A stretch of 64,000 nucleotides of DNA from Paralichthys olivaceus (Eukaryota; Chordata; Actinopteri; Pleuronectiformes; Paralichthyidae), in the NCBI RefSeq assembly GCF_024713975.1, contig NC_091100.1:18788501-18852500 (forward strand), given 5' to 3'. Below, piece by piece: positions 1-64,000 of this stretch. The number at the start of each line of letters is the position of its first letter. The stretch's first letter is position 1. The notes beneath the pieces were generated by a model that saw only the letters and a program-made list of their open reading frames with translations, made no database searches and was not told where the DNA came from. The position numbers and the translations under genes are program-made.

Positions 1-17
1 TTTTTTCCTGAAATTAA

Positions 18-260
<243 letters not shown>

Positions 261-740
261 ACTCATCCTTTCTCGGGGGGATTAGAGTAGAGATCAATCA
301 TGTGCTGTTTAGTTAAAAACAAGGTCATTTACTGTGCGTGTCATCACAGACTTGCACAAACACAATGTGCACTTTATTGAAATAATAACCGTCTTTCACA
401 AAAAGAGAAATCTGGTGTTTGATTTGATTGATCTTTATTTTTTTACATTCTGAAACACATTTCATCATTAGGCTATGAGTATCAGCTGTTATATGGTTTA
501 AGCACTGACCAAAAATTGCAAATAGGGACCAGCAAATAGGAGCTAAGTTACTCACCTTGCACAGTCATCCCAAGTATTCCTTCCTAATGTACGACCTGTG
601 TAGGTGAAGCTCAATGGGAACAGTTTAACATATAAAGTAACACTGGCTGTTGTCAAAGAGGCAAGTTGATGTGCTCTGCACTGCTGAATTTTGTTTGTTG
701 TGGCATTGTGAGAAAAAGAATAAATGTTACGAGCCATAAT
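261..740 (+). other. pgam1 3' UTR with candidate poly(A) signal
   Basis: This is noncoding sequence directly after the pgam1 stop. AATAAA lies at 719-724, followed by a TG-rich stretch, so it is a plausible polyadenylation signal giving a 3' UTR of about 480 nt. No splice signals or open frames in it look real. Confidence 0.55.
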
Positions 741-834
741 GTGATGGAGTCAGTGTCTGAAATCTTTTTTTCAGCATAGCTGTGCACTCTTGAAAATACT
801 AGTAACTATATTATAACGCTGGTGACCTGGACAG

Positions 835-925
835 GGTGTACCTTGCCCCCTGACAATGTTAGCTGGGACTGGCTCCAGCTTAACCCCTGCAACCCTGAAA
901 GGATAAGCAGGATGGATGGATGAAT
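835..925 (+). repeat. Dispersed repeat tail (non-LTR-type 3' end)
   Basis: The text reads ggtgacctggacagggtgt, then ctgggactggctccagc, then a GGATGGATGGAT end. This wording recurs widely in fish genomes as the 3' end of dispersed retroposons, and the short tandem end fits such a tail. The family assignment rests on memory and was not checked against a repeat library. Confidence 0.6.
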
Positions 926-1740
926 ATCAGTTTGACAAGAGAACTACAATACTGTATCACATAGTAATGTATTGTAGAGGTCACATTGTTGTAAACCAGA
1001 TATGCAAATACTAAAAGGGTGCAATTGTTTTCTGCTAAGAATATACCAAGATTATTTTTGTATTTTTTTTTTGACCATTTATTTTCAAAATGTGACTGCT
1101 GCTGCCATAATGCAGATGTTGACTGATTGGCCACATGTTCCTCGAGATGGGTCTTTCTTGACCAATTGTGCTAACAGCTGGCATAAAACTGACATGGCAG
1201 AAAAATTGGAAGATATATTAATTTCCCCCCAAAATACCAGGCCAATTTGTGAAATAAATTCCCCTATAAAAAAACTATGGGTACTTTCTCTACAGCTTTA
1301 GTTAAACTTTAAGAAAAATAAATAGAGTTATACAAGCATGATTTTTTTTTTTTTTTACTGAAACATACAGAAAAAACATACAAAGCACCTGCAGAGGTCA
1401 TATATGTATAAACAAGGACAGTGTAAATATTGTTAAACATAGGAAAAGGGGCTATTCAGACAAATAAATAAACAAATTAAAACAAATAAAATAAGTAAAA
1501 AATGAAACAAAATAGAATATAACAAAATTGGAGTTATACGTAACATATTTTTGATTGTTCTTTTTTAATTAAAATACACATCAAAATATAAATATATTCA
1601 AACAGATGAAAGGGCGATATTTAGACAAATATAAAAAAGAAAAGAAAACCCCAGAAATAAAGTACATTCATAAATAGCAACGAATAAATCCAAACAAAAT
1701 AAAAGTACGGAGTTAAACGTTGTGTACCATGTGACCTCGT
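926..1740. other. AT-rich intergenic spacer with a diverged direct duplication
   Basis: No gene is supported here. A poly-T run lies near 1341-1357. The segment around 1450-1545 (aggggctattcagacaaata and on to ggagttatacgtaac) recurs in diverged form around 1608-1725 (agggcgatatttagacaaa and on to ggagttaaacgttgtg), with a spacing of about 160-170 bp. It looks like an old tandem duplication or a decayed transposon. Confidence 0.5.
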
Positions 1741-1866
1741 CTCTGCCTCACCCAACATGGCGGACCGAGCCGTCCTCTTTTCCTCTCCGCGTGGGAACAG
1801 CCAATCAGGATCTACTCGAGCCCTACGCCTCAGCCAATCAGCGGACACTCTGTTCTTCTCGAAAAC
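1741..1866 (+). promoter_or_regulatory. exosc1 core promoter: YY1-like site and paired CCAAT boxes
   Basis: This CpG-richer segment sits directly upstream of the exosc1 start codon. AACATGGCGG at 1754-1763 matches the core of a YY1 site. Two identical CAGCCAATCA boxes place CCAAT at 1801-1805 and 1834-1838, 33 bp apart in the same orientation, a spacing typical of cooperating NF-Y sites. I see no TATA box, which fits a housekeeping gene. The start site is probably between about 1755 and 1866. Confidence 0.6.
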
Positions 1867-4800
1867 ATGTCGCCCATGAAGCTGTGTGTTCCAGGTGAGC
1901 TCCCCGAACTTTAGCATTAGCAGCACACAGGATGTTCTTCCACCTCGCCGTAGACACTCTGGGTATTCTCTGCTCGTGCTGGCCGCTGGTGGTCGTCGCT
2001 GTGTTGTGGTGGAGCTGAGTTAAACTGAATTCTACTGCGGTTTAAACCACTTGAATCGTTTCCAGCTGCCATGTGTGAGAGGAGCTTTAGCTTCAAGCGG
2101 CTCGAACGTCCCTGTTTAACTTCTGTGTAGTCGCACGTGGAGGGGTGGGGGGGGATATAGAGTGTGTTTCTGGGATATTACTTCACGTTTAATATTGGTT
2201 TACTATGAAGGATTCTACTTTTACTTTCCACGGCAGGTTTCATTCAGCAGCCCTGCCCACCCCCTGAGGCAGGACCGCAGCATTCCTGCTCTCACTTGTT
2301 TTCACACACCTCTTGTGTCATTGTGCTGCTGCTGCTGATAGTAAAAGTAAATGTAAACACAAATGTTACCCACTGCAGCATTCACACGTGTTTTTGTGTG
2401 GGTCCGGACAGTTTTTGCTCTTGATCCAAATGTGCCAAGTGGGGAAGACAAACCTGTCAGCATCTCTAATGATAATGAAAGTGACTGTACACACAGACAC
2501 ATCCAGGGGTTCCTCTGTGGTGGCAGTCCACACAGATCCTGAGATAAATCCTCACGATCATTTTAGTCAGCTGATGATGGTCTAAAATAAGTCAAAGTCA
2601 GCTTTATTGTCAATTTCTTCACATATACCAGACAAACAAAGGAATTGAAATTGCGTTCCTAACTATCCCACGGTCAAGACAAGACATTTCCTTACAAAAG
2701 TAACAGTAAAATGCACAGACAGCAAATAAAGACAGACATATCCTAACACTAAAGTAGACAATAAATAAAAATGACAGTTCTTAGTGCAAATGTATGAGGT
2801 AGCAGCAAAGTTTTATAATAAAATATAATATGGTGATATACCATGAGTTGTGATAGTGCAAAGACAGTCCGTAGTAGCAGCAGAAGTTTTTTCTGTTTGA
2901 TATAAGTGTGCAAATGGCATAGTAGTGCAAAGACAGTCAGTATGGGGTTATGAAGATGCGTATAAAGATATAATAGTCTCTCAATCTCCTTTAAATATGA
3001 GTTGTTCCTCATGTATTATTGTATGTCCCTATTTGTCCTCTCTTAAATATATTTAGCGTCCCCTTGTCCCTTGAATGGAGCTATAAAAATGTAAGTTATT
3101 CTTAAGTTGATGTTGGCAAAAATGGTTCACCTACAACACAACTAGTATATAGTTTATAATATGGTTTATAATATTTATATTTATAATATACATATTTTCA
3201 ATTTGGCAACACTCTCCACCAGTTCCTGTCCTGGTATTAACAGGACCGGCTTTATAATTTGCTTTATCGCTCACCATTTTTTTCTTTGTTTCATGTCTGT
3301 TGTGCACCAAACCCCAAAATTACATTCCTTGTATGTTGAAAATGTACCTGACAAAAGATATTATTTGTTAGTCAGCAGTATTAAACAAAAATACTGGAGG
3401 GACTGCGACTGATCTTGGTGAAAGGATGTAGCATGAGACAAGGAAGAATCCAATAAATCTTGGAGCAGCTCCAGATCAGGGGGCAGTTACAGGAATTATT
3501 TTTTCCACTTTCCATAACATTGTGAGAACAGATCATGGATCTTTATGAAAAAATCAGACATATTCAGGGGACTGATTTTATGAGTTTGTGAAATTTGGTG
3601 CAGTTTGATTGAATTTTAGGACACTGATTGGCAGAGGTATGCACTCTACTGAGTGTCTCGCTAGTTCACTTCTTTTATTGCATCTATGTTGTAAATACTA
3701 TTTACCTGTCTGTTTATATTATTTTTATGTTTTTATTCCCTTTTATTGACTTTTCTTGTATTTACTCATCAGTCGTTGTGAAGTACTTTGAACTGCACTA
3801 ACCTGTTTGAAAGGTGCTTTGGTGTAGTGTCTCCTCTACTGACACCACCTGTCTTCCTCTTCTTCTTTGTTCTCAGGTGACAAACTATGCAGTGTAGAAG
3901 ACTGTTTTCCAGGCACAGGAGTATATTTGCGGCACGGCTACATATACTCCTCACTAGCAGGCTACGTGCTCAGGAAAAACGAGGGAGAGGAGGTGAGGGG
4001 TGTGGCTGGTGTGGGCTGCAGAGAAGTGGTGAAAGCTGCAGAAGCAGTCATGCATGGGATATGGGAGTGCCTTTGTAAAGTTATTACACAACCTTTGTGA
4101 ATGTGACAGAAGAGAAAAGGGTTTGTTCGGAGCCTTTGATGAAATATGATCCATATTTTGAGCCGTTTGAGGCTGTTTGAGCTGCAGTAATGAAAACCGT
4201 ACAGGGTTTTGTGTGACTGGTTTACATTAATGCATGTGATTTATTTTGTCCTCTAGTTACCCGTGATCTCAGTTGTGAGGGAAACAGAAGCACTACTGCT
4301 GCCAGATGTAGGAGCAATAGTCACCTGTAAGGTATGCAGTGGAATCGGATTGTTTGATCTGTTAGGGGGATTTAGCACAGTTAAGATATGGATCTCGATT
4401 TTCAGAGAGGTGGTTTGTCTTGAACATTTGCATTTGATCGCACAGGTGACCAGCATCAACCCCAGGTTCGCCAAGGTCCAGATCCTCTATGTGGGCTCCA
4501 CGCCACTGAAGGATCGCTTCAGAGGGACTATCAGGTACGTAACCTAAAAGTGATTCCATAGAGCAGCAGTGGTGTATGGTCTTATTACTTTAAGGGTGAG
4601 ATTGTTTAGTATATTTGTAGAATAATAACAATGTTGTGCTCTATATTCTTTGCATTAAACTTGGGTTGGTGTTGACAGCTGTGGCAGCTAGTCAGCGTGT
4701 TCTCGATTCGTGTTAACTGTGTTGTGTCTGGACCTCACTAATAGTTATGACTAAAACCTAAAAGTGTTGGACTGGCTTATGCCAAAAAGCTCACTCTCTC

Positions 4801-5935
4801 TGATTCTGCAGAAAAGAAGATGTGCGTGCAACAGAGAAGGACAAGGTGGGTTTGAATGAATGGGTGTCTCAGCAGCTCCAGTTTATTCCTGAAAGTGAAA
4901 TGAGAAGCTTGGTGTAAATCCTTCTCTTTACTTTTAAAGGTGGAGACATACAAAAGCTTCAGACCTGGTGACATCGTCCTGGCAAAAGTGGTATCCTTCA
5001 GTCACATAAACTGATTTCTGGAAGTGTTTTGGTTTTTATAACTGTGGTTTCATGACTGATGCACATTTTCAAATTAGTTTTAAATCCAACTTGCTGTCTC
5101 TGCGATTTGTGACTAAGTGAATTCAAAGAACGCTGTCACCTCTTATAATGATAGGTCTGCTTCATCGTCTTTGGTTTGGATATATGTACATACATTTTCA
5201 TTTGATTTTGACCCTGAACATGTGATGTCAGATTTCTTTGGGCGACGTTCAGTCGAACTACCTGTTGACAACTGCTGAGAATGAGCTGGGAGTCGTGGTG
5301 GCACACAGTGAAGCAGGTAACACTTGATATTTGATATAAAAACCTTTGCTTCTGGGTTTTCAGACAAGCCTAAATGCAGCATCTGAGTGGTGTTTTAAGG
5401 AAGAAACTTCAGACACATATTTTAAGGGAACTCAAAGGTCTGTATAAACGTAATAAAAAGGTGTAAATTATGGGATCTTTAAAAGCAAATACTGTAGTAT
5501 CCTGTTCGAACACAAGGTGGTGCAAGAGTAAATGTCATTGTAGCCAAAGAGAAAATGGTTAGTATTCTGCAGATGGCTGTTTTCATTTGACCATTTTCAT
5601 TGTAAGAGCTGTTTTTCAAGTACTTTGACTACAAATGAGTTCAGATGTAGTGATCCAAGCATTAAATAATAAATACAACAATGTGAAAAAGACACGACCA
5701 GGTGAAATGCACAACCTCAGAGAAAATCTTCATTTATTTTTGCTATTTTACCCCCCTTTTTTTAATGAATACAACATGCATGTGTACTATTTTATCACAT
5801 TTCTGTCATATTTTCTTTTGTTGCCCAGGTGCCCAGATGGTTCCCATCAGCTGGTGCGAGATGCAGTGCCCGCGGACACACACCAAAGAGTTCCGCAAAG
5901 TGGCACGAGTGCAGCCGGAGTACTTACAGGCGTGA
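1867..5935 (+). CDS. exosc1: Exosome component 1 (CSL4), complete gene, 8 exons
   Basis: EXOSC1/CSL4 is one of three S1-type cap subunits on the hexameric ring of the RNA exosome, the 3'-5' RNA processing and decay complex of nucleus and cytoplasm. Exons: 1867-1894, 3877-3992, 4257-4331, 4446-4534, 4812-4845, 4940-4990, 5232-5316, 5829-5935. They sum to 585 nt and 194 residues (human about 195). All introns are GT-AG and the frame is kept. Recognisable blocks are an N-terminal PGDKLCSVEDCFPGTG with RHGYIYSSLAGYV, VVRETEALLLPDVGAIVTCK leading into the S1 barrel, FRPGDIVLAKV, SLGDVQSNYLLTTAENELGV, and C-terminal MVPISWCEMQCPRTHTKEF. The start is the first ATG of exon 1 (A at -3); the next in-frame Met is three codons on. 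Intron 1 is about 2 kb and carries two dispersed repeats. The gene is convergent with knop1. Confidence 0.95.
2586..2790. repeat. LINE-like 3' end fragment in exosc1 intron 1
   Basis: It begins gtcaaagtcagctttattgt and continues with a tract of the kind found at fish LINE 3' ends, where the reverse strand reads tgacaataaagctgactttgac. A related copy in the opposite orientation lies near 37600-37690, ending gttcactttgactttgac. Identification is from memory. Confidence 0.55.
3385..3610 (+). repeat. Dispersed repeat (family X) fragment in exosc1 intron 1
   Basis: Diverged copy of a family found several times in this window, with the order: actggatggatt, gaacttgctggaagg, ggaagaacccat, then gtggagctccagatc. 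Other copies lie near 17281, 27330-27770 (reversed), 28700 (reversed), 29080, 34590 and 38010. The type of element is not recognised with confidence. Confidence 0.55.
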
Positions 5936-6790
5936 AAGCCCTGAAACTTCTCTCTTCCACAAGGAACACACAGCTTCCCCCCCTCCCTACTTCAGTCACT
6001 GTTGTCAAGTAGCCTCTCAACTGTTTCAGACGTTTTCTGAGAGACTGGACGACGTGCAACCTGGTGACTACTTCTGGTGTCTTTCTTAAGTGTTATTTTT
6101 TTTTATAACAGCTTTCCCAGTGCACGTTGTGTCATCAGTTAATTGTACCAGCTTGTAAACACTGAAGCAGCATCAAAACAAACTGCCAAACTTTTCTAAC
6201 TGGCCACTGTTGAGATTAAGTATTTAGATCAGGTCATTTAAAAGATGAACTGTGTTGCTTGGTAACTGTAAGACTTGGTTGGGGCAAGAATCAGATTACA
6301 CCTGAAGGCAGAGGTTAAAGTACATACTCTAACCAGAGGTGTCTATATAAAGGGCAGTGGCTGCATTTGGTCTGAAACCAGGAGGATCTGCACTGCACTC
6401 TGAAGCTCTTTCTGCATGTGTGGCTGACTTGATTTTCTTAAATATCTTTTCTATGAAGATGTCTTCGTCTCCTGAGGCTAATTTTTTTTTTCATAAACCT
6501 CAGCTTTTCCAGTTACAACATGTGGAGTAATGTCCACACAGCAGTTTTAAAGGGAAAGTGAATGATGTAGAGCCTAATGTTCAAACTGACACAGCTACCA
6601 TGCACGGAATACTGAAGTACAACATATGAGTCAAATATTTTTCTTTTTCAGCACATAATTGAAACTGAACCATTCTGCAAAGAGAAATGTTTCCATTTTA
6701 TCTCTGATGTAAAGTGTATTTTTCTTTATTCTCTCTTCGCTTTACAGATGTCTTGTGCAAAATTGGAATAAAATGACCATCGGAAACAAT
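5936..6790 (+). other. exosc1 3' UTR with poly(A) signal
   Basis: Noncoding sequence after the exosc1 stop. AATAAA at 6767-6772 sits in a typical context (ttggAATAAAatgacc) and is the best polyadenylation signal, giving a 3' UTR of about 850 nt. Open frames in this stretch are shadows. Confidence 0.6.
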
Positions 6791-7348
6791 GAAAGTTTCT
6801 TTTTAATACAGAAGTGATGTTATTGTGCACTCATTTTGAAATGATTTTTTTTCTAGTTTCCTCTGTCGTTTGTAAACAGCTGCTCACATCTACTCAACCA
6901 ACCAGACAATCACCTCAACTGACAAAAACAAGCATTTTCTCCCTACACATGATTGAATATTGCCACCTCCTGTGGAAGTAAATGCTATTAATGTAAATCA
7001 ACGAGTCATCTGCAGATTGTAGTTACTCCTTCCATTATTAGAATAAATTGTCAAGTTAGAACATCTAAAATATAAAATATATAATTTCAAGAATGACATT
7101 TGTCACCATCCCAGACTGATTTGAAATTGCATTAAACTAAAACTGGTTCTTATGTCATGTAGATTGTAGCTCCTCAAGCAGGAGGATGTTTAACATACAG
7201 TATGTACAAATGGCATTTGTCTGATAATCACATCTACACAAGTTAAAAGGTTCTCCAGTCGACCTGAGCAGACAAACTGTACGAATCCACAAATAAAAGT
7301 GCAAAAACATGCACAAAAAAAAACAAAACACTTTCGATCACACTTAAA
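6791..7348. other. Convergent intergenic spacer between exosc1 and knop1
   Basis: AT-rich, with no coding potential seen. It must hold the 3' UTR of knop1 on the minus strand and the end of the exosc1 transcription unit. I could not identify one clear minus-strand poly(A) signal. Confidence 0.45.
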
Positions 7349-10300
7349 TTAATCATCAAAGCGAGTTGATCGACTTGCACTGATGTCAATAGAGAACTTC
7401 TTATTGGACGGTGCAGTAAACCCAAGCCCGGCCCCTCTGTTATTGAAGTCCATTCTGCGTGAGTGAGCACGCTCAAACTCTCCCAGAAGCCCTTGTTGCA
7501 GTTGCTGCTGTGCGTCTTTCCCCATCGCCATATTTGCTCCGTCAGCGCTCGCCGCAGCAGGCTGGAAGCCCTTTTTGAAGCCGCCCATCAGACGGAGGAA
7601 CTTCTGCTGCTGGTCAGAGCTATTGAACCGTGCTGTGCTCCACTGACCCAAACCCTGAGGAACACCAACATTAGGGATTAGACGCTAGTTGTCATAGTGA
7701 TTAAAAATCATAAGTTCATTGAGAGGGGCTGCACCAACTTAACACATGAACTTTAGCTTGATATGAGTAGCACAAACAAAGACTTCCTCCTGAAATGAAC
7801 GCTGCCATCTCGTCTGTCGTGATTGGAGGATGGAACTACGGTAGTGACGTCTCACCAATATACACACAAACCAATCGTGAATCAATCTTAGCTGTCAATC
7901 ATGTTTCACACCCGATTTCATAGCATCAAATAACTAATTCAAACCAAACTTGAGAGTAAAATGTGGTAAGATCTACCATAAATGACAGAAACCATCTTTT
8001 TATTGATTTTATCTAATTTATTTAATGGGTTCTTTGACTTTTTAGTTTGGCCTTAGACTTCCCTTTTAGGAGCTGTCATCCAGCTTTATTTCCAGTCTAT
8101 AATAACAACATTGAAAACTGTTGTACTGGACCCCCCTGGCTTGAGAGGAGCATTACTAAGCTGCAAAAAACAAAACCTGATGATGTTGTCGGAGCCTGAT
8201 AAGAGATTATAAAGAGTTGCATTATGGGAAATGTAGGTCCTCAGCACTTTTTGAAGATCAGAAATTAAGAGTCAGGATATCACTGCTGCATCACTATTGT
8301 CTATTCATACAAAAATCTGTCTGAGGGTTAGGGTTAGTCCCCTGATTTTAAGAAAGGAGCAATAATACAGGAACTAATGTTATAAAAACTGATCGGTTTG
8401 ATGCAGATCATCAGGTAGAAGGTATAAATGACCAAAAGCCAGTATTTATTCTGAACCACAGATCATTTCAAACAAAAGCACAAAACACCTCAGACTCATC
8501 TGAGAACCTCAGACAGGCATCTGGATCTGGACACAGAATTCTGAAAGAGCAAGTTACAGTTATTTACCCCACATCAAACAACATACCAAAATATTCATGT
8601 TTTCTGAAATGTTACGGTTATTATTTGCAAAACGCAGACTCTGTTGTTTGCTATGTTTTGCTCTGGTCTGGAATGTGGTGTTGAGAATGATGTAATTTGA
8701 ATTCTAGTTGTACCAGATTCCATGTAACTAGAACACCAGGGAGAGGCTTACAGGAAAATCTCACTGTGAATTTCATGCAAATACTGACCGATGGTTTAGC
8801 TGGTTTTTCAGGTTGAGAGGCCTTGTCAATCTCTATCTGTAGCACCTGTCTTCTCTCCTGTGACAAACCAAAGCACAATTCATGCAAAGTACAGTGGCGT
8901 TCGGCAGAAAAGAGGAGAAAAATATCCATTAAAATACAATTGTTTATTTTTGTTAAATATTAAACTATACTCAGGAGGTTTAACTTAAGTGGATTAAAAA
9001 ATAAGATGGAATTTGTTAACCGTTGAGCCTTACAGGTGAGATTATATTATTAAGATTTATTTTAATAACCTTTGGACGTTTACCTGAGTGACGTTGATTT
9101 CATCAGTGTTTCCACTCTTCTCTGACAGAAACACCACGTCCATCTGAGAGGACTCCTGCAACACATACACAAACTGTTCCCTCATGTGCACACAGAGTTT
9201 CTGCAGGTTTCAGCAGGACACCATAATAAATCAATAAATGTCAAGTACGTCCCCATAATTAAATATAAGGTAAATTAGTAAGATGAGGATAAGCTAAATT
9301 TTTCAATATATACCACCCACATCAACTAAACAAAAACCCACGGCCGTATATTAACAAGAGGACAAATCAGACCAAAGGTCTTGTTTGTAGTTTTATTATA
9401 GCGTCCTGAATGTGTCTCCTGTGACCACTTGACTCAGCTCCAAGCTCTATATACAAACAAATGACTAATGACAATGTATGTGTGTGTTTTTGTGTCGAAA
9501 GAGAGTGGAGTCGGGAGCTAAATGAATCAATACGCTGCGTGCAGATCTATGAACTCATTGAAAAAACAAGAAATCATAATGTACGAAATATGTTTCATTC
9601 ATTGTGAAACCATTGCAGGTCAGAAGACGTTCCCTGATTGGATGGTCCTTCATAAGTGGCCCAGGACACTTTGCTTTACACAGCGAAAAGTAGTCACCAC
9701 AATCGCCCCAGACCACATCCAAATGTGATCTGAGTGATCAAGTGACCTCTTGATCGCATCACTCAAGACGGATGTAAATACCAGGTCTGAACGAGGAGAC
9801 ATCACACACAAGTCCTACCTGTACATTATATTTTCATATATCTAAGACTTTTATAGACCCCGTGTTAAACCTGGGAGTGTCACGGACCCCTGATCTCACT
9901 CACACACACACACACGCACGCACCTCTTCTTTGATCTTTTTCTTCTTCTTCTTCTTCGCACCAGTTTCAACTCCAACATCTTTCTCGGCCTGTGTCACCT
10001 CAGCAGAGCTCTTCTTCTTTTTGATTTTCTTGCTTGTTGTGTCGTCTCCCTCCTCATCTTCTTCACATCTGATTAATGACGGCTCTTCCTCTCCCTTTGA
10101 GCTTCCCCTTTTTCTCTTCTTTTTCTGTGGCTCTGTATCTTCTACTTCGGTGACCTCCACAGAAGCTTTTCTACCTTTTCCTTTTTTCTTTGGCTCTGTC
10201 TTCTCTTCCTCTATAAAAACCCCACTCTCGTCCAGCATACTGTCTGTTTCTGTCTTTTTCGCTTTGCTCCTTTTGATCTCAGGTGTTTCGACTCCATTTT

Positions 10301-10982
10301 CATCTTTACTTTTGGCCTTGTTCTTGTTCTTCTTCTTCTTCACTGTTACCTCCTCACCCTCAGTTCCTCCCGCTATGGTTTCTAAATTCAGTCCATTCTC
10401 CCCCACTTCTGTCTTTTTTGTTGTAGTCAATTCATCCATAGCTACAGTCATTTCTTCCTCTGAGGTTTTCTTTTTCTTCTTTTTCTTTTCTTTAATTTGC
10501 TGCTCAGTCACTTCTGTGTTTACAGACCATATATTGTTTTTTCTTTTCTTAGCTGTCTTTGGCTCTTCATCCTTTCCAGCCTGTTCTTCTTCTTCTTTCT
10601 GTATCTTTACATTTTCAGCTTTACTTTGCACAGTATTTTTCTTGACTTTCTTCTCTTTTCTTTCTTTCTTTTCCACTTCTTCTTTCTCTGAACTCTTTGC
10701 AATTTCCACATGGTTCATATCATCTACCTGCTGCTGCTTCTTTTTTTTCTTCTTCTTCTTGACTCCTTCCTTTGCCGTCTCCATGGGTTCTGGACCTCTG
10801 GCATCTTCTATAACCACTGTCTCAACTTTTTTGTTTTTCTTCTTTTCTTTTTTCACCTCTGTTGGACTCTCATCCTCGACCGTGTAGTTTTCAGGGCCCG
10901 AGGCTGGTTCTTTCTTCTGTTTCTTTTTCTTCTTCTTCACAAGATTTGTCTCACTTCTTTCACCCTCAGTCTTCATTTCCAT
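7349..10982 (-). CDS. knop1: Lysine-rich nucleolar protein 1, complete coding region, 4 coding exons
   Basis: KNOP1 is a basic nucleolar protein of poorly defined function. Exons in transcript order: 10982-9924, 9155-9084, 8857-8789, 7654-7349; all junctions are phase 0 and the total is 1506 nt, about 501 residues (human roughly 460). The first exon codes a 353-residue low-complexity region with repeated KKKKK blocks separated by acidic Glu/Asp/Thr stretches, like repeated nucleolar localisation signals. Exons 2-3 (DVVFLSEKSGNTDEINVTQ, ERRQVLQIEIDKAS) and the last exon (QWSTARF, KFLRLMGGFKKGF, GAGLGFTAPSNKKFSIDI, SRSTRFDD at the end) match the conserved KNOP1 C-terminal domain. The start is the first ATG after the acceptor at 11015; an open frame continues upstream without ATG. 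The donor of the large exon at 9924/9923 lies inside a TG run. The opposite strand of the large exon is open only because of its lysine codons. Confidence 0.92.
9640..9810. repeat. Dispersed DNA-element fragment in knop1 intron
   Basis: It ends ccaggtctgaacgagg and includes a gatcaagtgacctcttgatcgcatc segment. It resembles one end of a fish repeat whose other end reads ggccctgttcagatctggg; such an end occurs near 11094. It may be two fragments of one family on either side of the large knop1 exon. Not verified. Confidence 0.4.
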
Positions 10983-12060
10983 TTGTCTCTCCACAGCAAC
11001 AGACCTCTGGCTTTTCTGGAGAGAGGAGAACAGTTACTGCAAGATCACACCTTTTAAACTTCAATAACCAGGCGCATTGAATCTACGTCTAAGGCCCTGT
11101 TCAGATCTGGGAGTAACAGCCATCCTGAGAGATCCAATCACATGTGGAAGCGCTAAATTCAACTGTTCACACCTAATAAGAAAATGCATCTGGAAAGTGT
11201 GTCTTCTCACATCTCCCTGCTCTGTATGCAAATAATCATCATCATCAATCATATGTCATTTGTGTTCCTGCAGACTAAATGATGTTGTTTTAACCGAGAC
11301 TGAGTTTACAGATGTGTCTGCCTTGTGCATGCCTCATAATTCACTGCTGCTTGGGTTTGTGTTGCAGACTGAATATTTCTGCACTTCTCTGGCTATTGAC
11401 CTGTAGTGCTCATGCAAAGTCCACTGTGACACAACTAGTGGGACGTGTGAAGAAGTCAGCACCTGGTCGATGGTAACCTCTTGGAAACTGCGTGCAGACG
11501 TCCTGATCCGACTGAACCATAAAATGAACAGTGTTCTGCGAATGAGCGTGATGGCAGAGCCAGTGATCACAAGTCAGATCACACTCCCACTGCAGCAGCT
11601 CCACGCGAATCACAACATGTCGGGATACACACAGGCGGCCTCTCTAAATCATCGACTGGTATGTTAAGATACGCGAATGATGAAGAGCAAAGTTAGCAAA
11701 CAGGAAAATAACAACAGTATTCAAGCAGGACCAGTTCATTCATGGAACTCGCTTGCTAAAGCATGCTAGCTAGCTAACAGCAGCTAACGGTTAAAATCAA
11801 TGAAAAGACAAACTAATCAAAAGCACAAACGCTGAGACCTTTTTAATCACAACTACACAGTGTGTTAGAAACTTTAAACTTAACGAGTGGGTTACTAACT
11901 GTGTACACCCTGAAACTCACGTGGAAAATCGTTTACTCTCTTGACCCGGAAGTAGATTTCCCTCCTCTGTCGTTACTCTTAGCAACGATCCCGGTATCTG
12001 TAGCAACAAGCGCGCTCTCGAGAACAAATTCCGGCGCTGTGCACGAGAGGAAGGTTTCAT
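10983..12060 (-). promoter_or_regulatory. knop1 5' UTR, leader intron and promoter
   Basis: The first coding exon begins at 11015 (acceptor ctctctccag), giving 32 nt of UTR before the ATG at 10982. A strong minus-strand donor (CCAC then GTGAGT, 11920-11915) marks a noncoding leader exon starting in the GC-richer segment above 11921. CCGGAAGT at 11946-11953, a canonical ETS core, and an RFX-like agcaac half site near 11979 lie where a TATA-less promoter is expected. A repeat fragment occupies 11094-11210; the rest of the leader intron shows nothing recognisable. Confidence 0.5.
11094..11210. repeat. Dispersed DNA-element end in knop1 leader intron
   Basis: Begins ggccctgttcagatctggg and continues with a gatccaatcacatgtgg segment. 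It looks like the partner end of the fragment at 9640-9810. The similarity was seen by eye only. Confidence 0.4.
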
Positions 12061-12164
12061 TTAAGAGCATATATTCGACTTTCTATAAAGAGAAATACTG
12101 AATTGTTTTTATGTTTTCTGTAATGAAATTTAAAATAAACAGTGGTTTTGCACCCAGATTGTAA

Positions 12165-12432
12165 TAATAATTAATTAAATAATTAATTAAATCTGAATTC
12201 CATATGGGAGGACTTTAAGGGGCCCATCAGGTCCTGCTCAGCAGATCCATACAAGTCATGAAGGATAGCACAATTATTTAAATATAAAGGGCCTTTTCTG
12301 GGGTAAAGAAAACTACAATTCATACAATTTAGATGAAACGAACTAGTGAAAACATCATGAGGATTATTCTACATTAAATTTCTGCCAATAGTTCCCTTTC
12401 ACCTAAATCTTACACACTGGATCTTTAAAAAG
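12165..12432. repeat. Partial MITE, same ending as the element at 16442-16614
   Basis: The right end, tcttacacactggatctttaaa, matches the terminal inverted repeat of the complete MITE at 16442-16614. The body (caattcatacaatttagatg, gaactagtgaaaacatcat, tttctgccaatag) is of a kind common in percomorph genomes. The left end is unclear and starts in an AT-rich ttaattaaat tract. Confidence 0.55.
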
Positions 12433-15066
12433 AAGGGTTGTGTATGTGTGTTTCATGTGGGACCCCTGGACTTCTTTTCCAGGATCATCCCCATAGAAAA
12501 TCACACATGTATTTTTTTTACTTTGCATTTTGTGTGTGTGTGTGTGTGTTATATTATGGAATCGCATTTTTTTTAATAATATGTGCTGTCCAAGAGGAGC
12601 TCCGTGTTTTCTCTATTTGCTCGTGTTTTCTTCTAAAGAACCTCTACTCTACTCAATAGCTGTTACTCCCTATAGAAAAGTGGATCCATGAGGGAAACGA
12701 GGCTGAAGGAAGATCAGTTCAATGACCAGACAGTTGTTAACAGAAGAAGTGCACCGATGTATTAGCCACTTTGTGCAAATCACATAACAGACATTCATAT
12801 TATGCTGCCAGAAAACAGTGACAGTGCTATCATCATATGAGCATCTCAAAAAAGTAACACCAGTACTTCTTCATACTTGAATATTCACACAATTAAAACT
12901 CAGTTTTATAGGATTTTTACATAAAATTATGTGATGATAATATTTTCAAATTACAATATCAGAGCACACGCCTGTACACAACAGCAAAGTTGTTGACAAC
13001 TTGGTTATTCAGTTAAGTGTTACAGTGAGAAAGAATGCTCACGACATGAACATGGTGACTGCTCTTCAAATTGTATTGTAACCATATAAATTGTCTTGCG
13101 CAAGAGATGGAAACTGCAGCTCTCCAGTCAAATATGCAGGGATTTTTAGCCAAACTTTGCAAATATCAAAAACACGAAACGTTTGCAGGTAAAGTCACAG
13201 TGATGACATGTTTTCGCTGTATTTGATATTAAATGAAAGGAGATACTAAATCCCCCAAAAAATGTCAGATGCTGCCATTAATATTGAATATGTGTCTGAA
13301 TGCTCTTAGTGTTAATGAATTCAGGGAAAAACATCCCAAACTCAAGGTCCATTTAGCAGATTTGACCAAACTTTAAATTTATCACATGGCCTTCCTCTGC
13401 AGATAGGATTTACCCTTTGTCATTAAATCCAGTGTTCCTTTCCTTTAGTGTGTCTGCTAAGTTACAGTCGCCAAAGTCAGTGGCAAAGGTATTCTTCTCT
13501 ATGCCAGAAAACTTAGATCATCTTAGATCATCAGCTCTTAGATCAAGAGCCTAAAATTCCTTGGTTGCATTCCTGGCTTGTTTACAGGGAAGTGTCTGTG
13601 TTACCAGGTAACAGGCAACACGTTCATCTGCCTACTAATTTGACTCAACATGATTGTTGCCATTGCTGCATCAGGGTGCCTATGGAGACACACTATGAGC
13701 AGCTGACCAATTTCAAAAGAGCTGGCCTCCTGACCAATCAGAGCAGACTGAGCTTTTTGGGAGGTGGACCAAAAGCTAAGATGTAGCATTTCAGCCAGAG
13801 TATGAAAAGAGGCACTGCAGCAGTATCTATGGTATGAAAGAAATGATGCATACTTTGACCATTACAGCATGTAAACTTGTTATCGTAGAATCTTTAAATG
13901 GAGTGTTTTGTCAACTGTAAATAATCTGCTTGCAACTTTTTTCTCCAATATACAGTATATGTATAAATATATATCAAAATTTTAGAAAACACTCAAAATA
14001 CATTAAGTCTGACAAAAATACAGGACCTTTAAACTGTACTTCCACATGCATCTCAAATATCACAATGCCCAGACAAGATCAGCGCTGATAAAGTGCAAAA
14101 TCACAATCTCCAGCAGTAATTCCTATACTCCAGAGTAGCTATTGCAGTATTAAATGGCTTGTTATGATGTGCTTACAAAAAAACTAGATTTCCTATAGAT
14201 TCATCTTAAACATTACAAATCACTTGAAATTCCCCCATAAACCAGCACTAGCTGTTAAATACATGACATTTATCAATACGCCCAGTGAAATGTACCAAAC
14301 TGCCCCATAGCACTGAGAATAGAAGGGAGGAGAGAAGCACTATGAGTCCTTTGGGGTTTTCCAGTGTGAAACACTGAGGCCAAACAAGCTTTGTGGGCGT
14401 ATGCAGGAAATTTACATAAACGTCCTGGGTTTTTTTCTTAGGTGTAGCTTGAGGCCAAACAAAAAGAGAAAGACATTTTTACAAAGTAAGCATCCCCGAT
14501 GATCAGGCAGGTAACAAGTAACAGTGCTGGTTTAGCACTTCTCAAGTAATATGTTCACTTAACTACATTCAAATCCTCCTGTAATCATAACTCTGTCACT
14601 GTCTTATTCAGTTAGTCCCTTTCAATATCACACTGGACACTGAGTTTTGATCCATGAAAACATTAGCCCTATTTATACACCTCTCATCAGTGTCTATTAC
14701 TGTATCTGAACTGATCAAAATATTGCACCTGAAACGCAGTCACTTTGTGATGAAATGTCCTTAACTATGGAAGCCACAACACTTTCTCTTCCCTCCCCTT
14801 TGATTTCATGTCCAGAGAGTAAAAAGTTATTTGATCAAAAGGCAATCAAGAAAATTTAAGCACATATACTATTACAATTTGTTTTTAAAATGTCAAATTC
14901 ATACACGTGAGCAGAAACACAAACACATTAAAGATATTTAGCTCCCATCAAATCCACTCTAGAGTGATATGGGATGTCTTTAATATTTCCATCTTCTTGT
15001 CAGGCAACATAAAATTCCTCAATCAAAGAGCGACTCAGATATATCCTCTTCAAGCCTTGTCCCATA
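12433..15066. other. gprc5b downstream region, no gene seen
   Basis: This lies 3' of gprc5b on the minus strand and probably contains its long 3' UTR. ATTAAA at 14984-14979 (minus) is a weak early poly(A) candidate. A short TG run lies at 12530-12550 and a dispersed repeat at 13560-13910. I see no conserved coding segment. Confidence 0.4.
13560..13910 (+). repeat. Dispersed teleost repeat
   Basis: Landmarks in order are gggaagtgtctgtgttacca, cctgaccaatcagagcagac, tttttgggaggtgg, gtatgaaa and attacagcatgtaaacttgtt. I recall this order from a very common fish interspersed repeat, and it explains the near-palindromic GTTACCAGGTAAC at 13600-13612. Family name unknown. Confidence 0.5.
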
Positions 15067-17959
15067 TTACCATAACCGGCGTCCAGTGTAGTTAATTGGG
15101 GCTGTGGGCATCTAGAGAGGGAGACAGAGACACAAAGGCCCATTGAGTCAGGTTTATTGAGTAATTAAGAGAGGTTGACACACACAAAGTGAGTAGTTCT
15201 GCCCAACTTACCGTGCCACCATTCATGACCAGAGCCATCTCAGTGGGTTGGTACACGTGACCTCTGAAGGCTATGCCAGGACGTACACTCCCTTGGCTGC
15301 TGTGGTAAGTTCCACTCCGGAGAGCTGACAGACCAACGAGACACAGCGCACAAGTTTAATGTTTCCCATCTCCAAAATTATAATAATTCCAGCATGTATA
15401 ATACTCACTGTGATAGATGTGCTGTGCTCCTAAGACAATAACACATTATCCTACTGAAGTATGATTTGCCCCACAGCTGGGTAACTCAGAGGCCTTCCAC
15501 ACTCTTTAAATGCAACAAAGATGATTTTAATTGTTACTGTGCCTTAAAAGCTGTAGATTGACATGTTCCAGACTCTCCTGTTAACTTATTGTGCTCGCCG
15601 TTAGCTTTGTTAATGGGTGTGTGGAGATAAAACAGAAGTGCCAAGTGGGACAAGTTTTTTCAGATGCAGCTGATTTTGAAAAAAAAAACAAAAAACTAGA
15701 AAATTTAGTTATTTTGAAAATCCAGGCTCTTTACAGGTTTCCTGATAACATCCTGTTACTATGGGGGGGGGGGTTATTTAATTGAAAATCTAGGCTCTTT
15801 ACCAAATGTACACGTTTTTATTGGTTAGAGTTAAGATATGTGACCGTGAGAGCGAGTTAGAAATGTCTTTTTTTCCATCCAAATCTCTTTTTAAACTTTA
15901 CATTACATCCAATGGGGAAGAGTGAGCTCTGTGCTCTAGCACCAGTCTTCAAACAAATGCACCTAATTCAAAAACTATGAGTCCTATCTGTGAAATGAAA
16001 CACTGTGAGAATCCCAAGACTTCCCTAAACGCACAGATATATTTTTTATTGGTCAGAGTTAAGAATGTGATTACATAGATATTGGCATTGGCATTGAATT
16101 TCCTTTCATTTCCCATCAGATGATTCAAAGCCTTGATCAGCAGCTGAGCATGCTGGGAGTGAATGAAGTGGCACCACCAGCAGGAAACAACAAACAGGTC
16201 GTGTAATGAGGTAAAACCGTCTTGTTGTTCTTTTATGATATAACCACAGAAATATGTATCTTTGAGATACCAAAAAGAGGAAGAGTTATACAGACCGTGG
16301 ACTGACTCAATGAGTAACATTAGCACACTTTATAGCCACTGTAAACCACACAAAAACGTATATCTATATATATACAAACTAGTATCTTGAATCCAAAAAA
16401 GAAGAAAATGAAGTCTTTAAGATTAAGATTAAGATTCCATGTTTTAAAGGAGCAGTGCGTAGGATTTAATGGAATCTAGGGATGGAGTTGCAGAACCTGC
16501 TCCTGACGAAAACTCAATACTTCTGGATTTGAGGTGATTAAACACTAATTGCAGACATTGTATTCCATTTCTGCCAGAATATTCCCCATAAATCCTACAC
16601 ACTGATCCTTAAAATGGAAAATCCAGTTTTGACATCCTGTGTTTTCTTTCCATGGCTCTGGCAAGTATTCCAACAAAAGCTCATTACTCACTAACTCTAC
16701 TGCAGAGATTTTTAGAGACAAGGAGGCTGGAAATTGGCTCACACCACATAATCCATAAGAAATCATCCTTTCAAACTAAAAGTAAATCCTCCCATGCCCT
16801 GCTTACACTGTGTTACATGACTTTCCTCTCTGACTCCATCATTGCCTCCTCCTCAGTCAGCTGTACAAATGTCACCCTCCTGAAGTCTGCTATCCTGGAA
16901 AACTCTATGATTTCTTTCTGCCACCTCCCCCACTCTTTGTTTGTCCCAGTTCCTCATAGTTTAGCTCCTCATCTGTGCTTTTGGCTTCATAATAAATACA
17001 GAGAGCTGCCGTCAAAATGAGTCATAAATCCTCCTGTGGAGAAGCCTGTTTGATCATCATGTATTTCATAAGGTTTAATTGGATTTTTTATTGTGTACAA
17101 TGGCTAGAAGTGAGCAACACTCTGCTGTGAGGAAACCTATAATGCACTTGTGGTAGGGTATTATATATAGTTCAAGTTAAGATGTTGATTTCATTGGTTA
17201 AGGTGTATTTTTATGTAGTTCATAAAATGTGACATGACACAATGTTCATACCAATCAATTAAATAAAAATTTAATTTTCATTCATAATTACATTTAATCT
17301 TTACCTGCACCAAGGACTTAATGCTTTTGTCTGCGTTAGTTTTTCTGGTCACACAAAAACATATGGATGGATTACCATAGAACTTGCTGGAAGGATGTGA
17401 TATTGGTCAAGGAAGAACCCATCAAATTTTGGTGTGGCTCTGGAATGCTTCACTTTGTTTGATATTGTGATTTATGGTGTTTTTCACATTTTCGTTGATT
17501 TCCCACAGAATAAGTCATGGGTCTTAGAGGCTGATATTTATGATTGTGTGCAATTCAGTGCAGACCAAAATACAAATCTGGAGCTAGTGATTTAAAATTT
17601 GTTTTTAACAGGGGACTGTCAGGGTTTAGAAAATCTTAGGTAGTTGTTAACACTCCTGTCAAACGTGTATGGTGAATTTTTTTTTTCCTCTTCACTGTCA
17701 CAGACCAGTGACCTGTCAACCAATCACTGACTGTAGAAATGAATTCATGAAGCATGCTGTCACTGTTTCTTAGGTCTGGAGTTTTTTCAGTCCCTCTGTG
17801 AAAGTTGCTCTTAAAACTCTCAATAGGAGAAGGGACATTTTGAATGTGATCAACACCCCTGGTCACTAATGAAAATTACTGTAAATGAACCAGTTAACCA
17901 AAGACAAACCTTTCATACCTTACCTTTCTTTTTTCTTACACACACATATATCCTTCTCG

Positions 17960-18040
<81 letters not shown>

Positions 18041-19157
18041 TTGGCTTACTTGCACTGTGCTCCTCCATAGAAAAGGCTTGGTTTTCTGGGAAGGGTCGGT
18101 GAGAGCGTGCAGGGAGCTCGTCTCCAAAATGTGGAGGAGGGGACGTGTGACTGGTGTTAAAGAAGTCTTGTGTGTTGGACTGTGGAGGATTTCGGAGACA
18201 CAGGTGCGCCTCTGGAATGGCATGGAACAGCAGCAGGATCCATCCCTGAATAACCAGGGCCACCGCCAGCGCAGGCTCATCCAGCACTTTGAGATCGTTC
18301 TTCCCTCCACCACCAAACCTTTCTCCTTTCCCCTTTCCTCTCAACGCCTGGCTGCCGTAAAGATAAAACCCCAGCCAGGCCACCCACAGCAATGCTGAAG
18401 CCAGACTGGACAGGAAGAGCCACACAGCATTACACTTCCATCTCCGTTTTTCACTCTCTCCTTCTCTGTCTTCTTCACTTCCACCACCTCCTTCGTCCCC
18501 AAACTCTCCTCCACAGAGCACCACCCCCAGAGAAAGCCCCATGGCTATGAGGAGCAGCCCTAGGGTGTAGCTGCATGTCAGCGCAAAGTCCAAAGGTGGA
18601 TATTCGCAGGCTGGGTGACCCTCCCTGACAACTGTCAGCAGGACCCATTCAGCAGAGATGATGCCCTGAACCAAGGCCAAGGCCAGGCCAAGCGCTGCCA
18701 GGGTGCTGCCTGAGGGGCTTGTCTTGCCAGCCACCAGCCTCCTGAGCCTCACACCCTGCACGAGCAAACTGGAGAAGCAGAGGGCAAATAGAGGCCCCCA
18801 GAAGGCCCTGCGGACCACACAGAGCGCCTGGTTCTTCCCCACCAGGAAAGCCAGAGAGATGGAGAAAAGGCCGAGAAGTGTGCCAAGGAGCAGAAGAAGA
18901 GGCCCCATGCCAGAGCGCCTGGCAGCATCGGAAATAGAGCGCAGCTTAACAAGCAGGAGTACAGCGATTACCAAAGAAGTGACACCACCGCTGCAAGCCA
19001 CAGCCTCCAGAACTACACCCCAGACTGACTCCAGGTCACACAGCACTCTGTACGGAGGGTCCACATCCTCACTGCATCCCCGAGGAGGAGAAGAGGGGTG
19101 GGATGTACCATAGCCAATCAGTGATAGGACGCAGATGATGATCAGGCTGACGGCCAT
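15067..19157 (-). CDS. gprc5b: G protein-coupled receptor class C group 5 member B, 3 coding exons
   Basis: GPRC5B is an orphan plasma-membrane receptor with a short extracellular N-terminus. Exons in transcript order: 19157-18050, 15324-15212, 15111-15067; 1266 nt, 421 residues (human about 403). Seen: a signal-peptide-like start (MAVSLIIICVLSLIGYGTS), the N-terminal cysteines of VLCDLESVWGVVLEAVA, seven hydrophobic segments near residues 46-70, 86-107, 119-137, 153-175, 191-214, 243-267 and 294-315, and WILLLFHAIPEAHLC closing TM7. The tail has ENQAFSMEEHSA across the first junction, then VYQPTEMALVMNGGT and a terminal RRLW, all diagnostic of GPRC5B. Gly/acidic residues 219-238 enlarge the third intracellular loop and a Gly/Lys stretch at 271-290 enlarges the last extracellular loop. 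The exon-1 donor (GTAAGC, 18049-18044) is followed almost at once by a (TG)n tract. Reading through that tract gives a false Cys-Val tail. Whether this is the a or b teleost paralogue is unknown. Confidence 0.93.
16442..16614. mobile_element. Complete 173-bp MITE in gprc5b intron
   Basis: Left end ttttaaaggagcagtgcgta and right end tacacactgatccttaaaa form terminal inverted repeats of about 26 bp with few mismatches, both continuing into a taggattta / taaatccta core. The interior is short and noncoding. This is a non-autonomous DNA transposon. A partial relative lies at 12165-12432. Confidence 0.75.
17281..17570 (+). repeat. Dispersed repeat (family X) in gprc5b intron
   Basis: Landmarks are ggtcacacaaaaacatatgg, gaacttgctggaaggatg, ggaagaacccatcaaatttt and ggtgtggctctgg. 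They match the other family X copies in order and spacing. No coding potential is seen. Confidence 0.6.
17963..18039. repeat. (AC)n microsatellite next to gprc5b exon 1
   Basis: About 77 bp of near-perfect AC repeat. On the gprc5b strand it is a (TG)n tract starting about 11 nt after the splice donor of the main coding exon. Confidence 0.95.
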
Positions 19158-19850
19158 CTTAGAAACACAGAAAAAAACAAATTCAGTGATGAGAGACAGA
19201 GAAAGGGTTAAAGGAAATAAAGAGAGGTACATGTCGAGAGAGAGATAAACAAGAGGAGTGACATTGTTGAAGAAGATCCAAAGAGGAGGAAGGCAGAGAG
19301 ATGAATGTAGATATAATTACATTAACTATAATAATGTACAGGGTCTCCATGATGCACGATATACTGCTCAAACAGCAGCCAACAAAACAAACATTACATA
19401 TTATATATCACATTACATAAGCTATATATCCATATTTAAATGTTTCTACCTCTTTCAGATACACACACAAACACACACTCATGTAGTCACAGAACACAAC
19501 TCCTTTTAGCACTGGGCAATAGTTTCCATGGGAACGGGAAACAGCGTGGGCTGACTACATTGCATACTGGGCTTTAGAGAAGTCGAGTTTCAGACCCGAA
19601 AGCACAGAGGAACGCACGACTACGCACACACTATCACACATGCACACACGCACATGCACGCACACACAGTCATGTTTTAATGACTTCAGAGGACACTACA
19701 TTCATTACCTGCAGACTCTAACCATAAAACATGTCCATAGTTTAACATTGTATTATTTATGTCATTGGGGTTCTGCTGTTTTGTGCTCATAAGAAGTCCT
19801 CATAGTGTGACTGTTTAAACAGATTCAGCTCCACACAACATGACACACAC

Positions 19851-19916
<66 letters not shown>

Positions 19917-20640
19917 ATACCCACCCATTGTTTCAACTTACTTGTGATGATCCTTATTGAAAATTCTGCATCCCTCAGACATAATGTAACTATTGTTAGT
20001 AACTATAATAATGTGTAATCCTTTAAGTGTGAATACGTGAGGCCTGACACTCTCTTTGAAAATGATACTCATTGTATGCATGAGAGTACACAAAGACACA
20101 CGTACACGCTGAGTATAACACAAAACATTAAAACACCATTAAAACAATTTAATTCTTGAATTCTTGAAACTCCAGACTCACCTCAGACATATTCTTGATT
20201 TGAATCCTGATTATTGAGGGTGAAGAGGCGTCATACTTTTCCAGTCTGCATCACTTCAACTTGTCAAAGTGTCGCTGTAATCCCAGCTAATGAATTCCTC
20301 TAGGCAGCAGAAACAAAACAGTTTCCATTTTGCCTCTGAAAATGTCTGTAATGACGCCCTCAGTGCTCACAGCTCCCACTGTTTTGAAGTACAAAATAAC
20401 ACACTTTGAGAGACCAGTAATGTCCTGCCGCTGCAGTGACACGTCCGGCTGCTCCGAGAAGAATCCACAATTATGATGCATGCCTTGATGCTTCACACAC
20501 CCACATGGTCAAATATATCTTCTGTCTCCCTTTCACTCTTCTCTCTCACCGTCTCTGCCCCTCTCTCGCTCCCCCTGTCCTTCTCTCTCTATTCATTCTC
20601 GCTCTGTGTCTGTGCTTCTCTCTCCCTGCTTCACGTTGAA
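19158..20640 (-). promoter_or_regulatory. gprc5b 5' region: leader intron and upstream exon
   Basis: On the minus strand the ATG at 19157 directly follows an acceptor-like sequence (ttctgtgtttctaag). A strong donor (GAG then GTGAGT) ends an upstream exon at 20182. That exon ends ATGTCTGAG, which would read in frame into the main exon as M-S-E-M-A-V, so translation could start in either exon. The leader intron (about 19158-20181) carries an (AC)n tract at 19843-19914. The upstream side (20520-20640) is rich in CTCT and may include the promoter. Confidence 0.5.
19843..19914. repeat. (AC)n microsatellite
   Basis: About 70 bp of AC repeat with one GC interruption near 19855, in the inferred gprc5b leader intron. 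Confidence 0.92.
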
Positions 20641-20920
20641 TGTGCGGAGGTGTCAGCAGAGATGCAGTCCCAGCTTTAACTCTCTTCACCTACACATGGG
20701 AGTTTAATTTGCTGATGCACTTGTCTAACAAGGAAGAAGAGAGGAAAAAGGTACAGCATGTAAGCTTGGCAACGTACTGCAAATCCCATATTAGTCACCC
20801 GTTTGCACATCTCCCTGCTGTTTCCTGCCTTCGCCCTCCCACGTCTTCCTAATGCCGCTTATACAATTCTTCCTCACACCCAGAACTGGGGGTCATGTAG
20901 ATTCATCTGTAATCACCAGA

Positions 20921-21055
20921 TTTGACCTCACCAATAAATCTCAGCCTCTTCATGGTGTGTGTGCGAGGGTTGCAGAATGAAGATAGGATTTGGACAGAGA
21001 GGGGCAGATGGTCAGTCCAAACACAGGTGAGCCTCGTGGCCACGTGGCCATCCTC
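20921..21055 (+). repeat. 135-bp repeat, inverted partner at 25212-25348
   Basis: Starts ttgacctcaccaataaatct, passes tctcagcctcttcatgg, and ends ccacgtggcca. The same text in reverse complement fills 25212-25348, where it interrupts a MITE, so this is a mobile or dispersed sequence and not unique DNA. Confidence 0.7.
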
Positions 21056-24000
21056 GTAGAGAGCGTTACATAATGCCCTTGAAGGCGTGATTCAGCCAAG
21101 TGTCCCTTTAGAGTGCAGTAATCTCATCCCCTGGAGGTGGTGTCATGTCGGGTTTGAAAGGGACATAGCATGACAAGGGGCAACAATTGTACTCACTAAT
21201 TGAGTTGTTTTGTTTCACTGTGCCAGAGATTGATGCTGATAGATATTAGTTAGCTCACTGACTGACAGAGTGGTTGATGGTTTGTGATGTACAAATAAAT
21301 TCCCAGACAAACAGATGCGAGAGGCAACTAAAGGTGAGCACACCTGCAGCCTTGAAGGTACAGTACATCAGCTGCAGAGAGCACAGTGCCGGAGAACATG
21401 GCAAGGATGGAGCTGGTGCACCGTTGTGTCTGCAATGTTTCTTTGATTTCCCATAGGATATGCTACCACTAGTAATATACACCAGACTTGCAAAGCAGAC
21501 ATTACAGTTAGGCCCCCACAGACACGACTGTGAAGCAAATATCACGGGTCAAAGTTCACGCCAAGTGCCTCACCACAGGAAGTAAATATTTGATTTACCT
21601 ACTTGCTATATCAAACTGGAGGTGAGCAGAAGGTGAAGGTTCACCACTGAAACATTTGCAGACATGTGGCCATTACAGTTAGGGGTTTGGGTTGAGACGC
21701 ACTGCTTGTTATATCACTGGAATGAATTCCATTTGTAGCAGAATACAGTGAAAGTCAGGCCACACATGATTATCCACTATCAAAATGAACAATATATCAG
21801 TTAAAACCTTTAAAATCTTTATATACAGTCTATGGTTAAAACCCAAAAGTTCCCAACATCACCGAACGTGAACTATGTACCTGTTGTAATAGGACACAGA
21901 AATACGATTCATCCGTCTGTACAATGAATCACATGGAAATCATTTGCATATGAATATGGTTGATGTAATGCTGTGGAACACAGTCACAGCCATAGCTGAC
22001 AGGCTAATCCAGACATTGAGTCCTTGATATTATGTAAGCAGCAGGAGCAGCTGCTCTGGTTGGTGATAGCAGGGGACTGACTGGAGTGATGAAAGTTTTT
22101 TTTACCCCCTGCTTCAAAAGTGCTCTCGAAGTCAGTGCTTAATTCACCATTATTAAGGTAGATATTTAGCAACAGCAGACATTCTGAATCATTGATGCGA
22201 GAAAAACATAAAATTATATGAATTGTATAATTAAATTTGTTGATCTGAGCCATTTTATGAAATATTATTATTCAAGTCATTTCCCAAACCAAGATGCTAC
22301 ATATTTTTTTGAAAGGGAGAATTTGATGCTTTCTCTTTTAAAGTGTCGGACAATTCAAGACAATTCTGTGAATTTAGGAAATTGTGATGAGGAAATTGTG
22401 CATTTTTAAAGGAATGGTTAGCTACACCATTTGCAAGACTCTTTCTGTGGCGGTTGCCAGGTAACCAGTGGACAATCCACGAAGTTACAAGCTCAGCTGG
22501 TCTCCTGCCTCCAGTCATTCAGCTGCTGAGGCTGCTGGCTGCTGCTTCATACTTAACCTACAGGTATGAGAGGGTATATTTCCCAAATGTCTTTTTAGTG
22601 GCCACACATTTAATTTATTGATGAGAAATTAAGTGTCTGATGAACTGATAATTAAAATAACTATTCATTACTTACAATCCTGACACTTAGGTGAGGTTTG
22701 TCTGGTGTGTGCTATCTGTGCTGCTTTGTCTTTTGGAGTCCTTTGACACAAAGAAAGGCTGCAGTGGGAGACAATAGAGCAGAGAAGTGCTGACTAACTT
22801 GGGTCATCAGTCCTAATCAGGGTAATCTAGTGGTTACTATGGTCACAGTGTGACAGGACCTTGTTAAGTAGGAGCCATCCCATAATCCCATGTTTATCCC
22901 ACCTCAAGTCTCTTCTGACAAGACACAAATAGAGGGCACAAAGGAAGTCCTCAGGAGAAAGCTCATTGGGCTGAACATACATCGCATGTTATAGTGACTC
23001 TGCAACACCTTCCTTCACACTTACACAGTGAAAAACCTTCACAGCTGAGGAGTTTTAGTTTTCTCCTCTTGATCAACAATGGACATTTACCGGTTTGGTG
23101 CCAAGTTCAAGGGTTTCAGTTATGAAATCATAACAGCGGCCTAGATTTGTTGTAAAGGCATGTGTGCTGTGCACGGTGGAGTCTTTTTAATTCACATCTT
23201 ATCTTCTGTGCTGTTGGGGAGTGGGTACGAGACGGTACGGTTCATCATGAAGAAGAAGTGGCAGTGGTGTATTGTGGGAAACTGATGCTTGCTCTCTCTT
23301 GGAGTCTGCTAGCTCTATCTGCTAAATGTAAAATTTAATTTGGTCTTAAGCCAAATACACAACCATTTGCAACTTTTTGGACCCTAGCAATTAAAAAAAA
23401 AAAATCTTCTCTCTCTTCATTTATTTGTCTTTATTGATGAAATCACAAACCGAAAATCACACCAGCACAGACTACATCAGGGTATATCGCTTAAATCATA
23501 GCATGAAATCATTATATGGATTGCAAATATAATACACAACTTCTTTCCTCTTGATATTGATTTTTGATATTACTCTCTCTGGATCATTTTTATTCCTTTA
23601 TTCCACAAGGAAACAGCATAACTTCAAAAGTCATGTCATGTTTCTGATGACTCTCATACAACAATCATTTCTGTGTAAACTGTATCTTACTGTATGTAAG
23701 TATTCTTTTACCTTACCCCTCTAGATGGCACTGCAAACTATATTCCAGTTTGTTCCGATCAAATTGTGTGAGTGTCACTGAAGCATTATTCGCTGTATAT
23801 TCTGCTAATTAAGGATCAAAGAACCAATAAATTATAACATGATTATATTATGATTATTTGCTGATGAGAATAAGACTTTCTTGTGGAAACTATATAAAAC
23901 AGGGCATTCAAATGTAATTAAGAAAATACTTTCATTTCACGTTGATGTATCATGTATTATATAAGGCATCATCAGATCAAGTAAAAAATGTTATCATGAA

Positions 24001-24186
24001 AATTATAATTTTCACATTCTTAAAACACGATGATGCATTTTAAATAATAAGATTTAAAAAAAGAAACCACCAACTTTCATGAGTGAGCTCAGTGACATTT
24101 GTATAGACTGGTTTGGCCCCTGTACAGACATCAGTTTCATCATAGCTCATTTTTACATCTTTTGGTGTTGAGACGACACTTCTGTT
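21056..24186. other. Intergenic between gprc5b and the litaf cluster
   Basis: No gene supported. It contains unassigned AT-rich DNA, the GTTGCCAGGTAAC motif at 22453-22465, and from about 23715 the left edge of the segmental duplication (shared cccctctagatggcactgca). The 3' UTR of the first litaf gene lies at its right end. Confidence 0.4.
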
Positions 24187-27100
24187 TCATCTGCGTTTAT
24201 AGACATGCAGGATAGTTTTACATATGGGGCAGGAATGCTCCACATCCTTACAAGCATCCGCAACCAAGGGGATCCAGAAACAAGGCCAGCACCTGGAGTT
24301 GAGGATTATAAAGTCAAAATAATGCTTACTTAGTGTGTGTACCAGTGTGTGTGTGTGTGTGTACGTGTGTGTCTACTCACAAAAAGGCAAAAAGTACACC
24401 ACAGAGCGTCCAGCTGAGCACACCTCTTTTGTACTTGATTATACTGAGAACAGTGTGGCGGCAGCCAGGACATACCATCTGTCCTGGAGCCTCCTTTGGC
24501 AGTTGCTGCACCATAAACATCACTGTAGAAAAAAAAATACTTGTAGGAGACAAATATGTCACTGAAACAACCATGTAAATTCCCCTGAGTACACTGGGTA
24601 TTGCTGTGTGTGAGTAAAGGTACTGGTATTTGAGTGCATGGGAAGCTCAGCAAGGTGGTTAGGTGTTCGACCCATGCGGGTGAAAGTGTTTTTGTGTTTG
24701 TTTATCCGTGGAAATAGACTTAGGTCAATGTTCGGCACGTCTGGAATTAGAAGAGCTGCTGCGAGCTGTTGGTAATTCTGTTTGATCAACTTAAGGACCT
24801 ATTGGTGGCACGCAGGAATAATGTTAATATAATGCTTATACCGACGCTGGCCGTGGAGTATCCTGAACATTGCATTACTGCACCGCACCCAAGGCTGAGA
24901 GCTGTTTAGCACTATACTGTTTAAATCTTCTAATGGGCATTTAAATTGTGTGGGTCTAGTGTGAACTGCTGTTGAAGGGATACTGCAGCAGCAACTAGGA
25001 GGAGGATATCAGAGGACATTTAGGCTAAAAACTTGGTGTAAAAGACACCGTTTCAAGTTGAATTTGAATGTCGGAGCTTACAGACACTTGGATAACAACA
25101 AACGAGCAGTGTGGAGGGATTTTATGGAGTTTCTTTCTGTAGATGTGGTCACCATTTACTTAAATTATAACCATAATAATAACAACCACATAATAATACT
25201 TATTATTATAACCACGTGGCCACAAGGCTCACCTGTGTTTGGATTGACCATATGCCCCTCTCTGTCCAAAATCCCATCTTCATTCTGCAACACTCTCACA
25301 CACACACACCATGAAGAGGCTGAGATTTATTGGTGAGGTCAAATTGTTATTGATAATTATTGGATTTGGCTGCAACGCTGTTTACCCTTGAAACTCCAGA
25401 AGCGTTTTGTGGACTCAAACACTTCACCCACCCCTCCATTGGCATAGGGGTGAGTAGATAATAAGTGAATTTGTATTTTTCCCTTAGCACGTAACACAAA
25501 CTCAAAGCCAGTAACTCAGATCTTGCCGGAAGTTGGAAAAAAAGCCAAACTTAATAAAGCAAACTGTATGAGAAAATCATTGCAAGATTGAATGGTAAAG
25601 GATGACACAACGCAGATAAAGAATGCTCTTAAAGAATTGATTGAATTGTGTGGTGAAGTAAAATGTACATATGAATCTGTATTGGATCTGTTGTCATGTG
25701 ATGAAAGGGGGAAAACATGAAATATTGTTTAAAGCAAAAAGGATGTTTAATGGTGTTTTGCTGATGCAAAATTGTGGGTTTCATGCAAAGCAGTTTAATT
25801 GGAAATGTTACTCTAAATAATAAGGTTTGGAGTGTTGTATATCAAAGCGGTAGAGTGACGTTAATCTAAACATTGTTTATAATGTTTTTAGTGAACACTA
25901 AAGTCAAAGTAAAGTCAAGTAAATTAGAAACCACATATTCAGCACAAGAAGCTGAGGCAGATAAAGCTGCACTTGTTGCTTATGCTTTTAAAATAACTCA
26001 AGCTCTGGAGGAACAGAAGCAACACCGAGGGGAAAAAGAGGGAAGCTTCATTCGGAAACTGAACAAGCTGCATCCACTGGAAAGTTGGCAATATAGCAGG
26101 CCTCTGACCTGAAAAGTTATTCTCATGGTCCCATGCAAGCAAGTATGCAGAGAGAGTCAAATGAAGAGAGACCCTCACCAGGTTGCACAATCTGAGGCTG
26201 TTGTGGGGAGAGATGGTGATCAGGTGGGTGAACTGGATATGAGAAGAAGACATTTAGCTTGAGAAAGATGATTCAAATAGAACAACATTAGAATAAAAGA
26301 GAAATAAGCAGATAACATGAGGGCAGCACAGTGGTGTTCGCTCGCAGCGGATCTCCAGCTGTGTTCTCAGATTTACTTTATACTCGGACATTTGCATTCA
26401 CACATACATGTCCTTGCAGAGGTTCTCCAGAGTTCAGTGCATGTGTGAAAGCAGACCCTCAAAAGAATAAGCGCCACTGATAATGTGTGGAAAATTCCTG
26501 ATGACTGGCAAACTGTTATTGTATTTCTTATTAAATTCTACATAGTTGGACAGTTGGAGAGAGACACTCACCAGGCTGTACATTCTGAGGTTGTTGTAGG
26601 GCGTATGCATATTGGTGATCTGGATGTGGAAAGAAGACATTTAACTTGAGACAGGCAAACCATCTCTGTACTTTTTAAAATTAAATTCTACATATATTTA
26701 CTTTTACTGGGAGACAGTTGGAGAGAGACACTCACCAGGCTGTACATTCTGAGGTTGTTGTAGGGCGTATGCATATTGGTGATCTGGATGTGGAAAGAAG
26801 ACATTTAACTTGAGATAGGCAAACCATCTCTGTACTTTTTATAATTAAATTCTACATATATTTACTTTTACTGGGAGACAGTTGGAGAGAGACACTCACC
26901 AGGCTGTACATTCTGAGGTTGTTGTTGGGCGTACTGGTAACCAGGTTGGTGAACTGGATATGAGAAGAAGACATTTAGCTTGAGAAAGGCTTAAAAACAA
27001 AATAAACACAAGCTCTTACCACATGAATTAAGATGGCAACAATAAATCAAAAGATTAAAATGGCATTATAATAAAATAGAAACAACAGAGAAATGGTAAA

Positions 27101-27235
27101 GATTAAAGTTTGTGGTGTCTTACCAGGATAGACGATAGGCTGAGGAGGGGCTGACGAGGCTGCAATGTCATAGACTGCAAGTGACGTTGCAGGCACATTA
27201 GTCACTGTATAGGTAGGTCCATTGTTCACATTCAT
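24187..27235 (-). CDS. LITAF-domain protein, copy A, 7 coding exons with duplicated Q/P exons
   Basis: LITAF-like proteins are small zinc-binding proteins monotopically anchored on late endosomes and lysosomes. Exons in transcript order: 27235-27124, 26953-26900, 26783-26736, 26619-26572, 26232-26179, 24522-24381, 24292-24187; 564 nt, 187 residues. All junctions up to the LITAF domain are phase 1. The N-terminus (MNVNNGPTYTV) is followed by four related exon-encoded modules ending PQNVQPG or PQIVQPG, then the LITAF domain: VQQLPKEAPGQMVCPGC (first CxxC knuckle), a hydrophobic segment with CGVLFAFLCWPC, and HSCPICKTILHVYKRR (second knuckle) before the stop. The usual membrane-insertion core CCxIPFC is altered to CFWIPLV here. 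The start is the first ATG after the acceptor at 27240. Intron 24293-24380 is only 88 nt and largely CA repeat. It is a sister of the gene at 32360-33741; the symbol (litaf or a litaf-like member) is left open. Confidence 0.85.
24965..25500 (-). mobile_element. Foldback MITE copy, interrupted, in litaf A intron
   Basis: In reverse orientation this matches the element at 49577-50127: 25375-25496 is the complement of its left arm (ctactcaccactatggcaat; gtgtttgagtccacaaaac) and 24974-25140 corresponds to its inner arm (gacacttggat; atatcag..gacattta). The middle is interrupted by the 135-bp sequence at 25212-25348, an apparent nested insertion. It is absent from the equivalent intron of litaf copy B (146 nt), so it inserted after the duplication or was lost from B. 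Confidence 0.65.
25212..25348 (-). repeat. Inverted copy of the 20921-21055 repeat
   Basis: Reads ccacgtggccacaaggctc through accatgaagaggctgaga to tggtgaggtcaa, the reverse complement of 20921-21055 with a few differences. It is embedded inside a MITE. Confidence 0.7.
25531..26112 (+). pseudogene. Degenerate gag-like coding relic in litaf A intron
   Basis: On the strand opposite litaf A, one frame is open with amino-acid-like composition from about 25531 to 25717 apart from a TGA at 25589-25591, then stops at 25718-25720. Coding character continues in a different frame (716 register) to TAA 25818-25820. A further open frame of 79 codons, 25873-26112, is rich in Glu, Lys and Ala and helical in character (QEAEADKAALVAY). 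The broken frames and intronic position argue for a decayed retroelement gag or a similar transposon protein. No motif (zinc knuckle, protease) identifies it. It is not presented as functional. Confidence 0.4.
26551..26963 (-). repeat. Tandem exon duplication, 164-bp unit, within litaf A
   Basis: cagttggagagagacactca occurs at 26551, 26715 and 26879, an exact 164-bp period. Each unit carries one phase-1/phase-1 exon (26572-26619, 26736-26783, 26900-26953) with its acceptor and GTGAGT donor. The first two units are nearly identical over exon and intron, so that step is recent. The third exon is 6 nt longer and resembles the single exon of copy B. A fourth, more diverged member lies at 26179-26232. 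Confidence 0.9.
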
Positions 27236-27329
27236 GATGCCTGTTAAACAGACTAGGGAAAAAAGCTTATAAGGCTCAGTAGAGCACATACCAATGCCCA
27301 ACAGTCCCTATAAATTCAGCCAGGCTGCA

Positions 27330-27770
27330 CCAAATTTCACACAATCAGAGATATCAGTTCTCTAAATGTGCCTTTATTTCAATGTCGGAATGTTAAAAAG
27401 GTGAAAACAATTTCCTTGATGTGCCCCCTAATTTGGGACCGCCCCAAATTTCAATGGGTTCCTCCCAGACCCATATCACATCCTTCCTCCAAGGCTCAGT
27501 AGTTTTTGTGTGAAGTTGCTTACAAACACACTAAGCAACAAGAGTAAACCACATATTTTCAGCAGGATCCATGAATAATTAGCTGGGAAACTGGTAACAG
27601 ATCTCACAATGTCAAAGAAAGTGATTCCTGGATCCGCCCCCCGATATGGATACGCACCAAAGTTTGATGGGTTCCTCCCTTACCCATACTGCATCCTGCC
27701 ACTTAGTTTCATGGCAATCCATTTAGAAGTTTTCATGCAATATTGTTAACAGACACACCATAAAAGAAAT
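27330..27770 (-). repeat. Two reversed family X repeat copies in litaf A leader intron
   Basis: Two adjacent copies (about 27350-27560 and 27590-27770) each contain a reversed form of the cacaaaaactactgg / ccatgaaactt / ggaacccatcaaactttgg order. Positions are approximate. Confidence 0.5.
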
Positions 27771-28699
27771 TTAACTTCAGACAGAGGCAATAAGGTAATA
27801 ACTTGAATTCAAAATGTCTTCAAATGTTCCACTGTTCTCTCCCAACGAAGGAAAGTGAGGCTTAGTGTTTAAGATGTGGGGATGTGGGTCCAGATCTAAA
27901 GCTTGAGGCATCACTCTTTTAGGGCCATTTCTTCTCTTGCCAGAGTGAAAACCTGCAAAATGATATCGCCGGGTGGCATCCAATGAACAAATGCTACCAC
28001 ACTGACTCTGTGCAAGCAAGCAGGTTTGGTGACATTAAATATTTTACACTTTAAAGGAACAGGTTTTGGTTGTGCTTTTAGATGTTACCCTCCATAGCTT
28101 TTCTAGTTTCTCATTCTACAATAGAGTTGCTGTCGAGCTTTAAGTAGGTCATCTTCTCTGTAGGTTAATTATTTTATAAATCCCACTGTTCACAATGCAA
28201 ATAGAAAAGGAATATTTTGCACCCGAGGATGTCCAAAGAATCCACAAACAAGTTCTGCTATGTATCTGTATATCAATCAGAATCCGGGATTATATGCAGA
28301 GGAGTGTTGGCTTATTGAATTTAGATAACAGAAACATTTAATTTATTTGACTTATAAACACAACAGACCTTTTTCAACAAATTATATATTATTATAATTA
28401 TAGCTCAGTTACATCCGCTGGGACAATAACAGGGGGCCTGAAAATAGTTCCCCAAAATGTAATGCAGACATTTTTTATGTTGTAATCATCGTGATTTAAC
28501 TGCAGCAAAATAGTGAGAAAGGCCAATGGAGGTCAATATGCAATAAGTAAAAGACAGCATGCAACGTTTGACATGTAAAATCAAAACCTCCAATAATATC
28601 TGATTCTGTACAGCCAATATTTTCCCCAATAACATACATGTTATAAAACAGGAATGTTTAAAAAAAGATAAACCAAACATTAAAATGGAACACAGAAAA

Positions 28700-29075
28700 C
28701 ATACCTCTGCCAACTTCCAACAGTCTCCCTATGAAAACAATCTGCTATATGCAAGTTTTTATTGGGCCCACACCAAATTGCACACACTCATAGATTCCAG
28801 TCCCCTAAATATGAGCATTTTTTCATCAAGATCCTTGCATCATTATCTCAGAAACTATTGGAAATGTACAAAAAGAAATGCAGTTAAAGAAAGTAAAAAT
28901 AACTTCCTGGATCCACCCCTTTGTCCAGATTTACACCAAAATTTAACAGGTTTTTTCTTGGCCCATAATCGATCCTTCAGTTTCATGAACATACTTTCAA
29001 GAATGTTTGCATAATCTTGCTGACAAATAAACAACAGGGGAGAAGCTTTACCTCCTTGGCGGAGTTAACAAACTA
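28700..29075 (-). repeat. Reversed family X repeat in litaf A leader intron
   Basis: Contains caacttccaacagtctccc, ttggcccataatcgatcctt and cttggcggagtt at the right end, the reversed landmarks of the family X repeat. No gene seen. Confidence 0.5.
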
Positions 29076-29079
29076 AATC

Positions 29080-29385
29080 CAATGTGACAAATGTGTTTTT
29101 TTTCTGTAGTGTTGTAATCGTGTCCATGGGCTTGGGGTGATTTTGTTTGTCTGTCAGAAGGATTACGCACAAAATACGGGATGAATTTCCACAAAACTTC
29201 AGGAAATCTTTATCACTATCCTTAAATTTGCTACATAAAGTATTTGTATATTTCCACAGATTTCTTAGAGAATACCTCATGGACTTTGATTAAGAACTCA
29301 GGCATGCTCAGTGCACTGATATTTATGAGTGTGTGTGATTTGGAGTGGATTCAAATAAAAATGCAGATCTAGCAAATTGACCCTT
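29080..29385 (+). repeat. Forward family X-like repeat in litaf A leader intron
   Basis: Contains ttgtttgtctgtcagaagga, attacgcacaaaatacggga and the aacttcaggaaatc / atttatgagtgtgtgtgatt / ggatt..aaataaaaatgcagat order seen in other family copies. Diverged. Confidence 0.45.
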
Positions 29386-29863
29386 AACATCTGTCTGACA
29401 AACCAAATCAACTGGTGCACACATACACACCAAACACACATACAGGTTTATAGTAGTTGTCTCCTCTCACCAAAAAGCACAAAACACACATGTGCATGCT
29501 CAAGTCTAGTTTGCATTCAGCACAGAAGGTTATTGTGAACTTATGTCTTTGGCAGTCTATATAGGAAAATATGCTTAAAACCTCAACAAATATCGACACA
29601 AATATATCTGATTTTGAACAACAGAAGCAAATGAATGGACAAAATCAGGGGAGCAGGAAGATGTCAGGCTCTGCTGGCATGTATTGTTTTTTCCATCTAT
29701 TGCTTTTGATGTATTGCTGCTTATTTCAGGAGTTGTACATGTGCACAGACTACTGGACCTAGTTGTGTTTCAAGGAACACAAGCAAGTCCAGTTGTTTAT
29801 CTGCACATTTACAACTCCTGAAGATGCCCTGACTTGGATTTTCACAGATCTCTTGCTGCTTAC

Positions 29864-29912
29864 CTTGGTAAGGAGGACCGGAGGGTGTGTGAGAGCCTGT
29901 CACTTGTTCTGT
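29864..29912 (-). other. Inferred 5' noncoding exon of litaf copy A
   Basis: On the minus strand an acceptor-like atcgcag precedes a short exon ending CAAG at a GTAAGC donor (29863-29858). It contains caggctctcacacaccctcc and no ATG. The homologous exon at 36037-36076 in copy B has the same borders but an 8-nt length difference, which fits noncoding use. It would splice to the ATG-bearing exon at 27240. The leader intron is about 2.6 kb. Confidence 0.55.
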
Positions 29913-30300
29913 CTGCGATGTGTTAGAGAGAAGAATTTTATTTTAGGAAGAAAGGAGGAGGAGCAACACTTTGAAAAAAAAGTTGCAGTAAATGATCTGT
30001 TTTTGAATGTTGGACACCCACAACAGGTGAGGCCTGCTTGCAGAGATACCCTGAAGGATAAGTGTGACAAGAAGTGAAAAAAAGACAACATTGCCACCAA
30101 CAGGTAAAAATAAAAGAAACTGCTGCAAGAAACTATAATAAAGCTTATTCTGAATATTTTAAGTGCATTATGAATAAAAGCTTGGCCTGTATAGAAGAAA
30201 ACCTACACTGCACTTGTGTGGATGTACTGAAATACATGTGTCAATTTGCTGGTGGGTAAAAACAGTGTATTACACAGTAAATATCACAGCTCATGTCACA

Positions 30301-32359
30301 GCCTGATGATAATAGTGGTCTGCAGAAAATCAAAATATCCATCATGAAAGAGTCATATTAAACAAGAGGGTGACGCGGGCTCCTCTGAAGAGAAATACAG
30401 TTCAGAATGTCACTCAGATCATGTGGGCTTAAGAGTCATCAATCATAGATTGTGTGAAAAGCTTGGCTGCCTCTGTTGTTAGGTATGGTCTTATATGTCT
30501 GAAGTTAGTGTGGTTTACTGTCATAGTACTGGCCACTAATTATAGCAAGAATTTAAAATCAGACACCACAAACAAAGGTTAGTGAGTCTGTGTAAACATA
30601 CAGACTATTTTGCTTTCATTTAGATGTAAACATGAATTATTTAACCAATTAGATCCATGGACCATAGCTTCAGTCACTTTTTGCGGCATGCCTCTTGTTT
30701 TTTGCATGTAAATAATGAACAGTGTCATCGGCATATATTTGTATATTAACTGATGGACCCACTAAAGGCAGGTCATTTATGTACAAGCCGATCAGTTCTC
30801 AACAGCAGCACTCTGAAATGGACACTCAACGAAATGCTGTTATCATTAATGATATTAAATACATGTATCTTCCTACCGTGACATTTCAAAATATCTGCTG
30901 TGGACAAGCCTTTTGCTGCCATAACGTCTCCATTTATTCCTAATGATTTGGCCTCTTCCCTACATGTTCCTCTTATTCTTTCCTCATATAACTTCACAAC
31001 CTTCAATGCCAGTATATATGTTTGTTATCAGCACTCCAACCAACATAACTTTAAAAGTAAACTTGAATAATTTCTGCATAAAAGATATTCCCACATTTAT
31101 GTTATCAGGATTCTTGTTATACATTGTCATAAAGCTGTATAGCTTGAAATTTATAGGCAAAAAAACAATATCGTAAATAGATGATGGAAGCATTCTTTTC
31201 ACATACCCCTCTAGATGGCACTGCAAGATTCATTCTAGTGTTGAAGCCACAGACGACAAAGATGGATGCCATGACAGCTCCCCAAGGGTGAAGTAAAAGC
31301 ATCTATACTAGCATCTGGCTGTGGTATAGGTAATAAAAGTACACTTAGAGAACATTTTTGATGAAGATGGTTTGTGTCATTTTAGGTGTTCTTATCACAA
31401 TCATGGACATCCCAAGAGTCAATTTTTCTGGTAAGTTTAGCATTATTATTTTGATGTCATATACTTTTAAAACGGGTTGAAATATCGTTATTGAGAGCTG
31501 AGACTGACTCTGGATTGGTCCAGTATGTGTATAGGTGGGACTTCATCCACCAATCACTAGAGCTCAGACTCTGGTTCCAAACAACGTCATCAGTGCAGGA
31601 TGGCTTCATTTCTCTGTAGTGGGAGGAAGAGGGGATGCGTCATCGATCTTTATACACACATTTTAAAAACGTTAAATGACTTAATAAATGGTACCTCTCA
31701 GTAATAAAGTCGAGACAAAGAATGAAGTTACATTTCATTGAAGATTTATTGGTCATTTATTCATTTTAATAATTACATGGTATAAGCAATGAGTTGTTCT
31801 TATTATTATTGCACCTTGATTAAAATGATTATAATCCCAGTTATTTTATACCGTCAATATATGTTATCTTAGTACTGTGCCACAAACTATGACTCTCTTT
31901 TGGAAAATATTTTTATAGCAGTAAGTGAAATAAATTAAAACATTCAATATGCTGTTAAGATGAAATCAATTTAATATCTTGAGAGAAAAGTGAATAATAG
32001 GACTTTACTTGCACATGCCAAGAAATATCCACTGGATTTAATAAAAAGAAATCCCTTCATTTGTCACTGATGTGTATTATATAGGCACATCAGTCAGGTC
32101 AAGATAAATAATATAATTATGATAAAATATTTTTGACATTTTCACATTACATTTCATAAAAATGATCACACATATAAATCATAAGAAGAAACTGTAGCCT
32201 GAGGCTTGTGTAATATTTAGAGTTAGGGTAATGTAACACAAATAAAAGGGAGTTCAGTGACAGACAGGTTTGGCATCTTTTCAGATGTCTGTTGGGTGAT
32301 AGCTTGTTTTTATACCTTTTTATTTTTTGTTATTTTAGAGTAAAGACGACACTGCTGTT
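30301..32359. other. Spacer between litaf copies A and B
   Basis: AT-rich with no gene supported. It holds a dispersed repeat at 31245-31665 and the start of duplication copy B at about 31205. AATAAA on the minus strand at 32324-32319 lies about 36 nt after the copy B stop and is its best poly(A) candidate. Confidence 0.4.
31245..31665 (+). repeat. Dispersed repeat family Y, copy 1
   Basis: Landmarks in order: acgacaaagatggatgcca, gctgagactgactctggatt, ggacttcatccaccaatcac, ctctggttccaaa, caggatggcttcatttctct. The same order occurs at 48150-48545 and 50860-51345. No coding potential. Confidence 0.55.
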
Positions 32360-33741
<1,382 letters not shown>

Positions 33742-34589
33742 GGTGCCTGTTTAATGGACTAGGGAAATAATACTTGTTAGGCAGAGAAAATAGAAAATGT
33801 CCTTATCATCCAATGATGTTTTCAAATGATCCCCTGATCTGTGGCAATGAAGGGGATTAAGATGTGTGTGTGTGTGTGTTTGTGTTTGTGTTTGTGTGTT
33901 TGCATCATTTCTCAAATGAAGTTGTTCAATAGCAAGTCAACACCTAATGGTTAAGTTGCTACAAGAAAGACAGGTTGGGTGGCACCTCAGTTTCTCATGG
34001 TAGTGGAACAAGTTTAAAAGTTTCACTTATAAGAACAATAGAGCTCTGATATGAACACACTTCACTTTCTCTGTAAGTAAATAGTTTTATTAATTAATTA
34101 ATTATCTTACTGTAGTATGACTTTTATCTTTTATTAAACAGTGACTCGATCTCTCCCCACTATGGCTGTAATACTCTGTCATAACCTCAAGATCCCTTCT
34201 CTGTAGGTCAATTGTTTTATTCATCTCCACATTTTACTACGCCAATGGAAGAGGAATGTTTTGTACTTGAGAGTGTCCAGAGAATGTGCCAACAACCCCC
34301 CTGTTATTATGTACAAAGTGTTGACTGATTGGATTGCAGTGTCATCTGTGATGTGAACAATCCTTGGTGAGAAACATGTGTTGATTATCATCTGTACTCT
34401 GGGTATGGTGGAGGTAAGATGTTGGCAGGTTCACAACAAAACTATAAACACAACAGACCTGTTTATAACCTATTGTCATTTGTCAAAGATGGAAAACAAC
34501 ATGTGAATTTTTTTTTTATTATGATAGCTCAGTTGTATCAGACATCCCAGGAAGGCAGTAAACAGGGGGTCTGGAAGTAGCTCACCTTA

Positions 34590-34930
34590 ATCTAATGTAG
34601 TCATTGCTCTGCCAATTGGAGGTTATGTTTTACATTTGTAAGTTAGTTCCCAGGGTTACACAAAAACTACTGGATGGATTATCACGGAACTTGGGGGAAG
34701 TGGGAGAGACATTTTGGTGCAGATCCGGATCACTTGCCACTTTCTTAAACATTGTCAGATTTGGTGTTTTTCAACATTTTGAGTTTGTGCAATGATTTGT
34801 GTTGATCCACATAAAGATCAGAATCTTGAGAATTCAAACATGTTGGGTACTGTTGGGGACTTGGCAGAAGTATGCTTCCTACTGAGGGTCATTCAGTTTT
34901 TTGCAATGACAGGTCAGAATGTCTGCTGTA
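34590..34930 (+). repeat. Family X repeat in litaf B leader intron
   Basis: Landmarks: gttacacaaaaactactgga, atcacggaacttgggggaag, cattttggtgcagatccgga, gatttggtgtttttcaac. It is one of the better preserved copies in the window. Confidence 0.65.
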
Positions 34931-36036
34931 AAAAAAGGCCTTTGGAGGTTTCATTGGGACCCTATGAAGCGGTAACAGCAACATGCTAAAGGCTAACGTT
35001 TGACATGTAAAATCATTACTTCCACTAATATCTGATTCTGTGCCTCCAATGTTATCTCCAATAATATCACTCCCACAAAATTAGAAAAAAAAAGCGAGAT
35101 CTAAATCCAAGAAGCACCAATTCATTTTTTCAGAAGATTCCAACTTCATATGAGTTTTCATTCAGGTTTCAAGTTCAAATATTAAGCCTCATGCTGAATA
35201 ATCCGAATGTTAAACCTAAAACAACACCATCACCTCGAGTGAATAAACTCAGCAGCTGTTTGTGTCACAATTTCTCTCTTTGCCTGCATTTCTGTGTGTT
35301 GCATATGTATTGTACAATTGGCAAATGTATTTCTGACAGGGATTTATTCGTGGTGTTTTTTATAAAAGTGACCTACATGTCGTCAAAGGCACGAGGGTGT
35401 TTTCTTAATTTGCTTGTATTTTTTTATAATTGCAAGAACTCAGCTCCCTTGGACACCGTATGACGCATCCAGTCCAGCAACACAGGCTGAATACTTTCAG
35501 TAATCCACAGGGTTTAAAATGCAGTAAGATGGCACAGCTCGTTCAACCTGTTTGATTGACCTGTTGCTCTTATTCCAGTCATGCATACTTGCTCAGTTGA
35601 AGTCTCCTCTCATGATTAAAGATTCAAAGTCAATGGTGAATTTAATCAAAACATTGCCCCTTAAACTTAATTTCTGTTTGACATAAAAAAACAAATTCAC
35701 TTGTCAGTGGATACACACATAACAACAAAAAATACACAAACAGGTTTACAGTAGTTTTCCCCCCCACCACAAAGCACAAAACACACATGAACATACAAGT
35801 TTAGTTCAGCTCAGAAGGTTATTGTTAACTTGTGTCTATAGAGCTCAGAATATATGAACCTCAACAAACATCGACTACTTGTTACACAGAAATGTTCATC
35901 ACACTCATTGTAACAAGGAAATTCTACTGAGTCATATTTTAGCTTTTGAAGAACAGAAGCATACGAATGAACAAAATCAAATGAGCAGGATTTAGCTTTT
36001 CCCATCAATACCTTTTATTGATTTATTGTTGCTTAC

Positions 36037-36076
36037 CTTGATACCTTGGGTGTGAGAGAGCCTGGCACTGTTTCTT
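36037..36076 (-). other. Inferred 5' noncoding exon of litaf copy B
   Basis: Minus strand: acceptor-like cgtcatag, then a 40-nt exon containing ccaggctctctcacaccc and ending TCAAG at a GTAAGC donor (36036-36031). It is homologous to 29864-29912 and has no ATG. It could instead begin at a transcription start. Confidence 0.5.
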
Positions 36077-37029
36077 CTATGACGAAAGAGAGATAAAATG
36101 TTAAATACACTGTAGTGCGTCAGCAGGGAGGTGGAGCAACACTGTGACGTTGCCCTAGGTGAAGATCACATATATTAACATATCACTCTATAGTACAAGA
36201 CCTACACTGTCACCACTCGTGCAACATTTCCGACTCTTTTATGGTATTGAATGGTTTCATTTGTTAGCTGTATTTTATATTACAATATTCAATAACCAAA
36301 TTCTTTAAAATAGCTATTGATTCAAAACTCGTTTTTTAAGAGGGGAAGCTGTGAGACAGATCTCAGGTGTGGTATGTTTGCAGAGATCACATGACCAAAC
36401 AGTGTGACAAGAAGTGACATGGCTGAAAAAAAACGACTGGAGATCTATAGATCTTTACTATAGTAAAGAACATTAAAGCTCGACTTATGTTAAGGAAATC
36501 CTCCACTGCGCTTGTGTGAGATGCACTGAATGTGTTGTGAATGGAAAATACAAATTTGTGTGCTCATTTGCAAGTTGGTAAAAGCAATGCAGCGCACAGC
36601 AAATATCACAGAAACATCAGTTTTATAACATATCAAGTACTCAGAGAGACATTACACACGCAAACACATATAAATATATTTATATAAAAGGTGGGAATTG
36701 TATGGGTTAAGATTAGAGTTTGGCATAAAATATTAATGGTTAAGGTCAGGGATAGGGTTTTGTACGGCTGTCCATGTGCAAAACTGGGTGCGGTGTGTGT
36801 GCATGCATGTGTGTGTGTGTATTTGTTTTTTCTTTTCAAATGCTAAACCAGCTGGGCTTGTAGTTTCTGGGCAAACACTGCATTACTTGGGGAGTATTTC
36901 AAGAAGTAAAACAAGCATTTAGTCTGAATATTTTAGGTACATCCTGTTTGACACTGTGTGAATGTGAAGCAGGGCCGGCTATGATACTGCTCTTATTTTG
37001 AACTAATGAGAAACTGTTATTAATTCAGT

Positions 37030-37330
37030 ATCTACTTGTTTTTGGACTTTTGGATTTCTCTTTGTTTGCCCTTTTAGTTTTTCATTTCCTGTTTTATTTT
37101 GAAACTTCTTTCCTTGTGTGTGCCTTGATTCACTTTCTGTCTTATCCTGTTTCCTGCCCTTGTGATCCTCAGCACTTGTCCTCATGTGTTTCACCTGTGC
37201 TCAATGATCCCTGCAGCCTCGCTTGTGAACCTTTGTCTCTGTAAGTTCAACATATGTATTTCCCTTGTCTCTCAGTTCAGTTTTTATTCATGTATTTAGT
37301 CCGTCTTTCTTTGCTGTTTTCCTGCACAGT
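37030..37330. repeat. Dispersed repeat, T-rich
   Basis: Contains ggacttttggatttctcttt, ttcctgttttattttgaaac and tttcacctgtgctcaatgat. I recall this phrase order as common in fish interspersed repeats. The family is not identified. Confidence 0.4.
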
Positions 37331-37559
37331 TCCCTTTAATAATACACAGATATGTTGGCCTGATACGTGTTGAACACACAGACACACACACACATATTCT
37401 GCTCCCATAATCTCATATCTTTTAAAATGCTGTTATTTTTTGTGCAGTAATTCAATGCTTCATCCCTCAATCAACTTATGAATATTCACCAGTATCAGCT
37501 TTACATTTACTGTAACTCTGTAATAATCCAACCACTGTGAAATGACATGTCTATTCTGT

Positions 37560-37690
37560 CTGTTAGTGTTGTGTTAAGTGTACTTGTCTTCATATGTTTG
37601 CACATGGAGCTGGGAGAAACAATTCCATTCCGCTTTGCACTTCTTGTACGGTCTGAATGACAATGAAGTTCACTTTGACTTTGACATGAA
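37560..37690 (-). repeat. LINE-like 3' end, opposite orientation to 2586-2790
   Basis: Ends tgacaatgaagttcactttg then actttgac, whose reverse complement begins gtcaaagtcaaagtgaactt, similar to the start of the 2586-2790 fragment. Confidence 0.5.
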
Positions 37691-38009
37691 ACAATGAACC
37701 TGTTGTTTCATTTACACTCTTTCAATTTACGCTCACCAGCCTAAGCTTTAGTGCCTGCATTTGTTTCCCTGCGTTGGACCATATCAAAGTTATATTATCC
37801 TTGAAGGGTGTTTCGAAAATGATTGACTTTATAGTAACTAATACAATGAAAAACTGTGTTTTGTTTGTGTTTATTTATCTTATTTTATGTGCCATGACAT
37901 TTTGTTTAAGTGGAACTATTTGATTTGCATGAAATAGTATTAAACGTATGTTGGTGGTTTGAGCTTATCATGTTATCAGAGTTGCACTTATTTAATCATC
38001 CTCAGCAAG

Positions 38010-38230
38010 GAGTTGGTCTATGATTTATTTTTTAGCATGATTACACAAAAACCACAGAATTAGTTTCCACCGAACTTGCTGGAGGGATGGGGCCTGGGAA
38101 GAAGTCATGACATTTTTAGTGGGGATGTTGATTAAGGGGCTTATCCAGAATTTTCTTTTAACTGTGATTTATGACAGACGAATCATCGATGTTACAAGAC
38201 CACTTCCTGATTACTTTTAATATCTATATT
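38010..38230 (+). repeat. Family X repeat copy
   Basis: Contains attacacaaaaaccacagaa, ccaccgaacttgctggaggg and tgggaagaagtcat, matching the shared order of the family. Confidence 0.5.
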
Positions 38231-39045
38231 AGAACCAGACGTTCATGTGTGGTATTGAGTTGCTGTATGTGCGCTCCTAGTTTTACATGTAATGCTGCAT
38301 AGTGGCCACATGGTGGAGGCAGTCAACCAAGAACATTGAGAATTATGTGATTACCCAAGGTGCAAAGTAACGAACTGCTTTTACTAATAGATACAGTTTT
38401 GAGATGTTTTTTTTGCTTATATTTTCACTTCATGCTATTCAATACTTTTAATCCATATTAAATTTAGAGATACATATTTAATACCATAATTATATTATAA
38501 TTACATTTTATATCTTATATTCAAAACATGATTATGATATATTGTTGTAGGTTCAAATACCAAACAATGGTTGCAGAGGGTTAGATGATGCCCTATACCC
38601 TGAAGCTTATCAGTGCTACTTTTCTGCAGTGCGGCTGATCCCAGGTTGTCATTGACTTTGATTATTCTCATCTTTATGTAGGAAAATGCAGCATCTGGTT
38701 CTTACAGTTATGAGAATCACAGAATCTGGTTGAACTGAAGAGTAGCTGTGATTTTATCACAGTTTCTACATGGTTATCACGTTACTGCCTTATTCAAAGA
38801 GCAGCCTGGTTACAGGAATAGTTTATTCGTTACTGTGTAATGTTATATATAGCATGAATCTTAAAGGGATAACTTAACACTTTGAATTCTGTCAACATGT
38901 GGCAGCAGTAGATCTCACTATAGTATTTTAAATATCTCTGTTGTGCACAGATGTAACACACATCAGGGAGAACATAGTCTCACAGGCTGCTGCTGCAAAG
39001 AGACATTAGGAAGAAATATGGATGGATTATAAAAGCAAGGCCATG

Positions 39046-39290
39046 TAATGAGATGGCAACAATGGCTCAAGAGGTACAGAGCAGTATGTTCGGCGGTTCA
39101 GTCCCTGGTTTCTTCTGTCTGCATTCCAAAAGACACTGAACCCCAAATAGCTCCTGATGGCTGTGATGACAGTGTGATAGCAGCATACAGAGGCACTATA
39201 TGGATATGTGCATGAATGGGAGAATGCTGCTTGAACTGTTGGTGGTCGATAAAAGTGTTAAAGGGCTATGTACAGTCCATTATTACCTCA
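39046..39290 (+). mobile_element. tRNA-derived SINE
   Basis: The head resembles tRNA promoter boxes (ggctcaagaggtacagagca as box A; ggttcagtccc as box B). The body reads agacactgaaccccaaatag, gctcctgatggctgtgatg, gaatgggagaatgctgcttg, and the end is a gtgttaaagggctatgtaca type tail. This order is characteristic of an abundant percomorph SINE. It is a degraded copy, not a functional tRNA gene. Confidence 0.7.
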
Positions 39291-42200
39291 TACTCATGAC
39301 TGACATGTAAACACCCATTATCACCTGTCGTGGCCAGCAGCTGCCTACTCATACACCCAGAAGACACAGAAAAACATTAACATCCATTTATCCGAATAAT
39401 GTCAGAACTGTTATTTTATTCCATAGAAATAGGTGAGTGTGTATAAATGCAGATTCTGGTGATAATTTGTGTGGGTTCGTCACTCAGAGCTACACCCTTC
39501 ACATAAACACTTATTTTTCTGTTGGGAAAATATTGTCCATGTAGCTCTCTGGTTTTTTTTTCTTTTTGATTCTTTGAGAATTGTAGTTGGAAATTCATTT
39601 GCCATTGCAATCGCCTGACAAATCTTTTGTCGAAGATGTTCTTGTTAACGTTGAAATATTCTTGGCTATCTACGTATTTTAATGTGAAACTTTTACCTGA
39701 AATGTTTAGTCTTCAAGGTAGCAGCCTTTTCTCTGGTTATCTCTGCAGAACAGAGAGCTCTCATGACTTCTAAAGACTCTTACCTGCAGGCACACACACT
39801 CATTTGTGGGTCGTGTTGCATTGACAAACAAATAAACTCTTTGAATTAGTTTTAATTAATCCCAGCAACACAGGTCGATGTGTTTGGCTTTGAGGCGCTT
39901 CATGCTCATTTTTGTCTGACTGAATGTCAGATGAGGTTCTCACCTCCGCCTCTCAGTTTTGTCAGGAGTATCAGTCAGGTTAAGAAAGCCTCCTTCTTCA
40001 ACGTGACATCTTCTCTTTCTGTAGGTTTCCACCAAGAGATAATGCGGTGACAGCAACAGGAGGCACGGATCACTCGGGTACAGCTTTGAAGAAAAAACAT
40101 TGGCAGACTACACCATGCTTATAAATTCATGTAAATCAGACACATCTATTCTGTCTTAGTTTAGCTCTTTTTAAATTAGATTTCTTTTTTCAGGTCAAAC
40201 CCAGATACTGTGTTACCTCATCATCTATCTACTGATTCCAGAAATCTCTGTTTGTCAGTCTGTGGCTCACATATCTCAAGAACCATTCATCTTGTCAGCC
40301 TCGCACTTGTCATATAAGGGCCCAAGTTAGTGCAGTGTTCAGTTTGGTGTGATTTGGACATATGATGAGTTCAGTATTAATGAACTATGAATAAACAGGC
40401 TAGATAGATGAGTTAGCATTATATGTGATTTAAATGAATCTAGACCTCAGATTAAAATATTTCGTTTCTTTACTTTTTCATGATGTACCTGTCCTGTGCT
40501 TCCAGTAGCTGTCACCTCATTATCTCTCGGCGGAAACCAACAGAAGGAGAGGATGTGAAGTTGGAAGAAGCTTTCTTGGCCTGTGACCAGTGCACAGCAA
40601 CAACAGTCACAGTGATTCTGACTCTCCAGTTCAGGATTCTGCAAACTGCGTCAAGCTTCACCGAACTTTGAGTAAACAGGTGAAGAAAGAAAGCTTCAAC
40701 CAGCAGTGCCGCAGCCCCATTTCAAAAAGTTTAGAAACTGCACTTGTTTCTTAACTTTAGAATATAGATTTAAATTGGCATGAACCCAAAATACACACAA
40801 AAATCATTAGTTTTAGACACTCAAACTTTTCTTATTTTCCCATTTTTTCTTATTGGCTCAGTCAACCAATCAATTACATTTCTATTTGTATAGCCCATAT
40901 TAAAAAATCATAGGGCTTGACAAAAATCTATTATGGGCTCCAGAAAAGGTTCTAATAAAATTAAACTCTCACAAGCTTTTAATGTTCCCATAACTCATAT
41001 TGGACTGAACATTTCAGTTACAGTGAGTGCACAGTATGCAACATAATAGCAGGTTGTCATCTACGGCTAATATATGTTCAGCTGCATATATGGTTCCGCA
41101 GCCCAGTGTGAAGTGTCACTCAGCGATCTACATATTGACCCAAAAAACAAACATTTCCAGCATGAAATGTGTCTTTCAGTCTCTGCACTGCAGGGAAACC
41201 GTTGCCAAAACAATCTTTTAATTGAGGCAGGATGAAGAAACAGTGCTGGTTAATTATCAACATCAAAATGAATGAGCATCACTACTCAGAAAACATTTAA
41301 CAGCTCAAAGAAAGATTACTTATTGAGAAAACACTACAGTGCATAGCAGGCAAGTGTTCTGTTATTTTTCGTGCCTGTCTGTCAGTCAGAACCATAACTA
41401 ACAAATGTAATACAATTTAGCCTTAACTTGGCAAGATAACTGGGGATAGGATCAGGATCTGTGCTACCACTGATTTTATTTTTCTATTTTTTTTCCAAAT
41501 CTGTCAAAAGTCACGGTCACAGCATGGGATCAATGTAAACAGTACAATAAAAAGAACATTTTGGATTCTGACCAAGCATGGTACATAACGTTGGGGGACT
41601 TACACATTTGTGTTATAAAAAAAGCAGGATCAGTCAAAAAACATGGCTGCCATGAACCGCAATTTCTTAGCAAATCTTGGCTACAACTCTTTGAGAAGTG
41701 GTCCGATCATCATAAATCTTAATAGATATCATCTGACCTTAGTTGGGGATAGGTCTCCCAAAGCATTTCCAGCCTGACTCATAAGACCCCAAAGATGTGT
41801 AGCTAGAGCAGAATCTGAAGTGACTTTAAATTATACTAGTAGATGTCATCTTTCACATCTTGTGTTATGTCCTTAACATCCCTGAGTTTCCTTTTCATCT
41901 GATGAGACGGAGACAATTGATGAAACCTTGAGTGCACAATGAATGAAATGTGTGATTAGTTAACCACACATTGCCGCTTGCAGCTTTAATTTCATATCTT
42001 CTACTGCAGTATTTGTGGCTGCACCACACATATGCCCACAAAATTAATATATCCTGCTCCTCAGGTCTCATGATTTCCGTTTATCAATTTATTTTTATTT
42101 TGTTGGCTTGTTTCCCTCTACTAATTATCAATCTCTCACTCAATAACATTCACCTGTGAATATAAGTTAGAAGATTTGACAATTATCCTGCGGGGCTAAA

Positions 42201-43364
42201 TGTAAGAACGAATGTCAGAGAGAGTTTCTCCTGCCAGCCCCCTTGTACAAACTGTATAATGTCCAAGTAAGCCCATGTGAGAATACAGCAAGAGATTATC
42301 CCAGAGCAAGTGGGTGTGTTGATGGCATTTTTAACACACGACGAAACCTTTTAACACGCGACGGAAACCTGATCTCAGCAGCTGAATTACTTTGCATTAT
42401 GCCTCCGCCTGCTGCACCACCCCTCAAATCAACTGAGTTTTTTGTATTGTTGCAAACGTGTGTGAACGGAGAATCTCTCATTAATTTGTTCATGTGTGAA
42501 AGGAAATGTCTGGAGAAAGTTTGGATATAAAGTCATCAATTTCATACCATGAAGCAATCTGAAGTGTAGGTCACTCAATGTTCTGGGTTTGTTGAAAAGG
42601 AGGTCAGGGAAGAGGGGACAGCAGCTCAGTGGAGTGGAGAGGGCAGAGAAGGGAGGTGAGGAGATGCGACATGGAAGAGCGAGGGGGAGAAAAGCTGGTG
42701 TGATAATTGCAGACCACCGACAGCGTGGCCTTTCATATTTCAACAACCTTGCTCTTCATTGGGCTCCCTGGCAGACCTCGCTGTCTGGCCCTAAATTAGT
42801 GTAATCCCACCGGGGTTGTCTTCAGCTTTTAACCAAAGAAAGACATGATTCAACCTGAATTTATGTCCAGTCTTACATGTACACACATTTTAAGGAATAC
42901 GTCAACAGGATTTTGAGACTTTCCAATACAGATGCCATACGACTTCTTAAATATTATCAGGGTGTAAATTCCTCACTGGCACAACTTTCACTGTGGATCA
43001 CTAGATCACAAAAAAGGGTGTCAGTAGTTTTGGTTCTTTAATCTCAAAATTTATAACTTTGCCTGCCTCTTTTGCATGTCTTCATTTCCTCCAGCTCAGC
43101 TTTGAAGCTCTTCTTCTTCAGCCCACCTTCCCTATTAAGCTGACTCTAAAGGTTTTAACCAGCATGGCCCCTTCAGTTCTACCTTTGAGATGTGCAACAT
43201 CCAAAAGAATCTTACATCCCTTTGTAAAGGTCTGTTTCTATCAAAGTGTTACAGTGAAGCTTCTCATAGAAATAAATGGTGTCAGAGGCTCAGAGATAGA
43301 CACTATACTTGTAGGCACTTCCGGATCACTTTTTCAAAGGGCTGTTTGAGGGTTAAGACTTGGT

Positions 43365-43475
43365 TTTAGTGTTAGGGTTAGAATGAGGTTAAGGAAAGGG
43401 GTTATGGAATGTATCATGTCAATAACTGTGTTCTCACAAAAATAGAAAAACAAATGTGTGTGTTTACCTGGAGAT
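43365..43475 (+). repeat. Dispersed repeat with TTAGGG-like start
   Basis: Reads gtgttagggttagaatgag, then ggttatggaatgtatcatgt, gtgttctcacaaaaatag and a tgtgtgtgtt end. It is a common fish interspersed sequence. The ttaggg words are part of the repeat and do not show telomeric DNA. Confidence 0.5.
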
Positions 43476-46400
43476 AATGCTCTAATCAGTTGTTTCACTG
43501 CATAATTTGAGCCTCATTATGTTGTTTACAAGCAGGTATCATAAAGGTTCCTCTCACTGCTTTTCTGTAGAAATTCATACATTCACCTTTTTTATCTTTC
43601 AAATTTATAGCTCTCGCTCTCATCCATTCTGTCACCACATGTCATCGGGCATGTCCTGTGACCTGCCTCACCTGCTTTGTGTGCATGCCTGTGCCTGTTC
43701 CTGTGTGGGTGTCTAAGCTTGTTTGGTGCTGAAAAGCGGAGATAAAGGTCAGGCAAAGCAAGCCTACCAAACCCCTCATCCAGCGGCAACCAGGCGTTCC
43801 TTTTGCTTTGACCGTCCCAGCAGGGGGCGGGGTGAGGAACACTGTGGTATTTTCATTTTGATGAGACTTCACGGATTCTTGAAGGTAGAGGCTTGGTGAG
43901 CTTCACTGAACACAATGCACACAACAGTGAGAGCGAACATGCGATTGGAAGCTTGAGAAACTGTTTAGTGGCAGCTTAGCATGAAATACAGAGGAGGTGA
44001 CATTGAAGAATGTTTATCAGTGACAACATCCATTTGCTCTGCATCTGTTGAAATATCTTTTCCAAGAACGTGTTGTATATATATTATATTAAATTACTTT
44101 TATTATTTAAAGCATTATTTACTCTTTGACTTTATAATTACCTCTGTATGCTAAAGCTTTATAACCAGAGGACTGTAAAAACCTTTTTCCTTTTTTTCAC
44201 AATAGGGTATAACTATGGAAATAATGGAGTGAGGTACTATGAATGGAAATAGGAAGTACCGCAGGTGGGGGCAGGAAGTACCCATCATAAAAAAAAAACA
44301 GAATGAGTAGGAACTTTTTAGAAAAGATGAGGTCATTTGGACATCCTGTAATGTTTCCAAAGTGATGTTATACCATTAAAAAAAGAACCAACTTGATAAA
44401 ACCAAGAAAAAGATTAGTGGAGATTATTTTTACCCCTAGAATGAGGAGAACTGGCTGCAGATTTTACCCCAGTTTTCCTTTCACACATGCCAAGCACAGC
44501 AGGAGATTCTCTGCACAGACGCATTTACAACAGCATCAAATCCTCAGCGTTATTCAGGTGAGAGCTTGAGCAGCCGGGTGCAACAGACAGAGGCAGGGAG
44601 TGACATAATGTGACAACACACAGACACTGGTGTAAGCTCTTATCGCCACAGGACATCTTCGTTGGTGTCTTTTGTGTGTGTGACAACACATAAAAGATGG
44701 TGCTTCTGCAGATTTTCTACAGTCTGGTTCAAACAGGCCTGGGTTTATTTTGGTTGCTGTCTGATAGAGCCTTATTAACTCTATTGCAACATACTTTGTA
44801 TAATTCCAGTGTCTTTATTCAAGTACTTTTCTGACTCCAGTGGGCACTGAAACTGCAGTACTTGGACTCATTGTTCAGGCATTGTTCTCACTAGCCCATC
44901 CCTGGGATTTTTAACTTTGTTTATTCCCACATTGCACAATTCTAAGCGACAGAGAATGAGAAATGTCTAGTTGTGTTATAATATCAATTTGATTTCTATA
45001 GCTTTTATATTGTCTCGTTGTGAAAATTGAAAATGTCTTAGTATGTCACCCCCTGAATGGAGTGCAAATAATTCCACCATCACTACTCTGTTTGCCCATC
45101 TGTCTGTCACAGCAATAAATCTGACCATAGGGTCAACACCTGCGCTATTAGATTATTTTGGTAACCGCATGGTATCAAAGTTTTAGCCTAATGCTAATGC
45201 ATAGGAAATATATCGAAAGTGCACAAAGATGCACTTGAAATCCAGTTACAGATAATATTGATAAATATTTACACATTTTCCTCTATAGCATTAACATTAA
45301 TACCTGCACCACACATCATCACACAAACACCCACATAAATGATATATAAAGCTTATCAAGTCTGTTTTATTTTACACTACCATTATCAATATACAGTATA
45401 TTGTTATTTTGCTGCTGTGTATCTCTCTTATTGTCAAGCCTTATTGACCCTTTGAGTGCTCATTAGACAAGTGCTATATAAATACTGTCTAATTATTTAA
45501 GATTGCAGCACAGGTGGAGCATCTATCTGTGTATCTCTAGTTTGAAAGATATGACCCCTTTTCTACACTTGAGGGCAGTAAGTTTAAAAGTTAAATTTGC
45601 ATTTCATTCTCGACATTTATGAATCCTCTGCTTTCATCTCTTGATTCTCTCCTTCAGCCTTTTTCAATTGCCTCTCTTGTAGGGCTTCATTGAGATTCTT
45701 TTCTGTGCAGCGAACGGTCAGTCAGCCAGTGAGTCTGTAGACAGATATATTGAGTGACAGTCAAACCCCAGGTGATTAGCTTTACCTCTTATAATGCAGA
45801 GAGAAAGCTTTTTGTGAGGAAGCACATAACAAGCTCACATGGCCACTTGAGTGACATATTTTATATCAATAATAATCTCACAGAGAAGAACCAGGGACAT
45901 AAAACTGATTGTGACAACTCTACATTTCAGAGATGAGCACGATTCACCAGTTTGTACTTATGAAGCATAGATTAAGACGTAAATTTTATTAGAATTGCTT
46001 TGTGTTTGTGCAGGTGGGAACCGAGCGTCTAGTTAATGCGAGTATGACTAGAATAGTCTCTGAAACAAAAAAGAACAGATTAGATCTCTTCTAAAGTGTT
46101 AATTGTGTTGATGATCAGCAGAAGGAGGTTATTTTTAGACATGTTATTGTGCTGCAGCCAGCAAGAAACACAAAAGACAGATCTCCAACATGGATCCATG
46201 TGCTGTCACTCTCAGACATTTTTTATATATTAAATATTTATACATTTTTCTTTATTCAAGAGTGCACATTCTTGATTAAAGGTAGGGGGAAAAATCAAAC
46301 CAATATGTTAAAATTGTATTTTTGTTGCAAATGTATTTGTATATCCAGCAGTGATTTCATTATGGTGATACAAGTCGCCTTGCATACTGTCTTTGGTTAA

Positions 46401-46533
46401 GAGTAACGTCATATGGATGAATAACCGCAAAGAGATGCAAAACAACCACACGGAGCTTCTTAAAAAAATGAGTTTGATTGGGGTTTTATTTGTCTGAGCC
46501 CAGGGACCCATTATTTCATAATTTATCCATGGG

Positions 46534-46558
46534 CAAACAAACAAACAAACAAACAAAC
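46534..46558. repeat. (AAAC)n microsatellite
   Basis: Six units of caaa with no interruption. Confidence 0.9.
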
Positions 46559-47569
46559 CAATAATGTTCTGTTGCAAACAGCTCATTGATACAACTCACA
46601 AAGATATTGATGAAACAAACACGAACACTACCTGCATATTATTCTCTAGGACAGAAATGAAAAGGCCTTGGGTCTTTGTGGTTTCATGTCGTCTTTCTCC
46701 CTTACAACCGAAATTGGATTCATTATTTCTTCAGTATCCATTAAATTTCATGCAAATATATTGCTAATGTTGTGTTCTCATCTCTTTCTACTCATAGCTG
46801 TCCATTCAAGATGCTCTGAAAGTGCACCTGCACACACACGCATGCATATGTCTGTAATGACAGCCTAAGAGGACTAAATAATATGAATTATTCCATGCCG
46901 TAATGTATATTTTATTCTATGATGCTATTAAGTGAGTGTACATGTGACTGTGTTAGAGTTGGAGAGGCTACATAAGTGATGAGGGAGCTGACATCTAGTC
47001 GGCGGTCATTACAAAGATGGGCCGTCTCTAAAGACTTTCTGGGACAGAGGACACTCACAAGGGCACACAGAGTCAGATAATGAAAGATTAAGAATATGAT
47101 TTCTGCTATTTCTATCTTCCCGTGGGTTCAATTATTAATAGATGGTGGTGCAACACATAACAATCGACACAGTATTAAAACTCAATCATCAATTCACTCT
47201 CAGGATATTTGTGGTAACCCCTGGTTACATCCCTAGTTGATGACTTTGACCTTTTCCCAGTTGATACAGAGACCGGTCCCTGATGCGGAAGTTCACCTGA
47301 GCAAAATCCATTTATTAAAAAAAGGCAAGGGATATGCTCCCTGGAGGTCAATGAGCAGCAGAGTGACATGAGCTCTTTTAGGCTGATTTGGGAGCAGAAG
47401 TGATGTGGCATTCTGGATCATCTGAAAAGTTTATATTGAGCATGAAGGAAGATAACCATGGTCTGTACCAAGAGCTGGGTGGCATAGAGAGTCAAGTGTG
47501 GTCTGGTTCTTCTTATGTTGTACTGTGTAAGGTGGGAAGACAGGGAGAGAATTTAGGATAACTAAAAAT

Positions 47570-47630
47570 AAAGACATCTTGAATTTCCTTCAGGATCAAT
47601 AAAGTATCTATCTATCTATCTCTATCTAGT
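47570..47630 (+). repeat. LINE 3' tail with (TATC)n
   Basis: gaatttccttcaggatcaat then aaagtatctatctatctatc is the typical 3' end of fish LINEs, with a tetranucleotide tail. The body of the element is not recognisable. Confidence 0.65.
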
Positions 47631-48149
47631 CAACAAACATGACACAGAGCTTTCTAGATTGGTGTGAAAGATCTTGATATTTTTTATACTGTAAGAACTG
47701 CATTTATTTTCTCCGTCCTTGGTGACGATGTATGGACAAAAGACAAATTCTGAAGAGTTTAACACCATGTTTTAACTTTAACTTGTAGCAAGAGTTTATC
47801 AGGTTGTAAAATGGAGACACAAGGACATTTTACTAGTGAGTAAGTTATATAACAGTCAGGCTCATCACACTACATGACATGAAAGCAGTGAGACACACTC
47901 TCCAGCTGAGGAGCAGCTGTCTAATGCTTTCTCCCTGTCGTGATGTGGGAGGAAGTTTCCGCTATATCCTGAATCCTGACAATCATACAGCTGCTTGAAC
48001 CCAGCGCTTACCTCTGACAACACAGTCTGTGGGTGGTGAAGACGAACTTACAGCCAAACACATTTTAATATCACAACTTCTAGACTTCATGTACTTTGGA
48101 TCTGCTTTCTCCTCTGTAGTAATGTCAGAAGCAAAGAAGCATAACTAAC

Positions 48150-48545
48150 TTTAAAGTCAAACTTTAAGGTCATACTGTACCTAAAGACGGACGACATGAC
48201 TGCTCCCAAAACGTGAAGCAAAGTGTCTCAATCGAAACCTGGTGACTCAGGTTATAAATCTGGCCTCCAAGTTAGTGAATGGGACATGGACTAAAAGGTC
48301 AAAATTTTGTCTAAAATCTAATTATTTGATGCCATGCTCATGATGGTGTGACAGTTAAGGCTGACCCATGATTGGTCGAGCGTATGTATCAGCAGGACCT
48401 TCTTACCGCAGCTCCATCCCCTGATCACTGCCTCCAAATGTGAAAGATGGTGGCCTTTGTATCCAAGATATTTTATTTTCATGTCTAAACAGTGTGAGAA
48501 AGTAGAGACGAGTCGTCTGTGTTTTTATACAGGCTATGGTTAAAG
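48150..48545 (+). repeat. Dispersed repeat family Y, copy 2
   Basis: Landmarks: ggacgacatgactgctccc, gtgaatgggacatggac, gctgacccatgattggtcg, tatcagcaggacctt, cctccaaatgtgaaagatgg, tatccaagatattttatttt. They match copies at 31245 and 50860. Confidence 0.6.
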
Positions 48546-49576
48546 TCATTTGTATTGAATCCACAAGCTGCTATTATATACATAACTTAAGGTTGAGGCT
48601 TGATGTTTGCAGATGTGTTTATCTGTATAGGTCTCACTTGTTGGATATTAACACACAAACACTCTTCTTTATCAGGGTGCAGGTGCAGATGTGCAAACAT
48701 CTCATTTAAAATGATTTCCAAAACAACCTGTCTATTAATTTGCTTTTCCAGTTGCTGAAAAAGCGTGGGGGTGTGGGTGGGAGAGGATGAGCAAAGTGTC
48801 GGTATATTGTATTTTTAGTGTACGTAATGCTTTTGTCTATGTATTTTTTCAAACAGAACGTTTATGGTGTGTTTTTCTGTGTCTATAATAAGCTATAGTG
48901 TGCGTACATTTGTGAGATTCAATAGTTTATCTCTCATTGTACGTGTCACACACATGAACTTTAATCTAATTCCTATCTTCTGCCTCATATAGCCGAGAAG
49001 ACGTGACAGGATTGTTGACATGCTGGTTAGAGACGTGAGGTTGTGTAATCACACGGTTTGTGATTTCTGTGTAGACTGTGTCAGACATGTAGCGTGTTTT
49101 CAGGTCTTCCAGCCTGCACACCAGATGTGTCTTGATGAATATGAGCATGAGGGCTGCATCTGACCACAGCTAGGAGGAGGAATTCCTCTCTGAGGTTACA
49201 GAGCTGGTGCTGTCTGCTTCATTGCCTGGCTTAAAAGTGCAGATTTGCAGGTGTCGGGGTGTGTTTGTGTGACAACAGCAAGCAGAAATGTTGGGTTGAT
49301 GATCTCTCTTTATTCCAACAAACATACAGCACTGAAGCATCTGAACAACTTTTATCATGTGGTAATATATGCAGCATGGGCTCTGTATTTACACGTAATA
49401 ACAGCATTGATTTTTTAGGTCATCATCATCATCCATTGTTGCCTTCACTCATTATATTAACCTAATCAGCTGCTGCGTGTTAATGATAGTTTTTTTTTTG
49501 TTACACAGATAAGTGGCAGTAAAACATATCCATCCATCATTGAAATGTTCTTAAATTGTACAACAATTAAACAGCT

Positions 49577-50127
49577 TTAAAGGGATAGTTCACCCAAAAA
49601 TGAAACTTCACTCATTATCTACTCACCACTATGGCAATGGAGGGGTGGGTGAAGTGTTTGAGTCCACAAAACACTTTTGGAGTTTCAGAAATAAACTTTG
49701 TAGCAGCAGAATCCAATACAATTGAAGAAACTGGTGACTGCGACTTCAGACGTAATAAAACAACAGAAAAAACATAACATGCCTCCATACTGCTCGTGTG
49801 GTGTCATCCAGGTGTCCGCAAGCCATGACATTCATATTTGAAATGAAACAAGGTAATTTACGCCTTGTCTTTAGCCTAAAAGTCCACCGGAAGTGGCTGA
49901 GCTAGGAGACGTAAGCACGCCCGACAGTCTGTGACTGCACCTCGTAGGAAGATATCAGTGGACATTTAGACTTAAATCATGGTGTAAATTACCTTGTTTG
50001 GAGCCAAATATAAAATTGTGGGGCTTGCGGACACTTGGATGACACCACACAAGCAGTATGGAGGCATGTCATGTTGAATGAATGAGTGATGAATGAATTT
50101 TTATTTTTCAGTGAACTATCCCTTTTT
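49577..50127 (+). mobile_element. 551-bp foldback MITE
   Basis: Left end aaagggatagttcaccc and right end agtgaactatccctttt are inverted repeats of about 15 bp. Inside, 49780-49900 (cctccatactgctcgtgtgg; gtgtccgcaagcc) is followed by its own reverse complement at 49920-50070 (ggcttgcggacacttggatg; aagcagtatggagg), so the element can fold back. No coding potential. Of the Angel-like kind described in teleosts, by memory. A second, interrupted copy lies at 24965-25500. Confidence 0.75.
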
Positions 50128-50859
50128 ACTTCACAATATCACGATGACTGGCTTTGAAAAGGAATTAATTAGTTTGTGATAATATGGACACCAAAAAATA
50201 GAAACTCTCTACGTTAACAATAATACAACAATACATCAACATAGAAAAATATCAGATAAGAAGTGCTTACTGTACCACAAATGAAGAACCTTAGGCTTGG
50301 TAATTTGTTTCTACAACACTTTTTATGTTACTTGTTGAAATCCTCTTCACATCCTTATAGCCATTAATAAATCATCATTTGGGGAAAAGCTAAATGCTGT
50401 GGTCCTCGCAGGACTGTAATAAACACGACCAAATATAATTTACACTGAATCAAATGATTGGCTGGCTTACTTGTCTGTCACTAACCGACCTGCCTCCCTG
50501 TGCTCTCACTGTCGTCACAAGCCAAAGAGACATACACCACTGAAGCAGAAGAAAATAACCAGAAGTAAGCCAGTGAGGATAGCAGTTGTCAGTCAGTGCG
50601 CGTTCATGTGATTTTGGGGGACGTTCCTTTGACGAGAGGCCACAGGCGGGAACTATCAGTTTCATTTTATTGTGTAGCCTGCACTTGCTTTTACAGGATC
50701 TCCAACCCAAGCTTTAAAGAATGACATAGCACAAATCAGAAATACTGCTGCGATAGTTGCCTGCGTCAGTCACAATGGCAGAAAGAGATCTAAAGATTTT
50801 ACTGGGCATCTACTCAATAAACCCCAAATAATCCTTATCTTAAGGGTGGACAGGGTTTC

Positions 50860-51345
50860 AATTAATGACATGACAAAATGACAAAAGTGAAGCCACGACT
50901 ATACTGATGGCTGCTGTATATCACCCCTTTAATGGTAGCAAATGGGACATGGGCCAAACAAAATTAATCCAAGTCACACTCCAAAAATATTTTTACAAAC
51001 ATGGTCTCTGTCCTTATAAGTAGTGTCTATCACTCTGATGTAAGTAAGTAAGTGTAAGTGTTCATTTTACTGTTTCTTAATGAGTTATTTCATGACATTG
51101 ACATCGAGTGAGACATCATGATTGACAGGTGAGCTTGACTCACGATTGGTTGGGCAGGTGTGTCAGCAGGACTTTGATACTCTGTTACTGGGGATTCACT
51201 CCACATTTTTCTACTATGCACACTCTGGCTCCAAATGCACCACCAGCACAAGATGGCAGCACCTTTTATCCAAGATATTTTGGCTTCATTTTTGTACAGT
51301 GTGAGGGAGTTGAGAAGTGTCGTCCTTCTTAATACACAGTCACTG
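50860..51345 (+). repeat. Dispersed repeat family Y, copy 3
   Basis: Landmarks: agtgaagccacgactatac, aatgggacatgggcc, ttgactcacgattggttgg, gtcagcaggactttgat, ctctggctccaaatgcacc, agcacaagatggcagcacc, tatccaagatattttggc. Same order as the other two copies. Confidence 0.6.
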
Positions 51346-51564
51346 GCTGCAATACATACAGTTCAAGTGGCAAAGCTGACAGAGGCTGTGCCCGCTGAGG
51401 CAATGAGTTGCCAGGCTGGTCATAACTAGCCTCCACTGTACAGTCAACAAGGTGATCATATAATATCATTACAGCATATGCTGCTGTGAACCCTGTTATT
51501 ACCAGCATCAGAGCCGCACAGAGAAAAGAAATTAACATATGTGCAAAACAGCCACAAATGTACA

Positions 51565-51565
<1 letters not shown>

Positions 51566-51629
<64 letters not shown>
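51566..51629. repeat. (CT)n(CA)n compound microsatellite
   Basis: About 11 bp of CT followed by about 53 bp of CA. An open frame of 163 codons on the minus strand across it owes its length to the repeat. Confidence 0.93.
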
Positions 51630-51631
<2 letters not shown>

Positions 51632-52402
51632 ACAGTATATAAAGACACAAAGAAAGAGGCCTAACACAAAGAGGTCTGAGGTGTTGTGTTGTGAATGGCC
51701 TACGTGTTTAAAAGACACTGAGCAGGCAACGACAAGCTGATTAAGAGCAAGCAAGCTATTTTTAAAATACAAACACCATACAGAAACAATTTCACAAAGA
51801 TGTACACAAGTCAAGATCATTCCTCACTGTTTACCTATGAAAAGAACTAAGCTGTGAGTAGGCGTAAGAAACAGACAAATGTGCTAAGATGTTTAGTTAA
51901 AGCTCTTGTTGGAAAAGGATTTTAATCTGAAAATAACCCCACTGCCTTTAAATCTATCTTCCATGGAATTTTTGTCGTTAAAAGTAAAAATACATTCTTA
52001 CATGTTTCATGATAGGCTATCAGGAAGAGAGGGGAGGAGGGTGAGAAGGTTTGCGTCCATTTAGGAGCTGTGGTGATTGCTGAGAGTGGCTGAAAAGGCA
52101 CTTATGTCAGAAGGATGGGCGCAAAGTAACCTGGAGCTTGATAAACAGCTGGGGGCAGGTGCATGTACATATCAAGGCATGAAAACATATTCATGATGTC
52201 CTTTTACTGACATGGACCATCAATGTTGCAATGCATTTAGAATGAGTGTGCATGATTTTGTAAGGAAATATACATAGTTACTGGGAAAGAGCATCAGTGT
52301 TTTCCATTTTTCATCGGCTGATGCTACACTGATGCGTCTTTAGACTCATGCTATGTTGTCCCTCCTTATCTCTCTCTCTATTTCATCTCTTAAAACCTCC
52401 AG

Positions 52403-52617
52403 ATCTACTGGCTACTGTTGCTGTGGGGCTGTGTTGGCAGAGAATGCAGGTGTAGTCAGGGTGGTGATGGTGGGAGGATCAGCCGGGGTTACCATGGAGG
52501 CCCCGGTGGAGGTTGATGTGGTGCCAGTTGTGGGTCCGATCCCGGGGTAAGTGCAGGAAGCTTGGTGGGTGGGGGTGGAGTGGTGCTGGTCCGCTGCTGT
52601 GTGTGAAGCAGGCCAGT
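52403..52617. other. GC-rich exon-like island, strand undecided
   Basis: A compositional island in an AT-rich desert. On the + strand, 52403-52547 is bounded by a strong acceptor (ctctctctatttcatctctt..cctccag) and a near-perfect donor (GTAAGT), with one frame open throughout but giving an unfamiliar Val/Gly-rich peptide. On the - strand, a good acceptor (cctcactctccag) opens at 52617 into sequence that is open in more than one frame. One frame (Pro/Thr-rich, 42 codons) ends at TAA 52489-52491 and is phase 0, matching a possible donor after sstr5 exon 4. I recognise no family on either strand. CpG-rich noncoding DNA is also possible. Confidence 0.35.
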
Positions 52618-53814
52618 CTGGAGAGTGAGGGGAGATCTTCAGAGAAGAGAAGGAGGAGATCAAGAGTCATGGAAAGCAGAGGAGGGGAGCATGAGAAGCA
52701 ATAGAAAGTTAGTTCTGCATCACATGCTCAAGTCTAGGGTATACTTAAAGCAAAAGGTAAAGGTTTTCAACCCTATGCGCTGGAGGCAAACAGTATGATT
52801 CTGAATAATATATGTACACGTTACAGAAACATTGTACAGTATGACTGGAATCCACTGTAATTTTGTCTCATTGATGCCAGCAGCCTCACTGTTTTTTCAG
52901 CTTTCAGCAAACAATTCTCTATGCCTGTAGTATTTATTAGACTTGCTGCTACCACGGTAACCACACGTATTGCCACATCAGACAGGACCAAAGTCTTATA
53001 GCTTATAATAATTATGATAATATTATCATTTTTATTACTATAGAAAATTGTGGAAGACCTTCACAAATGAAAAAACACAAAAGAGAAAAACACATAATAA
53101 TGAAAATAAATACAAAAAAACTAAAATGAGGTAAACCCAGGGAATGCAGTCTTTAGCCGACAGTCTAAAACAGTTAAAAGCAATTTTGTTTTTTCGTTTT
53201 TTGTTTTTTTTCCATTTAAATGTTCCTTTCTTTCCCTTTTCCTGGCTGCAAGGGTGAATATGAAACCATTGCACCTCTATGAAGAACTGGTCTGCAGTGA
53301 CACTGTCTTTGTCCCCTGTGAGAGGAAGACTGGAAAACATAGGTTTTAGATGTATATGTGAGTTAGAAGTATATTTGCCTCTCCTTGCATGAGCAGATGT
53401 GACTTCGATCTGCTTTCTGAGCGTAACCATTGACATGAATAATTGATCACTTATACTCTGACTTTGTGACTTATGGAAGATGTTGTAGTTTTGATAACCT
53501 TGATCAAGCTGAAGGAGCCATGGTACAGTCTCATCAGGGCCACTCTGTCAGTCTGATGCACCTCACTGCTCCTGTGCAAGTTATCTAACACGACACTATG
53601 AAGCCCCAAGCTGCAAAGACTGACTCAAAGCTTTTTCATTCCCGACTGCAACTCTCTTCATAACACAAACACACACGAACACACAGACCTAATAATCTCG
53701 TAATCTTGCACGCCTGCCTCCAGAGTGTTTCCTAATCATTGCCTTCGCTGCAGTGTTAATTTACCATCCTACCCAACATGATGCATTACACTCGCTGGTG
53801 ATGCAGAGAGCGGC

Positions 53815-53816
<2 letters not shown>
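52618..53816. other. Downstream flank of sstr5, no gene seen
   Basis: AT-rich with purine- or T-rich stretches (for example 53180-53230). If sstr5 has a further 3' exon, this would be intron. Minus-strand frames in 53038-53436 show no recognisable domain. Confidence 0.35.

Positions 53817-53878
<62 letters not shown>
53817..53878. repeat. (TG)n microsatellite downstream of sstr5
   Basis: 62 bp of uninterrupted TG, about 100 bp beyond the sstr5 reading-frame end. A shorter (CA)n tract at 53991-54006 lies within that reading frame. Confidence 0.95.
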
Positions 53879-53879
<1 letters not shown>

Positions 53880-53973
53880 ATGCGTGTGCTCAAACTGTGC
53901 TCAAAATATTCAAATCAAAACAAATCAGAAATAATGTATGTCCCATTTGACTCAGTGCTGCAGGGCAGTATAT

Positions 53974-56900
53974 CTATTTATTATTTACCACACACACACA
54001 CACACAGACAAACATTAAGAATACCTGGCTGGTCTGGGCATCATGATCGACATGATTACGAGGGGAGAGCAGGACACAGTCGTGTGTTTTCTCAGTACGA
54101 GGAGCACTTGGGTCGCCATCATCTACGCCGTTAGCCTTGCACCTCATACTCTTCACACAAAGCACCTACAGGGCCACAGATACAATTATCTGTAAGGGTT
54201 TCCAAGCCACATCAGAATTTTAAAGGAAATAAAAACAGCCGCTGTGTTTGAGATCAAGTGGTTCATAAAACCAACCAGGCTAGAAAACAACCTTTTAATT
54301 TTGTTAGGCACAACTTTTGTTTCTTGTAAAAGTTAGATTTACTGGAAACTAGTAGTGGGTGTGTTTCAGTCAAATCATTTTTATCAGGGTTTCTGTGTCA
54401 GCGCTGAAGCACTGCCTGCCACTTAGTGATGTTTTCTATCATCATCTATCTTTTCCTTTCCTTTCAAAACTAAGCTCGTCTGGTACATACGACCATGTAC
54501 CAGTAGTCTGTTCTCAGGCAGACTCAGAGGATAACGGCCCATCACATATCCTCCATGCAAAATATGAGCTCTTGTATTCTGGCAGACGATAGAGACATTA
54601 AACAGTGAACTCACCCGTCTTACAAACTCATTTGTCCCTACCTCAGTCAAACTTTGAAACAATGCTGTTTGAGGGATGTGTGCAATAGTCTCCTGATGTT
54701 TTTATCACTGGGTGTGTGTAATATGCGTTATATGCAATGCATGTGCAATATTTCTGTTAGGTGCAATTGAGATTATATGCAATGTTGATTTAGTACATCT
54801 GATGTTTTTGTTCAGATTGTGGTTCTGCTTAGATAGTTGTTTTTAATGCAGTTGTGTGATTATTGCTTTTACTTTAACTTTGGAGGCATTTATCTGTGCA
54901 CCACTGAGTCCAAGATAAATTCTAATCCTACGGGGACAATAAAGTATGTTGTATCTTTTATTTATCCTTTTTCCCTTGTGTTTTCTTAATATGATACCAG
55001 ATGAAGATAGGGATGTCTTGCAATCCCAACAAGGGATAGGCCATATCATATGTCAATAGAAATAAAAGTATATGCTTGCAGAAAAAGATAAGTAAAATCG
55101 ATCCGAATCAAACCTCCCTTTCAACATTAATACGTTCAGAATGAGGTTTGTGCCATACAGCTCATGTTTACTCACTTCCACTCATTGTCAGATGTATTAT
55201 TGATCAACTGATCAGACCCAACCGAGAGAGAAATCAAATATTCTCACACTTTGACATGAGTCGTGAGTTTAGAAAAGAAATCAGCTGCTCTCAGCTGAGA
55301 CCTGACTGCTAGATGAAATACTGTATTTTGTTTTTCCTACACATCAATGCTGCGAAAATCCAACTCGAAGATAGAAAAATGTATTTGTATAGTGCATGGA
55401 TGTCATTTAATGATTTAACTCTCTAATTCTCTAACTCTCCACATTCAATATATATGCATATCTACTTAGGTCTTATCACATACATCAAGGAATAAAGCAA
55501 CATATCTTAACTGTTTGCCCAAATTCCAATAAAGTCTGAATATCGAGTAGAAGGCCTCCAACCTACTTTTCTGAAACTCTGTTTGAAATTATCTGACAGG
55601 AAGCCATAGAGCACTGGGTTGGCACAGGAGTTGGCGTAGGACAGGATGACCGCGAAAAAGTAGACGCCGGCGGTGACGCTGGACTCTGGGATGATGACGA
55701 CCAGGTTGACCATGTTGATGATGAAGAACGGCAGCCAGCAAAGCACGAACACCACCACGATCACCACCACCATCCGCGTCACTTTGCGCTCCGAGCGGCG
55801 CCGCTTGGTAAAACCCGCCCGTGCCCCTGAGGACTTCACCTGCGCCAAAGATAGATGGATTACCATGATGCTGGTGAAGAGAATAAATGTGAGTGCTAAT
55901 GATGTTGGAAAATGAAAGGGAGGAAGCTGAGGATGAAGGAAATTATCATTATGTGGATGCAGATTGCAGTATGAATTTATACATGAGCTTATTTTAATCA
56001 GCCTCTAATCACACCTTGATGACGATAAGTAGGTAGCAGAGGCAAATGATGAGCAATGGTCCAAAGAAGCCCACAGTGGCAGTGTAGAGAATGAAGGCTG
56101 TCGACCACACGTCCTTCGGCTCGGGCCAGATCATGTTGCAGGAGTTGAATGTTTCCTGGAAAGATGATTAACATTTAAATATTAAAGGAAACGCCAACAG
56201 TAAACAACAAGTCAGTCGCTGTCAACTAAGTCATATAGTGATTGAAGTACCAGAGGTAGACATTGATCTTTAAAGCAGTTCATTAAGCCAAAGGGACACA
56301 GAATGTGTGTAGGAATGCAAATGACATTATCTGCTTTATAGGGTTTTACGTAATCGTTAGTGTATTTTGGAAGACATTTCAAGACTTAAAAGTATTTAAA
56401 TAACTGCTCAACCAACAAGGACCTTATAAACCTGTGTCCTTCAGCTGTACAATACCAGCACTGACAATGGCAGCTTTGACTTTAGCTACAGTCTTGTCAC
56501 ATATTTTTCTATTCAAAAGCTTTTGTGTTTGCTTTCTTTTAAAGAATCTGCTGAAATGCTTTTCTTCCCATGAACATCTTATAGATTCTGCTGAAATTAT
56601 AAACTGCTTCTATTTAGTTTGCATGTTTAGCATTTCAGTCTGTTCTTGTCATGGGACACTTCATTTATAACCTTAAATACCACAGGACACTATAGAGGTC
56701 AATGACATTCTTTCCCTGTGGACAAAGAGATGACGTTTTAAACCAGCTATATAAGAATTTTAGCCACTTGGGGCAGCACAACAAACACAACATAATATCT
56801 CATTATTAAGCTGATATTGCAAACATCTTAGTAAGACTTGGCTTGTTTACACAACCAGCAGACACCGCACAAAATGCAAATCCAATATTCATTTTCCTTT

Positions 56901-57973
56901 TTGATCCACTTTTGGTCCCCACCAACTTTTGAGAAATATCTGGTTATTTGCAGTTATAGCAGTCCATCTAAGCTTGTTTCCTAAAAACAAAAACACAACT
57001 TTGACCAAATGGATATAAACACAATGCCCTCCACTGTGGCTCTTTGAATAGCCTTAATAATGTAAAATTGAGAGCGGTTGACTTTTTTGTCAATTCTGCC
57101 ACATGTACAGGACATAACATTAGAGGCTTTTAAATTCTGATACAGGGTGTAAATATAGACATAAGTACACCACAAGTAACACAAAATATAAGCACTCAAG
57201 CAACATGTAAGTATAAACAACGTTCAATGTAAAAATAGATTAATTGCAAATACTTTATGGCTACTGTGCAGATAATATACAGTTGTGAACAGTGTTGATC
57301 CACAGAATGAGTAAAATAGCTGAATTTATAGTAAAATAGCAGCAGTGACTACAACTCCCTGCGTTTTGACTGGCACGAAGACGCAGAAAGATACACATAG
57401 TTTTTATACCTGGACATCAGAGAAGATGACCACTGGTAGGACCACCACAAAGGACACGGCCCACACAGCTGCGCTCACCACCTTGGCTACACGGGGATGT
57501 CTCCACTTGGTGCTGCGGATCGGATGGACCACAGCCAGGTATCGATCAATGGACATGACCGTCAGACAGAAAATAGACGTGAACTGGTTCATGGAGTCTG
57601 CGGTCATGACCACCCGGCACAGGAACGAACCAAAGGGCCAATATGAGAGCACATTCTGCGTGGTGAGGAAGGGGAGCCCGATGATGTAGAGCTCGTCGGC
57701 CACAGCCAAGTTCAGGATGTAGATGTTGGTGACCGTCTTCATCTTGGCATAGCGCAACACCACGTAGATGGCCAGAGTGTTGCCGGTCAGACCCACCATG
57801 AAGACCGTGAGGGAGATGACCGCAGTCACCAGGGTGCTGCTGCCCTGGAAGGGGACGCTCTGGGTGGACAGGTTGGAGGAGATGTTAAAGAGGCGCGGGT
57901 AAGAAATGAGGAAGGGGCTTGATGCAGCAGAGGAGTTGACGTCTGGTGACAGGGGAGTCCAGTGGGTCTCCAT
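53974..57973 (-). CDS. sstr5: Somatostatin receptor (type 5-like), 4 coding exons
   Basis: Gi/o-coupled rhodopsin-family receptor for somatostatin at the plasma membrane. Exons in transcript order: 57973-57410, 56155-56015, 55839-55567, 54165-53974, all phase 0; 389 residues as drawn. Seen: N-glycosylation sites near N13, N30 and N34; TM2 NLAVADE; TM3 Asp126 in [19 protein letters not shown] at 143-145; Cys119 and Cys194 for the loop disulfide; ICL3 [14 protein letters not shown]6 CWLPFF; TM7 [20 protein letters not shown]. The somatostatin receptor signature in TM7 is intact. Exon 4 gives [13 protein letters not shown] and a hydrophilic tail. Type 5 is favoured by [10 protein letters not shown] and SERKVTRM; several stretches resemble type 3, so subtype confidence is moderate. 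The start is the ATG at 57973 (A at -3, G at +4). The last 16 codons run through a (TG)n tract, so the true 3' end is uncertain. Confidence 0.85.
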
Positions 57974-58901
57974 TGTTGTTTTCAAAAAATAAAGTGGGAA
58001 AATGGTCCCACACAGTCTAGATGTAGATTTGTTCCTCTCTGTGTTCACGGATTTAGAAAACAGTATTCACCTCTACCCTGTTGGTTTCCATGATTTACAC
58101 TGGAACAAATCAGGAGGTGGTGAGTGACCAATCATCACACCAGAGACATCCTCCAATCTGATTTATAGATTGTCTCAATTGTGTGTGCGTAAAAGAGACA
58201 GTGACTCACAGGATGAAAGTGTGCGCTCTGACCACCGCTGAGAACATGGGGACTTCACATACCTGTCGCCTCCTTCGCTTCATCTGCCAAAGAGAGAGTT
58301 GAGCTGCCGTGCGTCCTGCATTCTAACAAAGGAGTTTTCACAGGGAGTCGTATCCGTAATTACGCACGAAAACACGCCGGCCCACGAATGGCGAACACCT
58401 TTAGTGTCGCTGGGTTTTTAATAGCCCTAAATCATTGTCTTAATCCACCTGACTCTATAAGAGCGCATACAATTCATCCGCAGCCCAGTGGCATCGATTG
58501 GAATTGTGCCACAGCTTTTACGCACGCGGCAGATCCGCTCGACTTCAAGCTCTGTTACTGTATCTGAGTTATCAATATGTCCTGTGATGTATTAGGTGAT
58601 TTGATTTGATTTAATTCCATGCATCTCCACTATAAACATCCTAAAATCGCGTATTCACTACACTAATGATATGTTCGCAGATTGTTAACAGGCTTACTTT
58701 AGGAGGCATGAAGAAGTCCAAGTCTGTGTGAACAAATTAAAAATGTGGATCCCCCCCCCACACCAAACTCCTGATGTGTCCGAGCTTCCAATTATTCGCT
58801 GTCCGTGGTGCTGAGCAGTGTCTCGGTAGGCAGCTCCACACGCTCCTTCAACTTTCTACTGCCCACACAGACCTGCTGCTTCTGTGATATGATGTGTCAA
58901 C

Positions 58902-58932
<31 letters not shown>

Positions 58933-58960
58933 GAGTTGTACTCCTTCATGATGACGCAGA
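57974..58960 (-). promoter_or_regulatory. sstr5 5' UTR, leader intron and promoter region
   Basis: The coding exon probably begins at 58077 (acceptor ccaacag), leaving 104 nt of UTR before the ATG. A noncoding exon ends at 58263 with GCGACAG then a GTATGT donor, giving a leader intron of about 185 nt. Upstream sequence to about 58590 is relatively CpG-rich (acgcacgcggcagatccgctcg near 58520), a likely promoter. The exact start site is not visible. Confidence 0.5.
58902..58935. repeat. (GA)n microsatellite
   Basis: About 34 bp of GA with one C interruption at 58920, upstream of sstr5. Confidence 0.9.
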
Positions 58961-60177
58961 TCATGTGAGGAGAGAGAAGATTTGCTTTACTTACTGCACC
59001 GAGTCCAGTTTTTAGGTGCTTACTCAACTTAAGCCTATTAATAATTGTCCTCATACAGGCTTTACTTGTTATAGTTTTAATTTACTGTAAATATCAACTA
59101 TACTGTTTATTCCACTAAAATTATCTGACAGCTGTACAGCTACTGTGCACATTACGATACAAAAATACAGTGTGTGATCAACATATGAATCATGATGCAT
59201 TACTAAACAATAGATAAAGTACATGTATTTACAGTAAGATAAGATTGTACCCCACCCATGGGAATGTGATGCACATGTTGATGTGCTAGTATCAATCCAA
59301 TACTGTTAATCGTATAATTATTTTCCACACTATAAAAGGAGAGATGCTACTGATAATACTCAAATATTTATTTTAATTAATATTTTGAACGGTGTATTGT
59401 CATTATCCTTATCTCTAAGTAAAAGATGTGAGTCCCCCTCTCTCACAGTGACCTGGGCTATTTTCTGATTTAAGTTACTCTTCATTATTTCTGCAGCAGC
59501 AATCAAACAATTGAACTATGAAATCTATTGTATTCCCACTGTTTGAATCATAGTCTTTACAGCTGGTGATTCTGAAAGTTTTACCTCATTTTTGATTAAT
59601 CTGATTTTGTTGGCGCTTGGTATCGTCATATGCCCAAATACCAAATCAGAGTGAGGGATATTTACCTGTCTGATATTGACTATCTGTCAGTCTTAAACTG
59701 AACCACAGAGCACAGTGACATTTTGATTTAGATGAATGTGCCACTGAAGTTTCCCTGTGAGTCTTATTTCACAAAAAGATTCTCATCCACATCATCATCT
59801 TGGCTAATTTAAAACATCTCTCTCTCTTCACATAGCAATGTGTGTATCTTCTGCAAACATGACACACACACACACACACACACACATCAGAGTCTATTAT
59901 AATTACATGACCTAAAAACACCATCAGAGCGATCTGTCAGGTGACAGCATTTCCAAGATAAATTTTATTCATATTCATGTAGCTCTTTACCAGAAATCTC
60001 ATATTTGCCTCCAGGGGGATTAAAGCTCTATGCAGGATTATGTCACCTACTTGCCTTTGATTATCAAATCAGACAAACAAAAAAGCTTTAACAGGAAAAA
60101 ATTAAAGAAACAAGCAACAGAGGAAGAATCTAATTCTCATGACAATAAAAATTTCTGAACAGAATAGTAGAATTATG
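58961..60177. other. Intergenic upstream of sstr5, no gene seen
   Basis: AT-rich; a short (AC)n tract at 59862-59886 is the only marked feature. Confidence 0.4.
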
Positions 60178-60345
60178 GGGCTGATAGCTCACCTGGTAGA
60201 GCTGGCACCCCATGTACTGAGGCCTCAGTCCTCTACAGTAATTGATTTTAGTTGATTCCGGCTTGCTGACTGCTGTGCTCCACCCCCCTCTCTCCCCCTT
60301 TCATGCTTAATCTATCCTATCAAATAAAGACGTAAATGCCCTTAC
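60178..60345 (+). mobile_element. tRNA-derived SINE fragment
   Basis: Begins gctgatagctcacctggtag then agctgg (box A-like) and proceeds through ccccatgtactgaggcctca and gattccggcttgctgac to ctctctccccctttcatgct and tcctatcaaataaag. This is the layout of a very common percomorph tRNA-derived element. It is degraded and not a functional tRNA. Confidence 0.7.
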
Positions 60346-60579
60346 TGTTGAGTTACTGTACGCAACACTATATAATTACAAACTATAAACATTAATCAAG
60401 AATGTGACGTAGGACAACATGAAGGTATTACCAGCAGACACAAGGACGTGGGGGGAGCACAGACTACGCAAACAACATTCACATGTCTCGGAGAAAGACA
60501 CAAACGCACAGATGGAGAGAAAAGGATGAGGCTGGCACAGGATGAAGACCCAGATCCAAAACATCTGGAGTGAGGCACC

Positions 60580-60710
60580 AAGGGGAGGGAGAGAGGTCCC
60601 AGAATGGATGATGGTCCCGCGCAGAAAGCCTGAGAGAAAAGCGAGGAGGAGAGGGAGAAAGAAGGGGGAGAAAGAGAAAGAGCAAGAGAGAGAGAGAGAG
60701 AAAAAGAGAT
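60580..60710. repeat. Polypurine tract
   Basis: A stretch strongly biased to A and G on the + strand, ending in (GA)n at about 60685-60703. The long open frames here on both strands (Arg/Lys/Glu or Ser/Leu/Phe) come from this bias. Confidence 0.8.
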
Positions 60711-60886
60711 GGGCACACAGCCTGGACACTTGTGTGCTCGAGGGAATAACAAACAGAGGATTAGAGGGATGCAGTGGTTTCAGGAAGTTTACAGTAATCT
60801 CATTGGAAGGACTACAAGGACAACTGTACGTTTTAGGTTTAACGGATTCCTTAAGGCAAAAATATACATTTAGTGTTTGGATTTAA

Positions 60887-62052
60887 ATATGTTACCAGAG
60901 TCAGACGGCTTGATGTCAGCATAGGTTGAGCCAAAGGAATCTTGTCCAATATGAAAAGACCCTGCAGCCTGCTGACTTCTTTTAACTCTGCAGACAGACA
61001 GGATTCCTGTATCCCGTCTGTCCTGAGGGAAAAAGAGAACAGGTTGCAACATGAAGTTGAAGGAAATCGGACGTTTTTGAAGGGACATGCCTTTTAGATT
61101 TTTTATGTCAAAAGCACCTAAAAATCTGATCTGACCTAGATGAAATTTGGTCAAACTTTCTCGATTCAGTTAAATTCTAGCAGAAGACATTTAGTACAAG
61201 CAGGTTCCAGAAAACAAAACATCACACTTATCCAGTGTGGATGACACAGCAGTGAATTTCAGCGTCTGCCCCAGACAGAAAAGATTTTTAGCATTGTCAA
61301 ATGTCATCGGGCCATTATTCGGCATTGTCTTATTTTATCTGAATTTAGGAGCATAAATTTACAGGGAGCACAGTGCAAAATAATTCCATGTCAAAGGGCC
61401 AAGGGGTGAAATAAATATAGAGAGAAAAGCACTGGGCCAAGAACAGAGCCCTTTGGCCCCTTTGGTTGACATGTGGTATTACTATGGCTTACTAAGGTTG
61501 AGATGTGGCGAAGCAGACCATGCAAGTGCCATCATTCTACGCAGTGTATGGGCTGCATGACAGTGTAGCAGTGTGACAGTCTGGGCTGAATCTGGGCCAA
61601 AGGTTTTAGACCAATCAGTGCAAGAGATCTCGGTATACGATGTATTTTTTTTACATAAACAGCAATTCTAAAAACTATTGGGGCCTGTGCCAATTGTGAC
61701 AAATAGAAATGCAAGTTCCAAAACTCTTTAGCTGGTGGAGCTTGGAGACGCAGGTATAAGGTTTCAAGACCATGACCAACTATTGTGAACTGTTGGGTGA
61801 GAAGCTGAAATATACTTTTGTTAAGTGTTATCAGCAAGCGATCTAAGAATATTGTTATTGATTAAGTGAAAGAAATTCACTACTCCTGCAGCGGAAAGAG
61901 CATGCTTGTATTTAATTTGTATTTAAGTGCACACTTGTGCTGCTGCAGGTTTGTTCTATTTGCACTTCAGTCTCCTGCAGAACCTACACATGTTTCTTGA
62001 AGAAACCATTTACTTTTGGTGGTAAGAACTGCAACTGAATCGAAGAGACAGG
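60887..62052. other. Intergenic, no gene seen
   Basis: No coding, RNA or clearly repetitive sequence could be identified. Confidence 0.35.
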
Positions 62053-62986
62053 CAGGGATGGGCAGTATTTATGATACATGTATTTATGATACATGTATTT
62101 GAAAGCAGTTTTTGATGAATATGAAAAAGAAATGGATTCATATTTTGTATCAAAATACTGGAGTGTTTTCTATTTTTGCTGTTTGAAAACACTTTAAAAT
62201 ACTTACTATGAGACATCTACATGATGACATCATAAAAATGGAAATCAATGCATGCAGCCTCTATTTTATCCGAGTAAAATGGCAAACAACACTGTTACTT
62301 TCAGCCTATACATTTTCATCCGTTGTGCACCTGAAAAACCAAAAAACGTTTCAGAGTTGTTGTACATGACTTTATAATGACACAAGCTGGTTTAGCTTAG
62401 TAAACACACACCTATTGTCATTAACAATGTTGTGCTGCAAAGCCATGAAACAACAGGTTCTTATCCCATCCACCTCTGGTGTTTGTTGTAGCAACTTCTT
62501 TAAGTGTGTAACTTAGGGGGCTGTTGTGAGAATTGTTCCGAGATAACTCGGTGCTATTGAACAAGACTGTGTGGACACAGGAATGATTGATTGACCAATT
62601 ACTTAGAAACCAGTTGCTCTGGAGAAAGGTGCTGTCAGTTGTCTACAAATGAAAGTAGGTCATTGTCGTCAGTATTGACTTTAGGTCAGACTTGAACTAT
62701 CTGTTGACTGGTTGCAAGTCAGATTTATGTGTCATATGCCTCATTAACTGTTGCTCTCAAAATTGGTCCAATTAAACAACTGAGTCAAACAATGAATTGC
62801 AATATGATTTCCTGCTCCCTTGGAACATAATTTTGTTAGTAGCTTTAAAATACAAAAATACAGTAGTTTATTTTGGTACATGGTGTGGCTGCTGTATTTT
62901 GTAGTGTATTTTGATACACTTTCCAATTATAGGGAATTGGGTATTTTATTTAAAAACATATTTGGATGTATTTTTGCCCATCTCTG
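62053..62986. mobile_element. 934-bp non-autonomous hAT-type transposon
   Basis: The left end cagggatgggcagtattt and right end tttttgcccatctctg form terminal inverted repeats of the CAGGGATGGGCA kind. GAGACAGG at 62045-62052 is repeated exactly at 62987-62994, a perfect 8-bp target-site duplication as expected for hAT elements. The interior contains tattttgtatcaaaatactg-type palindromic words, and no transposase frame. Confidence 0.88.
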
Positions 62987-63039
62987 GAGACAGGGGTATG
63001 ATTATAGGAGCGAAATGTTTTCTCGCTACATAGCCAATG

Positions 63040-63460
63040 TGGGGTCACCTACTTACCATAGTATTTATATCATGGTCACTTTACATTGCAATATTTTTAT
63101 TTCATTTTATTTCATTTATGCCTTGCAGTATTATTTATGTCATGGTCACTTACTTTTGCAATATTATTTATATCATGGTCACTTACTTTTTCAATAGTAC
63201 TTATATTATGGTCACTTTACATTACAATACTTTTTATATCATGCCACTTTTTTATCCTCAGTACTTGTTTTTGCACATTGTCTGTTTGCAGGTTGATTGT
63301 TTTCTTGTTAATTGTGTAGGTTATAAATATTTCTGTTTTTTGTGTTTTTGCCCTTTCTACTTAAATTCTGTAGTGTATACTACACTTTCTTTCTGCTGCT
63401 GTAATAAGTAAATTACCCCATTGTGGGATGAATATAGTTGTCTAATCTAATCTAATAGCT
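63040..63460 (+). repeat. Short tandem-like units and LINE-type tail
   Basis: tatttatatcatggtcactt and variants recur about five times between 63060 and 63240 at 33-60 bp spacing, followed by gtaaattaccccattgtggg and taatctaatctaatag, the form of a fish LINE 3' tail. The open frames over it repeat the same Tyr/Ile-rich peptide and are artefacts. Confidence 0.6.
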
Positions 63461-64000
63461 GAATAGTTATGCACATACCAGGTGAGCATACATGCCTTGA
63501 GCAGTGGGTGTCCATTTTGACTCCTTTTGGTTGAATCCAGAAATAGACCTTAAGGTAAATGTCAATATATCACAGAAAATATCAGCAGGATGAGTATGAT
63601 GGAAAAAACAGAGCATCCTCAATAATGCAGGAATCCCCTCAATCCACAATCTCAGTTAGCATGAACTCTGACCTGGAAGCTGCATATACACACAAAAAAC
63701 ACAATATGAAAATGCTGCATTGAAATACTGTGTACTACTGAGAATATTATATAAATAAGGTAAGATATATATTGAGGCTGCAGCAGAGTTGCATTAAACA
63801 GATATGCAGGGATCAGATGATTTACATTTGTTTTTATTTCAAGCATATGTTTGACATGAAGATTGAGCAAGAGCTTTTCAGAAATGAACGGAGGCCCAAA
63901 GAGTCAATAGAGTCAATAGCTCTAGAGTCACGCTATAAACACTGGTCAGCCAGTGGCTGTGAGAAATCACTGGTTTTGATAAACATGCTGTATATCAGGA
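63461..64000. other. Right-edge sequence, nothing recognised
   Basis: AT-rich, with no gene, RNA or repeat identified. Confidence 0.35.

Follow-up and report, generated by a model that had tools for sequence, protein, structure and literature searches.

How did a LITAF-domain gene of the Japanese flounder (Paralichthys olivaceus) come to carry four small, similar exons just in front of its conserved domain, and do these exons, alone or in number, matter for the protein? We analysed a window of 64,000 nucleotides (C8:18788501-18852500); the whole-genome searches covered 588 Mb in 25 contigs. Our preferred reading, to which we assign a probability of roughly 0.8, is that the focal gene multiplied one small symmetric (phase 1-1) exon immediately before the LITAF domain by recent tandem duplication, and that the copies are spliced in varied, predicted combinations.

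Module exons and their predicted use

On the minus strand, the focal gene has four module exons (A to D) placed between a start exon (E1) and two LITAF-domain exons. In the order of transcription, the elements are:

31207..31272, minus strand: first coding exon of isoforms X3 and X5 (MASIFVVCGFNTRMNLAVPSRG); ends approximate, from protein match
29865..29912, minus strand: upstream coding exon of X3 and X5 (TEQVTGSHTPSGPPYQ); ends approximate, from protein match
27124..27252, minus strand: start exon E1, where coding begins at ATG 27235 (window frame); splice sites CCTAG (acceptor) and CTG/GTAAGA (donor); reproduces X3 and X5
26900..26953, minus strand: module exon A, 54 nt, phase 1-1; (V)HQPGYQYAQQQPQNVQP
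26736..26783, minus strand: module exon B, 48 nt, phase 1-1; (D)HQYAYALQQPQNVQP
26572..26619, minus strand: module exon C, 48 nt, phase 1-1; identical to B
26179..26232, minus strand: module exon D, 54 nt, phase 1-1, diverged; (V)HPPDHHLSPQQPQIVQP; missing in X3 and X5
26109..26232, minus strand: extended exon D, 124 nt, in isoform X9; ends the canonical frame
25233..25284, minus strand: exon F, whose 52 nt are not divisible by 3, in isoform X10; canonical-frame stop at its start (..QPE, stop)
24381..24522, minus strand: LITAF-domain exon L1, 3' end in phase 2
24187..24292, minus strand: LITAF-domain exon L2, coding part including the stop

The four module exons are homologous neighbours of 54, 48, 48 and 54 nt, all in phase 1-1, and each is flanked in the window sequence by an AG acceptor and a GT donor, so that the first-pass annotation had placed four phase-1 exons of these lengths correctly. 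Among 585 GT sites (minus strand, 24-34 kb) scored with textbook weights, the donors of A and D rank at percentiles 99.0 and 98.8. Because every exon length is divisible by 3 and every exon is in phase 1, any number of modules can be spliced without disturbing the LITAF frame, and the earlier argument that gain or loss keeps the frame holds. Translation of the spliced window exons yields, for a hypothetical chain A+B+C+D, 187 residues in frame with the LITAF domain. The modules had been described as ending in QPG; this G comes from reading on into the intron, the residues at the spliced junctions being QP/D, QP/D, QP/V and QP/V. The LITAF domain itself (PF10601) scores 73.9 bits in P0001 against a curated cut-off of 23.8, spans profile positions 2-70 of 70, and was significant in all five proteins scanned.

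The RefSeq isoforms are automatic predictions, of which four cluster representatives were seen: X3 (P0001, representing 7 sequences), X5 (P0002), X10 (P0003, representing 3) and X9 (P0004, representing 2). With this proviso, the duplicated exons occur in predicted isoforms that can be reproduced from the window. Over their full length X9 and X10 are exactly equal to the spliced exons, as are X3 and X5 from the window ATG onwards; the first 38 residues of X3 and X5 match the two upstream exons at 100%. Predicted X3 contains A, B and C, predicted X5 contains A and one of B or C, and both lack D. Predicted X9 and X10 contain A, one of B or C, and D, followed by extended D (X9) or exon F (X10). 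B and C are too similar for short reads to distinguish.

That all four exons enter the protein, as had been assumed, does not agree with these predictions: the canonical frame is kept in the two visible isoforms that skip D and lost in the two that include it, and no four-module protein is found among the four visible representatives. A four-module form may exist, since P0001, P0003 and P0004 represent further sequences. Mutually exclusive exon use does not fit the predicted isoforms, in which modules are used jointly (A, B and C in X3; A, B or C, and D in X9 and X10).

Age and origin of the copies

Three repeat elements underlie the central part of the array:

26549..26712, no strand assigned: 164-bp repeat unit containing exon C
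26713..26876, no strand assigned: 164-bp repeat unit containing exon B; 2/164 positions differ from the exon-C unit
26877..26925, no strand assigned: partial third unit, exact over 49 nt, terminating within exon A

Exons B and C are identical at 48/48 nt, in agreement with the first reading of their modules, and the enclosing units at 162/164. Tandem Repeats Finder reports a period of 164 with 2.7 copies and a score of 753 against a reporting minimum of 40, and the repeat is therefore not due to chance. Of the three units once thought to share an exact 164-bp period, two stand (at 162/164), whereas the third is exact for 49 nt only. The array is recent as far as the duplication of B and C is concerned, their units differing at 2/164 positions. 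D is diverged and does not share the 164-bp period, being 339 bp away from C. The 40 bases upstream of D are nearly like those upstream of A (37/38 aligned bases), the exons themselves only at 42/54 positions. D gives the impression of an earlier copy, now diverging and frequently omitted. Nine of the 12 changes between A and D fall in amino-acid-changing codons and three in silent ones (raw counts, no rate test).

An alignment at the junctions revealed that the B-C intron consists of the downstream flank of C through GTTTGCC, continued by the upstream flank of A from GCC, a structure that agrees with tandem duplication at a short shared sequence. As to the order and mechanism of events, we infer that an older tandem duplication of the exon with its flanks would have produced the A/B pair, with its junction at the short shared GCC, and that a later unequal exchange between 164-bp units would have given rise to B and C.

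Modules elsewhere in the flounder genome and in other fishes

Upstream of the focal gene on the same strand lies a relative, which carries one module, as had been noted at the outset (32.36-33.74 kb):

32363..33741, minus strand: sister LITAF gene, matching database protein P0022; one module exon, at about 32884-32937

The module of the sister gene (32884-32937) has PHVVQP in the window where P0022 has PHIVQP, a difference of one amino acid between two flounder sequences. Between its exons, the sister gene also holds a GGATGAG-type minisatellite (33170-33317) and a 68-base GT repeat (32507-32574). Further away in the window, minus-strand ORFs with receptor domains are present at 17916-19232 (7tm_3, 81.6 bits) and 57407-58048 (7tm_1, 137.1 bits); scans of the window for Rfam families (gathering threshold) and tRNAs gave no match.

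A six-frame module search of the flounder genome (E up to 10) returned five places, four at the focal locus and one weak (E 2.5). As this search missed the known module of the sister gene, diverged copies may still be present elsewhere. With the LITAF domain profile, 21 exon-level matches came up across the genome, some at the focal locus and the rest at further loci on C5, C8 and C21. Nine module-bearing proteins match the LITAF-domain exons and some PPYPG-type start exons of the other LITAF loci (L014-L022), where no module array was seen in a search with E up to 0.01, a setting that can miss an 18-residue exon.

For a wider comparison, 170 related proteins were pooled from three protein searches, one of which listed 120 of its 220 matches and confined scoring to the candidates with most words in common. 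A profile of the module, built from 39 of these proteins (match cut-off 3 bits or more), found one match in 85 of the 170, two or more in 14 and none in 71; it undercounts modules, because it misses the flounder's own 48-nt ones. From the 14 proteins with multiple matches we left out P0015, P0018, P0090 and P0132 (partial, non-adjacent or weak matches, or a longer unit); with P0001, included manually, the set comprises 11. Cutting the units by hand gave four each in P0088 and P0122, versus three profile matches, some of them partial.

According to this hand reading, adjacent modules are found in 11 proteins of 11 species, the flounder and ten other fish, all of which we take to be percomorphs. 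Four modules were counted in Atlantic halibut, Perca flavescens, Etheostoma spectabile and Salarias fasciatus, three in the flounder (X3), an Epinephelus and a Mastacembelus, and two in a Lycodopsis, Dicentrarchus labrax, Labrus bergylta and Ophioblennius macclurei. Module number thus differs among related fish proteins, as the first-pass annotation had anticipated for species. The nearest neighbour of the 33 hand-cut modules belongs to the same protein in 22 cases and to another protein in 8, with 3 ties, a pattern that agrees with separate expansions or with sequence exchange within genes. Five of the eight percid modules have their nearest neighbour across the two species or are tied, as if most percid modules were common to both.

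The repeats of the other species, known there from protein, are presumably exon arrays as well. In a phase-1 boundary test on the 11 proteins, the internal boundary residues are GNN-coded in 22/22 cases, but the control offset gives 19/22; the first unit begins with I or S in 4 of the 11, a misfit with an upstream exon ending in G. In stickleback, the proteins P0124, P0128, P0132, P0133, P0137, P0141, P0142 and P0146 carry one to three copies of a unit of about 42 residues before the LITAF domain; all these forms come from one species and may be isoforms, paralogues or alleles.

A far-reaching proposal would be a percomorph hot spot, at which the exon before the LITAF domain multiplies recurrently, separately between species and probably between individuals, splicing then selecting among the copies; the membrane-trafficking protein would thereby carry a fast-evolving linker of variable length, with length or content under selection. 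We consider this unlikely.

Possible consequences of the array

On the preferred reading of a multiplied symmetric exon, each included copy would extend a disordered Gln/Tyr/Pro-rich linker before the LITAF domain by 16-18 residues. The modules are rich in Gln and Tyr. In the predicted structure model, built on a shallow alignment of 19 sequences and with a whole-protein mean pLDDT of 53.1, the module region has pLDDT values of 43-49 per 10-residue block and no secondary structure, and it is accordingly predicted to be disordered. The effect of the array is uncertain and possibly neutral.

Neutral growth, in which symmetric exons come and go in a disordered linker with little consequence and their alternative splicing is noise, has in our view close to an even chance of being correct. 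The changes between A and D display no visible constraint in raw counts, the module region is predicted to lack order, and the N-termini of the relatives vary in length and composition. What speaks against such neutral growth is that the module core is recognisable in 99 of the 170 related proteins, by a profile trained on 39 of them.

Unlikely, by comparison, is adaptive tuning, in which the number of modules would set the strength of partner binding through Pro-rich motifs. Precedent comes from human LITAF, for which two studies report that N-terminal PPxY motifs mediate binding of ITCH and NEDD4 (PMC3033906, PMC5142333), and the occurrence of adjacent repeats in the 11 species, flounder included, would also suit this idea. 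However, a motif scan found no PPxY, [LP]PxY or P(S/T)AP in the focal N-terminus (as the four-module N-terminus and, for PPxY and [LP]PxY, also in X3 and X10), which hence lacks the N-terminal PPxY for WW domains that characterises a human-type LITAF adaptor. The focal N-terminus also lacks PPYPG, a motif that 103 of 121 proteins possess (the four focal isoforms being counted among the 121), and A versus D again offers no visible constraint. As human LITAF's PPxY and P(S/T)AP have no counterpart here, the original suggestion that known Pro-rich motifs recruit partners is without basis at this locus. A near-neutral change of length seems more likely than tuning.

It is quite unlikely that B and C are a single locus written twice by the assembly. 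The 162/164 identity of the units would be expected from such an error, and the B-to-C junction of X3 does not count independently against it, because the four isoform records appear to have been predicted on the same assembly; if supported by reads, however, this junction would be impossible to obtain from one copy. Near-identical adjacent modules occur in proteins of other species as well, and the two positions that differ between the units weaken an assembly artefact as the main reading.

The proteins X9 and X10 are exact translations that start at a second ATG (27171), run in frame +1 through A, B or C, and D, and return to the LITAF frame by way of extended D or F (52 nt). We rejected as very improbable that the array is thereby read in a second frame to give a different LITAF N-terminus: among 20,000 synonymous reshuffles, the +1 frame stays open in 23% with uniform and 34% with weighted codons, so that its openness lies within chance and is no evidence of use, and the frame of ATG 27235, located upstream in E1, ends in F or extended D, as it would in decay-bound transcripts.

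With regard to known systems, a literature search found no paper joining LITAF with "exon duplication", and the titles and abstract openings among the matches listed contain no account of this LITAF exon array. Ivanov and Pervouchine 2022 (PMC9013439), in their abstract, link tandem exon duplications to mutually exclusive use of one exon. The flounder gene resembles the cases described there in its neighbouring duplicated exons, compatible phase and varied splicing, but differs from them in that predicted X3 joins three module exons. With human LITAF/SIMPLE, as portrayed in the studies already cited (PMC3033906, PMC5142333), it shares a mostly flexible N-terminus before a zinc-binding LITAF domain, although the flounder N-terminus has repeated Gln/Tyr-rich modules in place of PPxY and P(S/T)AP. 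In zebrafish, larval intestine is reported to show enrichment of the LITAF-like gene si:ch211-202h22.9 (PMC9600436).

The array of Atlantic halibut (P0005) is similar in that four adjacent 18-residue modules precede the LITAF domain. Its N-terminus, however, resembles that of the flounder sister gene (it keeps PAPPYPG), and three of its four modules are mutually identical and differ from flounder B and C; for these reasons the halibut and flounder expansions look separate. Flounder module A, on the other hand, is nearest to a halibut module (0.83, versus 0.72 within flounder). Growth by tandem exon duplication is already known, and the flounder LITAF array is a further case, a clean and recent example of a disordered region lengthened through duplication of a frame-neutral exon, in which older and younger copies sit next to each other. 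Together with the scattered repeats of the module in other fishes, this makes it a usable case for weighing neutral against selected growth.
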